Source: a virus | Length of the DNA: 64,000 nt | Strand: one strand, 5' to 3' | IMG/VR virus record: IMGVR_UViG_3300023548_000002 | Span: 1 to 64,000 of that record | Shown here: one piece after another, positions 1-64,000 of the stretch | Layout of the letters: every line of letters begins with the position of its first letter | Numbering within the stretch: the stretch's first letter is position 1 | Position numbers and translations under genes: made by a program | The notes under the pieces: model-generated | The model's database searches: none | Seen by the model: only the letters and a program-made list of their open reading frames with translations | What the model was told of the DNA's origin: nothing

Positions 1-3000
1 TAAATGAAAGTTTCTGGTTAGGAATACGATATGCTATGAGCTGTAAAGTCTCTGGGTCCACAGTTTCTAAGATATATTTAGATAAAGCTTTATTACCCCT
101 TTTACGATACTTCTCATACTTTGGAAGGGATTTAAAATATGCTGCGGGAAGTAATACCTGTCCGTAAGTAACGTGCATCTTCCCATCTTCTCCTTCAACT
201 AACTGTGGTGGGTCTAATTCTGCTTTATCTTTTAGCCATACTACTCCTTTCTTCTCTGTATCAGTAAGGTCAGCATATGTTTTATTTGCCTGCTCCATAC
301 GGGTAGAATGCCTGTCAAAGAGTTCTGGAGATACTTGCACGTAAGCATTTCCTCGTTCTTTAAATCGTAATGCTGCTTTTCTTATTGCTGCAAAGATTTT
401 ATTCTCTATTTGCTTAATCAATGAACCAAACCCATCTAAAGGTAACTTATTCTTTAAAAGACGTAGTGTAGTTTCATTTACATCGTCATCTTTCATATAG
501 AGCTTGGTAAGCTTCTCATAGAACTTATCTTCTTTCATTACATAGTATCCATGCTTACCGAGATGTCGATGTTCTACTCCAAATTCTTGTAATACTAATG
601 AACTACTTCGGGTAGAAAGATGAGCGTCAATAGTCATTACCTCATCAGCAAACTCCTCTGGAGATAACTCCTCCCCATTAGGTAGCTGAACGGGATGCTC
701 TAAATTAGCAAGTACATTACGTCTTACTTGTACCCCTACTACTGTTTTATCCTCAGCATGGTAAGGAACTTCTTGCTGTAATTTCCAATACTTGTTTCTT
801 AATGAAATAGAACGTAGTTTTACTCCTTCTTGTAATGCTTTTCCTGGGTCATCAATATCGTTTACTAATATCTGTGCACCTTTACTACCATCGATTACTA
901 CTAACTCATCTACCCCACTAAGTTTCATTAATTTAGCATAATCTTCTCCTTTAACGAAAGTTACCAATTGTGGGAATAAAGGAAACTGTGAGTATTTTAT
1001 GTAGATAGGAACCTGTTCTCCATTATGTTCTACTAACTCATAATGTTGTCCTTTAAGAGACCCTAATGGTAAATGTTGTAACAATAATGCTATCTGTGCT
1101 TGAGTAGCTTTTCCTTTTTTAGCTTGTTGGAATGCTTTTTCAAGTTCATCTGACCACCCGTATAATCCCATAGCTATCTCCTTCCATCGTTCAGGGGATA
1201 TTACTCCCTGAGCATCCATCTTATTAACAGCCTCATACTCCTCTTGGGTTTCTTCAAGTCCTTCGACTATAGAATCAAATGCTTCATGACCTTCTAAGAC
1301 TTTTTTGATATTCTCATAAATAGAATCAGCAAAGAGCTTACTGTCTTCTTTAAATTTATTGGTCATCAATGCTAATTGATACGTAGGTCTTACTTCTCCC
1401 CATTTAGTTTTATGAATACGTAGATACTCTCCTGTACCCGAAGCACCAGGAGTACGTTTCATAAAATTAGTAAAAGTTTTAAAGAACCCCACGTGTCCAT
1501 AAAATAAGTGCATTTGCATATAATGTGCAATGGTATGGCGCATAAATAAGTTAATAAGATACTTTAAATCTTCTTTTGTATTGCCATATTGTTTTAACGG
1601 AGGAATATCTTCATACCCCCCTGTTCTTTTTTCTAATACCCTACGAATTTCTCTTAAAGGAGCTCCTTCAAAGAACTTATATGTTCCTTCCTCAGTTTGT
1701 TCTAAAAACCCAGCTTCTATTAAATCTTCTATAATAATATCTGAAAGGGTTTCCTTTATCCTCTTGGAATGTGTATCGCCAATTTTCTCGAAAGTATCAT
1801 TATCTACAGTAAAATTAATATAATCCTCGAAGAAATTGGGTAATCCTTTTTCTCCTTCTTGATATAAGAAAGAGCTATCTTTAAATTCTGCCCACAGAGA
1901 CTGTTGGAAGAAATCTCCTACAGGATACCCATTTTCATCTCTAAATATTATATTTCCGTGCTCATCTCGTTTATAATGCCAACCTTCTACTAACTCTTCA
2001 ATAGGGCGTTTCCCCTCTCCATCTATTCCAAAGACATTACGATATGCCTTAACTATTTTCTTAGCATCTTCTAACAATAACTCAGTTATTCCATCTACAA
2101 TACCTGCATCGAAAATTTCTGTAGAGAATCCCGACATCATGTAGTATCTACTTTTATCTGCTAAAGGTAAGAAAGGAACTTTACTTTTTTCGGTAGTTCT
2201 ATAATCATCCGCTATTAGCCGCATTACTAAGTCATCAAGGATATCTAATTCTTTAGATGAAGAAGCTGTCTCTTCATCTCTTACTCCTAATATATACTCG
2301 GTTTCCAACCCAGAAGTACTCATTCCTTCTGGAAGAGATTTTCTATCTGTCTTTGCTTTCTTCTCCAAAGATTCTCGTGTAATAAAATCTCCTGTACTGT
2401 GGGGATAGTAAGTATTACCATCAAATGATGCAAAAGATTCTTGGAAGGAAGCTGAAAGAGTTGAAGCATACAGTGATAGTAATAGATAGGGTGCTCCTTT
2501 TCTACCTTCTATTTCAAATAATTCTATATCAGCTAATGAATTAAATTTATATTGTGTATATTTTTTCTTTGCTGTAGCTTTACTTTCTAATGCTTCTTTC
2601 ATTTTATCGAATTCATCGAAAAGAACCATAGCTAAACTTTTTGCTACAGACAAAGGTCCTTTTTCATAAAGTAGTGCTAAAAGTGCATCATCATCTTCTG
2701 AAGTCTTTTTACGCCATAGAACCTTAGACGCTATAATTCCTTTTGTAGTTTCCCAAGACGCTTCATTGATAGGAAACCCTGCTTTATTTAGCACTTGCCC
2801 TGCTAAGTAATGCTGGAGATCTAACATAGTATCAAAATGATACCCTTTTTCTTTTAATTTTAGATTATAATATTCTAATATCTCATTATGGTTTTTTGTT
2901 TTAAGTTCTCGTAACTCTCTTTCTATTTCTGCAAGAAATGATGTTACCTCATTCTTATATTCCTCAATAACATCTAATGGGTTTTCTTTTTTACGAATAG

Positions 3001-4126
3001 TTCTATTTAATCGGTTATCCCATTGTTGTGCCCAGAAAGAAGCAATACTGTGTAGCTTATCCAGCATCTTCTTATGACGAAAACGTTTTATGGTAACTAC
3101 TTTTTCAGTAATAGACATTCCTCCAAAGTTAGAAGTCTTTGTTCTTTCTTGTTTAAAGAATGATGTAAAGTTCTGAGTATATAAATTGAATGTTCTTACA
3201 AACTCTGTTTTAAACTTTTCTGATGTGTTTGGGTCTCTTAGTTTATTATAAATATATCTTGCTGGTGGGTAAAAAGTAGCTAATGAATATCTACTTCCCC
3301 CAAGTTTCTTTAACATTTCTTTCAAAATATCATCACTATCTCGCTCTTGAATAGTATCTCCCAGAGTATCTTGTAGTCTCGTGATAATGTCAGATAAAGG
3401 AATAAATGGAGTAATAAACTTAGCCTGAGCACCAATTTCTTTCGGTAAACGTTTCATCCCGTCCACATCAGGAATAAGAGATAACCAAATTTTTATAGAC
3501 GCTCGTGCATTTTTAGTGGGGTTTATTTCTACTGAATCTTTAATAATATTACCAAGCATTTTAGCAAGTTGGTCTCCCTCTGCTTCTTCTATATCAAAAT
3601 ACTGAGCAAGTCTTATCGCTACTAAGTTCTTTAATTTCTCAATAGACTCTTTAGTAGATAATTGTTTTACTTCAAAAAGATACGCTGGGTCATTTTGTTC
3701 TATAGCCTCCTTCTCTTTGTCTATAAAAAATTGCGTAACTTTTGCTAAGTCTAAGTTAAAAGTAGAGGTAAGTATCTTATCTGCATTTTCTGGAGTAATC
3801 CCTAACATATAAGAAATAATAGTATCTACAAGATAGTTCCTTAAGGTTGGGGACATATTATCTAACTCTCTACTTCCTTCATATTTTCGGTTTTTTGCTT
3901 CTTCCAGGGTAAGCTTTTTTATCCCCCCATTTTTCTTTCTAAGCTCTTTAATAACTTTTTTTATATCTTCTTTCTCATATTTATTTTCTAATTCTTTTAA
4001 TGCCCACTTCCAATCTTCTTCAGATTTTACATGTAATTTGGCTAATCTCATTGCAGAGATTTTACCAAATCGACGTTCAATGTCTTTGTATTCTTTTGAA
4101 TAGAGATTTACACAAAAATTAGCCAT
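1..4126 (-). CDS. Virion RNA polymerase-like giant protein, N-terminal part (runs off left edge)
   Basis: The frame is open from an ATG at 4126 to the window edge, about 1375 codons, starting MANFCVNLYSKEYK. It is the last gene of the leftward block here, 6 nt after the preceding giant gene. The visible part ends in YRIPNQ. From my recollection of crAss-like phages, a similar RIP(T/N)Q strand lies shortly before the DxDxD metal-binding motif of the virion RNA polymerase (the enzyme characterised from Cellulophaga phage phi14:2), so the catalytic motif should lie just outside the window. Such polymerases are packaged in the particle, enter the cell with the DNA and transcribe early genes. The assignment rests on position, size and this short motif; the catalytic residues are not visible. 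It could instead be another large internal protein. Confidence 0.6.
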   Translation of the reverse strand, partial: MANFCVNLYSKEYKDIERRFGKISAMRLAKLHVKSEEDWKWALKELENKYEKEDIKKVIKELRKKNGGIKKLTLEEAKNRKYEGSRELDNMSPTLRNYLVDTIISYMLGITPENADKILTSTFNLDLAKVTQFFIDKEKEAIEQNDPAYLFEVKQLSTKESIEKLKNLVAIRLAQYFDIEEAEGDQLAKMLGNIIKDSVEINPTKNARASIKIWLSLIPDVDGMKRLPKEIGAQAKFITPFIPLSDIITRLQDTLGDTIQERDSDDILKEMLKKLGGSRYSLATFYPPARYIYNKLRDPNTSEKFKTEFVRTFNLYTQNFTSFFKQERTKTSNFGGMSITEKVVTIKRFRHKKMLDKLHSIASFWAQQWDNRLNRTIRKKENPLDVIEEYKNEVTSFLAEIERELRELKTKNHNEILEYYNLKLKEKGYHFDTMLDLQHYLAGQVLNKAGFPINEASWETTKGIIASKVLWRKKTSEDDDALLALLYEKGPLSVAKSLAMVLFDEFDKMKEALESKATAKKKYTQYKFNSLADIELFEIEGRKGAPYLLLSLYASTLSASFQESFASFDGNTYYPHSTGDFITRESLEKKAKTDRKSLPEGMSTSGLETEYILGVRDEETASSSKELDILDDLVMRLIADDYRTTEKSKVPFLPLADKSRYYMMSGFSTEIFDAGIVDGITELLLEDAKKIVKAYRNVFGIDGEGKRPIEELVEGWHYKRDEHGNIIFRDENGYPVGDFFQQSLWAEFKDSSFLYQEGEKGLPNFFEDYINFTVDNDTFEKIGDTHSKRIKETLSDIIIEDLIEAGFLEQTEEGTYKFFEGAPLREIRRVLEKRTGGYEDIPPLKQYGNTKEDLKYLINLFMRHTIAHYMQMHLFYGHVGFFKTFTNFMKRTPGASGTGEYLRIHKTKWGEVRPTYQLALMTNKFKEDSKLFADSIYENIKKVLEGHEAFDSIVEGLEETQEEYEAVNKMDAQGVISPERWKEIAMGLYGWSDELEKAFQQAKKGKATQAQIALLLQHLPLGSLKGQHYELVEHNGEQVPIYIKYSQFPLFPQLVTFVKGEDYAKLMKLSGVDELVVIDGSKGAQILVNDIDDPGKALQEGVKLRSISLRNKYWKLQQEVPYHAEDKTVVGVQVRRNVLANLEHPVQLPNGEELSPEEFADEVMTIDAHLSTRSSSLVLQEFGVEHRHLGKHGYYVMKEDKFYEKLTKLYMKDDDVNETTLRLLKNKLPLDGFGSLIKQIENKIFAAIRKAALRFKERGNAYVQVSPELFDRHSTRMEQANKTYADLTDTEKKGVVWLKDKAELDPPQLVEGEDGKMHVTYGQVLLPAAYFKSLPKYEKYRKRGNKALSKYILETVDPETLQLIAYRIPNQKLSF

Positions 4127-4132
4127 AGTATT

Positions 4133-7100
4133 TTAACACATATTATCAATTAAGTTTATTATTACTTTTTTAAGGTCACTTATAGTTAAATTTTCCATTT
4201 CTTCTACTTCCTCCATTACTGCATCAATAAAATCATTTGAGTTCATATTTAATTTATCTTCATACTGCTTTACTATGTCTTTAACTTGTTTCCGTAAAGC
4301 GTTCTTTTCCATAGAAGCTGGTGTCTCCTTTACTGTATCTGTATCATTTTTAGTAATTTCTTCTTGGGTAATAGTATTATTCACTTTGTCCCCAGAAATA
4401 GTCATGTCCTCCATTCCTGTTACAGAGGGGTTTACAAAGAAGGAGCCAAAAGGGCCTGGTTGTGCATCAGTTAGTAACATATCATGTCCTATGAGATTAT
4501 CAATATACTGGGCTCTCATTTTAACTTTACCATTAAAAGTTTTACGACTTATCTGTGGGTTTACTCGTAAGCTTTTTATTTTAGAATCAAATATACTAAT
4601 AATATCCTTTGGTGTAGAATATTTAAAAGAAACTACTCCGTCCTTAGTTTTTATTTCTAACGTCTTTTTCTTTTTATTTAGATTAATCCCTGCATTCTTC
4701 CCTTTTACTACAAGTATATCTAATATGTAATTAATAGTTAAATCCTGTGGAGCTTTATTATGTGCCTGTGCTAATATATCAATAGATTCTTTAATGAAAG
4801 ATAAATGTGGATTAGTATGTGCTTTTTCTTCTAAGAATTTATATAATTCTCCTAAAGTTACTTGATTTATTCTACCTGATAATAATTTAGAGAATAACAC
4901 TCCAATAAAGCTTTTGGCTTCTCTATTGTATTCTGCACGGGTAATAGCTATTTTTACTGTTTTTCCAGATGCTGATTTACCTGCTACTGCTAATGGTTTC
5001 CCTGGTGAAGTGTCCGCGAATATTTCTACACCATTAGTTTGTATTACTTCTCGTAAACTTCTTTCTTGGTTTCTATCATAAATAACTACTCCTCCACCTT
5101 TTTGTAAATTATTCCATTCTACAGTCTTTCCTTCTTTAATAGCTTCTAATACTTTTCTACGAAGTAATAAAATTTCTTTTCTATTTGGTTTATTTTTATA
5201 AGCTAAAGGCATATAAATTTGTGGAGTGTATTGCTCCCCATTCAGCTCAATCTTCACTTTCTCTCCTGTAGATTTATGATGAAATTCTAATACTATTGCT
5301 CCTGATAAAATCAATTCTTCAATATTGTCTTCAGTTACTTCTATTTCTTGAAGATTCTCATCTTTTATTACAGGAATTAACTTGAAGTTAGATAAATCTA
5401 CTTCTGGGTCCATAAGAAACTTAGTAGTTACCCACTGAATAGGGTCTTTAGTATCCTCTTCACTATCTACTGCTCTCCATACAAAAGGAACTACCTCTTT
5501 CTTTGGATTGTAAGAAAATTCTCTCCTTGTACCTCCACCATCAGAGGTTTCATCTAAATCCTGTTCAAAGCGTTCTACATACTCCGTATGTTCTGGGTCT
5601 TCTGGTTCTACTGCAGGAGTTTTTGGGTCTTTTGGGTCTTTAGCTTTTGGACTGTTTTTCCCTCCTGCTTTTGTTCTTTCTCTTATCTCTTTTTCTTCAC
5701 TTAATGGAATGAAGTTGTCTTGTTCTTCAATCGGAACACTAATAGCTTCTTGTGTGATACCGTTTTTCAAAAAGTATTTACCGTCCTGTATAGCTGCGAT
5801 TATCCACTTTTTGTTATCATATTCAATAGTTTCCCCCTCCTTGTAGTTAGCTACAGGCTTAATTGCTGTACCTTTTTTTACTATTTGATACTCCAAAAAT
5901 CTTTCATAGGGAATCATAACCTCTTTCCCATCTTTATCCTTAACCAATATTCCCTCAGTATCTAATTTTATTACCTCAAAGGAAGCACCTGTTTTTCTAT
6001 GAACCATTTTATCTCCTTCATCCACAATAGCGGTAAGCTCTCCTTCTACGGGTGAGTCATCATTCTTATCATTCTTGCCATTTTTACCGCTTTTATCATT
6101 CTTACCGCTTTTATCATTCTTACCGTTTTTACCACTTTTACCATTTTTATCATTTATAAATTTCTGCAGAAGAGCTACATCTGGATGTAGTCCTAATATA
6201 TTTTTTACTCCCAATGCTTTATTTGGACCCAACTGCATATTATCTTCCAAAGTGCTTAATGAGGTAAGTTCCAATACTCCATCATTTCTTTTGTATTGAA
6301 CAATAATTGGAAGGATATTGATACTTTGTATATGGATACCATTGGCTTCTGCTAAGGCAGCATATATGGATTGTTGTTTACTCCAAGCTTGTGTTTTATT
6401 AGCAAATTTACTTGTTCCAAAGAGTTTATTATATAATTCTTGTTTTTTAGATAATAGGTTCTTAAAATCAATTATATGAGCTTCTCCATTCTTATTAAAT
6501 GCTATTAAATCTAATGCTCCTGCTATACCATCATATCCTGTTTTAGTTTGCCATTCTTTGGACATTTCTGTAGATAGAATAAGTCCCGAAGCTACTGTGG
6601 TAAATCCTTTGGCATTCAGTTCTTTTTTTACTTCTTGTAATACTTTTACAATGTATTCAAATTGTTCCTTAGAGATTTTAAGTTTTTTGCCTAAGCTTTT
6701 GTTCATCTCCCGAACTTCTTTCTTATATTCGGCAAAGGATTTTACTTTACCTTCAAATACATCTCTGGCAATTATATCAATAAAGTTACCCAAAGCAGCT
6801 CCATATTTCCCTTCGTCACTTAACGTCTCGTCTCCATTTACATAAGTGCTTTGACGCATAAACTTCTGTCCTGTCTTTTTATTTCGATAGTAGCTTTTGC
6901 CATTTTCCTCTACTATCTCAAAATTCTTAGAGTTCTTCTGAAGTTTCTTTAATGCTTGTTCTATATCATCGGTAGTTAAGCTCTCTTTAACTTCTCCTTC
7001 TGTTTCATAAATTTTTGTTCCACTATGGGTGGTTTTTTCCCACTTACCATCCTTTGTTTGTTTAAGCATACCTACTCCTTTCAATAGATTCATTTGTAAC

Positions 7101-9496
7101 TCTCTATTGATAGGATTACCATGTTCCCCCTTAGATGCTTTTTGCTGTTGTTTAGCTAAATCACGCTTCTTTTTTAGTTCAGCCTCTAATTGATTTTTAA
7201 ATTCTTCTTGTTGTTTTTTCTTTTTTTCTACATACTTTTTTTCTGCTTCTTTAGTTAATGCTTTTTCTAATTTTTCTTTTAATTCTTTCTGTTTTTTCTG
7301 AAGATGTTCTACAACATCTTTTAATAATTTAGTTTTCTTTTTTACTTTATATTTTCTTCTCCTTTCAAATGTTTTCTTTTGTTTTATACGTTCTTCTTTT
7401 TCTTCCTCAAGGGACTTTAATTTATCATTATATTTCTTGTATTCTTCCTTAAGGGATATTAAGTATTTTTTAGTCTCCTCATTCCCTGTTTCTCTTAATC
7501 TCTTTTCATTATATTCTATTTCCTTAGCTAACTTATTCAATTGAAATTGTGTATCCTTTATCTGCGAATCTGCTTCTTCTATTTTCTCATTAACAATTCC
7601 TAAAGCGTTATCATAGGATTTCGTATCTACTTTTTTTGTTTCTTCGTTTAATCGAGATTCTGCAGTATTTAATACGTCCTCACTAAGATTTATTCCTGTA
7701 ACTATCCCAAGTATTTGTTCTACATTTTGCTTGTGAGAATATTTATCATAGGTAAGTTCAGCCTCTCGTATCTCGTGTTGTAAGTTAATCAAATCTTCTT
7801 TACTCCCTACCGCTGCTTTTTGCTCGTCTGTTAAACTATCATATTCATCAATATATGATTGAAGCATTGCATCAAACTTGTGCATTGTCCCTGCTTTCAT
7901 ATTACGAGCAGCTATGTCATAAATTCTTTTTTTACGTAAGGCTTTTTCCCCTGCTTTTTTTATATCTGGGTCATTAAGTTCTTCTAATGATTTGTCTATT
8001 GCTACTTCAGTGGCAATCTTCTTAGAAAAGAATTGTTTTGTTGCTGCTACTGCTAAATCTTGCTCTTTCTCTAATTCCTTAATATAGTCTTTGTATGCCT
8101 TTGTATATTGACCATTCATTACTTTGGATACTACTCGTTGAGGGTATCCCCCAAATAGACCCATAAGTCCTTCTATTTGTACCTGTGGGTCTGTAAAGAA
8201 GTCAATAAATCTATCTAATTTATCTTTGCTTTGTGATAAATATTGGTCATAGTGAGATTCCCAATAATATTTGTCTATCTTAGACATGTCAGAAATATTC
8301 TCATCTGATAAAGCAGTATTTAATATATCTATAGCCCCACGATATTCTGACTCTTTCTGCATTACTCCTTGTACTACTTCCTCCCCATATTCTTTCATTC
8401 CTTGTAAGAATGGGTTATCAGCAGTAGCATTGAATTCAAACTTCCCTTTAGCATTCTTTTTTAACCATCCGAAATACTTATAATCTCTTTCTAAGTGAGT
8501 TCGAGTTCCTAAATTGCTTAGCTTATTTATTCCTGCTATGGAAAATATATCAGAGAAAAGCATTGCTTTGTTCCAAGACACTACTCTGTCGTGAACTTCT
8601 CCTGCTCGCTTATTAACTTCATCTTGGGTAATTAATCCTGCTTGTACTAATGGCTGCATTTCTTGTCGAAAGTTATCAGCAGACTCAAATGCCATTATCT
8701 TTCCTTCCATATAATTCTGGATAAATCCCGAAGGAATAGATACTACACCATCAGCAAATTTTTTGGTATTCATAAAACTGATTAGACCATCTCCAAATTT
8801 CTGAAATCGTTTTGCTTTATCAAGCTTATTTAATGCCATTACTCCCTTTCCTACATACTTCCTAATACCTTCTTCTATCTTTAATAATTTATTAAAAGTA
8901 TCTACTCCTTTTGTAATAATTCCTCCAGGAATACCAAATCCTACAGCACTATCTACTACTCCTTTCCATAGTTCCCATACAGAAATATCATCAGGTTTCT
9001 CTTTGTAAATAGGTAATGCTTTATCTACTCCCTGTTTCGCTTCATGTGCTAACTCTGCTAACCAGTTTCTTTCATGGTCTTCAATACCCATTATATATTT
9101 GATATGATGGTCAAAATCAAGCAATGTTGCTAACCCTTCTACAGAAGTCAATGCCCCAGAGGCTACTCCTCCTACTGTTGAATTAAATGCTCTGGAAAGC
9201 GTTCCTTGTTTTTCTGCTCTTAAATCATCCGAAATCCATTGGGCAACCTGAGTATTTTCTAACCAGTCATGATTTAAGTCAATATCATAATCTAAATAAC
9301 TCTCTATATCTTGTAATCCTACATCGGAGCCAAAGAAAGATGCTCCATGAAATTTACTACGAGGTAAACTTCTTTTAGTACGAGCAGATACTAATGCTTG
9401 CCCTACAATGTCATCTTTTGTTAAAGGTAGTCCTGTTATAGGATTTACAGAGGCTTGCTCTTGCCTTTCCAATTGATATTTACTTAATTTTGGCAT
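4133..9496 (-). CDS. Giant internal virion protein with PD-(D/E)XK nuclease-like domain (1787 aa)
   Basis: One of three giant late proteins next to the RNA polymerase gene. Residues about 630-810 are Lys/Glu-rich and should form long coiled coils. Around 985-1045 a PD-(D/E)XK nuclease signature is visible: GALDLIAF, then HIIDFKN (the D-x-K pair near residue 1009), then QQSIYA about 30 residues on, matching the QxxxY helix of Cas4/RecB-type nucleases. Residues about 1115-1145 are a low-complexity Gly/Lys/Asn/Asp linker. The gene overlaps the upstream one by 17 nt, so translation is probably coupled. Given the neighbours it is probably packaged and ejected with the DNA; the nuclease could trim or attack DNA in the cell. 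The fold call is mine from motifs; the rest of the protein is unrecognised. Confidence 0.75.
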   Translation of the reverse strand: MPKLSKYQLERQEQASVNPITGLPLTKDDIVGQALVSARTKRSLPRSKFHGASFFGSDVGLQDIESYLDYDIDLNHDWLENTQVAQWISDDLRAEKQGTLSRAFNSTVGGVASGALTSVEGLATLLDFDHHIKYIMGIEDHERNWLAELAHEAKQGVDKALPIYKEKPDDISVWELWKGVVDSAVGFGIPGGIITKGVDTFNKLLKIEEGIRKYVGKGVMALNKLDKAKRFQKFGDGLISFMNTKKFADGVVSIPSGFIQNYMEGKIMAFESADNFRQEMQPLVQAGLITQDEVNKRAGEVHDRVVSWNKAMLFSDIFSIAGINKLSNLGTRTHLERDYKYFGWLKKNAKGKFEFNATADNPFLQGMKEYGEEVVQGVMQKESEYRGAIDILNTALSDENISDMSKIDKYYWESHYDQYLSQSKDKLDRFIDFFTDPQVQIEGLMGLFGGYPQRVVSKVMNGQYTKAYKDYIKELEKEQDLAVAATKQFFSKKIATEVAIDKSLEELNDPDIKKAGEKALRKKRIYDIAARNMKAGTMHKFDAMLQSYIDEYDSLTDEQKAAVGSKEDLINLQHEIREAELTYDKYSHKQNVEQILGIVTGINLSEDVLNTAESRLNEETKKVDTKSYDNALGIVNEKIEEADSQIKDTQFQLNKLAKEIEYNEKRLRETGNEETKKYLISLKEEYKKYNDKLKSLEEEKEERIKQKKTFERRRKYKVKKKTKLLKDVVEHLQKKQKELKEKLEKALTKEAEKKYVEKKKKQQEEFKNQLEAELKKKRDLAKQQQKASKGEHGNPINRELQMNLLKGVGMLKQTKDGKWEKTTHSGTKIYETEGEVKESLTTDDIEQALKKLQKNSKNFEIVEENGKSYYRNKKTGQKFMRQSTYVNGDETLSDEGKYGAALGNFIDIIARDVFEGKVKSFAEYKKEVREMNKSLGKKLKISKEQFEYIVKVLQEVKKELNAKGFTTVASGLILSTEMSKEWQTKTGYDGIAGALDLIAFNKNGEAHIIDFKNLLSKKQELYNKLFGTSKFANKTQAWSKQQSIYAALAEANGIHIQSINILPIIVQYKRNDGVLELTSLSTLEDNMQLGPNKALGVKNILGLHPDVALLQKFINDKNGKSGKNGKNDKSGKNDKSGKNGKNDKNDDSPVEGELTAIVDEGDKMVHRKTGASFEVIKLDTEGILVKDKDGKEVMIPYERFLEYQIVKKGTAIKPVANYKEGETIEYDNKKWIIAAIQDGKYFLKNGITQEAISVPIEEQDNFIPLSEEKEIRERTKAGGKNSPKAKDPKDPKTPAVEPEDPEHTEYVERFEQDLDETSDGGGTRREFSYNPKKEVVPFVWRAVDSEEDTKDPIQWVTTKFLMDPEVDLSNFKLIPVIKDENLQEIEVTEDNIEELILSGAIVLEFHHKSTGEKVKIELNGEQYTPQIYMPLAYKNKPNRKEILLLRRKVLEAIKEGKTVEWNNLQKGGGVVIYDRNQERSLREVIQTNGVEIFADTSPGKPLAVAGKSASGKTVKIAITRAEYNREAKSFIGVLFSKLLSGRINQVTLGELYKFLEEKAHTNPHLSFIKESIDILAQAHNKAPQDLTINYILDILVVKGKNAGINLNKKKKTLEIKTKDGVVSFKYSTPKDIISIFDSKIKSLRVNPQISRKTFNGKVKMRAQYIDNLIGHDMLLTDAQPGPFGSFFVNPSVTGMEDMTISGDKVNNTITQEEITKNDTDTVKETPASMEKNALRKQVKDIVKQYEDKLNMNSNDFIDAVMEEVEEMENLTISDLKKVIINLIDNMC

Positions 9497-11786
9497 AATA
9501 TGGTGCTGTAAAATTAATTAAAGTTCCTAAGGAGGGTGCGTATGGGTCGAGAGTGGAGAAGGTAAATACTTCATTCTCTGGAGAGTTTAATATAATTTCT
9601 CCATCTTTTATAGTGTACTTGCCTGGCATTATTGCATTTAATAATTCTATTGCAGTTTGTATTACTAAATTCTGTTTGCTGTCTCCAGATAATTTTTCTT
9701 TTGTATCTTGCTGGGACTGAGAATAGTAACTCTCTACTTGTTGTTCGGCATTCTCTACAATAGAAAGAAACAACTTTCCTATAGTAACAGGAGTGTCATT
9801 TATTTCTAAATGATTGACATTTTCCTCATCAGCTACTAAATTAATTCTATAAATACTTCCATACTCGATTGCTTTTTGCACAGGTGTAGATAATACATTA
9901 CTTACTCTATCTATAACATAAGGGTTTTCTCCCTCAGAGTGAGTCAGTGTATATGCTAAATTAGCGGTAGTTCTCGCTGTTAGTGAATTATCTCCTTTAG
10001 TAATAGGTGGGAGTAACTGCTGTGTTGATTGTTCATTCAAGTATTGCCGTGCTTCTTCTGGAGCTATATTATTAGCAACTGCTATCGTATATTCCTGTGG
10101 ACTCCATGCGTTATTTATTTTAGCATCAGGATTAACTTTATACAGAGCAGTAGAACCATCCTTAAAAGTCAGCTTTAAGGCATCAAAGTTACTATAACTT
10201 TGGTAGGCAACTGCTTTTGCTTTATCCATATCTTGGATAAATTTTTGTATATAATCTGCTTCGTTTATATCTTCATCTCTTGCACTCATATCTAAGAATT
10301 GTCCAGGGTCTCCCCCTATCATAGCCTGTTTAAACTTATCTACTTTATCTGTTAATATTGTTTGTGTCCCTTGTACCCCCTCTCCACTTAAAATAAGTTT
10401 ATTTATATCTTCTTCTACCTCAGAAGACTTCTTTCCTGTTTTATATGCTATAATATTTGACGGGTCAGCGAATCTTTCCAAAAGTTCATCTGTTATCCAA
10501 GGGGAATTATAATCCTTTCCTCGATACTGTGCTTTTATATAAGCTTCAACTTCTTCTTTAGCTTTTCCCTCTGGAAATAGTTCAAGATACTCATTAATAG
10601 AAATTCCTTCTGAATAAACTCCGTAACCTGAAGACTCTATTCCTTGTTTTGCTCTTACACTATTAATAGAATTGCGTAAGGTTGATTGGATATTTTTAAT
10701 CGCAGTTAAAGTTGCATTATCTAATTTATATGTCTGCCCTACTTTTGTAAGTAAATGGGTTTCGGTGCGTATCGCAGCTTTATCTCCGTCCGCAGCTTTT
10801 CTATGTATTTCTTCTATATCATCTCCTACTGTTTTAGCCATATAAGTTACAGGTTGAGACACAATCATATTTGGATTTCCCTTGAACCTGTTATTTCTAC
10901 TTTCATCTTTATTTCTCTTCCAAAATCTTTGTTTAGTCTGCTTATTGCTATGTTCTAAAATAGCAGCATTAAAATAACCTCCAAGAGTGTTATTTATGTA
11001 TTTCTTTCTTACTTTCTCATCTTTATAAAATTCTTCTAACTCTCCGTTTCGATACGCTTTATATTTAGCTTCATTTATTATCTGGGTACCCTCAGGACTG
11101 TTTAATATAGCATCAGTAGCTTCTTGTAGAACTCCTTTTACTCGATTTGCACTTACTCCTTTATAATCTGTTACTGTCCAATCCCCTGTGAATGGGTCAA
11201 CTCCAACCTTCCCTGTGTGTCCGTTTTCTTTTAGATTGTTTACATATTTTTCTATGGATTTATAAACATCCATATTTTCCATTATAGCAGTATCATCCTT
11301 ACTTACATAATTGGCAAAGAAATTGTTATTATTTTTTACATAAGCATTGAATTTCAAATTAGCATCCAAGGCATTAGCTTCATTATATTTTCCTTTTTTG
11401 TTTAATTCGGCAATACGTTCAGTAAGTTCTGTATAGTTTTCATACCCTTTATCTATCATTTTTAATACAGGGTCTTTTTTTATAGATTTCACAAGCTCCA
11501 ATGCTTTTCTCTTACCTTCACTTCCTCCAAGAAAATTATCGAAAACATCATTCATTTTTTGCTCATACTCCTGTTCTTTCATTTTAAGAACTTTGGTGTC
11601 AAAATAAGGGGCAGCTTCTTTATCTAAAAAAGCCCCCTCATACTTATCTTGTAATGCTTTTTTTACTGTATCATGCTGTTTTTGTAATCTATCTGTCTTA
11701 CCTTTGATAAATTCCAAAGGTAGAGGAACATAGGTAGATACATATTTCTGAGGAGTAGGATTGTAAAATCTATTTATTTTAGCCAT
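9480..11786 (-). CDS. Internal/cargo virion protein, unknown function (768 aa)
   Basis: Large, charged, mostly helical late protein with no domain I recognise. The N-terminus (FYNPTPQKYVSTYVPLPLEF) followed by a helical, Lys/Glu-rich stretch to about residue 180 resembles the opening of large virion proteins in crAss-like phages that sit between muzzle and RNA polymerase genes and are packaged as cargo. It starts 2 nt after the stop of the 1050-aa gene and overlaps the next gene by 17 nt, so the three giant genes form one translational chain. No signal peptide or membrane segment is seen. An injected cargo role is inferred from context only. Confidence 0.7.
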   Translation of the reverse strand: MAKINRFYNPTPQKYVSTYVPLPLEFIKGKTDRLQKQHDTVKKALQDKYEGAFLDKEAAPYFDTKVLKMKEQEYEQKMNDVFDNFLGGSEGKRKALELVKSIKKDPVLKMIDKGYENYTELTERIAELNKKGKYNEANALDANLKFNAYVKNNNNFFANYVSKDDTAIMENMDVYKSIEKYVNNLKENGHTGKVGVDPFTGDWTVTDYKGVSANRVKGVLQEATDAILNSPEGTQIINEAKYKAYRNGELEEFYKDEKVRKKYINNTLGGYFNAAILEHSNKQTKQRFWKRNKDESRNNRFKGNPNMIVSQPVTYMAKTVGDDIEEIHRKAADGDKAAIRTETHLLTKVGQTYKLDNATLTAIKNIQSTLRNSINSVRAKQGIESSGYGVYSEGISINEYLELFPEGKAKEEVEAYIKAQYRGKDYNSPWITDELLERFADPSNIIAYKTGKKSSEVEEDINKLILSGEGVQGTQTILTDKVDKFKQAMIGGDPGQFLDMSARDEDINEADYIQKFIQDMDKAKAVAYQSYSNFDALKLTFKDGSTALYKVNPDAKINNAWSPQEYTIAVANNIAPEEARQYLNEQSTQQLLPPITKGDNSLTARTTANLAYTLTHSEGENPYVIDRVSNVLSTPVQKAIEYGSIYRINLVADEENVNHLEINDTPVTIGKLFLSIVENAEQQVESYYSQSQQDTKEKLSGDSKQNLVIQTAIELLNAIMPGKYTIKDGEIILNSPENEVFTFSTLDPYAPSLGTLINFTAPYYAKIK

Positions 11787-11788
11787 AG

Positions 11789-14700
11789 TTAATCTGTTAT
11801 TTCTTTAAGATTTCCTTCAGAATCTTTAAAGTACCACTTATCATCTTTAAATACTATATTATCAGTTCCAATATGGTCTAATATCCATTTATCCTTTTTT
11901 GATTGTCTTATGTCTTTTATTTGCGACGCTAAATTCTGTCCGATATTAGAAAGAGCTTGACTCATTACATTAAACCTTTGTGCTTCATTCTGTTGGTTGA
12001 TTATATCAGCTTGCATTTGGTATTGTATATTAGCCTGTTGTGCTGCATTTCTTAATTGAGTATTGGTATTATTTTCTTGCATATTTAAATCAGCTAATGC
12101 TTTTCCTTTATTTTCTGCAAGATTTACAGCAGTAGCATTTAGATTAGCTAATGCTTGCCCTGATGTAGTTGCATTTCTTCGGATGTTTTCCTTAGCCTTA
12201 CGTTCTTGTTCGGCATAGGTTTTATTGATATTATTTCTTGCAGCATTATAGTTTAACATCTCTGGGGTAAACTGAGGAGCTTGATATGTTTCTGCCTTAT
12301 TTAATCCCTGAGATAAATTATATATATTTCCTATATTTTGTAGTATTCCTTCATACAAACTCTGTAGTTTGGGGTCTTTTATTTTCTTTTTCTGATTTTC
12401 TTGGTTTGAGTCATCTTGCGTTGATGATTCATTTGATGACTCAGATGATTCGTTTGATGAATTAAGTAAAGAAACATAATTACTATAATCATTTGAAGAT
12501 GCCTCTCCTGTTGATACCATAGGGTGTTGAGATAGATAAGTATTTATCTGATTCAGCATATTATCCCCCGAATGGGTGAATACAGAAGAATCATCTACAT
12601 TAACGGGAGTTTCTGTTGATTGTTCTTGGCTGGCATTATTATACTGTTGATACGCCTGTAATAAATCAAATAAATAACCACCCCCGTCAAATTTTTTTTC
12701 TGGAAAAGCTTGATTCATTTTGATAATTTCGTCTGAAGAATACAGCTCCCCACCTTTACGTCCATGAGTCCATTTGTAATTTAAATGTCGGGGTCCTATA
12801 TATTGTTTAGAAAAGTCTATTGCTCCTTCTATATCTCCATATAAAGTATCATCTTTCCCAGTAAAGACTGTACGATGTAATCCATATAATTTTCTTCCTG
12901 TATCCCAATAATTTTGTGCGTCTTCCTTTCCTAATACATTTGGCAAATCCTTTGGACTTATCTTAAAATCCTTAGGAACTTCCTCACCACTCTTAAATCC
13001 ATAATAGTCTAAAATTCTCTTTTGGTAGGAGTCCATTCTTCGAGATGCTTCTCTATAAAAATCTCGAATTTCTTTTGGTAACACTATACGTTTTTCGCCA
13101 TCTTTGGTAACAAATTCTTTCACTTCCAAATTCTCAGGAAGTCCATATAATTTTAAAACTTCTTTGTCAATTTTAAGTGTAGATGGTTGAATATCACTCC
13201 CCATATTAGGAGGAGATTTATATACAACTTTTTCCCCTTTATTTACTATTGTACCTGCGCCACCTATTCCTACAGTAGTTCGTTCTTCTGGTGAAGTCTC
13301 TTCCATTCTTTTTAGTGCTTCCTCCTTATCTAAAGCTTTCGGATGAATAATGTTACTCTGTCCATCAGACTCTTCCTGAGGAGAAATTTGGGAAGTAGTA
13401 TTTTCTTGGATATTAGTAGGTTGTTCTTGTTCAGGTTCTACAGTAGGTTGCTCTTGCGTAGGTCGAGATGAAGAAGGCTGATATATTAGTGTAGCATATT
13501 GTTTGTTATCAATAAATTTCCCTCTACGAAGAAGATCAGCTATCTTCTTTATATCATTTCCTAAAGGAGTAAAATTATTTGTTGGGTCTTTAAGATAAAG
13601 CTTACCATCAATATTTACTATTTTTCCTTTAGCAGTTTCTAACCCTTGTTCTACCATATTGTGTAGGAGTGTTTGTCCTACGTTTGCGGTTTTCTTCTTT
13701 TCTTCTTCTTCTCCATCAACAGGTCCTCCTTCTGCCTTTTTCCATTTAGCAGCGTTTCGTGCAAAGTTTGCTTTCTTCACCATAATTGGTGAAAATTTAT
13801 TTTTATTCTTAAGAACATAGTCAGCAAATTCTTGCACTTCCATACTATGTTTCATAGCAGCAGCAGTAAATGTTCCTTTCTTGCTTGGGGAGATATTAAT
13901 ATTTAATTTACCTCCCTTAGAATAGTTATCAATTAGTTCTCCCCCCATTTCCATTTGTAACTTGGTCTCAAAAATATCTTTAAGTATTTCATCAGTAGAA
14001 GTGTTTCTACGCAGAGCTTCACGTTTTAATCGACCAAATATTTTAGGGTTAGCAATTAAATTACCTCCTTCAGCCCTCTGTACTGAGTTTATCAACTCTT
14101 TCCCATATTTTTTAGAGAGTTCTTCTTTTTGTTTAATAATCTCCTGAATTTGAGCTAATTCAGCTAACTCCTCTTCTTTAGCTTTTGTATCATACGGGTC
14201 ATTCTCCCGTTGAGAATACTTCCTTTCTATTTCTTTAGATACTTGAGCAAATGTTTTCTTAGTTCCTGGAACTTTTATTCTATCAGAATAAACAAACCCA
14301 TTTTTAGCAGTCTCTCCTCCTTCTACTTCTGTATTAGAGTTTTGTAAAGGAACTCCCCCTTCTTCGTGTCGTGGTCCTTTAAATTCAGTAAGTTCTTGTT
14401 GTGAAGTTTCTCCAAGTTCCCCTCCTTCTGCTTTAGCTTCTTTATTTTCTTTATTTCCAGTAGAGGTAGATGGTTTTATAGACCCATACATAGATGCTCC
14501 TGCTTCTGCTAATTCATATAATGTATCAGCCGTCTGTGCAGCTCTTTGTGCTTTATCAAGTTCTGATATTAACTCTTCATCTCCTTTATATCCCCCCTTT
14601 ACTCCTTCTTTAGCATTTCGTACTTGTATAAACTTAGTTAATTCTTGGTCTCTTTGAATAGCTGCTGCTTTTTGTTCAGCTTTTCCATCAAAATAACCCT

Positions 14701-14941
14701 TAGCTCCACCTATAACTGTCCCTGCTATAGCTCCAAATGGTGGAGCTATTGCTGCACCAGCTGCTGCTCCCATTGCAGCATTTTTAGCGATACTTCCTCC
14801 CATACTCATTTCAGTCTCACTCTCATTTCTCTCTTCAGTCGCATTTTCATTTCTCTCTTCAGTCTTTTCTTGCTCTAATTGTTTGGAAAGAAGTTTAGTT
14901 ATATTCTGTAATTCTTTTAAAATTTTATCGGACTTAGTCAT
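11789..14941 (-). CDS. Virion protein with glycine-rich membrane-like segment (1050 aa)
   Basis: Residues about 48-85 form an Ala/Gly-rich hydrophobic stretch (AAMGAAAGAAIAPPFGAIAG and following), like the glycine-zipper segments of proteins that insert into membranes during DNA ejection. Residues about 170-220 hold a GPRHEEGGVPL ... EVEGGET ... FVYSDRI pattern that I recall from large structural proteins of Bacteroidota phages. The C-terminal third is Gln/Asn/Ser-rich and helical. A role in forming a trans-envelope channel is an inference. The 59-nt gap before this gene (14942-15000) is the longest among the giant genes and very AT-rich, with TATA-like steps on the minus strand, so a promoter there is possible but unproven. 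Confidence 0.72.
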   Translation of the reverse strand: MTKSDKILKELQNITKLLSKQLEQEKTEERNENATEERNESETEMSMGGSIAKNAAMGAAAGAAIAPPFGAIAGTVIGGAKGYFDGKAEQKAAAIQRDQELTKFIQVRNAKEGVKGGYKGDEELISELDKAQRAAQTADTLYELAEAGASMYGSIKPSTSTGNKENKEAKAEGGELGETSQQELTEFKGPRHEEGGVPLQNSNTEVEGGETAKNGFVYSDRIKVPGTKKTFAQVSKEIERKYSQRENDPYDTKAKEEELAELAQIQEIIKQKEELSKKYGKELINSVQRAEGGNLIANPKIFGRLKREALRRNTSTDEILKDIFETKLQMEMGGELIDNYSKGGKLNINISPSKKGTFTAAAMKHSMEVQEFADYVLKNKNKFSPIMVKKANFARNAAKWKKAEGGPVDGEEEEKKKTANVGQTLLHNMVEQGLETAKGKIVNIDGKLYLKDPTNNFTPLGNDIKKIADLLRRGKFIDNKQYATLIYQPSSSRPTQEQPTVEPEQEQPTNIQENTTSQISPQEESDGQSNIIHPKALDKEEALKRMEETSPEERTTVGIGGAGTIVNKGEKVVYKSPPNMGSDIQPSTLKIDKEVLKLYGLPENLEVKEFVTKDGEKRIVLPKEIRDFYREASRRMDSYQKRILDYYGFKSGEEVPKDFKISPKDLPNVLGKEDAQNYWDTGRKLYGLHRTVFTGKDDTLYGDIEGAIDFSKQYIGPRHLNYKWTHGRKGGELYSSDEIIKMNQAFPEKKFDGGGYLFDLLQAYQQYNNASQEQSTETPVNVDDSSVFTHSGDNMLNQINTYLSQHPMVSTGEASSNDYSNYVSLLNSSNESSESSNESSTQDDSNQENQKKKIKDPKLQSLYEGILQNIGNIYNLSQGLNKAETYQAPQFTPEMLNYNAARNNINKTYAEQERKAKENIRRNATTSGQALANLNATAVNLAENKGKALADLNMQENNTNTQLRNAAQQANIQYQMQADIINQQNEAQRFNVMSQALSNIGQNLASQIKDIRQSKKDKWILDHIGTDNIVFKDDKWYFKDSEGNLKEITD

Positions 14942-15000
14942 AACGGTAAATTTACTTAATGTTTTCTATATGTTTATATATGTATATTTATAGCATATTA

Positions 15001-18000
15001 TTAATATTGTGATAATCTGTAACTAACGGTTATTGGATGTAATACGCATCGTTTGTTTCCATTGTTATTATATTCTAATGTAATATCACAATAAGGTCCT
15101 CTCATTCTTGGGGAAGATGATTGTGCATCCCTCGGTATGATAGTATATAATCCTCTCATTTTTCTACGTATATTCCCTCCTAAAGTCAATAACACTCTCC
15201 CTGAATTTTGATACTCATTCTCTGCTTGAATATAGTTAAATGTTTCCTGTAACAAAGTTGATGACGGGTCATATATTTCATTTTTAAACTCTATTGCATC
15301 AAATACTTTTGTGTAAGTGCTGTTTGGGGATAATCTTAGTGTTACTAAGGAGCGATAAGTTTCTCCAAAGAAAGTAGCTTTATCCCCTTTATTACTTAAA
15401 TATACTTCTGGGTTTGTATTATTTATTGCAATAAAATTTCCATTTACATCTATGTAAAGAGCCCCGCTTAAATTACAATAAGTCTCTAAGCTATTTAATT
15501 CTTCATTAAATACTTGTGTATAATCAAAACTACTGGGGTCTTTTACTTGCTTTCCTGTTAAAGTAGCATCACGTAAATCTATATCACCTTCTGACCCTAA
15601 ATAAGTCATATAAATTCTATTTCTTCCTAAATCTCTTACAGCATATATTCCTATTCCACTTAACGGGTCTTCAGTTTCTATAATAGCTCCTGTAAGTATT
15701 TTTCTAATATCAGAACTAAAATACATATTATCACTTAAAGCAAATACTCCTTGTCCGTTAAAGACACACCATTTTTTGTTTAGTGCATCAATGAAATGTA
15801 ATCCCCCTGCTCCTTCTACTACTGAGAATTTATGTAAAGTTCCATACTGTGTAGAGAGATACTGATAACCACCCAGAATATCTCCTGTTCCAGTTACTAA
15901 TCCAATATTATTGTTATCGTTAATAATAGTTTGCTCTGCTACAAATAATCTCCCTATCCCTTGTCTTTGAAGATATACAACAGTATCGTTAATTGTTCTT
16001 AGTGCATTTATTTCCCCATAGTTACCATCTACTTCCAAATAGTCATTAAAATTAAAATTACGCCAATTATCTAATAATTCTCCATCTAATTTACGTTGAG
16101 ATACCCATACCCTATGGGGGTGAATTTCTGTATTGTTATCAATAAAGTCCTTAGTGAAATAAGGGTATAAACTTGTTCTTTTAGCTACTCCAGGAGGTAG
16201 CTTTCTTGTAGCCAGATTTTGAAGACGTAATAAATCATCCCAAGCTCCGCCACTTCCTAAAATATTTAAACGGGTTTTATAGTATTCATTCCCATAATAA
16301 GTTGCACTCTCAGGGTTTCCGTAAGGCATCGCAAAATTTACCGATGACTCCACAGGACACAAAACTCCTACACTTATTGCACCTTGTGTCACTGGGTTTG
16401 TTCCCTCTTCTGCTGTGGGATTACAGCTAACTAAATGATGTGCTAATTCCCCTATATAAGTGTCTCCTCCATAAACATCAGTAGTTATTATATTAGATGA
16501 ACTACTATTAACAGGAATATACCAATTGGTTGATTTGTACTTATTTTTTGAGCGTGCCTCATAATAACTTCCCCCATATTGAGTCTTTTGTTTTTTTATA
16601 TATGACACTATCGGGGCTTCTCCTGCTTGTAGAGATATATTAGAACTTAATTGAAACCAATAATTATACCCTCCTAATCCAGGGTGATAAGAATCAGGGT
16701 ATTCGCCAATACTATTTACATATCTCCCTGTAGAATCCAGTTTAGAGTCAAGCGGAGAGAGTAATCCTCCCTTTTTTATATTATATCTATTTCCAATATA
16801 AGGTGAAGAATTTGCAATAGGATTGCCATAATATAATATTTCAGTAGCCCATTGATATGAGTTCAATGCAGTAGTATTATTTATTGGAATATAATTTCCT
16901 AACCCTTGTATATTACAGGACTGAATGTGTTTTATTTTATCAGTAGATTTAGAGCTTAAAGGATTAGCAGGGTACCCTAATGTTCCTCCGAAAACAAAAT
17001 TCCTTCTACTAATCGCACCACCAGATTGAAATCCTCCTGGAATTAAGTAATAGTTACTTGAATTATCAATAGGAGGAAATTTTCCAATGGGTATTGGAAA
17101 ATTAATAAAACTTTTCCCAAAGAGAATAAGTGGAGCACTCCCTAATCTTGTTTGATTTTTTAAATCTCTTTTTACATAAACAAATTCAAATCCTTGAATC
17201 TCCGTTTTAATGGAACTAATGTCCACAGTGAATTGTATCCCTATATTTCTTCCTACTAATGTATTAGAACTATCAATATCAGATAACCACAAGGTATTTC
17301 CGTAAGAATCTTTTTCATATCTTTCAGGGAATTTTATATCTCCTATCCACTTCACGTAGGATTTATTTCCTTTTTTATCTGTAAAGACTATTCCAAATCG
17401 ATAAACTTCTCCTGCTGTATATCCTGTTAAATAAGTAGTGAATATAAAGTTTTTAAAGTTAAAAGGAAATCCCGATGTCTTCAAAGTTTTTCCATTAAAG
17501 TTGCTCCAATCTCCTACATCGTTTGCGTGCTGTGAATTATAAATACCAGAATTATCAACAAGTGCTCCTGCTTTGGAACGTAACTGTATTGGTGTGGAAA
17601 TAAACTGATATGATACATTTGGTCCATCTCCTCCCAATGTTACTCCATCTGCTCGATATTTGTAAGCATTAGCTCCATTTTCTGTCCATCCTGGCTCATA
17701 CTCGTAGTTATATGGATTGAGTGCGTCTAACGTCTCGTCAGTAGGATACGAAGGAGCTACTCCTTGTATTATAGCTTCTACTTGAGTTAATCCCCGTTTA
17801 TATATTTTACATACTCTATTGGAGTTAAATCGGTAAGCTCGAGCATCAAAATCTATATCAAATCTTTTAGATTTTGTATTGCCTACTAACAAATGTCCTT
17901 TACGAGTAGTTATTGTCTTACATACAGTAAAGGGTTCTGTAAGTTTAGTTAGTTCATCGGAAGGTAGAATAGTTGTATCTTCACTTCCTGTATGGGTTAA

Positions 18001-19149
18001 TGACAGTATTCCGTCGGAAGGAATATTTGCTTCATAAAATTTATATGCAGTATAATTAGATTCACTTTTGTATTTTACAGCAATTACTTCAATAACATCA
18101 TAGCTGGTATCTATATCTTCAATAGAAATAGATATTGCTTTATTATATAATGAGCCTGAACTTCTCCCTCTCCCTGATGTTTGAGCATAAGGAGTGTTTT
18201 TATCATAACTTCCTATAGGTATTATTGCTGAACCTGGGGAAAATACTGAATATTTCCCTGCAGTATCTAATAGACGATAAAAGAACTGATAAGAACATCC
18301 TTCTTCTAATGTCCCTGAATCACTTACTCCTGTAATGAATGGTTGGGAAACTTTGAAGTCTTGGGTAACTCCAAGGTGTTCTGCGTTTTTTAGTAAAAGG
18401 TCTTTTTCAAAAAGATTTATTGCCCGAAATTCATTGAAATTATCTGTAAAATAACATCCTAAAGTAATATCACTCTCATTTCTTAATACTATCTCATTAC
18501 CAATAGGGTTTTTAGTATTTAAATTCATCTTACTTATGTGAATAAGATGGGTATCTAAATCTAATTTACCTCCTACTAATCCTTGTATAGTATCATTAGT
18601 GCTATCGTATTTACATAGCCATATCTGTCCTGCTCCTACTACATTGGGGTCAGTGTTATTGGTGGTAAAAAGGACAATGTAGTTATCTACACTTTTTCCT
18701 CCAATTAACTTTAATCCTGTTTGTTTTGGTATAGAAATTTTTGCTATAGCATTGCTTCCACTATTTACTGTTAGTGTGTCATCTATATCTAAAAAGCGTA
18801 TTACAGGGTAGTCAATAAGATATTTTATTCGTGGGTAACTTATTAAAAATGCTTCTAAATTGGCAATAAATTCTTCCAAGTTATTACCACTAATAGAAGT
18901 AGATGCCCCACTAATTACTAAGGAAATGGAATAAGGAGCCTCTTCTGCTAAGGATACTTCATATACATTTGGAATATCGGGAAAAGAGAATAGAACTTTG
19001 TTTCCGTCCATATTCTCTAATACGCCAAACTCTTGATTTTTCTTACTACTAACGACAAAGTTCACATTACGATACATTGTATCTTTGCCACTAAAGTCGT
19101 AAGCTAAGTCTCTTTTTACTCCACCTGTATATTGTTTAACCTCTTTCAT
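15001..19149 (-). CDS. Muzzle/tail nozzle-like protein (1382 aa)
   Basis: Very large, beta-rich protein beginning MKEVKQYTGGVKRDLAYDF, close to the TGGV...D opening common in the distal tail (muzzle or stabilisation) proteins of crAss-like phages. Short aromatic- and Asn-rich strands throughout suggest beta-propeller-like architecture, as in the nozzle of T7-type tails. It follows the ring/adaptor genes with a 14-nt overlap and precedes the internal virion proteins, which is the expected place for a muzzle gene. It would close the short tail and release at infection. The assignment is from size, context and N-terminus; no catalytic motif is seen. Confidence 0.6.
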   Translation of the reverse strand: MKEVKQYTGGVKRDLAYDFSGKDTMYRNVNFVVSSKKNQEFGVLENMDGNKVLFSFPDIPNVYEVSLAEEAPYSISLVISGASTSISGNNLEEFIANLEAFLISYPRIKYLIDYPVIRFLDIDDTLTVNSGSNAIAKISIPKQTGLKLIGGKSVDNYIVLFTTNNTDPNVVGAGQIWLCKYDSTNDTIQGLVGGKLDLDTHLIHISKMNLNTKNPIGNEIVLRNESDITLGCYFTDNFNEFRAINLFEKDLLLKNAEHLGVTQDFKVSQPFITGVSDSGTLEEGCSYQFFYRLLDTAGKYSVFSPGSAIIPIGSYDKNTPYAQTSGRGRSSGSLYNKAISISIEDIDTSYDVIEVIAVKYKSESNYTAYKFYEANIPSDGILSLTHTGSEDTTILPSDELTKLTEPFTVCKTITTRKGHLLVGNTKSKRFDIDFDARAYRFNSNRVCKIYKRGLTQVEAIIQGVAPSYPTDETLDALNPYNYEYEPGWTENGANAYKYRADGVTLGGDGPNVSYQFISTPIQLRSKAGALVDNSGIYNSQHANDVGDWSNFNGKTLKTSGFPFNFKNFIFTTYLTGYTAGEVYRFGIVFTDKKGNKSYVKWIGDIKFPERYEKDSYGNTLWLSDIDSSNTLVGRNIGIQFTVDISSIKTEIQGFEFVYVKRDLKNQTRLGSAPLILFGKSFINFPIPIGKFPPIDNSSNYYLIPGGFQSGGAISRRNFVFGGTLGYPANPLSSKSTDKIKHIQSCNIQGLGNYIPINNTTALNSYQWATEILYYGNPIANSSPYIGNRYNIKKGGLLSPLDSKLDSTGRYVNSIGEYPDSYHPGLGGYNYWFQLSSNISLQAGEAPIVSYIKKQKTQYGGSYYEARSKNKYKSTNWYIPVNSSSSNIITTDVYGGDTYIGELAHHLVSCNPTAEEGTNPVTQGAISVGVLCPVESSVNFAMPYGNPESATYYGNEYYKTRLNILGSGGAWDDLLRLQNLATRKLPPGVAKRTSLYPYFTKDFIDNNTEIHPHRVWVSQRKLDGELLDNWRNFNFNDYLEVDGNYGEINALRTINDTVVYLQRQGIGRLFVAEQTIINDNNNIGLVTGTGDILGGYQYLSTQYGTLHKFSVVEGAGGLHFIDALNKKWCVFNGQGVFALSDNMYFSSDIRKILTGAIIETEDPLSGIGIYAVRDLGRNRIYMTYLGSEGDIDLRDATLTGKQVKDPSSFDYTQVFNEELNSLETYCNLSGALYIDVNGNFIAINNTNPEVYLSNKGDKATFFGETYRSLVTLRLSPNSTYTKVFDAIEFKNEIYDPSSTLLQETFNYIQAENEYQNSGRVLLTLGGNIRRKMRGLYTIIPRDAQSSSPRMRGPYCDITLEYNNNGNKRCVLHPITVSYRLSQY

Positions 19150-19864
19150 TTGTTCTTCTTATTCTTTCTTGGTTATTTGATGAAATAAATCGTGTATTAT
19201 GTTGGTATTGGTCTAATATCATCTTATGGAAGATATTTTTCCAGCTTTCAAACTCGTCATAATTTGGCATACGTATTGCCGTGTCAGCCGCCCCCATATA
19301 CCAACTTCTTTCTTGTTGTAATAGTCCATATCTTCCACCATCAATTTTTCCTAACATAAGTAGTTTAAACCCAATTCTCTCTTGTATATATGAAGTAATT
19401 GCCTGTATTACTTTAACGTTGTCAGGAATCATAGGTAACCCGTCGTCATCAGTCATTATAGTTGTTCCCTTTATTACTACTTCTCCCTCTTTAAATGATG
19501 TATGGATATATCCATTCGTAAGCTTGTAGGATGCTTGACCACTTTGTCTCTTTTGTATGTCGCTTTGAAAAGCTACATCTGTTGAAGTAATCATGGGAAT
19601 AAGAGTATCTCCATATTTTCTAAATACACTTTGTAAATGAATAATACTACAGGGAAGTTTCCCTCGATTATTTTTTATTTTTACCACAGGTAAGTCTTCT
19701 CCATCAGTAATAAAGTCTCTGAACAATCCTGGTGCCCCAATAAGTTCTAAAGCTTCCCCTGCCCAAGATACTACAGAGTCAATATCAATATCTTTTTCAA
19801 AAGGGAAATCTCTATAAACTTTATCAATAATCTGATTGATTGATATGTAATTATGTTTATTCAT
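19136..19864 (-). CDS. Tail ring/adaptor structural protein
   Basis: A crAss-like structural protein of about 242 residues. The middle contains TNGYIHTSFKEGEVVIKG followed by DDDGLPMIPDN, a pattern I recall from conserved tail ring proteins of the group. I chose the ATG at 19864 (MNKHNYIS), which overlaps the upstream stop by 8 nt. Earlier in-frame starts at 19900 (GTG) and 19897 (ATG) would overlap the upstream gene by about 40 nt and add a hydrophobic tail out of keeping with the rest. It lies between two other ring-type genes and the muzzle, so it probably builds part of the tail barrel. Confidence 0.7.
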   Translation of the reverse strand: MNKHNYISINQIIDKVYRDFPFEKDIDIDSVVSWAGEALELIGAPGLFRDFITDGEDLPVVKIKNNRGKLPCSIIHLQSVFRKYGDTLIPMITSTDVAFQSDIQKRQSGQASYKLTNGYIHTSFKEGEVVIKGTTIMTDDDGLPMIPDNVKVIQAITSYIQERIGFKLLMLGKIDGGRYGLLQQERSWYMGAADTAIRMPNYDEFESWKNIFHKMILDQYQHNTRFISSNNQERIRRTNERG

Positions 19865-20333
19865 TTCTGTAAGGATTTTCAAAATAAAATACTTCATCAC
19901 TATTCCGCATAATGTGTGCTAATTTAGCTCTATTTGGTTTAGTGGTCTTAAAATAGAAATATCGTTGGTTTTTTACCGTACATGTTTTTTTATCCCACAT
20001 AAAACTTGCAATATACTTGTTAGTATGGAAAATAAGTTTTTTATTTATTAGAGCTGTATCGGATTTTTTCCACAACTCTTTAGTTGCTTTCCAATCTACA
20101 GGCATACCATAAGTTACTAAGTTCCCCTCATCATCTATTTTTATTTTATTTTTTCTTATATAAACACACATTACTCCTAATCCGAAAGGTAATTTTAAAT
20201 GAAAATTCTCGTAATAGATTAAGTCTAATAAAGACTTATTTATTGCTCCTATTACTTTACTAAATTCCCAACGATTGAGTGTTCCCTTCTCTTCTTTATA
20301 TACTTTGTATATGTCGTCTAAACCATAATTCAT
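19857..20333 (-). CDS. Conserved structural protein, probable ring/adaptor (158 aa)
   Basis: Starts MNYGLDDIYKVYKEEKG, a helical N-terminus (GTLNRWEFSKVIGAINKSL), then a segment KLPFGLGVMCVYIRKNKIKI and a Lys-rich C-terminus ending YFENPYRNE. It has the look of a head-tail connector or ring subunit that packs around a DNA channel. It overlaps its upstream neighbour by 4 nt and its downstream neighbour by 8 nt within a run of four structural genes. Conservation in crAss-like phages is my recollection; the exact ring cannot be assigned from sequence alone. Confidence 0.65.
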   Translation of the reverse strand: MNYGLDDIYKVYKEEKGTLNRWEFSKVIGAINKSLLDLIYYENFHLKLPFGLGVMCVYIRKNKIKIDDEGNLVTYGMPVDWKATKELWKKSDTALINKKLIFHTNKYIASFMWDKKTCTVKNQRYFYFKTTKPNRAKLAHIMRNSDEVFYFENPYRNE

Positions 20334-21019
20334 TGTTCTTGAATATTTTTATTTTGTGTATCTACTCCATCTGTCTGAGTATCTACAGGTAGTTGTATTT
20401 GTCGTATAAATTTATTTATCACAATATCTTCAATGTAAGCAAACATCCAACTGTTCATTGGATATTCAGAATCAGGGGAAAAACATGGTAAATCTGTTCC
20501 ACATTTTTTAAATTTACCCGCAGCTTTTGGGTCTTCAAATACTCCCTTTACATTGATGTACTCTAATAGTGGATTATTAGTGATAATGTAAATCTTTGCA
20601 TTATCATAAATAGCATATGATAAATTTCTTGTATATTTCCCCTGTCCTATATACGGTGCTCTTTCCCATGTAATAAGTGAATATTGTTTGTCTAATCTAT
20701 CCACGGGTCCTACACGGGTAATAGCAGGCATATAGTGAAGTTCTATTGTTCTTGGGATATTATCTTTTGTTTGTAATATATTACATCCTGAAGGAACATC
20801 GCAACATAATGAACTATCTACTGTTTCTAACTGTAAACATCCCAAATCTTGAATAATATTTGGGTCAATAGTTCTCTTCTTATTAAGCTCATTACGTATT
20901 AATAAACTTCTCTGAAAAGCAATCTCAGCTTCTATCTCTCGCAGAGAGATTTCTGAATCCTTCGAGAGATACGGCTGAATCTTATCTAATATTGCGTATG
21001 TAAATTCGTTTAGTGTCAT
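20330..21019 (-). CDS. Conserved structural protein, probable ring/adaptor (229 aa)
   Basis: The N-terminal 50 residues are helical; the centre is beta-rich. A motif near the C-terminus, VKGVFEDPKAAGKF, followed by DSEYPMNSWMFAYIEDIVI, matches what I recall from a conserved crAss-like tail ring protein (GxFEDP ... YP...WM). The last 20 residues are polar and probably disordered. It sits 2 nt upstream of the metallophosphoesterase stop and overlaps the next gene by 4 nt. Likely one of the rings between portal and muzzle. Confidence 0.65.
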   Translation of the reverse strand: MTLNEFTYAILDKIQPYLSKDSEISLREIEAEIAFQRSLLIRNELNKKRTIDPNIIQDLGCLQLETVDSSLCCDVPSGCNILQTKDNIPRTIELHYMPAITRVGPVDRLDKQYSLITWERAPYIGQGKYTRNLSYAIYDNAKIYIITNNPLLEYINVKGVFEDPKAAGKFKKCGTDLPCFSPDSEYPMNSWMFAYIEDIVINKFIRQIQLPVDTQTDGVDTQNKNIQEQ

Positions 21020-21021
21020 AG

Positions 21022-22227
21022 TTAAAATATTACAGTAAGTCTATCAGTTTGTCCATATATTGGATGATGAATAAATGCTTCTAATGCTTTCTTTTGTCCT
21101 AAATACCCAGAATTAGCATGCCAAGTATCTGTTCCACTTATACTACGAACATATTCAACATAAGTTCTATCCTCTTGCATAATATCTGCATGCTTCCCTA
21201 AAACTGTTACATCTGAGTATTCTTTTTCCAAATGATGTCTTTCTCCTCCTTTAATTTTTCTACGGTCCTTATGGTGTATATGATGTACATACCAATACCC
21301 TACTTTACTTGTTGCCCATGCTTGCTTAGCTTCTGTTTTCATTAAATCGGGTAGAGCTGACCATTTGTTCCAATCTCCATGAGTAAATCCAATCATGTTT
21401 ACTCCATACTTTACGTATTTTCTTATAGCAGGAGATACATCAAAACTTACATTTTTACTATTAGTAAAGTATGCTTCTAATACATCTGCTAAAGCGAACC
21501 CCAAATGATAATCGTGATTACTTGGACAATATACTACGTGAGTATCTGCTACGCTTATACACATCTCTATTATCTGCTTATACGCATCTTTTGCAATTCT
21601 AAATATCTCCCACCAAAATTTGTCTGTATCTTGTAGTGTTCCTGCTGTAGTGCTCTTTTTATTAGAATCGATGTGTAAAGCATCATTTCCTATTACTAAA
21701 ATAATCTTTTCAATATTATGATTTTTTGCTTTACGTAATAACTTTTCTACTCCCGTAAGTAATCTTTCTACTGTAATATCAGTAGAGTTTTCTTCCCCTG
21801 TCATTTCCTTTCTCCCTACTTTGCCTATATGTGGGTCAGCAGGGTCAATGATAAGTAAATGGGGTTCATCTAATGGCTGTCTCTCAATAATAGGAAAGTT
21901 TGGAGAATACTCTTTTAATTCTTGTTTAAGCTCTTCTCTTACTTCCGAGTAAGTAACAATATCTTTTTTTAAGCGATAACTTCCTTTATCTGTCTTTATC
22001 CATGCAATATCCCATTTAGTGCTATCTATTCCTCTGTCATTTAATTCTTGGTCTATTTGAGACATTCCTCTGAGAACTCCCGCTACATAATCTCTTATAG
22101 CACCTGTACTGTTTTTCCTGCCTTCCATTTTAGCAATACGATATGCAAGTTTATTTACACTGTAATTAAACTTTCTTGCATTTTCTTTAATATATTCAGC
22201 ATACTTGCTGTATTTACTTTCCTTCAT
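21022..22227 (-). CDS. Calcineurin-like metallophosphoesterase
   Basis: About 401 residues. All metal-ligand motifs of the calcineurin-like family can be seen in order: DPADPHIG (about residue 127), GNDALH (about 179), SNHDYH (about 237), HGDWN (about 282) and HIHH (about 317). The first 110 residues are a separate helical, basic region, perhaps DNA-binding. Such enzymes hydrolyse phosphoesters in nucleotides, nucleic acids or proteins; the substrate is unknown. I chose the ATG at 22227 (MKESKYSKY), overlapping the upstream stop by 14 nt, rather than a TTG at 22248. Its place among tail genes suggests late expression, possibly a virion enzyme. Confidence 0.85.
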   Translation of the reverse strand: MKESKYSKYAEYIKENARKFNYSVNKLAYRIAKMEGRKNSTGAIRDYVAGVLRGMSQIDQELNDRGIDSTKWDIAWIKTDKGSYRLKKDIVTYSEVREELKQELKEYSPNFPIIERQPLDEPHLLIIDPADPHIGKVGRKEMTGEENSTDITVERLLTGVEKLLRKAKNHNIEKIILVIGNDALHIDSNKKSTTAGTLQDTDKFWWEIFRIAKDAYKQIIEMCISVADTHVVYCPSNHDYHLGFALADVLEAYFTNSKNVSFDVSPAIRKYVKYGVNMIGFTHGDWNKWSALPDLMKTEAKQAWATSKVGYWYVHHIHHKDRRKIKGGERHHLEKEYSDVTVLGKHADIMQEDRTYVEYVRSISGTDTWHANSGYLGQKKALEAFIHHPIYGQTDRLTVIF

Positions 22228-22669
22228 ACGTAAATGGTTTATTTTCAATAACCAAAGTTATTGAACTATTTTCATCTTCCAAAAGTTTTACCAAATCTTT
22301 TTCTGCCTTTGCACTTTCCCAAATCTTTAAGCTGTTAGTTTTATAGCCAACTAATATACATCCTGAAGTATCAAGTTCTGTGTTACCTCTATGTATTCTC
22401 ACTCCACACCATTTAACTCCTTTTCCATGAACACATAAATCTTTTTTGTTGTATATCAAAGGTAATCTCCGTTTAAAATGCGGGGAATAAGTTACTTTTA
22501 CTCTGTAAATACCGCTGGGAATAGCAGTCTTGTGCATTACTTTAACACCCTCAGCTCGTATTTCATCTTCTAATGTATGACAAAAGAATTTACCATCAAT
22601 ATACAAATCTCCGATAACATTTCTATTATCTTCAATATTATAGGTATGTCGAATTATTTTAAGTTCCAT
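22214..22669 (-). CDS. DUF5675 family protein, candidate cell-wall lysis factor
   Basis: A 151-residue protein with the DUF5675 pattern: a short beta-rich start with GDLYIDGKFFCHTLED, then KTAIPSGIYRV, then RIHRGNTELDTSGCILVG near residues 88-105. The conserved His ... Asp-Thr ... Gly-Cys arrangement recalls L,D-transpeptidase-like enzymes, and the family is common in phages of Bacteroidota, where it may act on peptidoglycan. It abuts the patatin-like gene by 1 nt and is followed by the metallophosphoesterase. Together with the upstream membrane proteins it may form a lysis group. The family call is firm from pattern; the enzymatic role is inferred. Confidence 0.75.
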   Translation of the reverse strand: MELKIIRHTYNIEDNRNVIGDLYIDGKFFCHTLEDEIRAEGVKVMHKTAIPSGIYRVKVTYSPHFKRRLPLIYNKKDLCVHGKGVKWCGVRIHRGNTELDTSGCILVGYKTNSLKIWESAKAEKDLVKLLEDENSSITLVIENKPFTYEGK

Positions 22670-23568
22670 TATTGTAAAATTAATGTTCTGTAAGTGTCTT
22701 TATATCCTTGCATAAACATATTAATAATGTCTTCTTTGGTAAAATTTGTAATCGTTATCCTAAGCTCTTCTGAAGGACGTAAAACTAAATATGGGATTCT
22801 CTTATATCCACGTAATTTTAGCTCCGCATCGTCCATATTATTGATAAATTCCAACTGGTTTAAATCATTCTTTAATGTATTGTGAACGGATATATCCAAT
22901 ATTACGTCAAATAACTCTAAAAGGTTTTTAGTATTTGCCCAAGAAGTATTCATTTCCTCAGCATGGGTAGCAAGAATATACAATCTGTCAGCATCTAAAT
23001 CAATAGCTTCCGAGACTCCTGCGTTATCTATTAAACCCCCATCATAATATTTTTCTCCTTCTATCTCTTTTATTGGCATTGTAAAAGGAATACGTGATGA
23101 GGCTATAATATGGTCTAATATTCTTTTATATGAGGTATTTCTATATTGTATCCTCCCTGTTTTTATATCTACGGCTCCTGCACTAAATGCTACAGGAGAA
23201 GAATTAAGAGTTTCTCTATCGAGAGTTTCATAAAGTAAATTATCTAATTTACTTGTTTCAACAAAACCATTAAATTTATTAAATGCTATTTCGTAAATCA
23301 ATTTAATTATTGACTTTTTCTTTACTAAATCTTTAGGTGAATTAATGTTTTTAAACCAAAAGTCCATCATTTTTTTGATGGATTCCTTGTTGGTAAAATA
23401 TCTCCTGAATTGGGTAAATAATGCCCCATTCAAACTCCCTACACTTATTCCTACTATCATGTCAGGGTAAATACCGTTATCAATTAGGGCTTTCATTTGC
23501 CCTAATTGATATGCACCTTTAATGGAGCCTCCTCCTAATACAAATGCTATTTTATCTTTTTTTACCAT
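22669..23568 (-). CDS. Patatin-like phospholipase
   Basis: A 299-residue protein with a complete patatin signature: the glycine-rich oxyanion loop GGGSIKG at residues 12-18, the nucleophile elbow GISVG with Ser at about 42, and the DGG of the catalytic Asp at about 176 (YYDGGLIDNAG). Patatin-like enzymes cleave acyl groups from membrane lipids with a Ser-Asp dyad. No signal peptide is visible, so it would act from the cytoplasm or reach membranes with a partner. I prefer the ATG at 23568 (MVKKDKIAFV); one at 23592 adds eight residues. It lies between a membrane-anchored protein and the DUF5675 gene, which suggests help in membrane disruption at lysis. Confidence 0.88.
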   Translation of the reverse strand: MVKKDKIAFVLGGGSIKGAYQLGQMKALIDNGIYPDMIVGISVGSLNGALFTQFRRYFTNKESIKKMMDFWFKNINSPKDLVKKKSIIKLIYEIAFNKFNGFVETSKLDNLLYETLDRETLNSSPVAFSAGAVDIKTGRIQYRNTSYKRILDHIIASSRIPFTMPIKEIEGEKYYDGGLIDNAGVSEAIDLDADRLYILATHAEEMNTSWANTKNLLELFDVILDISVHNTLKNDLNQLEFINNMDDAELKLRGYKRIPYLVLRPSEELRITITNFTKEDIINMFMQGYKDTYRTLILQ

Positions 23569-24226
23569 AAGATAGTGTTTTAAAATAACCATTTAATTCT
23601 TTGAAACTTCTTACTCCATCAGATACTGTAAGCTCTACAGCCATAGCAAATATTTCTAATACTGCTACCATTTTAGTATGATTGGATTGATAATACCCCG
23701 AGGTTAATGAGTTATCCACCCGAGAGTAAACAGCATTTAATGTATCATTATGCCATTTATCAAATATTTCAATAACATGTTGTGCTTGCTCTCTACTTAA
23801 TCCTTTATCAATAAATTGCTGTAATACTTGTGTATTATAGGTTACTACTATATCAGTAATAAGGGATTTTGTTTTTGAAGTAAGTTCATCTTCCGAAATC
23901 TTTTTAATATTAGTTTCTTGTAAAAATTTATAAGTCTTCTCCTTAATTGCTGTAAGTTTAATACGAATGAAATCTCTGAATATCTCTGTTTTTACCTCTT
24001 CCCCTTCAAAATGAATTTGGAACAGCTTAATATTTACCAAGCGGTCTATCAATGCAAATAAGTCGTGGTTAGTTAAATTCCCTTTTGACCCTAAAATTCC
24101 TGTCATAATATACATACTAATTTCCTCTTTGTAACGATAAAAGAAAAAAATAATTATCCCCACTATTCCTGCTAATGTTGGAGGAAGCATCTTTAAAAAT
24201 TCTACTGTCTGTTCCATTTCATTCAT
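23552..24226 (-). CDS. Single-pass membrane protein, possible holin-like
   Basis: A 224-residue protein with one clear membrane helix at about residues 15-30 (TLAGIVGIIIFFFYRYK), then a long, soluble, mostly helical domain. The short N-terminus would lie outside and the rest in the cytoplasm if the positive-inside rule holds (RYK after the helix). It overlaps the upstream gene by 4 nt and the patatin gene by 17 nt. A holin or lysis regulator role is only suggested by the neighbours; the soluble domain is larger than in usual holins. Confidence 0.65.
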   Translation of the reverse strand: MNEMEQTVEFLKMLPPTLAGIVGIIIFFFYRYKEEISMYIMTGILGSKGNLTNHDLFALIDRLVNIKLFQIHFEGEEVKTEIFRDFIRIKLTAIKEKTYKFLQETNIKKISEDELTSKTKSLITDIVVTYNTQVLQQFIDKGLSREQAQHVIEIFDKWHNDTLNAVYSRVDNSLTSGYYQSNHTKMVAVLEIFAMAVELTVSDGVRSFKELNGYFKTLSYGKKR

Positions 24227-24783
24227 TTTATTTTTATCATCAAGGTTATTGAAGGTTGTTTTGTAATTAAATTGTAAGATAACCCTGTTATTCTATTCTT
24301 TTTCTTATACATTAGTGTCGGAGAAAGAATATTATATCCTATCTCTACTCCACCAAATATATTAATTTTTTTTAACTTACTCTTAGTTTTTAAAGTATAA
24401 TTTAAAGTTTGGTCATAAATGTTACCATCTGTAAGTGTAATTATACTTCCTGCAATACTGTCATCTTCATACAATCTAATGTGTTTAGATGCTTTAATAT
24501 ATTTTGTAGAGTCTTTCATTGTTATTCTTACTGTATCTACTCTTCCTGTATCTCTGTAAATGATAGTGTCTTTGTATTTAGTAATTATTTTTACAGATAG
24601 AGAGTCCTTAATCTTTTTTTTGTACTCCTCATAAGGGAGAAGTACAAGAGTAGTATTATTATCTTTGGTAGATATTATTTTCTCTTTTTGTGGGGGTGTT
24701 TCTCCTGAAGGAGATTTTTTATTACATAATAACAAAAAGAGAATTATTCCTATTAAAATAATATTTAATCCTTTACTAATCAC
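24223..24783 (-). CDS. Membrane-anchored protein, possible spanin-like
   Basis: A 186-residue protein with an N-terminal hydrophobic segment (NIILIGIILFLLLCNKKS) ending in a cysteine, so it is either a signal anchor or an imperfect lipoprotein signal. The rest is Lys/Thr-rich with beta-strand repeats (KDTIIYRDTGRVDTVRITMK) typical of small envelope-spanning phage proteins of Bacteroidota hosts. The only in-frame start that includes the hydrophobic segment is a GTG at 24783, overlapping the upstream gene by 8 nt. A spanin-like role beside the presumed holin and the DUF5675 protein is an inference. Confidence 0.6.
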   Translation of the reverse strand: MISKGLNIILIGIILFLLLCNKKSPSGETPPQKEKIISTKDNNTTLVLLPYEEYKKKIKDSLSVKIITKYKDTIIYRDTGRVDTVRITMKDSTKYIKASKHIRLYEDDSIAGSIITLTDGNIYDQTLNYTLKTKSKLKKINIFGGVEIGYNILSPTLMYKKKNRITGLSYNLITKQPSITLMIKIK

Positions 24784-25057
24784 GTTTTCTTCTTCCGTGT
24801 TTCTTTTTCTTTACTTTTGAATTATCAAAGGTCTTTTTAGTGCTTTCAAATCTTATATTATGCTTTTCTCTAAATTGAAAAGATAACGCCTCCTTTATTC
24901 CTGCAACTTTTACATTTATCTCAAATGTAGCGTAGTCGCAATAAGCATCTTCGACTTCATAATAATTGCCGTCCTCGAGTTGTATTTCCATTCCTATTAA
25001 CTTACCTCTGTTCAGTAAGTCCACAATATCCATTTTGTCTTTGTAAACGTATGCCAT
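24776..25057 (-). CDS. Small basic protein, unknown
   Basis: 93 residues. The first 70 look like a small beta-rich fold (GMEIQLEDGNYYEVEDAYCDYATFEINVK, read in pieces); the last 20 are almost all Lys/Arg (KVKKKKHGRRKRD), which would bind nucleic acid or acidic surfaces. It lies at the head of the presumed lysis group, 5 nt after a structural gene. I do not recognise the family. Confidence 0.6.
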   Translation of the reverse strand: MAYVYKDKMDIVDLLNRGKLIGMEIQLEDGNYYEVEDAYCDYATFEINVKVAGIKEALSFQFREKHNIRFESTKKTFDNSKVKKKKHGRRKRD

Positions 25058-25062
25058 AGTAT

Positions 25063-25767
25063 TTACATTTTAATGTATTGTCCGTTATAAGTTTGTCTTA
25101 ATAACCAATCATTTAATTGTTGACTAAAAGCTGCTCTTGCTGCTGCTGCGGTTCCATACGCCATTACTACTTCGGGTAATATAGTATATTTGTTTAATCC
25201 TGTTGTAGTACTACTTGCGTATCCACCTGTATTGTCAATAAAATCCATTAACCCATCTGACTTATCTCCATAAGAAGTTCCTAAATACACTTTTTCTTTA
25301 TATAAGTTGAAAAAGTTCGTTGTAGCGTTTAATAAACCATCTGCTTCTATTTCATCCAAGAACGAGTAAACAATGGTTATTATTCTATGATTATCCGCTC
25401 TAAATCTCGCAATAGGCTGTTTTTTCTCAACAGACCTTGCTACATTTTCAAGCCAAAACATTTGAGTCTCTTGTTGTGTCATTCCCTTAACATTCATTAA
25501 ATACGGGATAACTTCTGTTACGACGTCTCCAACTCTGTACTTAATTAAAATATCTTTCTCCTCATCCTTAAAACTTGCCCAACCACTTAAAGTGTACAAA
25601 TCTTGCAACCTATCTTGTGTAGTCCAAAAATCAATAACATTATCTACAACCAAATCCCAATACGCAGGATTTCCACTGCGGTCTATGTATGCGTTTGGAT
25701 TTGCTGCGTAAACTGAATCTTTGATGTATTGGTATGTATCTGTAGCTATTTCTTTTACTAATTTCAT
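25063..25767 (-). CDS. Structural protein, unknown (234 aa)
   Basis: A mostly helical protein (KEIATDTYQYIKDSVYAANP at the start) with aromatic residues and an Ala-rich C-terminal helix (MAYGTAAAARAAFSQQLNDW). It follows the adhesin-like gene by 2 nt in the fibre gene run. It may be an attachment or adaptor subunit for fibres. No known domain recognised. Confidence 0.6.
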   Translation of the reverse strand: MKLVKEIATDTYQYIKDSVYAANPNAYIDRSGNPAYWDLVVDNVIDFWTTQDRLQDLYTLSGWASFKDEEKDILIKYRVGDVVTEVIPYLMNVKGMTQQETQMFWLENVARSVEKKQPIARFRADNHRIITIVYSFLDEIEADGLLNATTNFFNLYKEKVYLGTSYGDKSDGLMDFIDNTGGYASSTTTGLNKYTILPEVVMAYGTAAAARAAFSQQLNDWLLRQTYNGQYIKM

Positions 25768-25769
25768 TG

Positions 25770-26705
25770 TTAAACGGGTTTATATAAAAATTGTATCTTG
25801 TCCACTATCCAGCTTGGAAACGCCCCAATACTACCATCATTTCTAAATGACCAAATAAATCGTTTTGTTTGTCCTGACAGGTCTCCTAAATTTATTATTT
25901 CATTAACAAAAGTCGATTGATTATTATATTGAGACTTTCCTATTTGATAAGTGCTACTTACAAGAACGCCCGCAGCTGGCATAACTGTTATTGGAGCCAT
26001 ATAAAGCCTTCCATAGTCAAAATTAAACTCCATTTCCCCTTTCCAAAACATTCTTAGTTCATTGTATGTGGCTATTGCTGGAAATGTTATGTCAATCCAG
26101 ATATGAGAAATATTTGGAGTATTTACATCGTATTGTGGGTTTATTCCATCATTGGAAATATAGGCAGAAAAATTACCTTCATATTTATCCGCACTGCCAA
26201 CTATCCATTGGTTAATAGTATCATTAGCGACTTGCCAACCGTTTGTTAAGAAATCTCCACTATCCCATTTTTCCTCGAACAATATAGCGAGTATTTCGGT
26301 TCCAGTAGTTAAATCAACCCATTTTCCTCCTTTATAAACACCCCATAATAATTGGTCTTCTACCCAAACTGTTTCGCCTTCTTGCATAGTAGTAAATGTG
26401 AACAAATCAATACTCTTTGCGCTTGCAAAATGTCCTCCAACGCGACCTTCGAGAACACCGTTTATCTTTACACCCTTTACTCTTAGTTTCCAATCTATAC
26501 CTGTTATTGGGTTGGTATTTGTTGATATTATTTCTGCTTGCGAGGTTAAACTGATAAGTTGAGTATTTAATGGAATATCTATTAACCCCGCACCAATATC
26601 TATTTGTGTAGTTAGCTGATAAATAGAATTATCCAATAATGAAGCAGGTAAGTCTGCTATATTATTGATATAATATATATTATATGGTTTCTGCGGTATT
26701 GCCAT
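25770..26705 (-). CDS. Adhesin/fibre-like protein with jelly-roll-type C-terminal domain
   Basis: 311 residues. The N-terminal 80 are a beta-rich stretch; the middle has EGETVWVEDQLLWGVYKGGKW, a small module often found in phage fibres. From about 142 onward the sequence (FEEKWDSGDFLTNGW ... NQWIVGSADKYEGNFSAYIS) matches the style of MAM or cleaved-adhesin type jelly-roll domains, which bind sugars or surface proteins. It would contact the host surface. The adjacent genes are other fibre-type proteins. Confidence 0.62.
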   Translation of the reverse strand: MAIPQKPYNIYYINNIADLPASLLDNSIYQLTTQIDIGAGLIDIPLNTQLISLTSQAEIISTNTNPITGIDWKLRVKGVKINGVLEGRVGGHFASAKSIDLFTFTTMQEGETVWVEDQLLWGVYKGGKWVDLTTGTEILAILFEEKWDSGDFLTNGWQVANDTINQWIVGSADKYEGNFSAYISNDGINPQYDVNTPNISHIWIDITFPAIATYNELRMFWKGEMEFNFDYGRLYMAPITVMPAAGVLVSSTYQIGKSQYNNQSTFVNEIINLGDLSGQTKRFIWSFRNDGSIGAFPSWIVDKIQFLYKPV

Positions 26706-26707
26706 AA

Positions 26708-27079
26708 TTAACTATTTAATAATTCATCCACTCTACCTATAATAATAGTAGAGTTATATAATTTTTGCACTGTATTATTTAATAATTGTGCCTCTTCCAA
26801 AGATATTTCTACTTTTCCTCCTTTGTAAATCTTATTTAGTAATTTCCATTTTAATAGTTTTGTTTTACTATCATCTTTTTCATCAGCAATTACCAATATT
26901 TGCTCAAACACATCTTTGAAAGTCATTTCTTGACCTGTATTAATTTTGACTAATAATGGCTTACCTTCCTCTGTTAATAATGGTTGCTTTGTCTCCTTGT
27001 CATGCAAAGCAACTTCTTTTTCTTTGAATAAAGGCTTTTCGTCTAACCCTAAAATTACTTTTGATACGTCAATTTTCAT
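26708..27079 (-). CDS. Small late protein, unknown (123 aa)
   Basis: A charged protein of the sort found beside fibre genes: a beta-rich first half with GQEMTFKDVFEQILVIADEKDD at its end (read in pieces), then helices ending in NSTIIIGRVDELLNS. It could be an assembly chaperone for neighbouring fibre proteins, but nothing in the sequence proves this. It is spaced 2 nt and 1 nt from its neighbours, so it is co-translated with them. Confidence 0.6.
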   Translation of the reverse strand: MKIDVSKVILGLDEKPLFKEKEVALHDKETKQPLLTEEGKPLLVKINTGQEMTFKDVFEQILVIADEKDDSKTKLLKWKLLNKIYKGGKVEISLEEAQLLNNTVQKLYNSTIIIGRVDELLNS

Positions 27080-27080
27080 A

Positions 27081-27503
27081 TTACAATAGATTTATAATTT
27101 CTAATTCATCTCTTGTTTTTATCCCAAATAATTGATATTGAGTCACTAATTCAATAGTTCCTTCCATTAACAGTTTTTGCTCTTGTTCTACAAACGTCAT
27201 TGTTATAGGGTCAATCAATCTCTTACTGACTAAACTATCATATACCGCAGAATAAGTTGCAGTGTCCATTATAGATAATGAGTCTTGTGGATTTACAGGA
27301 AGTGTGTCTCCTAATTGATATCCTAATAAAGTTTTTCCATTAGTATCAAATACTTCTATTAATTTATAAACTGAAATTTTTGATTTATATACCCCATCTG
27401 AATACTGAACTTTGTGAGGTATAAATCCCAAATAATCTGTGTGATTTGGATAAGCAAGATTACTTACTATTTTATTTACTGTTTTTACTGTTTGTGTTGC
27501 CAT
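27081..27503 (-). CDS. Small late protein, unknown (140 aa)
   Basis: 140 residues with a Thr/Val-rich start and a Gln-rich helical end (FVEQEQKLLMEGTIELVTQYQ). It lies 32 nt downstream of the large fibre gene. There is no membrane segment or motif I recognise. Given its place it is probably structural or a fibre assembly factor. Confidence 0.58.
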   Translation of the reverse strand: MATQTVKTVNKIVSNLAYPNHTDYLGFIPHKVQYSDGVYKSKISVYKLIEVFDTNGKTLLGYQLGDTLPVNPQDSLSIMDTATYSAVYDSLVSKRLIDPITMTFVEQEQKLLMEGTIELVTQYQLFGIKTRDELEIINLL

Positions 27504-27535
27504 TATTTAATTTTTTATCAAAGTTAATAATATTT

Positions 27536-29335
27536 TTATAATGTTTTTGATACGTTTATTACACCATTTATCAAAGTTATCCTATGACGTGTTCCTAATG
27601 CTTCATCTGTCATAATAATACCTTTACCATTTGTACCTGATTGTAATAATTCTAAATCTCCGTCAAGTGTCAGTTTTATCAAATCAATATTTGATACAGG
27701 TATAGTATTATGAGTAATTACATTGCTTAAATACAGAGCTGCGCCATCAACTCCAAGTGTAGTGTCATATCTATTTTGAAGTTCAAATTGATTTCTAACA
27801 AGTGTATTAGTTGTACCTATAACTTTAAATTCAGCACTTTGTAATTTTATTGAATAAGAATTACCTTTATCTCCTATTGTAGTATAATTACTTGCTAAAA
27901 ATTCTCTACGTGTAAGGATATTACCTGCTACATCTAAATGGTCTTCTATATTTATAGAAGACCCTCCCCAAGTATTGCTATTACCATTAACGAACACCTT
28001 TCCAATCATATCAATAGTAAATTGATTTATGTTACTATTATTTCTAAATTCAAATCTTCTTGATGATTGAATACCGTTAAACAAACTACTTAAACCAAAA
28101 TACATCTCTCTTGTTCCTCCTTTATAGAAATCTATTCTTGCTTGTGAATTTGTAGAATGGTACAATGCAACTGTTCCAATTCCGCCTATCACAAAACTAT
28201 GGTTCAACCCCCAATTACTTAATCCACCAATAGTAACAATATCATACGTAGATCTTCTTAAAGTATTTATTAAATAAGGAGTTACATCCGTATCAACTCT
28301 AAATGGTTTTTCTGTAACTTCACTTCTAATATGTAAACGAGCTAAGGGAGTTAAGTTATCACCGATTGAGGTTCTCCCATCGTTGTAGATTTTAAATAAA
28401 TTATTAGTATCATTTCCTATACCATAATAATAGCTACCGTCGGTATTTACAATGTTTTGTCTTGTTATTATCTTTCTTTCTGCCGACGAGCCGTTCCACC
28501 ACCAACCAATTAAGTTCTCTTTCCAAGAGTGTGCATTTATCAAACTACCGCTTACAATATCGTTTACTGTAATACCTGCTGTAGAATGTGATATTTCTTT
28601 TGTAATAAAATCATATCTCATTCTTTCTGCACCTAAAATTCTGTGTCCTTGTTCATAATGAATAATAGCATCTCCTAACTCATTGTCTTCAAAATTCATT
28701 AATGAACTGTTAATAGTGCGGTGCCCAATAACTTTTATACTGCCTGTATAACCAAGGTAACTCTTACCTTTAATATGTAGTTCTCTGCTTTCAGTAGATA
28801 TTGTTTGAGCGGCACTAAAAAATATCCTCTGTCCAGTATATCCATATATACTTATGTCTTTGCTTCCTACATAAACATTGTCATCGCTGCCAATTCTGAA
28901 TACATTATTAGAAGTGTCTGTATCGACTCTTAATGGGTCTTCTTCTACTCCGCCTCTAATGTGGAGCTTTGCTTGTGCAGAAATTGTGTTGGCAGATAGT
29001 ATCATTTTCCCACTTCTAACATACACATCCCCATTATCAACATGCACTTGATAATTTGGATTTAACACACCACCAATACCTATATTTCCATTATCGGTAA
29101 CAATTATTTTGTCGGAAACTTCCCAAGTACCATTTGTGTTATTCCAACGTAATATTTCGCCTTGTTGTGTTCCCTGTATTAAATCAGATAAAGAATCGGG
29201 AATATTAGAAATATTAAGATGTTCCTCGGTGAATTTTAAAAAATCCCGAAGAAACATTCTTGTAGAAATTCTGTTATAAATAACATCTATTTCGTCCTCT
29301 AATTTTAGTCCTTTTATAATTCTATTGTTAGCCAT
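27536..29335 (-). CDS. Tail or head fibre protein with repeated beta modules (599 aa)
   Basis: The first 60 residues are helical and likely anchor the fibre. The rest repeats a module of the form NGNIGIGG...P..QVHVDNGDVYVRSG, and the phrase ARLHIR...(E)EPFRVDTD occurs at about residues 120-145 and again near 335-355, as in trimeric beta-solenoid fibres of Bacteroidota phages. No intramolecular chaperone ending is evident. It overlaps the small upstream gene by 8 nt. It should define part of host recognition. Confidence 0.72.
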   Translation of the reverse strand: MANNRIIKGLKLEDEIDVIYNRISTRMFLRDFLKFTEEHLNISNIPDSLSDLIQGTQQGEILRWNNTNGTWEVSDKIIVTDNGNIGIGGVLNPNYQVHVDNGDVYVRSGKMILSANTISAQAKLHIRGGVEEDPLRVDTDTSNNVFRIGSDDNVYVGSKDISIYGYTGQRIFFSAAQTISTESRELHIKGKSYLGYTGSIKVIGHRTINSSLMNFEDNELGDAIIHYEQGHRILGAERMRYDFITKEISHSTAGITVNDIVSGSLINAHSWKENLIGWWWNGSSAERKIITRQNIVNTDGSYYYGIGNDTNNLFKIYNDGRTSIGDNLTPLARLHIRSEVTEKPFRVDTDVTPYLINTLRRSTYDIVTIGGLSNWGLNHSFVIGGIGTVALYHSTNSQARIDFYKGGTREMYFGLSSLFNGIQSSRRFEFRNNSNINQFTIDMIGKVFVNGNSNTWGGSSINIEDHLDVAGNILTRREFLASNYTTIGDKGNSYSIKLQSAEFKVIGTTNTLVRNQFELQNRYDTTLGVDGAALYLSNVITHNTIPVSNIDLIKLTLDGDLELLQSGTNGKGIIMTDEALGTRHRITLINGVINVSKTL

Positions 29336-29546
29336 TTATTGTAATTTTATTGTATAACTCACATAATTGAGTATCTGTTAAGCATTGCCCACAATATTGG
29401 TTCTCTAAAATAATATCAAAAAGAATCTGTCTTAACAATAATTTTTTTTTACATATCTTTTTACCAATAAGCATTTTACTTACTTCATCTTGTGCTTTCT
29501 TTTGAGTGAAGCACATTAGTTTTAATATTTGGTCATCTGTAAACAT
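29328..29546 (-). CDS. Small cysteine-containing protein (72 aa)
   Basis: A short helical protein with four spaced cysteines (MCF, KICKKK, QYCGQC, QLC) and many Lys/Leu. It is tucked between two fibre genes with overlaps of 1 nt and 8 nt, typical of a small assembly factor or adaptor. Function not recognised. Confidence 0.55.
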   Translation of the reverse strand: MFTDDQILKLMCFTQKKAQDEVSKMLIGKKICKKKLLLRQILFDIILENQYCGQCLTDTQLCELYNKITING

Positions 29547-30553
29547 TATAAACTTATTACCGAATACATTAAGTAAATATCTATTGTCCCGTCCCCTTTG
29601 CTAAAGTTAGCATTTGCTGTTAGTTCAACGGATTCTCCTGGAGTATAGGTAACTTCTGCTAATTCCTTCATCTTTGCCATTATTGTTATTGAAGAACTTA
29701 CTATAATATTACGTATTGATAGGTTTGGGGAAGAACTGCTGGGATATTGTATATATAATAAATTTGCGTCAAAAGCTATTGCTCCTGGATTAACTTTTAT
29801 CTCAGCACCAATAAGTTTATAATGATTCCCTGCAGGGGGAGTTGATAATAGTGTAAGGGGGGAAGTAGCAATAGTTCCTAATTCTGTTAAAGATATTGTC
29901 TTTTTAACTATCTGATATTCTTGTGGAGTATAAGCTAATTTATCTAAAGTTACTGCTCCTGGAGCTATCTGGAAATACCCAGGGGAAGGCATTGTTAAGT
30001 CTCCAATAACACTATAAAAATTAGTATTATTTCCAAAACTTACAAGGATACTGTTACCCTTTGCAGGAGCAATGGTAATATTGTCAATCCCATTATTAGT
30101 GATTAATCCTCCCTGGGGTAATGAGAAAATATTTGACAAACGTAAAGTTCCAGGTATCCCTGCATTTCCTAAATCTAAAGTTCCTGCCACAATATTACCA
30201 CCGTTAATATTACCTCCACAACAAAAATAATTTATATTTATTTTCCAAGCACCATTTACATAAACACAGGTAATATAACTTAATTCAGTCATTTCTGTTG
30301 TGGAAAGCTGTCTTCCAAAAACATAAATATTAAATGTATTACTTGTTGTAACAAAAGGTTCTAAAATAATATTATATTTATAACCATCTTTATAAGTTAT
30401 TGTAGAATCAGGGTTAATATATAAATTTGTGGAAAGAGATAAAGGATTAGGAGTATTTATGTAATATATTTCTATATCTCCATTTCCTGGTAATTCTATT
30501 ACGGAATTAGTATTATCTATGGTTTCCTTATAAATATTTGGTAATTTAGCCAT
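29546..30553 (-). CDS. Fibre-type structural protein (335 aa)
   Basis: A beta-rich protein with Thr/Ser/Asn-rich strands. The N-terminal part (DIEIYYINTPNP, YKYNIILEPF) and a Gly-rich centre (CCGGNINGGNIVAGTLDLGN) look like a fibre shaft; the phrase GAVTLDKLAYTPQEYQIVKKT precedes a C-terminal globular beta domain of about 120 residues. It shares stop/start bases with the collagen-like gene upstream. Probably a head or tail decoration fibre. Confidence 0.65.
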   Translation of the reverse strand: MAKLPNIYKETIDNTNSVIELPGNGDIEIYYINTPNPLSLSTNLYINPDSTITYKDGYKYNIILEPFVTTSNTFNIYVFGRQLSTTEMTELSYITCVYVNGAWKININYFCCGGNINGGNIVAGTLDLGNAGIPGTLRLSNIFSLPQGGLITNNGIDNITIAPAKGNSILVSFGNNTNFYSVIGDLTMPSPGYFQIAPGAVTLDKLAYTPQEYQIVKKTISLTELGTIATSPLTLLSTPPAGNHYKLIGAEIKVNPGAIAFDANLLYIQYPSSSSPNLSIRNIIVSSSITIMAKMKELAEVTYTPGESVELTANANFSKGDGTIDIYLMYSVISL

Positions 30554-31107
30554 TAGTATAAATGTTTTAATATTGTTTGTTTTTTATGATAAAGTTCGCC
30601 ATTTTCTACATAACCAAACCAGTCTAATTGTAATGGATTGGTTGTTAAATCTAACACGGGGAGATTAAGATAAGATAATACATATTCTGTATTTACCCCG
30701 TCTAATTCATTAATTCCTTTAATGGTTTGAATAACACTTACATTTACATTTGTTTCTACAATAATCTTAGTTTCTACAATTATTTTAGAAGTGTTTTGCG
30801 AAAATAACCTACTGCCTCCAAGAACAGAATTCAGGTTTAATTTTAATTCAAGACCTGTAACAGGAGGATTTCCAACAAGTTCAAATACATCTGTTAAAGT
30901 TAAAACAGTATTCTCTGGAAGAGTATTTTGTGGAAGTAGATATGTATAAATAGAGCTGGGAACATTAGAAGCTGGCCCTCCCGAAGTATTATCGTTCAAT
31001 ATAACAGAAGTCCCATTATCCCCTGGACTTCCTGGGTCTCCTTGGGGACCCTGAGGACCTACAATAGAGTCAGGTAATGGTAATTGTTCATCACAAGTTG
31101 TACACAT
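30553..31107 (-). CDS. Collagen-like head/tail fibre protein (184 aa)
   Basis: After a Cys-containing start (MCTTCDEQLPLPDS), residues 18-32 are GPQGPQGDPGSPGDNG, five Gly-x-y triplets that can form a short collagen triple helix. The rest is beta-rich. Phages of several groups carry such collagen-like fibres as trimeric stalks on the head or tail. The next gene downstream starts at its stop. Trimer formation follows from the collagen repeat; the site on the particle is unknown. Confidence 0.68.
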   Translation of the reverse strand: MCTTCDEQLPLPDSIVGPQGPQGDPGSPGDNGTSVILNDNTSGGPASNVPSSIYTYLLPQNTLPENTVLTLTDVFELVGNPPVTGLELKLNLNSVLGGSRLFSQNTSKIIVETKIIVETNVNVSVIQTIKGINELDGVNTEYVLSYLNLPVLDLTTNPLQLDWFGYVENGELYHKKQTILKHLY

Positions 31108-31118
31108 AGTCTTTTATT

Positions 31119-31676
31119 TTAACAAGAAGCGCAACTACTGTTGCATAACTTCTGTAATTTATCAATATAATATTTTATATCAGTTTCTGAACTACAAGCA
31201 GCTAATCCTCTGCTTATTCCACGATATAACATTTCAGCTTCTAATAAAGAAGTGTCCATCTCTACACATCTATCACAAGTAGAAATGTAACTACTCCATT
31301 TGTTATCTAAGCAACAGCGTATGTTACAAAGGTTTATAAATTTAATAGTTTTTTCCGATGTAAAAGGATTTCCACTTTGAGAACCTGTTACTGAATAAGT
31401 TATAGTATATAAGCCGTCAGCTACTGTGGTAGGGGTTATTGCAGGAAATACAATCTCTCCTGTTACTATACTTGGTAGATTTGAAGTTTCGTCAATAATG
31501 TCTTGTGTTCCGTCAGGATAAGTAATAGTTATTGTTGCTGAGGTTATATCAGTAATATCAGGGTTGGGTGTTCCATATCCCTCTGTATTACCTGCTGAAT
31601 ATGGTAAGGTAATATCAGTAACAATAATATCTTTACAGCTATCTATTCGGGCTTTGATGTTTACTTGTAGTGCCAT
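31119..31676 (-). CDS. Ig-like structural protein with cysteine-rich C-terminus (185 aa)
   Basis: The first 110 residues have the alternating strands of an Ig-like domain (SATITITYPDGTQDIID, then DGLYTITYSVTGSQSGN). The C-terminal 75 residues are helical with eight or more cysteines (LCNIRCCLDN, TCDRCVEM, CNSSCASC), which may bind metal or form disulphides. It is the first gene after the terminator that follows the abundant structural gene. Probably a capsid decoration or fibre base. Confidence 0.62.
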   Translation of the reverse strand: MALQVNIKARIDSCKDIIVTDITLPYSAGNTEGYGTPNPDITDITSATITITYPDGTQDIIDETSNLPSIVTGEIVFPAITPTTVADGLYTITYSVTGSQSGNPFTSEKTIKFINLCNIRCCLDNKWSSYISTCDRCVEMDTSLLEAEMLYRGISRGLAACSSETDIKYYIDKLQKLCNSSCASC

Positions 31677-31685
31677 AAACTAAAA

Positions 31686-31722
31686 GATAAAAGAGAGAGA
31701 GGGTAAAAATCCCCTCTCTCAT
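31686..31722 (-). terminator. Intrinsic terminator behind the abundant structural gene
   Basis: On the minus strand a perfect 9-bp stem (GAGAGAGGG with CCCTCTCTC) with a short A/T loop is followed at once by TTTTATCTTTT. It lies between the stop of the 389-aa gene and the start of the next late gene. It should stop or attenuate leftward transcription, giving more of the capsid-type genes upstream than of the fibre genes downstream. Confidence 0.8.
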
Positions 31723-31727
31723 TTTGA

Positions 31728-32897
31728 TTATAGAGTTGCTAATAGTATGGAAGTTCCGTAGGTTGCATCAGTTGCCCAATTAGGACCTGCTGATGGAGCA
31801 GCCACGGTAATAACCATAGGATTGTTGATTACTTGTAGAGTAGATTTCTCAGTTTCAGCAATTTCCAATACATATTGGTCATAGGTTTCTCCAGCTACTG
31901 CATTTAGCTTAGCAGGGAAAATGTTTGGTTCACCAACTCGGAAGAACTCTCCGAAGTTACCTACTTCAAACCATTCTTGCTCAGCTATTTGCTCGTAGGT
32001 ACCTCTACCTTCAGAAGCAGGAGTATTAACTACTGGAGTGGTTCCAAAGCTGGCAGAATCTAAAGCTATATTCCAGCGAGCTTTTTTGTAATTAAATCGT
32101 CCTAAACGGAAAGCCAAAGGTTTACCTTGTAAGAAGATTCCCCAGTTGGCAGTAGCAGCGGCAGCAGCATTATACCAATCGTAAGAGGCGGCATTTATAG
32201 AAGGTCCTTGGTAAGGCATATTGATTTTTACGTCATTACCTACAATAGCTTCTACTTTGTAATGTCCACCACCTACTACGATTACATCTCCTACTACCCC
32301 TGCAAAAGCAGCCCCTAAGGTAATGTAGTTACTGCCTGAAGTAGCAGCAGCAGTAGTTAAAACGTTGGTTAATACAGCATCCGAAATAGCACGGATATAC
32401 ATAGGTTGCTCAGCTTCTCGCTCTAAGTTACGAATACCACTTTTTACTAAACCAAAAGCAATTTCTTCTTGAGTAGCTGTAGGGTCTGACTTGTAGGTCA
32501 TATCCTTAACATATACTCCACCATGATTCTGCACAATGGTTTCTTTAATCATTAATGATATTCGATAAACTGTTGAGCTGTTTACTGTAATAGCCCCTGA
32601 GGTACCATCGTATCCAATATAGGTAGTTTGTTCTGCAGGAGCAGCATAGGCAGCATTAGTAACCTTTACAATGTCTGCTTTATTAATCATACCACTTTGC
32701 AATAATTCACCATCTACATTGGCTACAATTTTAAAACGGTTTGTGGTAGGGAAGGTTGTGTTGGTTAAACGAACACCTGCACCATTGAAGATGCCTACTT
32801 CGCCATCTACAAGAGAAAGCACGTCAGCACCTAAAGCACCTGTTACATTCTTACCAACAAAAATTTTTCCTACATCTTTTTGATTGTTTGTTCTCAT
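31728..32897 (-). CDS. Abundant-type structural protein, candidate auxiliary capsid or tail protein (389 aa)
   Basis: Rich in Ala, Gly, Val and Thr with strongly beta segments (GDVIVVGGGHYKVEAIVGNDV in pieces) and few Lys compared with its neighbours, as in highly expressed virion proteins. The N-terminus (DGEVGIFNGAGVRLTN) is a pattern I recall from structural proteins of Bacteroidota phages. It is set off by a strong terminator just downstream. It is separate from the major capsid protein two genes upstream, so an auxiliary capsid, decoration or tube protein is most likely. Confidence 0.62.
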   Translation of the reverse strand: MRTNNQKDVGKIFVGKNVTGALGADVLSLVDGEVGIFNGAGVRLTNTTFPTTNRFKIVANVDGELLQSGMINKADIVKVTNAAYAAPAEQTTYIGYDGTSGAITVNSSTVYRISLMIKETIVQNHGGVYVKDMTYKSDPTATQEEIAFGLVKSGIRNLEREAEQPMYIRAISDAVLTNVLTTAAATSGSNYITLGAAFAGVVGDVIVVGGGHYKVEAIVGNDVKINMPYQGPSINAASYDWYNAAAAATANWGIFLQGKPLAFRLGRFNYKKARWNIALDSASFGTTPVVNTPASEGRGTYEQIAEQEWFEVGNFGEFFRVGEPNIFPAKLNAVAGETYDQYVLEIAETEKSTLQVINNPMVITVAAPSAGPNWATDATYGTSILLATL

Positions 32898-32925
32898 TTT
32901 TGTCTGAATTTAGTTAAACTTAAAT

Positions 32926-33642
32926 TTAATTATTAATCTTTTCTTCCGTTACTTTTATCTGATATTCTTGTGGAGTTGTAGAAGCTATAGCTAATCTCAC
33001 TGCCGTATCTACAATCTCTTGATGAGCTGCCTCTCCAAACTCACTGTCTTGTTGTCCACTGGTAGTTCCATCGCCAGTAAAAGGGACGATAGGTAATGGT
33101 TCTTTTATATACCATAAACGATATTCGGATACGGTTGTATTACTTGGAAATATAAGTTCCGTTCTTTTCGTGCCAGAATCTTGTGAATAATATAACTCCC
33201 AAATATAATCATCTGCTGTTCCTTCTACTTTTGGTTTTTTATATGGATTGTTTTTTAAAATCGCATATCTGTTTTCTGTAATAAGCTTTACTCTTACTGG
33301 TTGGTTTTGATAACATAAGTCAGTAGTGGTTACTATAACTTCTGCATCCAATGGGTATTTTAAATCCGAAGGTAGTGCATAAAATACTCCTCCTGCTCTT
33401 ACTCCTATTTGATTTGCTAATGGAGTAGTAGTAGAATAGTATCGCTTTAATTCTTTGTACTCCTCAATACTCTTAGTATTCTTTTCAAACCCTTCATTTA
33501 TCTTAAAAGCTCTCTTTAATAAAATGTCCTGAGCCTTTGTTAATAGTATAGACTTCTCCTGGTCTGTGAAACCAGGAGTGTCTATACTTGGAACACGGTC
33601 TAACAAGACATCAAACTGATATGCCATTTCATTAGCGTCCAT
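32926..33642 (-). CDS. Head-tail connector-type structural protein (238 aa)
   Basis: A helical start (MAYQFDVLLDRVPSIDTPGF) is followed by a beta-rich part with NPYKKPKVEG, IWELYY and YRLWYIKEPLPIVPF, then a C-terminal helix with AAHQEIVDTAVRLAIAS. This order matches what I recall from a conserved protein next to the capsid genes of crAss-like and related phages. It overlaps the upstream gene by 11 nt. It likely fits between portal and tail rings. Confidence 0.66.
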   Translation of the reverse strand: MDANEMAYQFDVLLDRVPSIDTPGFTDQEKSILLTKAQDILLKRAFKINEGFEKNTKSIEEYKELKRYYSTTTPLANQIGVRAGGVFYALPSDLKYPLDAEVIVTTTDLCYQNQPVRVKLITENRYAILKNNPYKKPKVEGTADDYIWELYYSQDSGTKRTELIFPSNTTVSEYRLWYIKEPLPIVPFTGDGTTSGQQDSEFGEAAHQEIVDTAVRLAIASTTPQEYQIKVTEEKINN

Positions 33643-34483
33643 CTTCTTTCTTCTCTATTTTCGCTGTTAATGTTAAGAGAATTTCTTGATTCTCAGGACT
33701 TGCAATATATTTAGCAGCAGTTACTAATGTTGGAGACTCTCCTTTATTACACAACATGTCTCCTGTTGGTAATAAAAATTTGGTTCCTTCTTTCTTTACA
33801 AACCCATATCTTACTGCTTTTAATAATATAAGCTTCTCATTAAATAAAGGGTCATCACAGGTGGCTAAAAAGCCATCAACATCATGTTCAATGATATTAT
33901 CAATTTCTGCAATTAATGCGTCTTTTGACAATGTGTCAGCAGGACGTCGCCCATATACAATTAAGAAATCTCGTAATTTAGTTTTACTTTCTTCTAAAGC
34001 TAATGCTTGTTGGTATGCACGTTTAATCTTCTTACTTTTAGATACCCGTGCATCAATTCTTTCTTCTTCCGAAGTAATGTAATAAATATAAGTAGCTTTA
34101 TCAAATTTCGATGATTCATCTGGAGCTACCAAATCTCTATTCGATAGTAATATTTTGTATCGAATATAATCCTCTGGATTGCTTAAATCCAGCTGATAAG
34201 TTTTATCTGATAATTTTACCACTGCTTTTTTTGATGTCCAGAAATTGTTCTTTTGACGATGTGGAGACAAAGTTCCTTCGTCCAATCCCATAGCTTTTTC
34301 AAGCTCTTTTTGTTCTTCGGAAGAGAGAACAGTTACCAAGGAGCCCATACGACTCCTTGGTACTGTAAACTCATTTGTTATTCCTGGCATCATAAAATAT
34401 GCGATGTGGCTTGGGTCTTTAACCATACCTCTTGCTCGCTTGATAGGTACAACCTTTACTTTTTTTGGTTTTAAATATTTCAT
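33632..34483 (-). CDS. Conserved late protein next to major capsid gene (283 aa)
   Basis: A basic N-terminus (MKYLKPKKVKVVPIKRARG) is followed by a small beta domain with NPEDYIRYKILLSNRDLVAP, and a helical remainder (DKATYIYYITSEEERIDARV and on). Proteins of this layout follow the major capsid gene in crAss-like phages, to my recollection. It has a 25-nt gap from the MCP gene and overlaps the next gene. Function unknown; probably head assembly or capsid. Confidence 0.62.
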   Translation of the reverse strand: MKYLKPKKVKVVPIKRARGMVKDPSHIAYFMMPGITNEFTVPRSRMGSLVTVLSSEEQKELEKAMGLDEGTLSPHRQKNNFWTSKKAVVKLSDKTYQLDLSNPEDYIRYKILLSNRDLVAPDESSKFDKATYIYYITSEEERIDARVSKSKKIKRAYQQALALEESKTKLRDFLIVYGRRPADTLSKDALIAEIDNIIEHDVDGFLATCDDPLFNEKLILLKAVRYGFVKKEGTKFLLPTGDMLCNKGESPTLVTAAKYIASPENQEILLTLTAKIEKKEDGR

Positions 34484-34508
34484 ATCTCTCTGTTTATATG
34501 GTTATTTA

Positions 34509-35975
34509 TTAAAGAACATTAGGAATAAAATGGATAGATTTCGATGGGTCAAACACCATTACTCCACCACAGTAGAATTTATGCTCTTCCCATCCATCTT
34601 TAGAAGTTCCAATAGCCGAAATAGCTGAATCTGGGTCGAAAGGATTTCGTAATCCTGGAATATACTTGTGGATAATGAAATCTTGACCCTTAACAGCAGC
34701 TTTTTGGATATTTGGTTCTCCATCAGTAGTTCCTACATCATACACATCGTATCGATAAGATTCTGCTACTCCTCCATCTGGATGTGGAATTTTATTACGG
34801 TTACGGTTGTCATACATTGAGTCAATAGATAAGTTGAACTTAATCATATTTGGTCCAATGTATTCAACAAATTGACCTCCATATCCTTTACCCATTTTAG
34901 CAAAATCTGTTTGGGTTTTATAGATACGGTCCATATCACGGTTGGGAACGAATAACTGAGTATGGTTCTCAAGAGCTACGTGGAACTGAACAGCTCCTCG
35001 TTCACCTGTACGAGCCATAAAGTTTCGCTCATCAAACCCTAATCGACCCTCAGACATATCTAACAAGCGATTAGATAGTGTTTGAATATCAAAGGTATTG
35101 TAAGTGGAAGTGTAAGAAACTTCAGTTTGCTCACGTAATCCAGAACCTTCTACAATTTCATAACCACTCTTACCTCGTTGTAAGTAGCTACCGTTAGCAG
35201 TTCGGTTGCTGGTTCCAAAGTGTAACAATCGGTTAATATCTTCACGGAACTCAATATCGAATTTATATGATTCGTAATGAGTCCATACAGCGAATTTCTT
35301 ACCACCTTTAGTTACTACTTCGGTACCCATTTTACGGTTCTTAATGTTACCTGGAGTAGTCTTCTCTGCACGAATTTGTGAGAAGGCATTACGCATAGAA
35401 ATATGAGATTGGAATTTAATCTCACGTCCTCGTTCCGATAAGGTACGCTCTACAGGAGCATATTCACGAGAAAATAATTGTCCCCCTGAAATCTCATCGT
35501 AAGGCAAAAACAAGTTAGCATCTCCTGTTAATAACTCGCAAGTATATACAGTAAGATTACCGTCTTTGGCTACAGATTTGATTAAGATGGGATATTTCTC
35601 ATTTTTCTCTCCTACGATTTTTTCTCCTTCAGAGAACCAATCGGCAGCGAATACAAGTTGGAACTCAGAGTAACCCAATCCTGCTTTATCGGCAGGAGTT
35701 ACAGGAACTCCATCAATACGGGCTTCTACTAAAGGAATGTTGTCAATCATTTGTGAATACAATTCCCAATAGTAGTCTCGGTCATCATCAAAATACTTAA
35801 CCCCATATTTCGATAATAAAGAGTCAATATCCTGACCGAAGTTTTTTTCTTGAATAAGCTGTATAAGCTTTGATGCCTTTTGAGGACTTTGAGCAAAGAT
35901 TGCTCCTAAGTGATTCTCCGTGGTAAGCCCTTTCCACGAAGTGGCATCAGTCATTTGTAATGGACTAATTTTCAT
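34509..35975 (-). CDS. Major capsid protein, HK97-fold type (488 aa)
   Basis: Its place just after an acidic scaffold-like gene and portal, its size and its sequence fit the crAss-like major capsid protein. Features include a long N-terminal arm, HISMRNAFSQIRAEKTTPGN, a conserved loop WTHYESYKFDIEFREDINRLL (in pieces) and the late region FVEYIGPNMIKFNLSIDSMYD. It forms the icosahedral shell. The HK97 fold is known for the family, not shown by the sequence. The gap to the scaffold gene is 33 nt, and this gene would be among the most expressed late genes. Confidence 0.82.
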   Translation of the reverse strand: MKISPLQMTDATSWKGLTTENHLGAIFAQSPQKASKLIQLIQEKNFGQDIDSLLSKYGVKYFDDDRDYYWELYSQMIDNIPLVEARIDGVPVTPADKAGLGYSEFQLVFAADWFSEGEKIVGEKNEKYPILIKSVAKDGNLTVYTCELLTGDANLFLPYDEISGGQLFSREYAPVERTLSERGREIKFQSHISMRNAFSQIRAEKTTPGNIKNRKMGTEVVTKGGKKFAVWTHYESYKFDIEFREDINRLLHFGTSNRTANGSYLQRGKSGYEIVEGSGLREQTEVSYTSTYNTFDIQTLSNRLLDMSEGRLGFDERNFMARTGERGAVQFHVALENHTQLFVPNRDMDRIYKTQTDFAKMGKGYGGQFVEYIGPNMIKFNLSIDSMYDNRNRNKIPHPDGGVAESYRYDVYDVGTTDGEPNIQKAAVKGQDFIIHKYIPGLRNPFDPDSAISAIGTSKDGWEEHKFYCGGVMVFDPSKSIHFIPNVL

Positions 35976-36008
35976 TGTTCTATTTGATTTTAACGATTAA
36001 TTACTAAT

Positions 36009-37100
36009 TTATTCAACTAAGTCATCTAAGTTGTCAAGTAACTCTTTAACATCCTTAGATACTATTTTCTTTGGACTACCTGGCTTAAAATGCTCGCCAC
36101 TTTTTATCATCTTATCCAATTCATCAATAGCACTGGATTTAATTGGTGCCTTGATATTCTCAAGCTTGGTAAATCCATCAGTTTGGACATACAAGTAAGC
36201 TAACACTTTCTCTACTTCATGTCCTTTTTCTTTACGTAGTGCATCAATAGCATTAATTGGCACTCCATTTTCTTCTTTTACAGGGGTTGTCATTACTTCA
36301 AAGATTTTCTCACGAGCCTTTGAAGGAACTTTTATCCCTGGAATTATTTCTTCAGACTTCAATATCTCTTCTTTTAATTTAGAAAGCTTTTCTTCTTCTT
36401 CTTTCTTTTTAGCTTCTAACTCTTTTTGTTTTTCTTTAGCTTTCTCTGATAAGAGATTTTTAGCCTTTTCTCTCAATACTTCGTATGCCTGAGAAGCTAC
36501 TACTTCCATATTCCCTGTCTTCTTTTTAGTTTCTACAAGCTCTTGGATAGCATCATCTTCTACTCCCTTCATCTTGTAGTATTGGTATAATATCCCTTCT
36601 TGTATTGCAGGGTCAGAAGCTACTACTTCTGGCGTAATTTTATTTGTTAATACATCCTCAATTTTTAAAGCTGCTTTAACTTCTTCTTCAGGAACTCCTA
36701 CACGTATAGCATCTAAATATTTACGTTGCGCCTCAGTAAGTCCATCATACTCAGATGCTGTTACAGCTTTCTTTAAAGTTTCTACTAAATCCTTAGCGGA
36801 CTTAATATTTTCCATCTCTTCCTGAGTAAGAGAAACCCCCTCTTCTTTCAGAGCGGAAGCAAGAGTTTGAAACAGAGAGATATTACTGTCATCAGAGGGG
36901 GTACTCTCAGCGGAAGATGTTTCTTCAGTTTCTTCTTCCTTATCTTGAGGTGAGGATGTCTCATTATTATTTAAAGAACGTTCCTCTGTTTCCTCACTTC
37001 CTTTCTCTTGAGTTTCTTTATCTTCTTGTTCAGTTGGTTCTTCTACAGCCCGCTCAAGTTCTGTAAAATCCAACTCATCTAAAAAATTGTTACCTTCCAT
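36009..37100 (-). CDS. Capsid scaffolding-like protein (363 aa)
   Basis: The first 70 residues are extremely acidic and Ser/Thr/Gln-rich (disordered); residues about 200-260 are a Lys/Glu coiled coil. It lies between portal and major capsid genes, the classic place for a scaffold. Such proteins guide procapsid assembly and are then lost or cleaved. No protease motif is visible. The assignment is from composition and position. Confidence 0.72.
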   Translation of the reverse strand: MEGNNFLDELDFTELERAVEEPTEQEDKETQEKGSEETEERSLNNNETSSPQDKEEETEETSSAESTPSDDSNISLFQTLASALKEEGVSLTQEEMENIKSAKDLVETLKKAVTASEYDGLTEAQRKYLDAIRVGVPEEEVKAALKIEDVLTNKITPEVVASDPAIQEGILYQYYKMKGVEDDAIQELVETKKKTGNMEVVASQAYEVLREKAKNLLSEKAKEKQKELEAKKKEEEEKLSKLKEEILKSEEIIPGIKVPSKAREKIFEVMTTPVKEENGVPINAIDALRKEKGHEVEKVLAYLYVQTDGFTKLENIKAPIKSSAIDELDKMIKSGEHFKPGSPKKIVSKDVKELLDNLDDLVE

Positions 37101-37132
37101 ATGTCAAATATATTTGTTTAGTTTATATCTTG

Positions 37133-39505
37133 TTACTTTTTTTGTTTGATTTTCTTCTCCTCAATAGATATTTTCTTTTCTTCTAACTTTCTGTCTTTTT
37201 CTTTTTCTTTACTTTCGTGCTCTAATTTCATTCTTAGTTGTTTCTCTTGTGCTTGTGCTTTAATTCGCTCTTTATCTAATTCAGTATAATCATTAATACC
37301 ATCATTATCTAAATCTTGGTCTTCTGTTTTTGCTTGAATTCTTATTAGCTCACGCTCAGTAGCTTTATTTTCTTTCAAAGTAATAAGCTCTTTTTGGAAA
37401 GCTCTTTCCTCTTGAATTTTCTTTTGCTCAGCTTCTGCTTGCGCTTGTGCTGCTTTCTGTTGCTCTTCTTTTGCTTGGTCTTGTAATAACTCAAGCTTGC
37501 GTTTTCTTTCAGCAATACTATCTGTTTGTAATATGTCAATAAATGTGGCGAAGTTGAGCATGCCATTTTGAAATCCTGCATGTGCTAATTGTTCGATAGC
37601 ATTATCAATCTTCATTGTCTTAGTAGAAGAGTCAATAGTTATATCCCATTCAATAGGATTGATTTGGTCTATATTTACTTCTACTAATTGTGAGGTAAAG
37701 TCATCTAATACTACCTCAAGTTTTTTAGTTCCCTTCCATGCTAATTTAGCAGTTAATAATCCTGCTAACATTACTCGAGCTTTTAAATAATCATGCTCCA
37801 TAAAATAGTATTCAGTAATATGATTGGATTGAACTATTTGTCTTTCGGTATTTCCTACAAGCTCACTGGCACTTATCTGCCCCTCTCTTGCTCGTGTTAC
37901 TCCTAATACATTACCTATCTTTTGTTCAATAAGCCCTGCTAATTGCACGTACATATCCAAACTCTGCCCTACTTCCATATCTATTACAGGGGTATTTTGT
38001 TGTAACCCCCCTGAAATTTTACCTATAGCTGCACCCTTTTTCCCTTCTTTAAATAGGTCAGTGGGAACGGCTTTGAAAGTCTTAGCGTAAGCTATCCATT
38101 TATCTATATCCCATCCATCAGGAACTTCATGTAAAGGAACTTTAAGTATCTTACCCCAATTCGTAGCAATGAGATTTTCAATGTTATTCATTACTACATT
38201 GTAAAGATACTGATAGGGTTTTCCTTTATCCATAAAGGATAATGCTCGTTGATTATTGGTAGTATAAATTGTTCCAATTATCCCTGGATAGGCAATACTT
38301 AGATTGAGCATGCTACGATATTGAACAGGCTTAATACGTATCTTAGTGTAAATGGCTTTTTGATTTGGAAGGCATATTTTATGTCCTTCCCACCATTCAT
38401 TTACCCATAATACCTCAGCTGTTTCCCCAGGTTTTAATTTGTAAAATTCTGGACGTATCTCTTTTATTTCTTCTCCTAAGGGTGAGTATGATGTTACTTT
38501 AAGTAGTTTTCTTCGACTCTTCCAATACACTTTTACTACTCTTAAATTACCATTGTTATCAATTGGAGAGAGTGATGGATTAAATTTAGTGTTAAATGCA
38601 GCACTGTCTAAGTTATCTTCAATGATAGCTATTTCTTTGGGGTCTAACATTGGTCCTGGGTCAGAACCTCCAAAACTGGCACTATACCCTAATGACGCCT
38701 CTTCGATTAAATCAATCTCTTTCTGCGTTAAGAACTCAAAATATTCATCTTGTATCTGTCCTGGAGATTTATATCCGTCAATAACAATGATGTCAGAATC
38801 TTCAATATAGTTACTCTCTCCACTTAATACCGTATGAACATTTAATGGGTTGAGTTTGAATAATCGAGGCTCATTTGATATAATGTCCCATTGGTAGATT
38901 TCTTCAGAAGAGATTAGTGCATCTTTAAATCCTTGGTTGAACTTTATTTTGAATTGCTCTTTTTGCTCTAAATGTTTGATAATATGTGTTCCATACATTT
39001 CTCTGAAGTCCTTTCTTGTAAACTTCATATACTTATGGAACTTGTCTATCTGCTCTTTTAGTTCATGTTCTGGTAAATCTTCTTGTGCAAGTTTTAAAAT
39101 GAACTTTCTAAATTCATCAAACTCAGCTAATTTCTTCTCTTGTAATATATCTGGATTAACTATTTTCAATCGCCAATCAAAAAATCTTTTCCGCTCTTCT
39201 CCAATTAATACATCAATCTTTGGGTTAACTAAGGGATAGTTCTGTATCTTTACAGGAGAGTATTGCAGTCCCAATTTGTATGGGTCAGCAATCCTCTTCA
39301 TATCTTCCTCCTGCACTATGTCAGAGTATAAATCGTAGTTGATTTTCTTATTTACATAACTTTGACGCAGTGTATGCTCCGAATAAACAGCCATGTATTC
39401 TCCTGCATCTATGCAGTCCATTTGCCATTTTTTCGTCTTTTGCGTAAGCCCTTTCTTCTGTGCAGGAAAACTTACTGAGTTTAATGTGGATATCGAACGA
39501 ATCAT
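37133..39505 (-). CDS. Portal protein
   Basis: About 790 residues, between TerL and scaffold, as in crAss-like phages. Visible features are a helical N-terminus; a central region with PKEIAIIEDNLDSAAFN; a wing/stem region with VIDMEVGQSLDMYVQLAGLI and KIGNVLGVTRAREGQISASE; and a C-terminal 130-residue helix, very rich in Lys, Glu and Gln, that would form the barrel and enter the capsid. It forms the dodecameric DNA gateway. I chose the ATG at 39505 (MIRSIS); a TTG at 39514 adds three residues. Confidence 0.85.
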   Translation of the reverse strand: MIRSISTLNSVSFPAQKKGLTQKTKKWQMDCIDAGEYMAVYSEHTLRQSYVNKKINYDLYSDIVQEEDMKRIADPYKLGLQYSPVKIQNYPLVNPKIDVLIGEERKRFFDWRLKIVNPDILQEKKLAEFDEFRKFILKLAQEDLPEHELKEQIDKFHKYMKFTRKDFREMYGTHIIKHLEQKEQFKIKFNQGFKDALISSEEIYQWDIISNEPRLFKLNPLNVHTVLSGESNYIEDSDIIVIDGYKSPGQIQDEYFEFLTQKEIDLIEEASLGYSASFGGSDPGPMLDPKEIAIIEDNLDSAAFNTKFNPSLSPIDNNGNLRVVKVYWKSRRKLLKVTSYSPLGEEIKEIRPEFYKLKPGETAEVLWVNEWWEGHKICLPNQKAIYTKIRIKPVQYRSMLNLSIAYPGIIGTIYTTNNQRALSFMDKGKPYQYLYNVVMNNIENLIATNWGKILKVPLHEVPDGWDIDKWIAYAKTFKAVPTDLFKEGKKGAAIGKISGGLQQNTPVIDMEVGQSLDMYVQLAGLIEQKIGNVLGVTRAREGQISASELVGNTERQIVQSNHITEYYFMEHDYLKARVMLAGLLTAKLAWKGTKKLEVVLDDFTSQLVEVNIDQINPIEWDITIDSSTKTMKIDNAIEQLAHAGFQNGMLNFATFIDILQTDSIAERKRKLELLQDQAKEEQQKAAQAQAEAEQKKIQEERAFQKELITLKENKATERELIRIQAKTEDQDLDNDGINDYTELDKERIKAQAQEKQLRMKLEHESKEKEKDRKLEEKKISIEEKKIKQKK

Positions 39506-39544
39506 AAAACGCAATTATACGAATTTATTACTAATCTTTTATAT

Positions 39545-41791
39545 TTATAGTTGTGAAAAAAATGAATTTCTTGGTTTGTTATGGATGTTTTTCTTTAATA
39601 GATTGTTGAAGAACTGTGAATTTAATTCTACTTCTTTCCCCTCTTCCATTATTCGTTCACTTATCTTTTCTCTATCAGCTTTTAATATCATCAACATACC
39701 CATAGCAGATACACGGTCAGCATTGATGTCTGGTGTCCATTTAATTAACTCATTCAACAATCCAATGCTTCTTATGGTATGTAGATTTAATACTGTTTCT
39801 TCTTCATTTGTCCCTTCTACTACATAGGCTTTATCTAATAACCAATCTGCTAATAGTCTTCGTGCAAAGGAATTGATTTTCTTCCCAGAGTTGGTTCCCT
39901 TCTTTTTATTTCCATAGTAATTGGGTTTCATCATCTGCATACTCTTCAATATTTCTGGATTGTCTGCTAAGTAATGCAATGAATTTCTTCTATCCATATA
40001 GGCAAAAAACCCCTTCTTGTCATTCTCATAGTTACAAATAGCATTGTAATACATCAATAGTCTTCGACATATTTCATAGAATTCATTTGCTGTTCTTGGT
40101 CTTCCTGTGTATTCCGCTACTATTCTCTCTGTTACTGAATCCATTACAAAAATACTACCTAATGAGTTAGTGGTAGAACTGTCGTCATCAAAGGGGTCCA
40201 TTCCTGCTATGTATCTACCGAAGGGTATATCCTTAGCATCAGTATATGGTTTTTCAAATATTTCTACTGCTCCATGCTTATTTAGATTATCCTTCAATGG
40301 AAAATCCCGTATGGGTTCTTTTTCTACGGTAGAATCAAGCTCTACTCCTTTCTTAGTTACTACTAAATCTCCTACAAAATGTCCTGCTACAAAACTTTGT
40401 AAATTTGGAGAGATATCTGCTAAATAAGCTTTTAAATCTCCTACAGGGAATAAACTTCCTTCTTTACGCATTAAAGCGTCCTGTGGGTAAATAGGACGTT
40501 CTGCTTTTGCTTGGATAATATCATTGGGGTCGGCATTAGCATCTCTTAGTCTTTGTATTCTAAATAGCTCGTCTATTATCGCTTGTATTACATCAGAGTT
40601 TCCATCTTTATCCATACACCCTCGCATATTCATATACACAGGGTGAAAGAAAGCACTCTGCGTAGCAGAGGAGTTTACTCCTTTATCCCATACATTCGGA
40701 AGGGGTAAAATATTAAATGCCGAGGGTCCGTAAAAGAACTTCTGCGCTCCTTCAAAATTAGCTCCTTCCGTCCCTCCTGTTCCCCAAGTTATCATCAGTC
40801 CAAAGGCAATGCCGTCTTCTTCTACCGAAGGTCTGGCTATTTGCCAAGCAGTTACTACATTAGGGAATTTTCCGTTCTCTTCCCATAATACATAACTACC
40901 ACGTTTACCCCGTGCTTTCTGTGGGTCATTCATTAAACTTACACCTATTACTTCATTGAGGAGTCCTTTCTCTATCTTCTGAGCCTTGTCTATATACCCT
41001 AATCTCCAGTGCATATCATGCAAGGAGTCTTTGATTCTTAATCGTGGAAATGGTGTTCTCTCTGCTAAGAAGTTAATAATATCTTGGAATTTATTTAAAA
41101 TACCGTCTTTGATAAGATATTCTTTTTCATTAGCTAAGGCATACGCACGTATCTTTTCCTTAGCTTTTTCTGTATCTCCAAATAGGAAAGCTTTGGCTAA
41201 TAAACTCCCCCCTTTAAACGAATACCCTTTACCTCGTGATTTTAATATATCTGCATGACTCCCTGCTTCTCTTGCTTGGTGTATGTAATGAAAGAATAAA
41301 TAGTCCCCATCGTAGAAATCAGGGAAGTCCACTACCCGCTGACCTCTTTTCTTCCCTTTCTCTTTTTGTATTACTTTGATGATTGGTGAGTAATTGAGAT
41401 AGAAATAAAATTCCCCTGGTATCCACTCCCCGTCTTCTTCTCTTACCATCCCATTATAAATACGATGGATTTCTCTTTTCCAGAATTGCATATATTCTGA
41501 ATTGGGATTTCTTGTGGGAAAGGCTTTGGTGTAACACCCATGTTTTTGATAGTATATGGCTGCTTGTCGAAAGTAGTCAGTATTTTCTAAAATGTGCGGT
41601 TTGGTAACATCTACAATTATCCTCCCTTGTGCATCTCTTGGTAAGTCTTTGGCATAGGGTCTATCAATACTACTCATGTTTTTAATAAATTCTACCTCGT
41701 CTAATATAGTAAGAAACTCTTCCCTAACAAATTTGGGGAAAGAATTAAGTTCATCTTCTGTAATATGTGTCTGTGTCTTATTAAAGACCAT
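39545..41791 (-). CDS. terL: Terminase large subunit (DNA packaging ATPase/nuclease)
   Basis: 748 residues. The ATPase domain has a Walker A-like motif at about residue 180 (KSRGKGYSFKGG). The nuclease domain has the RNase H-like catalytic start AGMDPFDDD near 529, followed by GSIFVMDSVTERIVAEYTGRP (in pieces). The motor cuts concatemeric DNA and drives it through the portal. The ATG at 41791 (MVFNK) overlaps the upstream gene by 11 nt; a TTG at 41797 is a weaker alternative. Portal follows 40 nt downstream. The family call is firm. Confidence 0.9.
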   Translation of the reverse strand: MVFNKTQTHITEDELNSFPKFVREEFLTILDEVEFIKNMSSIDRPYAKDLPRDAQGRIIVDVTKPHILENTDYFRQAAIYYQKHGCYTKAFPTRNPNSEYMQFWKREIHRIYNGMVREEDGEWIPGEFYFYLNYSPIIKVIQKEKGKKRGQRVVDFPDFYDGDYLFFHYIHQAREAGSHADILKSRGKGYSFKGGSLLAKAFLFGDTEKAKEKIRAYALANEKEYLIKDGILNKFQDIINFLAERTPFPRLRIKDSLHDMHWRLGYIDKAQKIEKGLLNEVIGVSLMNDPQKARGKRGSYVLWEENGKFPNVVTAWQIARPSVEEDGIAFGLMITWGTGGTEGANFEGAQKFFYGPSAFNILPLPNVWDKGVNSSATQSAFFHPVYMNMRGCMDKDGNSDVIQAIIDELFRIQRLRDANADPNDIIQAKAERPIYPQDALMRKEGSLFPVGDLKAYLADISPNLQSFVAGHFVGDLVVTKKGVELDSTVEKEPIRDFPLKDNLNKHGAVEIFEKPYTDAKDIPFGRYIAGMDPFDDDSSTTNSLGSIFVMDSVTERIVAEYTGRPRTANEFYEICRRLLMYYNAICNYENDKKGFFAYMDRRNSLHYLADNPEILKSMQMMKPNYYGNKKKGTNSGKKINSFARRLLADWLLDKAYVVEGTNEEETVLNLHTIRSIGLLNELIKWTPDINADRVSAMGMLMILKADREKISERIMEEGKEVELNSQFFNNLLKKNIHNKPRNSFFSQL

Positions 41792-42329
41792 CTTCAAAAA
41801 TATTTTTTGTCTGTTTCCCTCGTGCTTCTGATGATTGTTGTAATTCTCTCTTAACTTTCTCCTCGGCTTTGTTTACAGCATCTATAGCTTCTGAAAGTGT
41901 CTTAAAAGTTTCTGTAATCTTTTTAAAGTCGTGTATGGGTCTTCCATTCTTATCCCTCTCGTCAAAATCTATATTTGCAATATATTTTGAAAGATTATCA
42001 AGAGATTTTCGAGCATTCTGTAACAATACAAGTGAAGCCGTTTGTTGTAATTCATCATATAAATCAAGTGCTTCTTGTAAATATTCTGGAATAGTGAATT
42101 TCTTTTTGCCATAAACAAGCTCTGCTACTCTTTCAAATCGTTCTTTCTCATCTATTATTTCTGCAAATTCAGAACGAAAGTCTTTGTAAAAGTAAATGAA
42201 AGAAAGATCAGCAATAGCTCTGACCTTCCCCTTAGTCCTATCCCTCTTCCATAATACTTTGAATGGAAGTAAGGATAAAGCTTCTGGCTTTATTTTTATC
42301 TCATAATCTATGTAGTTTAATAAACTCAT
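41781..42329 (-). CDS. Putative small terminase subunit or packaging factor (182 aa)
   Basis: A highly charged, helical protein with a basic N-terminal half (FKVLWKRDRTKGKVRAIADL) and a long coiled-coil C-terminal half (AIDAVNKAEEKVKRELQQSS). It lies directly upstream of terL and overlaps it by 11 nt, the usual place of the DNA-recognition subunit. No helix-turn-helix is obvious, so the call rests on position. It could also be another conserved packaging-module protein. Confidence 0.5.
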   Translation of the reverse strand: MSLLNYIDYEIKIKPEALSLLPFKVLWKRDRTKGKVRAIADLSFIYFYKDFRSEFAEIIDEKERFERVAELVYGKKKFTIPEYLQEALDLYDELQQTASLVLLQNARKSLDNLSKYIANIDFDERDKNGRPIHDFKKITETFKTLSEAIDAVNKAEEKVKRELQQSSEARGKQTKNIFEDGL

Positions 42330-42330
42330 A

Positions 42331-42615
42331 TTACCATTGGTTTAGTGGACACTTGTTGGCTTTCTTAAATGATTTTATCTTTAGCTCTAATAAACATCCA
42401 CAGCCACATACTTTCTCTCCATTAACTTCCTTACACTTTTTTGGAGAACAAATGCCATTTACATTAAAATCACATCCTGAGCATTTCTCTATTCTCATAG
42501 ATATTTCCTCCATCTCCTCGGGAGACAGTAAGTCCATACTATGTTTTAGCTGGTTCATTACTGCCTCCATAAGAAGCGGAAAGGTCTGTATATATTTCTT
42601 AGCTTTCATTGGCAT
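42331..42615 (-). CDS. Cysteine-rich putative zinc-binding protein (94 aa)
   Basis: The C-terminal half carries the motif RIEKCSGCDFNVNGICSPKKC, then KVCGCGCLLELK and CPLNQW: eight cysteines in CxxC ... C...C ... CxCxC ... C spacing, able to bind two zinc ions. I recall similar proteins in the packaging region of crAss-like and other Bacteroidota phages. It starts inside the end of the GroEL gene (17-nt overlap from the ATG at 42615, or 11 nt from the one at 42609). Role unknown. Confidence 0.68.
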   Translation of the reverse strand: MPMKAKKYIQTFPLLMEAVMNQLKHSMDLLSPEEMEEISMRIEKCSGCDFNVNGICSPKKCKEVNGEKVCGCGCLLELKIKSFKKANKCPLNQW

Positions 42616-44242
42616 AATCGGGATGTAACATGTGTGCGTTATTAAATATGTTTTCCTTGTAATGAATTACTGCACTTGTGGTTGCTAACATCAGTGCTGT
42701 TGATACTGCATTCTTACAAGCACATACTATCACCTTAGCGGGGTCTATTATCCCTCTTTCTATCCCATCTACAAAGGTATCTGTTGAAAAGTCTATGGTC
42801 AGATTGAATCGCTCTTTCTCCATATTATTTTTAAACCACTTCTCTACTTTCTTTGTAGGCAAGGTAGAGTTATCTACTAAGGTTTCAAAGGGCTTTAATA
42901 AACTCTTCCCTAAAGCTACTAAGGCTTCCCGTTTATATGCTGGTAGTTCCTCTTCTTTGGCTTTTTGTATTAAGGCACTACCTAAATAAGCTAATAGTAT
43001 TCCTCCCCCTACTACATATCCCATCTCAAAGGTTGATTGCGTAGCTAAAATAGCATCTTCTACACGGTCTTTCTTCTCCGTAATCTCTACCTCAGTATAT
43101 CCTCCAACATATAAACGTGCTACTCCTTTAAAAAGCATTGCTAAACGCTCTCTATGTCTTTCATCTATTCCTTTTTCCGCCCTCTTGATAGTTTCCTCTA
43201 TGTAACTAATACGAGCTTCTATCTTTTCTTTATCTCCCTTACCGTTGATAATAGTAGTTTCCTTTGGAGAGATTATTACTTTCTCTGCTTCCCCCAATAT
43301 CTCTTTGTTTACTTTAAGCTTTTTCCCTTTGTTATTAAAGACTACTTTACACCCTAATAATACTCCTAAGTCTTCCATCATCAATATCTTCATATTCCCT
43401 ACTCCTGGGGGACGTAATACCGCTACTCTTACTCGCTGAGCTTTAGCATTCTCAAGAACAAAGTCCAGTGCTTCCCGCTCTAATTGTGAGGCAAATAGTA
43501 TTAAATCTCTCTTATTTTCTGCCGCTAAGTAAATTAAGTCGTATAAATCACTTGTTTGCTTATACTCCAAATCTGTTACTACAATCAGTGGATTGGTAAA
43601 TTCCGCAGTATCTCCATATATTGTTCTAAATAATGGATGTATGTAAGAATGCTCTACCACGGCTCCTCTTAGTAGTTCCGAGTAAGTCTTCCCTGTTTTA
43701 CTCTCTTCAATGAATATCTTACCATTTTTCCCTACTCTATATACCAACTTACCAATTATCTCCCCTAATTCTTTATCATTATTGGTAGATAGTGTTGCAA
43801 TTCGTATTAAATCTTGCTCTTCCTGTATTGTATGAGCAGTATTCTTAATCTCATCTATTACTACTTCTAATACCTCATCAATGACTTTCTTTATACTTGC
43901 CATCTTATACTTACTGTCAAGCTCTAATAGCAAGTTAAATAACTCCCTCATAATGATTGTGGAGGTGGTAGTCCCATCCCCCGCTTCTTCTACTGTCTTA
44001 GCTGCTGCTTCTTTGGCTATTTGTGCCCCTACATTAGCTAAACGGTCTTCTAAGAATATCTCATTGGCTACCGATACTCCATCTTTGGTTATTCGTGATT
44101 TATTATATACACGCTCCAATATGACATTCCTACCATTAGGACCAAGAGTCTGACTTACTGCATCTGCTAATATGTTTACTCCACATGCTAACCCTTTAGA
44201 GGCTTCATCGTTTAATTTTACTTCTCGCTCATCTGGAAACAT
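42599..44242 (-). CDS. groEL: GroEL-type chaperonin (547 aa)
   Basis: Full-length GroEL (547 residues versus 548 in E. coli). Key ATPase residues are present: LGPNGRNVIL, ITKDGVSVANE with the Asp of position 52, AGDGTTTST with the Asp of position 87, and RVEDAILAT with the Asp of position 398. The apical and intermediate domains align along their length (for example RPPGVGNMKILMMEDLGVLLG). The C-terminus ends HMLHPDYANES and lacks the GGM tail. It folds proteins inside a double ring closed by GroES. The phage GroES-like gene lies 3 nt upstream. Presumed use is to fold capsid, portal or giant tail proteins of this phage. Confidence 0.93.
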   Translation of the reverse strand: MFPDEREVKLNDEASKGLACGVNILADAVSQTLGPNGRNVILERVYNKSRITKDGVSVANEIFLEDRLANVGAQIAKEAAAKTVEEAGDGTTTSTIIMRELFNLLLELDSKYKMASIKKVIDEVLEVVIDEIKNTAHTIQEEQDLIRIATLSTNNDKELGEIIGKLVYRVGKNGKIFIEESKTGKTYSELLRGAVVEHSYIHPLFRTIYGDTAEFTNPLIVVTDLEYKQTSDLYDLIYLAAENKRDLILFASQLEREALDFVLENAKAQRVRVAVLRPPGVGNMKILMMEDLGVLLGCKVVFNNKGKKLKVNKEILGEAEKVIISPKETTIINGKGDKEKIEARISYIEETIKRAEKGIDERHRERLAMLFKGVARLYVGGYTEVEITEKKDRVEDAILATQSTFEMGYVVGGGILLAYLGSALIQKAKEEELPAYKREALVALGKSLLKPFETLVDNSTLPTKKVEKWFKNNMEKERFNLTIDFSTDTFVDGIERGIIDPAKVIVCACKNAVSTALMLATTSAVIHYKENIFNNAHMLHPDYANES

Positions 44243-44245
44243 ATC

Positions 44246-44518
44246 TTAAGATTTTAAGTAAGCAATTACGTCGGTTTCTCGAAAGATTAAGTAAGGGTCG
44301 CCATTTACATAAATAGCAATAGGCATAGCATTTTCCATAATCAATACCTTATACCCCTCCCTAATCTCTGTTACATGATGTCCTGTTTTTAATACTTCCA
44401 AATAATTCACTTTCTTCTCTATTCCTACTAATTTGTCATCTTCCTGCTTTTCTTCTAAACTTGGTTTGATGATAAAGTGATTCCGCATTGGAATCGGTAA
44501 TTTCTCTGTTTTACTCAT
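44246..44518 (-). CDS. groES: GroES-like co-chaperonin (90 aa)
   Basis: Aligns with GroES in length and order: an N-terminal strand (PMRNHFIIKPS), a mobile loop region (EEKQEDDKLVGIEKKV), then YLEVLKTGHH, REGYKVLIMEN and the C-terminal PYLIFRETDVIAYLKS, matching the VKVGD...VLIMSESDILAIVE layout of GroES. The loop is charged and lacks the usual GGIVL hydrophobic tripeptide, though LVGI may serve. It lies just before the phage groEL, and overlaps the upstream gene by 8 nt. Similar in idea to T4 gp31, which replaces host GroES. Confidence 0.8.
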   Translation of the reverse strand: MSKTEKLPIPMRNHFIIKPSLEEKQEDDKLVGIEKKVNYLEVLKTGHHVTEIREGYKVLIMENAMPIAIYVNGDPYLIFRETDVIAYLKS

Positions 44519-44765
44519 ATCCGTATTTTTCTTTTTGTTCTAAATATTCTAAATGCTCTAAGAGCACTTTCTGTACATCCCGATAACCCCCCTTTACATA
44601 AAAATTTCCTTGGGGAAGGATAATGATACAATAATCATCTCCACCTTCCTCCAAGGAAAAGTCATGAGTGAATGGTAATGTTACTTTGTAAGGTGTAGAG
44701 TATTTATCACTGGGATGCCCAGAATAAACAGTCATCTCTACTGTGTAATCACTTAGAAATTTCAT
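44511..44765 (-). CDS. Small protein, unknown (84 aa)
   Basis: From the ATG at 44765 (MKFLSDYTVEMTVYSGH); a GTG at 44792 is possible but would overlap the upstream gene further. A beta-rich protein with PYKVTLPFTHDFSLEEGGDD and a C-terminal helix (VQKVLLEHLEYLEQKEKYGYE, in pieces). It is the gene before the chaperonin pair. No known family recognised. Confidence 0.55.
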   Translation of the reverse strand: MKFLSDYTVEMTVYSGHPSDKYSTPYKVTLPFTHDFSLEEGGDDYCIIILPQGNFYVKGGYRDVQKVLLEHLEYLEQKEKYGYE

Positions 44766-44991
44766 CTCTCTGTTTTTTAAGCTGTCTCTCACAAAGATAG
44801 TGATTTACTTTTATACTACCAAAATATTTTAATCTTAAATTCCCTGCATCTTCGTGAGATTCTACGTTAAACTCTTCCATAATTCGTTTTAATAACTTCC
44901 ACTGAGACAGATACACCTTCTGTGCTTCCTGCTCTGTAATATTGTATTCTTCCGCTATTTTCCTTAGTATTTTCTTTACTATAATATTCAT
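44749..44991 (-). CDS. Small protein, unknown (80 aa)
   Basis: A helical protein with many Lys and Glu (MNIIVKKILRKIAEEYN, ITEQEAQKVYLSQWKLLKRI) and a C-terminal KKQRDEISK. The pattern recalls small proteins upstream of packaging genes in Bacteroidota phages. It overlaps its neighbours by 4 and 17 nt. Function unknown. Confidence 0.6.
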   Translation of the reverse strand: MNIIVKKILRKIAEEYNITEQEAQKVYLSQWKLLKRIMEEFNVESHEDAGNLRLKYFGSIKVNHYLCERQLKKQRDEISK

Positions 44992-45176
44992 TCTTCTCTA
45001 CTTATTAAATACCGTAGTCTCCATTTTCCTTCTACTGTCTTCTTTATCTGGTAATCTATCTGGTAATCCATCTCATACTCATTATTCATATCTATTACCT
45101 CTTGCTCTACCTTCTCTAATACTCTCTCAGCTTCTTCTTTTGTCTTAAACTCTTTCTGTGAACTAAATAAATTCAT
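44988..45176 (-). CDS. Small helical protein, unknown (62 aa)
   Basis: From the ATG at 45176 (MNLFSSQKEFKTKEEAERV). A GTG at 45203 would overlap the upstream gene by 31 nt. It has a long Glu-rich helix followed by a short basic strand pair (IKKTVEGKWRLRYLISREE). It shares 4 nt with the gene before it. The short helix-plus-strands layout is seen in small phage regulators, but I cannot name the family. Confidence 0.5.
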   Translation of the reverse strand: MNLFSSQKEFKTKEEAERVLEKVEQEVIDMNNEYEMDYQIDYQIKKTVEGKWRLRYLISREE

Positions 45177-45472
45177 ATATTGTTTCTTATGTTTATATAC
45201 CACTCGTATTTTACAGGATTAAGTGATTCCGCCTGTATCTTATTTATCACCCCCTCTGATGACTTCGCTCTAAATAATACGTCCTCTCTGTGCATATTTG
45301 TATCTAATACATAATCATTTGCTTCCTTTGTAATAGGATACAATATCATACTCTCATTATCCTCCATTAACCCCCCATATACATACACATCCCCTACTAC
45401 ATAACTCCTAATGGTCGGAGTGAATATAATTATATCCCCCTTAATTAAATTCTCTGGTAAACTACAAGCCAT
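45173..45472 (-). CDS. Small protein, unknown (99 aa)
   Basis: A beta-rich start (LIKGDIIIFTPTIRSYVVGDVY) is followed by a mixed C-terminal half (EGVINKIQAESLNPVKYEWY). The first 50 residues could be a small SH3-like barrel. It overlaps the upstream regulator gene by 11 nt. Function not recognised. Confidence 0.55.
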   Translation of the reverse strand: MACSLPENLIKGDIIIFTPTIRSYVVGDVYVYGGLMEDNESMILYPITKEANDYVLDTNMHREDVLFRAKSSEGVINKIQAESLNPVKYEWYINIRNNI

Positions 45473-45827
45473 TTCTCTTTATGTTAAATTGTAAAACTAT
45501 TTCATCTGTATGAGGACATCGTATCTTTGGATTTAACCTGTCATTCTTTAATATCCCCCTACTCCTTAACTTACTTAATACATTATTTACAGTATTATAA
45601 CTCGTCCCCAATCTATTAGCTATCTCATACCTATTCTCCTTGGTAAATATCAATAAACTTCTCCTATCCTCCTCAATAGCTCTATACTTATCATCATAAT
45701 ACATTATCTCCGCTAATACTTCTAATTCACGTGCACTCAACCCTAAATACCCATTTAATACTCTTAGGTACTGCTTGTAAAACTCTCTCCCCGTAGGTGC
45801 TACTGTCTCTTTACGTAATATCTTCAT
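45462..45827 (-). CDS. Winged helix-turn-helix DNA-binding protein (121 aa)
   Basis: The first gene of the leftward block. A helix-turn-helix is clear in the C-terminal half: RYEIANRLGTSYNTVNNVLSKLRSRGIL, with a recognition helix around NTVNNVLSKL. The N-terminal half (LGLSARELEVLAEIMYYDD) is also helical, as in transcription-factor-like proteins near the terminase of crAss-like phages. It lies next to the structured RNA and divergence zone, so it may control late transcription. Its operator is not known. Confidence 0.72.
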   Translation of the reverse strand: MKILRKETVAPTGREFYKQYLRVLNGYLGLSARELEVLAEIMYYDDKYRAIEEDRRSLLIFTKENRYEIANRLGTSYNTVNNVLSKLRSRGILKNDRLNPKIRCPHTDEIVLQFNIKRNGL

Positions 45828-45845
45828 ATTTAGTTATTTATGTTA

Positions 45846-46215
45846 CTACCCATTTGGGTATATTTTACCCCTAAGGTGGTAGCTCCCGCTATCACATAAG
45901 AATAAAAACCGTTCCGTTCTTATTCCCTCTTTCAAGTAGTTAGTCCTGACTTCGCTGGTGATGTCCACAGTTTCTTATGTTCCCTGCGTCACGACCCTCA
46001 CGGGAGGCTTTCCCATGCCATGTAAAACCCGCCCGAAGCGTCCCAACTACTCTTATATCCCTATCGGAGAAAACTCCACCGCTATGTTCCTCTATTATTT
46101 CAAGAGCGCAGCTTACAATCCGACTTCTGGAGGGCTACCGCACCTTTTAGGCTCCTCACCCCCGTACTTTGGTATAAAGAATAGTCCACCTTAGTAACCT
46201 TATAGCTACTAAGTA
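45846..46215 (-). ncRNA. GC-rich multi-helix structured RNA upstream of the late block
   Basis: About 370 nt without a credible gene. GC reaches about 55% at 45961-46020, against AT-rich flanking genes. On the minus strand the visible helices include a 10-bp hairpin with loop GGAACG (45900-45925), a 20-nt hairpin with a GNRA loop but one A-C mismatch (45876-45895), CATAAGAA with TTCTTATG, an 8-bp GAGTAGTT/AACTACTT long-range helix with one G-U, GGAGttttCTCC, CGCTTCGGGCG, and CTTAGTA/TACTAAG at the distal end. It could be a long 5' leader of the late operon or a relic of a mobile element, such as a transposon-associated guide RNA. The minus strand is favoured by G-U pairs in two helices, but the GNRA hairpin favours the plus strand. 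No known family is recognised. Confidence 0.6.
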
Positions 46216-46424
46216 AATTCTTTATCATTATGTATCTGAACTATTCCCTTGGAAAACCAAAGGGGATGAGCAAATATACTAAATAATATTTATTATTCCA
46301 AGAAAAAATTAAATTATTTTTTAAAAATGTGCTTATAAGTAGGACAACTTGCTGTAAATGAGTAAGATAGATTGTTGAAAAAAAAATTTATTTTTTTTTT
46401 TGAAAGGCATTCTGAAAATTTTTT
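46216..46424. promoter_or_regulatory. AT-rich divergence tract, candidate promoter/origin region
   Basis: About 210 nt between the structured RNA and the GC-rich leader, very AT-rich, with a poly-A/T stretch at about 46378-46402 (A9, then TTTA, then T12). A 7-bp hairpin (CCCTTGG aaaa CCAAaGGG, one bulged A) lies near 46246-46265. No gene is seen. As the point where the two blocks diverge, it is the natural place for promoters or a replication origin, but no consensus is clear enough to mark. Confidence 0.35.
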
Positions 46425-46529
46425 GTGCACCCCGACGAGAGGGGACTACCCCCCAAGACCACCCCAGGGTCGCATGCGCAGGGGAATATACCCCACATCC
46501 AACCTCGTAACCCATTAAATCTATATATT
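46425..46529 (+). promoter_or_regulatory. GC-rich structured leader of the 68-aa gene
   Basis: Strongly GC-rich with short hairpins: GGGGactaCCCC and GGGGaatataCCCC, plus ACGAG/CTCGT closing the stretch and a GCATGC/TGCGCA core between. It sits just upstream of the ATG at 46530 and ends about 25 nt before it in AT-rich sequence. It looks like the folded 5' untranslated region of a separate small transcript. Confidence 0.45.
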
Positions 46530-46736
46530 ATGAAAAAGTTCAAGTTAAAATTAGTCGAGGTTACGCAAAAAGAAGAGGTGGTAGTCGCCAAGTTCGTAAT
46601 GTCTAACGACCTTGGTCGATGCTTCGTCTGGGGATTTTATGTGCCAGGTGCTACGCCGCCTGAACAGCTCACAGTCTCCGCTGACGCTATCATCGTCAAC
46701 AACGGCTTCCGCCATCTCGACCCGACTAAGGCATGA
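46530..46736 (+). CDS. Foreign-composition small protein (68 aa), moron-like
   Basis: Begins MKKFKLKLVEVTQKEE and includes LGRCFVWGFYVPGATPPEQL and a helical end NNGFRHLDPTKA. Codon use is unlike that of the phage: GTC, CTC, CGC, GAC and TCC are common, with overall GC near 50%, whereas neighbouring genes favour A/T-ending codons. It has its own structured leader and terminator, so it is a self-contained unit, probably acquired recently. Function unknown; a host-effect protein is possible. The ATG at 46530 follows an AT-rich stretch; an upstream in-frame ATG at 46425 lies inside the GC-rich leader and is unlikely. Confidence 0.6.
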   Translation: MKKFKLKLVEVTQKEEVVVAKFVMSNDLGRCFVWGFYVPGATPPEQLTVSADAIIVNNGFRHLDPTKA

Positions 46737-46740
46737 CGCC

Positions 46741-46762
46741 AGCCCCCTTCGGGGGCTTTTTT
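46741..46762 (+). terminator. Intrinsic terminator of the 68-aa gene
   Basis: AGCCCCC with GGGGGCT form a 7-bp stem with loop TTC, then T6. It starts 5 nt after the stop at 46736. A strong Rho-independent terminator that isolates this unit from the early genes downstream. Confidence 0.9.
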
Positions 46763-46833
46763 CTCTTGTCAATTCCTGAATAAGTTCGATTTTTTATATA
46801 TCTATCTTTTCTAACTTATTAATAAATTAATAA

Positions 46834-46897
46834 GGGATTACGCTTGGTAACTCATGGATAAGTTAAAAAGGATTACGCACGGTAACGCATGGATAAG
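46834..46897 (+). repeat. Pair of 29-bp direct repeats in the early leader
   Basis: Two copies of a 29-bp sequence start at 46834 and 46869 (35-bp period). They share GGATTACGC and GGTAAC and CATGGATAAG and match at 25 of 29 positions. Possible protein-binding sites, for example iterons of an origin or an activator site of the early promoter. No third copy was seen. Confidence 0.6.
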
Positions 46898-46949
46898 GGA
46901 AGAATGGTCGCTAAGCCCCTCCGCCCCTGAATACTCCGTCTCAGTCCTA

Positions 46950-47070
46950 ACGAATAAGCCATTTCATACTTATTCATAGACCTTTTCTCTGCTCTATTTC
47001 CTTCCAAGAGAGCAAGAACTACTTGATATTAAGAATATTTCAACTATTTTCGCTAATAGTAAGGAAATAA
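46950..47070 (+). promoter_or_regulatory. Hairpin-rich leader before the first repeat gene
   Basis: Three short hairpins lie in the last 165 nt before the ATG at 47115: GAATAAG/CTTATTC (46952-46975), TGCTCT/AGAGCA (46990-47014) and ACTATT/AATAGT (47043-47060). A 9-bp pair TATTTCCTT/AAGGAAATA (46995-47003 with 47061-47069) can compete with them. There is no gene here. It resembles a regulated or protected 5' untranslated region. Confidence 0.4.
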
Positions 47071-47114
47071 AAACTTGTAAAAAATTAATTAATCACCAAA
47101 AAAACCTTAAAGCT

Positions 47115-47735
47115 ATGGGAACAACAGACTTAACAGCACTCGAAAAATTCATTGAAAAGTATTCTGATAAAGTTAATTGGAGTGAAATTTCAGAACATAA
47201 AAAACTATCGGAAGAGTTCATTGAGAAATATTCTGATAAAGTTAATTGGTATTGGATTTCACTCTATCAAAAATTATCAGAAGAATTTATTGATAAACAT
47301 TCTGATAAAGTTGATTGGTATTGGATTTCAAAATATCAAGAATTATCAGAAGAATTTATTGAAAATTACTCTAATAAAATTAATTGGAAACAGATTTCAA
47401 AATATCAAAAATTATCTGAAAAATTTATCGAGAAACATTCTGACAAAATTGATTGGAGACAAATTTCAGAATATCAAAAATTGTCTGAAAATTTTATTGA
47501 AAAGTATAAAGACAAAATTGATTGGGAACATATTTCAGCTTACCAAAAATTATCTGAAGAATTTATTGAAAAACATTCAGATAAGGTTGATTGGTATTAT
47601 ATTTCAATGCACCAAGAATTATCTGAAAAATTCATTGAGAATCATTCTGATAAAGTTAATTGGAAATGGATTTCAGCTTGCCAGAAATTATCAGAAGAAT
47701 TCATTGAAAAGCATTCTGATAAATTAACTAAATAA
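47115..47735 (+). CDS. 23-residue repeat protein, copy 1 (206 aa)
   Basis: Eight tandem 23-residue repeats and a terminal half repeat. The consensus is LSEEFIEKHSDKVDWxxISxxQK, with near-constant LSE, FIE, DK(V/I), W, IS and Q and variable pairs after W and after IS. Each unit should form two short helices, giving an alpha-solenoid suited to binding a partner. The first unit is degenerate (a TDLTALEKF start) and the last ends KLTK. It is the first gene of the rightward block, 11 nt before its paralogue. Similar repeats occur in large DNA viruses and metagenomes, to my recollection; no function is known. Confidence 0.75.
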   Translation: MGTTDLTALEKFIEKYSDKVNWSEISEHKKLSEEFIEKYSDKVNWYWISLYQKLSEEFIDKHSDKVDWYWISKYQELSEEFIENYSNKINWKQISKYQKLSEKFIEKHSDKIDWRQISEYQKLSENFIEKYKDKIDWEHISAYQKLSEEFIEKHSDKVDWYYISMHQELSEKFIENHSDKVNWKWISACQKLSEEFIEKHSDKLTK

Positions 47736-47746
47736 AAATAAAAGCT

Positions 47747-48295
47747 ATGAAAACAACAGAATTAAAAAATCTCGAAGAATTTATTGAGAAACACCCCAAT
47801 ATAGTTAATTGGAGTGAAATTTCAAAATATCAAAAATTATCTGAAAAAATTATTGAAAAACATTCTGATAAAGTTGATTGGTTTTGGATTTCGATTAAGC
47901 AAAAATTATCGGAGGAATTTATTGAAAAGTATTCTGATAAAGTTAATTGGTATTATATTTCAATTCACCAAGATTTATCTGAAAATTTCATTGAAAAGTA
48001 TTCAAATAAAGTTGATTGGAGTGAAATTTCAGCTTACCAGAAACTATCGGAGGAATTTATTGAAAAGTATTCAGATAAAGTTGATTGGTATTGGATTTCA
48101 GCTTACCAGAAATTATCGGAGGAATTCATTGAGAAGCATTCTGATAAAGTTGATTGGAAATGGATTTCAGCTTGCCAGAAATTATCGGAGGAATTTATTG
48201 AGAATCATTCTGATAAGGTTGATTGGTATTGGATTTCAGCTTACCAGAAATTATCAGAGGAATTTATCGAAAAACATTCTGATAAACTCGGTTAA
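47747..48295 (+). CDS. 23-residue repeat protein, copy 2 (182 aa)
   Basis: Seven repeats of the same 23-residue unit as its neighbour, then a short end KHSDKLG. The cap reads MKTTELKNLEEFIEKHPNIV, nearly the same as that of the copy at 54794. Several adjacent units share identical codons, evidence of recent unit duplication. It follows the first copy after AAATAAAAGCT, a spacer that also precedes other copies. It should form an alpha-solenoid of about seven turns. The hairpin array begins 10 nt after its stop. Confidence 0.73.
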   Translation: MKTTELKNLEEFIEKHPNIVNWSEISKYQKLSEKIIEKHSDKVDWFWISIKQKLSEEFIEKYSDKVNWYYISIHQDLSENFIEKYSNKVDWSEISAYQKLSEEFIEKYSDKVDWYWISAYQKLSEEFIEKHSDKVDWKWISACQKLSEEFIENHSDKVDWYWISAYQKLSEEFIEKHSDKLG

Positions 48296-48304
48296 ATATA
48301 TAAA

Positions 48305-48425
48305 GGAGATTATTATCTCTGGTGGCAGCAGATAATTTCATTATCTGCCTTCAACAGTTAAAAGCTGTTGTCGTAACATAGTATTATTACTATGTATTGT
48401 GCGACTCTTCCTAACTTGGAAGAGT
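48305..48425 (+). promoter_or_regulatory. Array of five consecutive hairpins
   Basis: Five hairpins follow one another with gaps of 3-8 nt: GAGAT/ATCTC (48306-48319), GCAGATAAT/ATTATCTGC with a 3-nt loop (48328-48348), CAACAGTT/AGCTGTTG with one G-U (48352-48370), ACATAGTA/TACTATGT (48376-48395) and ACTCTTCC/GGAAGAGT (48404-48425). Stems are 5-9 bp and perfect apart from that one wobble. None is followed by a T run, so they are not ordinary terminators. It lies between the repeat gene and a 50-aa gene. Possible roles are a structured leader, RNase-resistant end or protein-binding array. Confidence 0.65.
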
Positions 48426-48452
48426 GATATATTAACCCAAAAATCATATATT

Positions 48453-48605
48453 ATGGCACGCATTTTATTCATCGACCCTCGTACAGGGTTATTAACTTCA
48501 TTCAATCCACGTAAAAAAGGGGATGAATGGGCAAAGAACCCAGACAAAGTTAAAGAAGAATCTTTCAAAGCTCTGAAAGACCTCAAAAAGAAAAAAAGAT
48601 ATTAA
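48453..48605 (+). CDS. Small basic protein, unknown (50 aa)
   Basis: MARILFIDPRTGLLTSFNPR followed by a Lys-rich helical end (KALKDLKKKKRY). An upstream in-frame ATG at 48399 lies within the hairpin array and is unlikely. The ATG at 48453 follows an AT-rich ATATATT spacer. Small basic proteins of this type often bind nucleic acids; the family is not recognised. Confidence 0.55.
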   Translation: MARILFIDPRTGLLTSFNPRKKGDEWAKNPDKVKEESFKALKDLKKKKRY

Positions 48606-48621
48606 TTTAAATCTCAGAGCT

Positions 48622-48837
48622 ATGAAAAAAGTAAGAAACTTCAAAAACAAAAAGGGGTTCTTTCGTGTAAACCCCAGAAACGATTTACAAATGGTAAAAG
48701 AGGGATTACGTCCCCCTCGATTAACCCTTGACAGGACAATATTCAGAAAGACAGATGCCGAGCGGTATCTATTGAAACAATTAAAGAAAAATTGCCAAGG
48801 CATGATTGGTAGAACTATCAAATATCGTGCAATTTAA
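48622..48837 (+). CDS. Small very basic protein, unknown (71 aa)
   Basis: Starts MKKVRNFKNKKGFFRVNPRN and is rich in Lys and Arg throughout (RPPRLTLDRTIFRKTDAERY, LKQLKKNCQG). Probably binds DNA or RNA. It is 16 nt after the preceding small gene and uses the AGAGCTATG leader seen before other early genes. Function unknown. Confidence 0.58.
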   Translation: MKKVRNFKNKKGFFRVNPRNDLQMVKEGLRPPRLTLDRTIFRKTDAERYLLKQLKKNCQGMIGRTIKYRAI

Positions 48838-48904
48838 CTATGTTATTAACAGGGGAAAAGCACTGATACCCAAAATAAGTCCTAAGTGCATAGGCAGTAT
48901 TAAT

Positions 48905-48973
48905 ATGATAGGTGTATTAGGAATAATAGGAATTATTGCTTTAGCAGTATTACGAGCTACAGCACATCAATAG
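48905..48973 (+). CDS. Possible 22-aa membrane peptide
   Basis: A short ORF, MIGVLGIIGIIALAVLRATA and HQ, that is nearly one continuous hydrophobic helix. It lies in a 280-nt stretch without other genes, with no clear ribosome site. Short hydrophobic peptides can act as holins or toxins, or such an ORF can be chance. The flanks (48838-48904 and 48974-49117) hold no other gene that I see. Confidence 0.3.
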   Translation: MIGVLGIIGIIALAVLRATAHQ

Positions 48974-49117
48974 ACTGAAAGCTCTCTGAAAGGACGCAGA
49001 TGTGGAAAAACAGAATCCAATCTCACTGAGTAAGAGAGCAGTAGGGGAGAAGAGAGAGAACTCGTTAAAACTCACAAATAAACTCTAATTAAAAACCAAA
49101 CAAAAATCATTAAAACT

Positions 49118-49576
49118 ATGGGAAAATTAATCATGAAAGCCCATCCTGAAACAGGAGTATTGGGCACTGAAGCAACTTTAAGCAATGGTAACAAAGGAGC
49201 ATGGGTTCGAGTTGAGCAATCCACTGTTCAAATAAATAACGGCTTTATTGAAGAGCGAAAACGAGTAGCATTTGCTTTCGTTCCCGATGCCCTTAAAGCT
49301 CAAATATTGGACGGTAAGAAAGATGGTGATGAATTTCCTTTGGAAGGAAAAATTGTCATCAAAGAAGCGTTACAACCTTTCTACGAAGGACAAGAACCCA
49401 AACGTGCAGGAGAAGATGGAGGTATCTGCGTAAAAAATGGTCGTCCTATCTACCGTCAAATAGTATTTACCTCAAACATGGCGGAAGAAGATGAATTAAT
49501 TCCCCACGATGCTATTGTGGAGAGTTTAGCATCTTTAGAAGCTACACAAGATACCAATTCTGCTGAAGAGCTGTAA
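49118..49576 (+). CDS. Conserved phage protein, possible ssDNA-binding type (152 aa)
   Basis: A beta-rich protein with GAWVRVEQSTVQINNGFIEE and LEGKIVIKEALQPFYEGQEP, and an acidic C-terminal tail (ATQDTNSAEEL) like those of single-stranded DNA-binding proteins. I recall the KIVxKExLxPFYxGQ pattern from Bacteroidota phage proteins near replication genes but cannot name the family. A role in DNA binding is a guess from shape and tail. It is followed by the structured, terminator-bearing region. Confidence 0.6.
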   Translation: MGKLIMKAHPETGVLGTEATLSNGNKGAWVRVEQSTVQINNGFIEERKRVAFAFVPDALKAQILDGKKDGDEFPLEGKIVIKEALQPFYEGQEPKRAGEDGGICVKNGRPIYRQIVFTSNMAEEDELIPHDAIVESLASLEATQDTNSAEEL

Positions 49577-49582
49577 TTGGTC

Positions 49583-49626
49583 AGGGATTATGGTAATAAA
49601 GGGAGGTTCGATTCCTCCCAATCCCT
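49583..49626 (+). other. tRNA-like minihelix (acceptor stem plus T arm only)
   Basis: AGGGATT (49583-49589) pairs with AATCCCT (49620-49626). Inside, GGGAGG (49601-49606) and CCTCCC (49614-49619) enclose the loop TTCGATT, the consensus T loop. An 11-nt spacer (ATGGTAATAAA) replaces the D and anticodon arms, and no CCA follows. It is therefore the coaxial acceptor/T half of a tRNA, not a full tRNA. It could be a relic of a host tRNA gene, an attachment-site-like sequence or a functional tRNA mimic in the 3' region of the preceding mRNA. Confidence 0.55.
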
Positions 49627-49628
49627 CT

Positions 49629-49737
49629 AAATCCAAAAGTAACCCCATATAATGTATAGTGTTGTATTTCCAGAAAATTACCACAGAGTAGATGGGGTGA
49701 AATTGGATTTATACAGGTTTAATGGGTGAACCCATTA
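49629..49737 (+). promoter_or_regulatory. Nested helices and alternative hairpin upstream of terminator
   Basis: AAATCC (49629-49634) can pair with GGATTT (49705-49710), and CCCCAT (about 49642-49647) with ATGGGG inside it. Downstream, TAATGGG tgaa CCCATTA (49720-49737) forms a 7-bp hairpin whose right arm is also the left arm of the terminator. The two are mutually exclusive, as in attenuators or riboswitch expression platforms. No ligand class is recognised. Confidence 0.4.
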
Positions 49738-49767
49738 GCATCCAACGGATGTTAATGGGTTTTTTTT
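49731..49767 (+). terminator. Strong intrinsic terminator
   Basis: CCCATTAGCATCC with GGATGTTAATGGG form a 13-bp stem (one G-U) with loop AAC, then eight T. It should end transcripts from the 152-aa gene. The next 148 nt (49768-49915) hold no gene that I see and are AT-rich. Confidence 0.9.
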
Positions 49768-49915
49768 GTTTTAAATTAAAATAAGATACATTCTACCCAA
49801 CAATCTTTCACCATCCACCCAACACTCTATGAATTCCCCAACCTCTTTTCAGCAATAACCCATTTTACACACATTTACAAAATTTATTTATTTAATATAC
49901 TAAAAGCAATATACA

Positions 49916-50182
49916 ATGGAGAAACTGCACACACAACCAAAAGTAATAGCCTTTTCTTCCTCAATAGATGAAGAAAAACAATTCCTTTACACCAACTTTG
50001 AATTTATTGGAGAACCAGAAAATGGAGATGTCTTTGTAACAGAAAACCAGATAGAATTATTAGAAGAATGGTTACAACAAGTAAGAGAAGAAGATAATAA
50101 AGTTATCGAAGAACTATTAACCACACTCATACACCATATAAAGAAAGAGAACTACAATCTTATTATTATTTATACATTTTAA
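49916..50182 (+). CDS. Small protein, unknown (88 aa)
   Basis: Starts MEKLHTQPKVIAFSSSIDEE; a short beta-rich first half is followed by a Glu-rich helix (IELLEEWLQQVREEDNKVIE) and a hydrophobic end. It is the first gene after the strong terminator, so it probably has its own promoter in the AT-rich stretch just upstream. No family is recognised. Confidence 0.55.
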   Translation: MEKLHTQPKVIAFSSSIDEEKQFLYTNFEFIGEPENGDVFVTENQIELLEEWLQQVREEDNKVIEELLTTLIHHIKKENYNLIIIYTF

Positions 50183-50187
50183 CAAGA

Positions 50188-50409
50188 ATGCTTATGGATA
50201 TAAAAAGAGCAATAGAAATTCTCAAACAGTATAATAAATGGAGAACTGATAAAGAAATACCATCAGTAAAAAAGATGCCACGTCCTTGTGAGATTACAGA
50301 AGCTATAAATACAGTCGTTGGAACATATACCCTCTTTGAATTCATGCGAGATAAAAATGGGGTAGCATTAACATTTGATGAACTTGGGGAAATATTGGGG
50401 AATAAATAG
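50188..50409 (+). CDS. Small phage protein, unknown (73 aa; start may be 50194)
   Basis: MDIKRAIEILKQYNKWRTDK and PRPCEITEAINTVVGTY make a pattern I have seen in many small proteins of Bacteroidota phages and prophages, usually near replication genes. It should be helical. The ATG at 50188 adds MLM-type residues; the second at 50194 fits relatives better. Function unknown. Confidence 0.6.
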   Translation: MLMDIKRAIEILKQYNKWRTDKEIPSVKKMPRPCEITEAINTVVGTYTLFEFMRDKNGVALTFDELGEILGNK

Positions 50410-50417
50410 TATATTTG

Positions 50418-50478
50418 CATTATAAGGGTTATGGTCATTATAGTGAATAGCGTAATTATGTATTTAATAACTTAAAAT
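50418..50478 (+). repeat. Inter-gene hairpin and leader repeat, copy A
   Basis: CATTATAA (50418-50425) and TTATAGTG (50438-50445) form an 8-bp imperfect stem just after the preceding stop. Then 30 bp (50449-50478) match copies B and C of the leader repeat with one difference. It lies directly before a small gene. Confidence 0.45.
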
Positions 50479-50487
50479 TTAAATAAA

Positions 50488-50769
50488 ATGACAGAAGACG
50501 CAAAAAAAGTATGGAAAATAATGGAAGAAGATTTTGGCTGGAGTAATAAACCTAAGGATTTTCATTTAGAATATTTTGAAGATATTATAAAAGCTACCAA
50601 GAAAGCATTAACTTTAAACGTAGTTAGCCGAAGTTTACTAAGTGAATATGATATAGGTATAATTAGCGACTATGGTGTAGGGAATGTAGAATGGTGGCAA
50701 AATTATGTAAGAGAAGAAGTAGCGAGATGTAATGATTACTGGGTATCGCAATTACAAGACGGGGATTAA
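50488..50769 (+). CDS. Cassette-like small protein 1 (93 aa)
   Basis: An acidic, Trp-rich protein (DFGWSNKPKDFHLEYFEDII, VEWWQNYVREEVARC) without known family. First member of a run of small same-direction genes, each followed at its stop by a short hairpin. The leader ends with the AATAACTTAAAAT repeat before the ATG. Function unknown. Confidence 0.5.
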   Translation: MTEDAKKVWKIMEEDFGWSNKPKDFHLEYFEDIIKATKKALTLNVVSRSLLSEYDIGIISDYGVGNVEWWQNYVREEVARCNDYWVSQLQDGD

Positions 50770-50784
50770 CTTAATGGCAAAGGC

Positions 50785-50835
50785 ACGCTAACAAATTTGT
50801 ATAAGCGTAATTGTGTATTTAATAACTTAAAATAA
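50785..50835 (+). repeat. Inter-gene hairpin and leader repeat, copy B
   Basis: ACGCT (50785-50789) pairs with AGCGT (50804-50808) around CTAAC. The following 42 bp (50794-50835) are identical to copy C at 51057-51098. Sits between two small genes. Confidence 0.55.
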
Positions 50836-50855
50836 TAACACAAAAATTTAGAATT

Positions 50856-51044
50856 ATGGGACAAATAATTTATCAAACAATTTACACCTGCGATTTATGC
50901 GGAAAAACTCCTGAAGATGGTGAGAAATTATGGCACATGGGAAATGAAGTATGGTGTGAAGAATGTTGTAATAAATCTTATTATGAAGACGATGAAGACG
51001 ATGAAGATGACAATTGTGATGCAACCGAAAGTGATATTTATTAA
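50856..51044 (+). CDS. Small zinc-finger-like protein (62 aa)
   Basis: The sequence YTCDLCGKTPEDGEKLWHMG then VWCEECCNK gives CxxC ... CxxCC, a treble-clef or zinc-ribbon type site, followed by a very acidic tail of Asp/Glu. The pairing of a zinc knuckle with a poly-acid tail could mimic nucleic acid or bind basic proteins. Second gene of the cassette-like run; the hairpin of copy C begins inside its stop codon. Confidence 0.55.
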   Translation: MGQIIYQTIYTCDLCGKTPEDGEKLWHMGNEVWCEECCNKSYYEDDEDDEDDNCDATESDIY

Positions 51045-51098
51045 TTACGCATAACGAATTTGTATAAGCGTAATTGTGTATTTAATAACTTAAAATAA
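51043..51098 (+). repeat. Inter-gene hairpin and leader repeat, copy C
   Basis: AATTACGC (51043-51050) and GCGTAATT (51068-51075) form a perfect 8-bp inverted repeat around ATAACG, beginning in the stop codon of the preceding gene. Its 42-bp right part is identical to copy B. Confidence 0.6.
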
Positions 51099-51107
51099 AA
51101 AAAGATT

Positions 51108-51317
51108 ATGGCTGGAATTAATTACATAAACGAACAACAAGAAGGTGTAAGAGATTTGAAATTTAACCCAAATGCTGATATTCCAACAAAACTTGGGTAT
51201 AGTTATTATCAATCGGATACAAATAATATTTGGTTTGTAAAAAGAACAAAAGACCAAAAAATTATAGCCTCATTTGTGGAAAAGAAACACTTAATTCTTT
51301 TCTTAAATGCACTATAA
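51108..51317 (+). CDS. Cassette-like small protein 3 (69 aa)
   Basis: A protein of 69 residues with a compact beta pattern: NIWFVKRTKDQKIIASFVEK near the end. The N-terminal half is polar. No family is recognised. The stop codon forms part of the hairpin GCACTA ... TAGTGC (51309-51340). Confidence 0.5.
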   Translation: MAGINYINEQQEGVRDLKFNPNADIPTKLGYSYYQSDTNNIWFVKRTKDQKIIASFVEKKHLILFLNAL

Positions 51318-51340
51318 CGGATCGCGGCTATACTTAGTGC
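51309..51340 (+). repeat. Stop-codon hairpin, copy D
   Basis: GCACTA (51309-51314) pairs with TAGTGC (51335-51340). The loop starts TAACGG and contains CGCGGCTATAC, the same layout as in copy C (stem, then TAAC). No leader repeat follows. Confidence 0.45.
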
Positions 51341-51382
51341 GTAATTTTAACATTAAATATTAATTTAAAAACATAAATAAAA

Positions 51383-51685
51383 ATGGGTGAAAATAAATTT
51401 TTAAACGAAAATGGTAGAGCATTAAGTATAGCCGATGTTATGAGCAGTGCTTTAACCGAAAACGAAATTAAAATAGCACAAATTCAATCTGCCATAAAGA
51501 AACTTGGATATCAATGGCAAGAACATCAATTTAATGATGGATTTGATGAAGTCTTTATTGAAATAGCAAAAGATAAAGACCCTTCCGCAATTGATAGACA
51601 CAAGGAAGATGCTGGATGGGGTAGGTTTGGCAGATTGACAGCTTGGACAATGGCTTTAGAGTGGGCGATTCAGCATTGCTCATAA
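51383..51685 (+). CDS. Cassette-like small protein 4 (100 aa)
   Basis: Rich in helices, with a GWGRFGRLTAWTMALEWAIQ ending that is strongly amphipathic. The N-terminal part (NENGRALSIADVMSSALTEN) is polar. It ends at a hairpin (51675-51702). No family is recognised. Confidence 0.5.
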   Translation: MGENKFLNENGRALSIADVMSSALTENEIKIAQIQSAIKKLGYQWQEHQFNDGFDEVFIEIAKDKDPSAIDRHKEDAGWGRFGRLTAWTMALEWAIQHCS

Positions 51686-51702
51686 CTCAGAATATCCGCA
51701 AT
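51675..51702 (+). repeat. Stop-codon hairpin, copy E
   Basis: ATTGC (51675-51679) and GCAAT (51698-51702) flank CATAACTCAGAATATCC, again stem then CATAAC. Short but in the same place relative to the stop codon as the others. Confidence 0.35.
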
Positions 51703-51718
51703 AAAAAAATTTAATATT

Positions 51719-51955
51719 ATGAAAATAAAAGCAACAGTAGTAGAAATACTACAAGACAACTATCAAGGTGGTTCTGGACTACCAATAAAAAGGGATATTA
51801 TGGTTAATATACCAGACGATACAATAGCCATAAATATACTTGACGCAACTTATGTTAATGTCAGGGAAAAAAGATTGAATAAAATGTGGGGAGATGGTTT
51901 AAAAAATACACCATACCTGTCAATAATTTCAGTTGAGATACTTCCCACCGCTTAA
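51719..51955 (+). CDS. Cassette-like small protein 5 (78 aa)
   Basis: A beta-rich protein starting MKIKATVVEILQDNYQGGSG, with a Met/Asn-containing middle and a hydrophobic end SIISVEILPTA. Such short all-beta proteins are common in gene cassettes. No family is recognised. Confidence 0.5.
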   Translation: MKIKATVVEILQDNYQGGSGLPIKRDIMVNIPDDTIAINILDATYVNVREKRLNKMWGDGLKNTPYLSIISVEILPTA

Positions 51956-51985
51956 TTGCGCATAACTATTTATATAAAAGTAATT
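51954..51985 (+). repeat. Stop-codon hairpin, copy F
   Basis: AATTGC (51954-51959) pairs with GTAATT (51980-51985, one G-U) around GCATAAC. It shares the GCATAAC core with copy C and begins inside the preceding stop codon. Confidence 0.4.
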
Positions 51986-52010
51986 TATTAACCAATAAAT
52001 ATAAAAAATT

Positions 52011-52268
52011 ATGGAGAGTAAATTAAGAAGATTAATAATGCTGTATGGAGCAGCCACAATGATTAGCGATTTTGGTTATGAAACCACCTCTGAATATAAA
52101 GAATTGACTGACGAACAAAAAGCAGAAATAAAAGCCATTGCGGAACAAAAGAAATTAGAACGCCTTAAAAAACAAGGTGTAAAAGAATATTTCTACGGAG
52201 ATAAAGTTATTTATGCCTGTAATAAGAAAAATGCAGATAGAAAATCACGAAAGAAAGGTTACTTATAG
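52011..52268 (+). CDS. Cassette-like small protein 6 (85 aa)
   Basis: A helical, Lys/Glu-rich protein (LTDEQKAEIKAIAEQKKLER) with a short hydrophobic N-terminus and a Lys-rich end (NKKNADRKSRKKGYL). Its stop lies in a longer inverted-repeat region (52266-52315). Function unknown. Confidence 0.5.
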   Translation: MESKLRRLIMLYGAATMISDFGYETTSEYKELTDEQKAEIKAIAEQKKLERLKKQGVKEYFYGDKVIYACNKKNADRKSRKKGYL

Positions 52269-52362
52269 CCCTTGTTATATTGCATTTTAATTCAACATAA
52301 TTGTGCAGTGGGTTTTTATTTTTAATTATCCAAATTAGCTTTTTAATAAAAAATAAATTATT

Positions 52363-52575
52363 ATGAAAAAAAAAATAGTAATTTTATTAGCAATACCTTT
52401 CCTAATTCTTTCCTGTAAGACAAAAGGAATTTTTAGAGAAATAGATACTGAATACAGTGGAAACACTTATGTAGTAGTTATTGATAGCTGTGAGTATTTA
52501 TATATAGAAATGCACAATGTAAGATTATTTTCACATAAGGGGAACTGCAGATTTTGTAAAATACGAAATAATTGA
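52363..52575 (+). CDS. Small lipoprotein (70 aa)
   Basis: N-terminal signal MKKKIVILLAIPFLILSCKT ends in the lipobox LILSC, so the mature protein would be lipid-anchored at Cys 18. The rest contains DSCEYLYIE and FSHKGNCRFC, a cysteine pattern I recall from small phage and Bacteroidota proteins. It may act in the envelope, for example in superinfection exclusion, but that is a guess. Confidence 0.62.
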   Translation: MKKKIVILLAIPFLILSCKTKGIFREIDTEYSGNTYVVVIDSCEYLYIEMHNVRLFSHKGNCRFCKIRNN

Positions 52576-52703
52576 TTAATTATAACAGGAATAAATATAA
52601 TCTACAGAACTCAGAAATAATATTTATAGTTAAAGAAATAATTAGAAGAAAACGAAAAACCAATAATGTGTTGTAGGGTTTACATTTAATGCAGAAGTAA
52701 AGC

Positions 52704-52919
52704 ATGGAACCATTTAAAGAATTTAACGACAATGATGTCTGCCCTATTTGTGGAGCAAGTGAAAATAAAGATATTGTTCTAATACAAATAGCAGGAACAC
52801 AAAAAGCTAATATATCACAAGCTAAACAAGTGCATTTAGAGTGCTTAGTAAATACTGTGATATATTATCCAAAAGAAAGAGTAATAGGTGCATATGCGCC
52901 ATATAAAAAAGGAAAATAA
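52704..52919 (+). CDS. Small zinc-binding protein (71 aa)
   Basis: Two pairs of likely ligands: CPICGAS near the N-terminus and HLECLVN near the end, in a compact fold with VLIQIAGTQKANISQ between. I recall this layout (CPIC ... Q-x-H-x-x-C) in small proteins of Bacteroidota phages. It sits after 128 nt without a gene. Function unknown. Confidence 0.58.
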   Translation: MEPFKEFNDNDVCPICGASENKDIVLIQIAGTQKANISQAKQVHLECLVNTVIYYPKERVIGAYAPYKKGK

Positions 52920-52940
52920 CCACTTAAATTAATTAAAACT

Positions 52941-53342
52941 ATGAAAAAGTTATTAGTATTAGCAGTAATAAGCTTATTTATTACAAGCACAGTAAAAAGT
53001 CAAGTAAAAACTTATACATTAAGTGATGTAACTGTAATTTTTACAGATTCATTAACCTCACTGAAATCACTCAAATTTTATCCGAATCCAGTTACAGTAA
53101 AGATTGACGAAAAAGAAACTCTTGCGGTAGTAGATATAGAAAAAGCATTTTTAGCTATTTATCGCATTATAAATATTTATACATTTGAAGATAACTACGG
53201 ACGTCCTTACACTGTATATCTAATGATAGATGTGGTGAATAAGAGTTCAGCGGCAGTAAAAGTTATTGATTCTTCTTATGTTATCTATACTATTGAGGAT
53301 GTTATAATATCAGGACCTGTAAAAGAGTATTCAGTAAACTAA
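52941..53342 (+). CDS. Secreted or periplasmic protein (133 aa)
   Basis: An N-terminal signal peptide MKKLLVLAVISLFITSTVKS precedes a beta-rich domain (TYTLSDVTVIFTDSLTSLKS, YTVYLMIDVVNKSSAAVKVI). It probably acts in the periplasm or envelope of the host. The last gene before the second cluster of repeat genes, with a terminator directly downstream. No family is recognised. Confidence 0.58.
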   Translation: MKKLLVLAVISLFITSTVKSQVKTYTLSDVTVIFTDSLTSLKSLKFYPNPVTVKIDEKETLAVVDIEKAFLAIYRIINIYTFEDNYGRPYTVYLMIDVVNKSSAAVKVIDSSYVIYTIEDVIISGPVKEYSVN

Positions 53343-53372
53343 CTCTTTTTATCTGATAAACTATAAGACATA

Positions 53373-53407
53373 CTACATTCTGATTATGTAATCAGAATGT
53401 AGTTTTT
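53373..53407 (+). terminator. Strong intrinsic terminator
   Basis: A perfect 13-bp stem (CTACATTCTGATT with AATCAGAATGTAG), loop ATGT and five T, 31 nt after the stop at 53342. It separates the cassette-like region from the repeat gene cluster. Confidence 0.92.
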
Positions 53408-53457
53408 ATAGAGTTTTATATTTTGTAAATAATTAATCAATTACTTAAAAGTTTAAA

Positions 53458-53943
53458 ATGATGGCAACCACAGAATTAAAAAAGCTCGAAGAATTAATTG
53501 AGCAAGACCCAAATAAAGTTGATTGGGAATGGATTTCAAAATATCAAGAACTATCCGAAGAATTTATTGAAAAATATTCCAATAAAATTTATTGGAGGGA
53601 AATTTCAAAGTATCAAAAATTATCAGAAGAATTTATTGAAAAACATTCTGACAAAGTTGATTGGTATTGGATTTCAATGCACCAAAAATTATCTGAAAAG
53701 TTTATTGAAAAGCATAAAGATAAAGTTGATTGGAAACGTATATCAATGAAACAAGAACTATCAGAAGAATTTATCGAAAAATATTCTGACAAAGTTGATT
53801 GGTATTGGATTTCAATAGTACAGAAATTATCCGAGGAATTTATTGAAAGGCATTCTAATAAAGTTAATTGGGAATGGTTTGTAAAACTTCAAAAATTATC
53901 TGAAGAATTCATTGAGAAACATTCTGATAAATTAACTAAATAA
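53458..53943 (+). CDS. 23-residue repeat protein, copy 3 (161 aa)
   Basis: Six repeats and a terminal half repeat. The cap (TELKKLEELIEQDPNKV) resembles those of the copies at 53955 and 55294. Positions after W read EW, RE, YW, KR, YW and EW; those after IS read KY, KY, MH, MK and IV. The sixth unit is irregular (WFVKLQ). It starts with two ATGs, 53458 or 53461. It is the first of four tandem copies after the terminator and probably has its own promoter in 53408-53457. Confidence 0.72.
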   Translation: MMATTELKKLEELIEQDPNKVDWEWISKYQELSEEFIEKYSNKIYWREISKYQKLSEEFIEKHSDKVDWYWISMHQKLSEKFIEKHKDKVDWKRISMKQELSEEFIEKYSDKVDWYWISIVQKLSEEFIERHSNKVNWEWFVKLQKLSEEFIEKHSDKLTK

Positions 53944-53954
53944 AAATAAAAGTT

Positions 53955-54782
53955 ATGAAAAAAGAAGAATTAACAAAGCTCGAAGAATTAATTGAGAAAG
54001 ACCCCAATAAAGTTAATTGGTATTGGATTTCAATTCACCAAGAATTATCCGAAGAGTTTATTGAAAAATACTCTGATAAAGTTGATTGGGAACGGATTTC
54101 AAAATATCAAAAATTATCTGAAAAATTTATTGAAAAGTATTCAGATAAAATTGATTGGTTTCTGATTTCAAAATACCAAAAATTATCTGAAAAATTTATT
54201 GAAAAGTATTCAGATAAAGTTGATTGGGAATGGATTTCAAAATATCAAAAATTATCGGAAGAATTTATTGAAAAGTATTCAGATAAAGTTGATTGGGAAT
54301 GGATTTCAAAATATCAAAAATTATCTGAAGAATTTATTGAAAAGCATAAAGATAAAGTTAGTTGGTATTATATTTCAATTCACCAAAAATTATCGGAAGA
54401 ATTTATTGAAAAACATAAAGATAGGGTTGATTGGTATTGGATTTCAGTTGAACAAAAATTATCCGAAAAATTCATTGAGAAACATTCTGATAAAGTTGAT
54501 TGGCATTGGATTTCAATATCCCAAGAATTATCTGAAAAATTTATTGAAAAGTATAAAGATAAAGTTGATTGGGAGCAGATTTCAATACACCAAAAATTAT
54601 CTGAAAAATTCATTGAAAAATACTCTGATAAAGTTGATTGGGAATGGATTTCAAAATATCAAAAATTATCGGAAGAATTTATTGAAAAGCATAAAGATAA
54701 AGTTAATTGGTACTGGATTTCAATTTGGCAAGAACTTTCTGAAGAATTTATTGAAAAGCATTCTGATAAATTAACTAAATAA
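53955..54782 (+). CDS. 23-residue repeat protein, copy 4, longest (275 aa)
   Basis: Eleven repeats plus terminal half repeat. Units four and five are identical over their variable pairs (EW, KY) and nearly so in DNA, showing recent unit duplication. The C-terminal unit (YWISIWQELSEEFIEKHSDK) is the same as that of the copy at 55294, with almost identical DNA. The spacer before it (AAATAAAAGTT) matches the family spacer. It would make the longest solenoid of the set. Confidence 0.74.
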   Translation: MKKEELTKLEELIEKDPNKVNWYWISIHQELSEEFIEKYSDKVDWERISKYQKLSEKFIEKYSDKIDWFLISKYQKLSEKFIEKYSDKVDWEWISKYQKLSEEFIEKYSDKVDWEWISKYQKLSEEFIEKHKDKVSWYYISIHQKLSEEFIEKHKDRVDWYWISVEQKLSEKFIEKHSDKVDWHWISISQELSEKFIEKYKDKVDWEQISIHQKLSEKFIEKYSDKVDWEWISKYQKLSEEFIEKHKDKVNWYWISIWQELSEEFIEKHSDKLTK

Positions 54783-54793
54783 AAATAAAAGCT

Positions 54794-55279
54794 ATGAAAA
54801 CAACAGAATTAACAAAGCTCGAAGAATTTATTGAGAAATACCCCAATATAGTTAATTGGAGTGAAATTTCAAAATACCAAGAATTATCTGAAAAATTCAT
54901 TGAAAAGTATTCTGATAAAGTTGATTGGAAATGGATTTCAAAATACCAAGACTTATCTGAAAAATTTATTGAGAAACATTCTGATAAAGTCGATTGGAAA
55001 CAGATTTCAATCTACCAAGAATTATCTGAAGAATTCATTGAAAAACATTCTGATAAACTTGATTGGGGACAGATTTCAGTCTACCAGAAATTATCTGAAA
55101 AATTCATTGAAAAGTATTCCGATAAAGTTGATTGGATTTGGATTTCAATTTACCAGAAACTATCTGAAAAATTCATTGAAAAGTATTCCGATAAAGTTAA
55201 TTGGATTTGGATTTCAATTTACCAGAAACTATCTGAAAAATTCATTGAGAAACATTCTGATAAATTAACTAAATTTTAA
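54794..55279 (+). CDS. 23-residue repeat protein, copy 5 (161 aa)
   Basis: Six repeats. The last two full units carry IW/IY in the variable sites and differ by one residue. The cap (MKTTELTKLEEFIEKYPNIV) matches the copy at 47747. It ends KHSDKLTKF. Spacing to its neighbours is 11 and 14 nt. It is shorter than copy 4 but lies in the same presumed transcript. Confidence 0.73.
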   Translation: MKTTELTKLEEFIEKYPNIVNWSEISKYQELSEKFIEKYSDKVDWKWISKYQDLSEKFIEKHSDKVDWKQISIYQELSEEFIEKHSDKLDWGQISVYQKLSEKFIEKYSDKVDWIWISIYQKLSEKFIEKYSDKVNWIWISIYQKLSEKFIEKHSDKLTKF

Positions 55280-55293
55280 TAAAAATAAAAGCT

Positions 55294-55914
55294 ATGAAAA
55301 AAGAAGAATTAACAAAGCTCGAAGAATTAATTGAGAAAGACCCCAATATAGTTGATTGGAGTGAAATTTCAAAATACCAAAAATTATCTGAAGAATTTAT
55401 TGAAAAGCATTCTGATAAAGTTGATTGGGAATGGATTTCAAAATTCCAAGAATTATCTGAAGAGTTCATTGAAAAGCATTCTGATAAAGTTGATTGGAGT
55501 AAAATTTCTGAATACCAAAAATTATCTGAAGAATTTATTGAAAAACATAAAGATAGGGTTGATTGGTATTGGATTTCAGTTGAACAAAAATTATCCGAAA
55601 AATTCATTGAGAAACATTCTGATAAAGTTGATTGGCATTGGATTTCAGTTGAACAAAAATTATCCGAAAAATTCATTGAGAAACATTCTGATAAAGTTGA
55701 TTGGCATTGGATTTCAATATCCCAAGAATTATCTGAAAAATTTATTGAAAAGTATTCAGATAAAGTTGATTGGGAGCAGATTTCAAAATATCAAAAATTA
55801 TCGGAAGAATTTATTGAAAAGCATAAAGATAAAGTTAATTGGTACTGGATTTCAATTTGGCAAGAACTTTCTGAAGAATTTATTGAAAAGCATTCCGATA
55901 AATTAACTAAATAA
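55294..55914 (+). CDS. 23-residue repeat protein, copy 6 (206 aa)
   Basis: Eight repeats. The units DRVDWYWISVEQ and DKVDWHWISISQ also occur in the copy at 53955, with near-identical DNA, and the HWIS unit is duplicated here. The end (NWYWISIWQELSEEFIEKHS) matches copy 4. This points to exchange of whole units between paralogues. Last repeat gene of the cluster; the next gene begins after the same AAAAATAAAAGCT spacer. Confidence 0.73.
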   Translation: MKKEELTKLEELIEKDPNIVDWSEISKYQKLSEEFIEKHSDKVDWEWISKFQELSEEFIEKHSDKVDWSKISEYQKLSEEFIEKHKDRVDWYWISVEQKLSEKFIEKHSDKVDWHWISVEQKLSEKFIEKHSDKVDWHWISISQELSEKFIEKYSDKVDWEQISKYQKLSEEFIEKHKDKVNWYWISIWQELSEEFIEKHSDKLTK

Positions 55915-55925
55915 AAATAAAAGCT

Positions 55926-56234
55926 ATGAAAAAAATTAAAGTTGACCCTGACAAAGTTATTAAAATCGAGCCAAGAATGATTAAAGAGAATTTCGCCAAT
56001 ACAAAAAAAGCTATGAAAACAATTAAATTAAAAACTGAAAAAGATGTTAAGAAATTCCTAAACTCAAACGAGTTAGGATTTAACAAGAATAACGTAATTA
56101 TAAATGGAATTAAACCCATTCTTGGATTTAATGTATCGAATAAGCACATAACATATTATAGTTCCGAAAAGCAAGCAACACAAGTATTAACTTCCCGTAA
56201 TGGGTATTTTATTTTAGAGAATTATGAAATTTGA
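55926..56234 (+). CDS. Small basic protein, unknown (102 aa; start could be 56013)
   Basis: A Lys-rich protein with LKTEKDVKKFLNSNELGFNK and a beta-rich end NKHITYYSSEKQATQVLTSR. Two starts are plausible: the ATG at 55926, which follows the family spacer AAAATAAAAGCT, and one at 56013, which follows AAAAAAAGCT, also like the spacer. The longer form adds a basic N-terminal arm. It overlaps the next gene by 11 nt. Confidence 0.5.
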   Translation: MKKIKVDPDKVIKIEPRMIKENFANTKKAMKTIKLKTEKDVKKFLNSNELGFNKNNVIINGIKPILGFNVSNKHITYYSSEKQATQVLTSRNGYFILENYEI

Positions 56235-56580
56235 TGAAATAAGTTTTCCTTTGTATATTGATAAGAAGGAACCTGAAATTATACGAGACAGTAAACATAA
56301 TATCTTCCTAAAACTACCAAGTAATTATGGAGACATTGCATTTGATATTATGTCTTTCTTTAATCTAAGAAAAGAGTGGATAGATGGTGAAAGAATTTCA
56401 ATGATTGACTCCATAGATAAAGAACAAGTATTAAGAGACGAATATAAATATCATTTACTTGGATACAAATCTTATAATGACTTTAAATTAAAAGAAGGGA
56501 AAGATTTAGTTCCTTGTAAAAGCTGTGGAGTATATTATTGGAAAGACTGCCACCCTAATTGTGATTGTGAATTAAGCTAA
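56224..56580 (+). CDS. Small protein with C-terminal zinc-binding cysteines (118 aa)
   Basis: Two-thirds of the protein is a mixed fold; the end is LVPCKSCGVYYWKDCHPNCD followed by CELS, with CxxC ... C...C.C spacing for zinc. The first part includes NYGDIAFDIMSFFNLRKEWI. No family is recognised. It overlaps the upstream gene. The 155 nt after it hold no convincing gene. Confidence 0.55.
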   Translation: MKFDEISFPLYIDKKEPEIIRDSKHNIFLKLPSNYGDIAFDIMSFFNLRKEWIDGERISMIDSIDKEQVLRDEYKYHLLGYKSYNDFKLKEGKDLVPCKSCGVYYWKDCHPNCDCELS

Positions 56581-56735
56581 AAATTTTAATTAAGACTTAT
56601 AGAGAAAATAATAGGGAAAGAACAATATTCTTGGAGAAGAATGCAAAAATTATATGCTTACTTGGAAATAATAACAAGGAACTTAGAATTCTCATAATAT
56701 TTAACTTATTTTTAACTTATTAAAACTTACAAGTT

Positions 56736-56876
56736 ATGTTAAATAAAAGATTGTTAAAACGGATAGAAGAAATATTTCAAGAAAAATTACAAGTTAAAAC
56801 AGGTTGGGGAAGGAATGAAATATTAGAATTATACTACCAATCTGTAAATGAAGCTTTAATGGAATTATTAGAATAA
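56736..56876 (+). CDS. Small conserved helical protein (46 aa)
   Basis: MLNKRLLKRIEEIFQEKLQV followed by KTGWGRNEILELYYQSVNEA: the KTGWGRNE phrase is one I recall from small phage proteins of Bacteroidota hosts. It should be two helices. It starts at an ATG after AACTTACAAGTT and lies 16 nt before the next gene. Function unknown. Confidence 0.55.
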   Translation: MLNKRLLKRIEEIFQEKLQVKTGWGRNEILELYYQSVNEALMELLE

Positions 56877-56892
56877 CTAAAACTAACTAATT

Positions 56893-57093
56893 ATGTTATC
56901 ACAAGATTATACACTATGTACTGGATGTCCCTTAAAAGATAACTGTGAAAGATATGTATCTTATGAACATTTATCTAAGCAAAAAGATATGATGTATATA
57001 GTCGTCTCTGTATTTATGGATATTCCTTACGATGAAAAAAGAGGAGAGTGTGAGTATTTAATTCCTATAAAAAATAAGAATAACACGTCTTAA
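56893..57093 (+). CDS. Small cysteine-cluster protein (66 aa)
   Basis: TLCTGCPLKDNCERYVSYEH gives C..C ... C within the first 20 residues, and KRGECEYLIPIK a fourth cysteine, enough for one zinc or iron-sulphur site. Such short proteins accompany replication genes in many phages of this type. Function unknown. Confidence 0.55.
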   Translation: MLSQDYTLCTGCPLKDNCERYVSYEHLSKQKDMMYIVVSVFMDIPYDEKRGECEYLIPIKNKNNTS

Positions 57094-57136
57094 AATATAA
57101 AAAGCTAATAGTTATTAACAAATTAACCGAGTAATT

Positions 57137-57313
57137 ATGGACAGTAATACATTCAAAGAGCTTAATCCTATTGGAACAGAAGTAGCATATCACGGTAGAG
57201 ATATTAAAATTATTTCTTACACTACTGACGGATATGCTATTATTTTGGATTATGCTACAGATGAAGAGAGAGTAATTTCTATTGAAGAATTAATAGAACA
57301 AAACTATGATTAA
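57137..57313 (+). CDS. Small protein, unknown (58 aa)
   Basis: From an ATG at 57137: MDSNTFKELNPIGTEVAYHG, then RDIKIISYTTDGYAIILDYA and a helical end. The beta-rich middle suggests a small barrel. It overlaps the start of the membrane peptide gene by 8 nt. No family is recognised. Confidence 0.55.
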   Translation: MDSNTFKELNPIGTEVAYHGRDIKIISYTTDGYAIILDYATDEERVISIEELIEQNYD

Positions 57314-57437
57314 TTTCTTTTCAATTATTTTTATTCCTACGGTAGTAATAACATTAATGCTGTTATTACTATGGGAATACATTAAATATAAATGGAATAC
57401 AAATGACGAAACCACACGTAACAAAAGAAGAACTTGA
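57306..57437 (+). CDS. Small single-pass membrane peptide (43 aa)
   Basis: MINFFSIIFIPTVVITLMLL then LLWEYIKYKW and a basic C-terminus: one membrane helix of about 22 residues with a charged cytoplasmic tail. It overlaps both neighbours (8 and 35 nt), typical of compact phage arrangement. It may be a small inner-membrane regulator or inhibitor. Confidence 0.5.
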   Translation: MINFFSIIFIPTVVITLMLLLLWEYIKYKWNTNDETTRNKRRT

Positions 57438-57639
57438 GCGTTTTGAGAAGTTAAAAAAGAAATATGACCTTCCTGTATTAAATCAATTAATAGATGATTA
57501 TTTAGAAGGTAAAGATTATGGGAAGAATATCTTTATTATTCTTTATCAAGGAGTATCCTGGTATGATATAATGTCTATTTCTAAAGATTTCTCATATTGG
57601 TGGAGATTAAGTTATGATTTTGCAAAAGAAACATTATGA
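57403..57639 (+). CDS. Small helical protein, unknown (78 aa)
   Basis: A charged, mostly helical protein (VTKEELERFEKLKKKYDLPV), ending in an aromatic section DFSYWWRLSYDFAKETL. The start overlaps the membrane peptide gene, and the stop overlaps the next start as ATGA. Function unknown. Confidence 0.52.
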   Translation: MTKPHVTKEELERFEKLKKKYDLPVLNQLIDDYLEGKDYGKNIFIILYQGVSWYDIMSISKDFSYWWRLSYDFAKETL

Positions 57640-57794
57640 CTATACTTGGAAAATATAAAGCGTACTTAAACTTCTTAAAAGCGGTCAATTTCCTTAAAAG
57701 AAAATATACAAATAATATATATCTAATTGAAACCAAGAAAAATCATGACATTTATTTACAATTCGGAATATGTTATTCCAGTAAGTTACTTTAA
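57636..57794 (+). CDS. Small basic protein, low confidence (52 aa)
   Basis: MTILGKYKAYLNFLKAVNFL, then KRKYTNNIYLIETKKNHDIY: a basic, helical stretch. Its ATG overlaps the upstream stop by 4 nt, which is how neighbouring genes are joined here, but it overlaps the next gene by about 50 nt. Real gene or chance frame; no family is recognised. Confidence 0.4.
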   Translation: MTILGKYKAYLNFLKAVNFLKRKYTNNIYLIETKKNHDIYLQFGICYSSKLL

Positions 57795-58056
57795 TGATAC
57801 TGTAACATACACTTCCGATATAATTACGAAAAAACAATTTGAAGAAACAAAAATAAGTGAATTAAGAGACTATGACACTAAGAAAAAACTTAATAAAACT
57901 CAACAAAAAGCTCTAAAAATATATTTAGATTACATAAACCTATTAAGTTTCTTAGAAGATGATGTACTTATTCATACAACATTAAGGAAAGTATTGGAGT
58001 ATCAACAAGACCAAAAATTTTCAAGAGTAATTGATTATATTTTAGAAAGATTATAG
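57745..58056 (+). CDS. Small protein, unknown (103 aa)
   Basis: From the ATG at 57745 (MTFIYNSEYVIPVSYFNDTV); an upstream TTG at 57727 is less likely. The second half is helical (KTQQKALKIYLDYINLLSFL). Beyond its TAG stop the same frame stays open for 25 codons that look like part of a different protein. No family is recognised. Confidence 0.55.
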   Translation: MTFIYNSEYVIPVSYFNDTVTYTSDIITKKQFEETKISELRDYDTKKKLNKTQQKALKIYLDYINLLSFLEDDVLIHTTLRKVLEYQQDQKFSRVIDYILERL

Positions 58057-58179
58057 TATGAAAAAGAAACATTAATATTGTCTGAAATTGCTAAATTAGC
58101 TAAAGAAGTAGAGTTTAAAATTTCAATAAAATAGAAATGACAAAAGTTAATTATTATTCAGGTAAAGATGATAGCTAAT
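58057..58179 (+). pseudogene. Decayed fragment of a small phage protein gene
   Basis: After the TAG of the 103-aa gene the same frame reads ETLILSEIAKLAKEVEF before the next stop, and a second frame from the ATG at 58138 reads KVNYYSGKDDS. These match, in order, the (E)IAKLAKEKGF ... YY..GKDD pattern of a small protein common in Bacteroidota phages, but with the middle lost and the frame broken. The next gene starts inside the remnant. I infer deletion and decay. Confidence 0.4.
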
Positions 58180-58743
58180 CATTTAAAAAAACATTACTTC
58201 CCTCTTCTTGTTAAAGATATTAATGCAAATAGATTAACAAAACAAGAGGCAGTAATGAAGCTTAAAGAGGTAATGACAGACTTAAAATTATCAGAACCTC
58301 AACGGAGACAATTAATTTACTCTTTTAAAACGGAAATAGGAATTCCTGTGCCTTTACAGAATACTCACAAGTATAAGTTTAAACATACAGGAGAAAAACT
58401 CTCAGATGTAAAAGAAAAGATATTAAAAGAACTACCAAAAGAAAAAGTAATTCAAATAATTGATAAAGCTATATTTACCCATGGAATTGATAAAGTTAAA
58501 AAAGCCTCCAAATTAACAGATGATGAATTAATTAAAATAGTGGGACTTGAAGCATACAAAGAGTATGTATATGTCTCTAAAAATCAAACAAATGAGTGGG
58601 AGAAACTAAAAACCACTTGGTTATATAATAATCAACTTCACACGAGAGTAAAGACTATCTTTAATCTCTATGAAGAAGGAATAATTGATTACGCACGTTT
58701 TAAAAAACTTATTTTAAAAATAGCTTATGAGTACTCTAATTGA
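58168..58743 (+). CDS. Helical protein, unknown (191 aa)
   Basis: Mostly helical and strongly basic: ANRLTKQEAVMKLKEVMTDL near the start, KVIQIIDKAIFTHGIDKVKK in the middle, and a C-terminal helical bundle. It has a DNA- or RNA-binding look but no named motif. It overlaps the membrane/zinc protein by 17 nt. Function unknown. Confidence 0.6.
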   Translation: MIANHLKKHYFPLLVKDINANRLTKQEAVMKLKEVMTDLKLSEPQRRQLIYSFKTEIGIPVPLQNTHKYKFKHTGEKLSDVKEKILKELPKEKVIQIIDKAIFTHGIDKVKKASKLTDDELIKIVGLEAYKEYVYVSKNQTNEWEKLKTTWLYNNQLHTRVKTIFNLYEEGIIDYARFKKLILKIAYEYSN

Positions 58744-58912
58744 TTTATTATTATTAGGACTGATTGCACTTCTTGCTTTCGTGGCAGGAGCTATTGTCTT
58801 AAAACTTTATTCAAATACATTGAACAAAGGTCATTGCACTTGTGAATCCCCACATTTTATTAAAAACTCAAATAACAAATGGATATGCACGATTTGCGGG
58901 AAAACCCTTTAG
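58727..58912 (+). CDS. Small membrane protein with zinc-ribbon tail (61 aa)
   Basis: One membrane helix (LLLLGLIALLAFVAGAIVL) is followed by HCTCESPHFIKNSNNKWICT and ICGKTL, a CxC ... CxxC zinc ribbon. The same CxC-x-SPH ... CxxC arrangement appears in the gene at 60936. The overlaps with both neighbours support a real gene. It may tether a small zinc domain to the inner membrane. Confidence 0.6.
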   Translation: MSTLIDLLLLGLIALLAFVAGAIVLKLYSNTLNKGHCTCESPHFIKNSNNKWICTICGKTL

Positions 58913-59244
58913 TAAAAGATACTAAACAATTTATAGAAGAACTTATGAATAGATGGGAAAAGAAACAGAAGGAGTATCATTCATTTCTTAATCCTTACTA
59001 TTCGTTTGAACAAGCTACAGAAATATCTTTTCATGATATTAGAGAAAAAGTCCTATGGGAATACCTTACTAAACATCTGCAATCTCTAAAAGAGATGGTA
59101 AGAGCCTGTGAGTTTCCTATGGGGGACATTACTGATGAAAAAATAGATGAAAAGATAGGAGATATTGTCCTATATCTCTTTATTTTAAGAGGAATGTTAA
59201 TAGACCACATTAAACTTGACAACAATGAACAAAAAGATAATTGA
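58879..59244 (+). CDS. Helical protein, possibly of the MazG-like/nucleotide-hydrolase style (121 aa)
   Basis: Helical, with ELMNRWEKKQKEYHSFLNPY and, near the end, ITDEKIDEKIGDIVLYLFIL, which resembles the D-x-x-x-Y-L helices of small all-alpha nucleotide pyrophosphohydrolases (MazG, DUF1599). Metal-binding EExxE motifs are not clear. The call is weak. It would remove unusual or excess nucleotides near replication genes. The start overlaps the upstream zinc protein by 34 nt. Confidence 0.48.
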   Translation: MDMHDLRENPLVKDTKQFIEELMNRWEKKQKEYHSFLNPYYSFEQATEISFHDIREKVLWEYLTKHLQSLKEMVRACEFPMGDITDEKIDEKIGDIVLYLFILRGMLIDHIKLDNNEQKDN

Positions 59245-59944
59245 ATTTCTAAATTATTATGCAGAAGGAACAGAAAGTGAAATTCCTATTCTTTTCTCTA
59301 TTGATGCACAGAAAGAACATGGGATGGTAGATATGCAAGAAAATTGTTCTATCTTAGAGCTACGGGCTATTCATTTCCCTACCTCGTATTTATCTGTCAT
59401 AAAAATTCTCGCTATCCTTGCTCCTATTGTGGAAATGGAGAAATTATGGGAATTTGATGATGAATATGTAGAAATATTTGGAAATGGTAGTAATAGGAAT
59501 GTTATACAACTTTTGGAGCATCATTATAATACTAATCTCCATAAATTTGCAGACTTTACAGACGCTAAACTTCGCATGATAACTTTAACTTACTTAAAAT
59601 TAGCATTGATGAAAGGAGTTCCCTACGAAGGATTATATATTGTATTTACTAATTTATATAGTGGGGCTGCCTTACAAACACCTTTAAACTTTTTAATGAT
59701 GCTTACTAACTTTGGAGTGTCTCATAATCCCATTTCAGCATTAGATGCTTTTGGGATAATGGACAAGAATGACGCTCTTTCTGCAGATAAAACTGATGCT
59801 ACTCTAAGAGAGGTTAGCAAAAGTAACTGCGATGAGGTAAGAAGAATTACAAAATACTTGCTTATTAATTCTCCTCTTATCACTAAAGAAATGATTAAAA
59901 ACAATAAATTAATATTAAATAAATTCATTGAGAAATATGCTTAA
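59225..59944 (+). CDS. Conserved-type protein, unknown (239 aa)
   Basis: From the ATG at 59225 (MNKKIIEFLNYYAEGTESEI); the upstream TTG is unlikely. A mostly helical protein with FDDEYVEIFGNGSNRNVIQL and ALMKGVPYEGLYIVFTNLYS. No catalytic motif is seen. Its place among early genes near DNA polymerase suggests a replication or takeover role. The stop overlaps the next start by 8 nt. Confidence 0.6.
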   Translation: MNKKIIEFLNYYAEGTESEIPILFSIDAQKEHGMVDMQENCSILELRAIHFPTSYLSVIKILAILAPIVEMEKLWEFDDEYVEIFGNGSNRNVIQLLEHHYNTNLHKFADFTDAKLRMITLTYLKLALMKGVPYEGLYIVFTNLYSGAALQTPLNFLMMLTNFGVSHNPISALDAFGIMDKNDALSADKTDATLREVSKSNCDEVRRITKYLLINSPLITKEMIKNNKLILNKFIEKYA

Positions 59945-60440
59945 CGTAAATTTAACAGGAAAGCCAGGAGCGACTTTCACAAGATTGAGAAATAAAATGT
60001 TGGTGACTTTTCTTAAGAAAGCATTACCTGATAAAGATGTATATTTAGTAGGAAATATTAATAGTCCCATTATTGTAATAAAAACAGATGATGGGGGATT
60101 TTTCAGACCATTAGTATATGTTAAGAATTTCTACTTGTACTTTTTAAACAGTGATGATGCAGAAAAAGAATTATTTCAAATAAAACTTGAGAAAGTTCCA
60201 TCTGCTACAGAGCTTGAAGCATTTGTAATGCACTGTGAACAATATAGAGCATCTGTATATACAGTAGCATATCAAGTAGGAAATACCCTCTTCTATTTGG
60301 GGTGGGGGAATAGTAAGAAAGAACTTATATTAACTTCATCTATGCCTAAGTTCTTTTTTACCGAAAAATCAATGATAAAAGAGAAAGAAAGATATGAAGA
60401 GACTATTACAGAAACTGAAAACGTTGGTAGTGAAGAATAA
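59937..60440 (+). CDS. Unknown early protein (167 aa)
   Basis: The ATG at 59937 gives MLNVNLTGKPGATFTRLRNK; it is preferred over a TTG at 59928. The fold looks mixed alpha/beta (DVYLVGNINSPIIVIKTDDG, YRASVYTVAYQVGNTLFYLG). The last 25 residues are Glu-rich. It overlaps the next gene by 47 nt. No family is recognised. Confidence 0.55.
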   Translation: MLNVNLTGKPGATFTRLRNKMLVTFLKKALPDKDVYLVGNINSPIIVIKTDDGGFFRPLVYVKNFYLYFLNSDDAEKELFQIKLEKVPSATELEAFVMHCEQYRASVYTVAYQVGNTLFYLGWGNSKKELILTSSMPKFFFTEKSMIKEKERYEETITETENVGSEE

Positions 60441-60732
60441 ATCTTCCTACACCTTGACAGTGAATTTCGTAAATGCTTTAAAAATTATACTTGGTACCCA
60501 CTTTAAAGAAGTAAAAGAGGTAGATGATTTTACTAAGGTAGCAATCTTTGATGATTTAGGGGATACGTATAAAGTATTTTATGACAAAGAATATAAGATA
60601 ACAAAAATACTTATCCCTGATAAAGTTGAAGATGTTCTTGTAAAATTAAATATTTACGAAGAGAAAGAAATAGCGGATTATTTACAATTATTAGAAGAAT
60701 CTTATGAACAATTCCAAAACATTGACATCTGA
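60394..60732 (+). CDS. Unknown small protein (112 aa)
   Basis: A basic N-terminus (MKRLLQKLKTLVVKNKSSYT) precedes a beta-rich core (TKVAIFDDLGDTYKVFYDKE) and an acidic helix at the end. It starts within the upstream gene and overlaps the next one by 29 nt. Function unknown. Confidence 0.52.
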   Translation: MKRLLQKLKTLVVKNKSSYTLTVNFVNALKIILGTHFKEVKEVDDFTKVAIFDDLGDTYKVFYDKEYKITKILIPDKVEDVLVKLNIYEEKEIADYLQLLEESYEQFQNIDI

Positions 60733-60967
60733 TACACTGGTATGCATTGCTGTAATATCCCTCTTTTTTACTTTCGGCTATACAGTTGGAAGATTAGAAC
60801 AAGAGAAAAATGATAATGATAAATTATCTAACATGAAGGATAGTCTTATGAAACTAAAAGAGCGTAACTTTTTCCTACAAAATACTGTTAATGAATACAT
60901 TAGAAATATGGTAAATCAACCAGAAATTAACTATGATGCCTTCGTTGAACCAGAACAGCTCAATTAA
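60704..60967 (+). CDS. Small membrane-anchored coiled-coil protein (87 aa)
   Basis: One membrane helix (SDTLVCIAVISLFFTFGYTV) is followed by a coiled-coil stretch rich in Lys/Asp/Asn (EKNDNDKLSNMKDSLMKLKE). This layout resembles small inner-membrane spanin subunits, but it is in the early block, away from the presumed lysis genes, so a membrane anchor for the replication complex is also possible. Confidence 0.55.
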   Translation: MNNSKTLTSDTLVCIAVISLFFTFGYTVGRLEQEKNDNDKLSNMKDSLMKLKERNFFLQNTVNEYIRNMVNQPEINYDAFVEPEQLN

Positions 60968-61133
60968 TAGTAACTGCAAATGTATTTCTCCCCATATTGT
61001 ATTAGTGGATATTACAGAAAATGTGTATCTTTGTGTCAAATGTCACAACTTGTATGATACAAAGAATAACTACACAGGAAGAAGCTCAGAAATTATTAAG
61101 AGACTTAAATTCTACTTCCTCTATTCAATTTGA
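60936..61133 (+). CDS. Small zinc-ribbon protein overlapping DNA polymerase start (65 aa)
   Basis: NCKCISPHIVLVDITENVYL then CVKCHNLYD gives the same CxC-x-SPH ... CxxC pattern as the gene at 58727, but without a membrane helix. The start is the second of two ATGs (60933, 60936). It overlaps the polymerase start by up to 80 nt, long but possible. Shared motifs with the other gene support it as real. Confidence 0.5.
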   Translation: MPSLNQNSSINSNCKCISPHIVLVDITENVYLCVKCHNLYDTKNNYTGRSSEIIKRLKFYFLYSI

Positions 61134-62850
61134 TATTGAAACGAATGGACTTAATCCTTATTTAAATGAGCTATTATTGTTTCAAATTGGAACAGATTCC
61201 GACCAATATCTTATAAATCCAGAACTTCTATCTTTATTTAGAGAATTATTAGAGAATAAAGAATTAATTATTCATAATGCTTTATTTGAATTACAGTTCC
61301 TATATGTAAGAAATATTTTTCCAAGTAAAGTATATGATACGATGTTAGCAGATAAAGTATTATATATGGGATTGGACTTAAAATTTTCATTACAATCAGT
61401 AGTAAAAAGGCATTTGAAAATAGAGATGGATAAGACTGCTCAGAAATCGTTTGTAGGATTTTCTGGGGAACTTACCCAATATCAATTAGAATATGCCGCT
61501 ATTGATGTAATGTATTTAAATAAAGTAAAAGAAGTTCAGGATAAGAAAATTGCTAAAAAAGATTTATCCAAGGCAGTGGAATTAGAGAATGAGTTTGTAA
61601 AATCTTTAGCTTATCTTTCTATTTGTGGAATGAAAGTAGATTCACAAAAATGGAGGGATAAAGTTGAAGAAGATACACAGAAATTAAAAAGGGTGGAAGC
61701 AGAAATACTCGATTTAGTAAGTAATACTTCAGAGTACTCTTTTATGCTTAATCCACAATATAATATTTTTCAAACTGCTGAATTAGGGATAAATTTGGAT
61801 AGCAATAAAGATATTATTTGGGTATGTAAGAAGTTAGGGATGGATGTTACCAATCCAGATGACCCAGAAAAAGAATCTGTTTCAGAAACAGTATTAACTC
61901 AATACAAAGATAATCCATTTATTAATCTACTATTAAAGTATAGAGAGCTTAAAAAATCAGTCTCTACTTACGGTATGGATTTTCTTACTCAGATAAATCC
62001 AATTACAGGTAGAATACACTCTCATTACACACAAATGGTAGCTTCTGGTAGAACTATTTCCAAACAGCCAAATCTCAATAATCTTCCATCAGATTACAGG
62101 ACACGGTCTTGCTTTATTGCTGAGCCAGGAAATGTTCTTATTAATGCAGATTACTCCGACCAAGAAGGAAGACTTTTTGCTAATTACAGTAAAGAAAAAA
62201 ACTTAATAGACTTCTACAATGGAGATTTTGCTGATGGACACTCTTATGTTGCTAAGCTTTGTTTTAAAAAAGAGTTGGAAGGAATACCTATGGAAGAAGT
62301 TAAAGCAAAAAGAAGTGATTTAAGAGCTATGGCTAAGACTGCGAGATTTGCTATTTATTACGGAGGAAATGGACATACTATTGCGAAGAATTTAAAAATA
62401 GATGTAAAGGTAGGAGAAGAGATATATGAAAAATATCTCAAAGCTTTTCCAGACTTAGCTGCTTATTTCGATAAGGTTAAGAACTATACAAAAGTAATGA
62501 GATATATTTTAGTATCTCCTATTACCAAAAGAAAAGTTTTTACTTTCGATTCTACACCCTCTTATGACTTTATTAAGAAGTCATTGAACTATCCAATTCA
62601 AGGAAGTGCAGCGGAGATGTCTAAGATAGCTCTTATACGCTTATTTAAGTTAATAAAAACTAATGGACATCTTGGTAAAGTAAAAATAATAGGGTTTATC
62701 TATGATGAAATAATAGTAGAAAGTCCAGAAGATTTGGCAGAGTATTACAAAGAAAAACTCAAGGAATGTATGGAAAGAGCAGCATTGTTGTTTTGTAAAT
62801 ACGTTCCAATTCCTGTAGAACCAGAAATAGCTACTTATTGGAAACATTAA
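61054..62850 (+). CDS. polA: DNA polymerase, family A, with 3'-5' exonuclease domain
   Basis: About 598 residues from the ATG at 61054 (MIQRITTQEEAQ); an in-frame ATG at 61021 is also possible. The exonuclease domain shows FDIETNGL near residue 26, HNALFELQFL and YAAIDVMYLN. The polymerase domain shows motif A as DYSDQEGRLFA (about 365), motif B as RAMAKTARFAIYYGG (about 425), and motif C as YDEI (about 550) in place of the usual HDE. The 5'-nuclease domain of bacterial PolI is absent. It replicates the phage genome; crAss-like phages carry either a family A or B polymerase. The helicase gene follows 11 nt downstream. Confidence 0.9.
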   Translation: MIQRITTQEEAQKLLRDLNSTSSIQFDIETNGLNPYLNELLLFQIGTDSDQYLINPELLSLFRELLENKELIIHNALFELQFLYVRNIFPSKVYDTMLADKVLYMGLDLKFSLQSVVKRHLKIEMDKTAQKSFVGFSGELTQYQLEYAAIDVMYLNKVKEVQDKKIAKKDLSKAVELENEFVKSLAYLSICGMKVDSQKWRDKVEEDTQKLKRVEAEILDLVSNTSEYSFMLNPQYNIFQTAELGINLDSNKDIIWVCKKLGMDVTNPDDPEKESVSETVLTQYKDNPFINLLLKYRELKKSVSTYGMDFLTQINPITGRIHSHYTQMVASGRTISKQPNLNNLPSDYRTRSCFIAEPGNVLINADYSDQEGRLFANYSKEKNLIDFYNGDFADGHSYVAKLCFKKELEGIPMEEVKAKRSDLRAMAKTARFAIYYGGNGHTIAKNLKIDVKVGEEIYEKYLKAFPDLAAYFDKVKNYTKVMRYILVSPITKRKVFTFDSTPSYDFIKKSLNYPIQGSAAEMSKIALIRLFKLIKTNGHLGKVKIIGFIYDEIIVESPEDLAEYYKEKLKECMERAALLFCKYVPIPVEPEIATYWKH

Positions 62851-62861
62851 AAGAAGAAACT

Positions 62862-63983
62862 ATGGATAAATTAAGAGAACAAGCTCAATTAGAAGCATTT
62901 AATGCTTGGAGAAAAAATAACAGCTTCGGAACAATCGAAGGAGCAACAGGGTTTGGAAAGACCCGTATCGGTGTAATGGCAGCTTCATATTACGCTAAAA
63001 AGTATAATTACAACTTTTCTATTCTTATAGTAGTTCCAGATACTAATTTACGAGATAACGAGTGGAAAGCGGAGTTTGAAAAGTGGGGAGAGAAAGAAGT
63101 GTGGGATAAGTGTGTAGAGATAGAATGTATTCATACTGCTTGGAAGTGGGAAGGGAGACAATGGGATTTGGTAATAGCAGATGAAATCCACGATATGGTA
63201 CCATCTATAACACGAACAGATTACAAATATGGAACATTTTTCTATAAGAATAGATACCGAGGGTTACTTGGGTTAAGTGGTAGTATTTCCAAGGGAATAC
63301 GACTTAGACTAAAATACATTGCTCCCGTAGTCTATTCTCTTCATACTGAGGAAGCTAAAGATATGAATTTTGTATCAGATTTCATTATCTATACAGTAGG
63401 AGTATCTTTAACTCCCGAAGAAATGAAGGAATATAGAGCACTAAGTAGAAAAATCGAAGGAAACCCTAATAGAAGATGGTCTGATGTAACAAAACGAATA
63501 GAAATTCTTTATAGAGCTTCAAATAAACTTGAATTAACTAAAAAGATTATCCAGAATACATCTACCAGAGGATTACTTTTTAATATGCGTAATGAAGTTG
63601 CCGACTATTTAAGTGAAGGAAATCCAGATATAGCATCTTACCATTCTGGTTATACTAAAAAACAACGGGCAATTGTACTTAATAAATTTAAGCAGAATGA
63701 GTTACGAGTTCTTTCTACTACCAAAGCTTTGAATCAAGGAGCAAATTTAAGCAACTTGAAATGGGCAGTAATAGTAGCAGGAACAAGTAAAGAGAAAGAT
63801 GCTATACAGAGATTAGGGCGTATCATACGAAAGGAAGATAATAAAAAAGCAATACTTATACGCCTCTATTGTAAGGATACGGTAGAACAGTTCCACCTTG
63901 AGAAAAGTCTCCTAAGATTTAAGTCTGTAGCGAAATTAACAGAAGAGGAACTATTAAAACAAATAAAAGATGATAACCTCTGA
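62862..63983 (+). CDS. SF2 DNA helicase
   Basis: 373 residues. Walker A is GATGFGKTR (about residue 28), motif II is ADEIHD (about 106), motif III is GLSGS, and motif VI is QRLGRIIR (about 317). This is a two-domain superfamily 2 helicase without a large accessory domain, similar to those of crAss-like phages beside DNA polymerase. It unwinds or remodels DNA during replication. I chose the ATG at 62862 (MDKLREQ), 12 nt after the polymerase stop; a TTG at 62838 would overlap it. Confidence 0.88.
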   Translation: MDKLREQAQLEAFNAWRKNNSFGTIEGATGFGKTRIGVMAASYYAKKYNYNFSILIVVPDTNLRDNEWKAEFEKWGEKEVWDKCVEIECIHTAWKWEGRQWDLVIADEIHDMVPSITRTDYKYGTFFYKNRYRGLLGLSGSISKGIRLRLKYIAPVVYSLHTEEAKDMNFVSDFIIYTVGVSLTPEEMKEYRALSRKIEGNPNRRWSDVTKRIEILYRASNKLELTKKIIQNTSTRGLLFNMRNEVADYLSEGNPDIASYHSGYTKKQRAIVLNKFKQNELRVLSTTKALNQGANLSNLKWAVIVAGTSKEKDAIQRLGRIIRKEDNKKAILIRLYCKDTVEQFHLEKSLLRFKSVAKLTEEELLKQIKDDNL

Positions 63984-64000
63984 AATTTTCGAGAAGTATA
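63970..64000 (+). CDS. Start of next early gene (cut by window edge)
   Basis: The frame from the ATG at 63970 reads MITSEIFEKY and is open to the edge. It overlaps the helicase stop by 14 nt, the usual arrangement here. Only ten residues are visible, so no product can be named. Confidence 0.45.
   Translation, partial: MITSEIFEKY

Follow-up and report, generated by a model that had tools for sequence, protein, structure and literature searches.

A conserved structured RNA at the head of the late gene block in crAss-like phages

A structured RNA that is almost certainly functional is conserved among crAss-like phages, as judged by the comparison of homologous loci. In these loci, so far about a hundred metagenomic relatives of the gut virus crAssphage, it occupies the early/late junction, on the same strand as the late genes, and a host-type promoter places its predicted 5' end. 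The RNA family is new: Rfam contains no relative, and a search of the open literature revealed none; its working principle may still turn out to be of a familiar kind. Crassvirales are among the commonest human gut viruses. A large structured RNA that heads the late genes in phages with TerL proteins only ~33% identical, and that is probably retained in part by the cultured crAss001, is a concrete, testable lead on how these viruses pass to late transcription by the host polymerase.

Position, strand and extent

The window is the whole stretch of DNA that was analysed, 64,000 nucleotides forming positions 1 to 64,000 of IMG/VR record IMGVR_UViG_3300023548_000002, a 73.5-kb incomplete genome; its TerL is nearest to that of Steigviridae of Crassvirales (45%). 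The original prediction placed a structured non-coding stretch at 45846-46215, next to the first late gene. Comparison bears out both the element and its place upstream of the 121-aa winged-helix gene (45827-45462, minus), and the element proved to be larger than first stated: the interval itself is real, the 5' end lies about 55 nt further out, at 46270, and the strand is the minus strand. The features of the locus are as follows.

46271..46301, minus: putative Bacteroidetes-type promoter by consensus match (TTG 46301-46299, 20-nt spacer, TATATTTG 46278-46271)
45846..46270, minus: structured RNA, ~425 nt here against ~250 nt in most relatives; the 3' limit is approximate
45462..45827, minus: first late gene, a 121-aa winged-helix regulator with HTH_Crp_2 (Pfam PF13545, E 1.4e-7)
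39545..45472, minus: remainder of the late operon down to TerL (GroES-like, GroEL, TerL, small proteins)
46430..46736, plus: divergent early side, whose leader is rich in GC and carries the hairpins GGGGACTACCCC and GGGGAATATACCCC; it marks the divergent junction
46531-46736, plus: 68-aa early gene

The contrast with an AT-rich genome also stands, with a GC content of 0.468 in 45846-46215 against 0.327 in the window, although the label "GC-rich" is deserved only moderately. A content as high is reached by just 0.17% of 370-nt segments, all of which fall either on the RNA or on the adjacent divergent side, within its leader and gene (46381-46581). The interval was said to hold no credible gene, and none of its ORFs is conserved when the ORF list is compared with the homologues. 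The minus strand folds better than its dinucleotide shuffles (z -3.1; 1 of 100 shuffles as good), and for the plus strand the advantage is smaller (z -1.9), a single-sequence z-score being weak evidence and the proof of an RNA being comparative. For the relatives L005 and L008 the corresponding values are -0.7 and -1.1, and because these two, crAss001 and cr111_1 fold barely or not above shuffles, single-sequence folding is a poor criterion here.

Conserved fold and covariation

The 5' part of the common fold comprises the long-range helix P1, whose 5' strand lies at the RNA start, P2, and P3 with the hairpin P3a (loop AAAUA); in the 3' part P4 closes a domain with P5-P9, and the 3' end AGGGGGAUAACUAUAUCC is conserved. 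Eleven helices are present in the full-length alignment A6. In the window the following elements are recognised.

46057..46267, minus: candidate helix P1 of the family type (46267-46263 AUCCC with 46061-46057 GGGAU), covarying in relatives
46063..46124, minus: helix P3 (46124-46119 GUCGGA with 46068-46063 UCCGAU), enclosing P3a; pairing probability 0.76-0.83
46061..46080, minus: invariant core GGUGGAGUUUUCUCCGAUAG, with an exact match in 7 IMG/VR stretches
45934..46052, minus: helix P4 (46052-46045 GAGUAGUU with 45941-45934 AACUACUU); probability 0.86-1.0
45856..45874, minus: conserved 3' motif UUAGGGGUAAAAUAUACCC (CCAAGGGGGAUAACUAUAUCC in relatives), from sequence comparison

P4, which closes the 3' multibranched domain and is followed by GAAAG as in the relatives, occupies a position that covaries among them (helix 6 of A6). 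P1 can form in the window, and a competing pairing (46270-46262 with 46163-46155) is predicted to be ~9 kcal/mol more stable; therefore, P1 is uncertain in the window phage. The window copy differs from the family in additional sequence on the 5' side and in a larger P3a.

Absence of covariation among homologues had been named in advance as an argument against a functional RNA, and compensatory changes were found. In the sequence-only alignment A3, 10 of 21 pairs are changed on both sides, with 98.6% of cells paired; in A6, which is likewise sequence-only and holds 23 full-length relatives, compensatory double changes occur in 24 of 55 pairs, and 97.1% of cells are paired. None of 500 shuffles reached the covariation score of either alignment, and both scores collapse when the partner is slid by 1-3 columns, a control that somewhat favours structure, the fold having been drawn with the help of the same sequences. 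In A5 and A7, model-fitted alignments that lean towards structure, 16 of 21 pairs covary in each. The strongest case is P1, which appears as GCAAC/GUUGC, GUAAU/AUUAC, CCAAU/AUUGG, GUGGU/ACCAC, GAGGC/GCCUC and others; P3 covaries as GUCGGA/UCCGAU, AUCGGA/UCCGGU and GUUGGA/UCCAAU. Wobble changes on the minus strand, such as U-G/U-A in P3, favour an RNA read from that strand.

Homologues and their distribution

Alignment with L002, a phage whose TerL is 70% identical to that of the window, reveals the same element at the corresponding site, and GTCGGRTTGTAAGCTG, CGGTGGAGTTTTCTCCGATAG and GCATGGGAAAGC are retained as blocks. The loop of the P3a hairpin in the L002 RNA contains a 98-aa ORF without a Pfam match (611-907, plus). 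The exact 20-mer GGTGGAGTTTTCTCCGATAG of the core (46080-46061) occurs in just seven stretches in all IMG/VR, each of which is this element, and two of them (L004 and L009) are near-identical copies of the L002 phage. The exact core is common to the window and L008, yet their TerL proteins are just 33% identical.

A search of 80 TerL relatives yielded many more copies. The covariance model R1, built for the 5' domain from 17 sequences that did not include the window, picked out ~44 credible copies among 73 loci; eleven had not been seen before, strongly diverged ones among them. Pattern scans added ~70 further contigs, and the broad model R2 matched all 58 of the pattern-scan loci searched (E 1e-11 to 1e-23); these loci were fetched through a motif of the P3 region, and the independent part of the test consists of the P1 and P2 pairs. 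Extension from TerL thus gave ~100 further loci, and the total of distinct RNA loci is 90. The position could be judged where at least 1.5 kb of flank was available to either side; of the 29 such loci, 28 lie in the early/late divergent junction, with a divergent block upstream and a co-directional block downstream. The window shares with the family the core GUCGGAUUGUA(G/A)..GAG-UUUU-CUCCGAU, P3, P4 and the junction position. Its R1 score (E=0.0012 in the local stretch, 0.094 in an 874-kb search) is modest alone and convinces only when combined with the exact core, with synteny and with the L002 homologue; its R2 score is not independent, the window being included in that model. With the 121-aa neighbour protein as a query no relatives were found, and the TerL query worked. 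A scan of GTDB genomes gave a single match (L011), which was rejected as a chance match inside a protein-coding gene, and when the RNA of the window and those of two relatives were compared with phage records by BLASTN, only unrelated short matches appeared.

Among annotated phages, cr111_1 (MT774387) has an R2 match at 81799-81898 (E 5e-4), between the last early-side feature (end 80243) and the first late gene (82082), and cr128_1 has one in the corresponding junction gap (E 0.013 in 691 kb, 1e-5 locally). The covariance model finds no copy in crAss001. BLAST pairs its junction (681-998) with cr128_1 at 79% over 87 nt (E 6e-11) and, less strongly, with cr111_1 at 91% over 34 nt (E 0.03); because of these alignments crAss001 probably carries a diverged homologue, linked by BLAST only. 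No copy is detectable in the cultured phage DAC15, which has a similar late operon; therefore, the function is not universal. In the Suoliviridae gut phages tested the model finds no copy, apart from one weak match in cr50_1 (E 0.3), and in cr85_1 a non-coding gap is present that the model does not recognise. The gut crAss-like phage cr50_1 (MT774375) also has an annotated tmRNA at 39374-39869.

Promoters and gene order at the junction

The large genes to the left of the RNA all lie on the minus strand and the genes to its right on the plus strand. In nearly all loci scanned, a TAnnTTTG -7 box ends a few nt before the 5' strand of P1, that is, before the RNA start. The first late gene varies among phages and the RNA remains first; in L002 a gene similar to the winged-helix regulator comes after the RNA. 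In many loci the start codon lies ~20-50 nt past the 3' motif AGGGGG without a second promoter between, and in ~40% of loci (~18-20 of 45, matches within the RNA or an ORF being set aside) a second TAnnTTTG promoter, serving the next gene, is found 50-90 nt past the RNA. In crAss001 and phi14:2, according to published reports, it is likely the host RNA polymerase that transcribes the late genes (PMC8375218, PMC10136315).

Several other characteristics of the surrounding sequence can be recorded here. Within the late operon, the window phage encodes its own GroEL and GroES-like protein (42599-44518, minus). On the divergent early side of several crAss-like phages there are short GC hairpins in which GGGG and CCCC flank a loop of 4-6 nt, mostly A/T, as in GGGGACTACCCC and GGGGAATATACCCC, located at 46430-46510 (plus) in the window, at 377-430 in L002, at 4371 in cr128_1 (L130), at 1796 in DAC15 (L128) and at 3106 in cr111_1 (L122); they possibly represent an early leader or, by analogy, an N4-like hairpin promoter for a virion RNA polymerase. 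Past the 68-aa early gene lies a terminator-like hairpin, CCAGCCCCCTTCGGGGGCTTTTTTC (46740-46765, plus), and the sub-threshold weak Rfam matches to ctRNA_p42d and BcKCsr2 at this position apparently reflect only that hairpin. Tandem-repeat proteins are encoded just after the early leader (47115-48295, plus), with units like LSEEFIEKYSDKVNWYWIS and a 69-base period. In DAC15 (MT074136) the DTR (1-1842) ends within the early/late junction (1731-1960), which brings the genome end close to the late promoter region.

Functional interpretation

The best explanation, which we put forward tentatively, is that the RNA is a structured 5' element of a late transcript made by the host RNA polymerase, most likely acting in cis. 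The host polymerase would start at the junction promoter late in infection, and because it would start there, the RNA would be made first on every transcript from that promoter; it would fold while emerging and most likely act in cis on the polymerase or on the transcript. One such role would be processive antitermination of the kind known from HK022 put and the Bacillus EAR element; another would be to protect late mRNA and aid its translation. Action in cis, as opposed to another function, is suggested with a little more reserve, and it is favoured because the RNA always stays in front of the late genes although the first of these changes; antitermination specifically is a putative role that we regard as less probable still.

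Cis action ranks only slightly ahead of a stand-alone late ncRNA released by processing or termination and acting in trans, as an RNP scaffold, a decoy for a host factor or a GOLLD/ROOL-like RNA-only assembly. This possibility deserves nearly equal attention because the next gene has its own promoter in the loci counted above, and these second promoters, like the sharp 3' boundary, fit a released RNA better than a cis leader; the 98-aa ORF tolerated in the P3a loop of L002 likewise counts against the cis reading. The complexity of the fold, its invariant unpaired motifs, the defined 5' end and the conserved 3' boundary would all suit a trans-acting molecule. On the other hand, trans-acting RNAs can move, whereas this one always keeps the same position; the minus strand shows no intrinsic terminator, the homologues share no U-tract, and no conserved neighbour is recognised as a potential protein partner. 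A long late leader and a stand-alone ncRNA had both been guessed from the sequence alone, and both fit the data.

The third guess, the relic of a mobile element (an intron core or a TnpB/IscB guide scaffold), is not supported and is the least probable reading of all. It was prompted by an isolated GC-rich structured stretch, and many group I introns are known in crAss-like phages (PMC7886860). However, the element is not inside a gene, and its vertical syntenic conservation across ~90 distinct loci is unlike that of relics. The Rfam search proposed for this question, including HEARO, guide RNAs and introns, gave no match: at the gathering score Rfam 15 has none in the window, L002 and eight divergent relatives, and nothing relevant appears down to E=10 (introns, HEARO/omegaRNA, GOLLD, ROOL, pRNA, tmRNA, Y RNA). 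The TnpB zinc ribbon (PF07282) and reverse transcriptase (PF00078) domains are absent from the 73-kb record, and ARAGORN finds no tRNA or tmRNA in the window. Hardly more probable is a DNA element (promoter, operator or cruciform) or a chance structure; the location is indeed a divergent promoter region, but pairs that are nested and long-range (90-130 nt), that show compensatory changes and that include G-U pairs on a single strand speak for RNA. A packaging-related RNA or genome-end site similar to phi29 pRNA is improbable, if less so. The DTR end of DAC15 and the numbering origin of crAss001 do lie close to the junction, and TerL is a few kb downstream, but DAC15 has a DTR and no detectable RNA, and cmscan gives no Rfam match.

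Beyond the choice between action in cis and in trans, we consider it rather probable that the RNA represents a previously undescribed class, ancestral to several crAss-like lineages, which controls the late programme or takes part in it by a mechanism unlike those of known RNA families. Examples would be an RNA of novel architecture that modifies the host polymerase as put does, or a machine acting in trans, made of RNA alone or as an RNP. No described crAss-like ncRNA was found in the open-licence PMC text searched.

Comparison with known systems

GOLLD, ROOL and OLE are far longer than the crAss-like RNA and are not known to have a fixed position in a late operon, and the crAss-like RNA has no Rfam match to them. 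They are large multi-junction RNAs without known protein partners, and GOLLD is often phage-borne (PMC12286853). As for the Y RNAs of Ro60/TROVE, crAss001 (97428-97901, minus) and cr111_1 (77241-78038, minus) encode TROVE (Ro60-like) proteins in the early block (PMC8375218). TROVE was rejected as a general RNA partner, since it is not universal: these two are the only ones among 28 crAss-like records, the window's (incomplete) genome being among the 26 that lack it. Nor does the Rfam Y RNA model match. The phi29 pRNA is a structured RNA encoded by a podovirus near the genome end; the crAss-like RNA differs in having no covariance match to it, in its fixed place at the late promoter and in its absence from DAC15.

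The HK022 put sites and the Bacillus EAR element are cis-acting antitermination RNAs of ~70-125 nt, structured and located 5' in a long operon just past the promoter, whichever gene comes first. In contrast, the crAss-like RNA is ~250 nt long, has two domains and is often followed by a second promoter; no homology was found, and membership is not claimed. The likeness lies in its 5'-proximal position in a long operon (at the 28 junction loci) and in the promoter-like motif directly upstream, and antitermination of the put/EAR kind would be the most specific version of action in cis.
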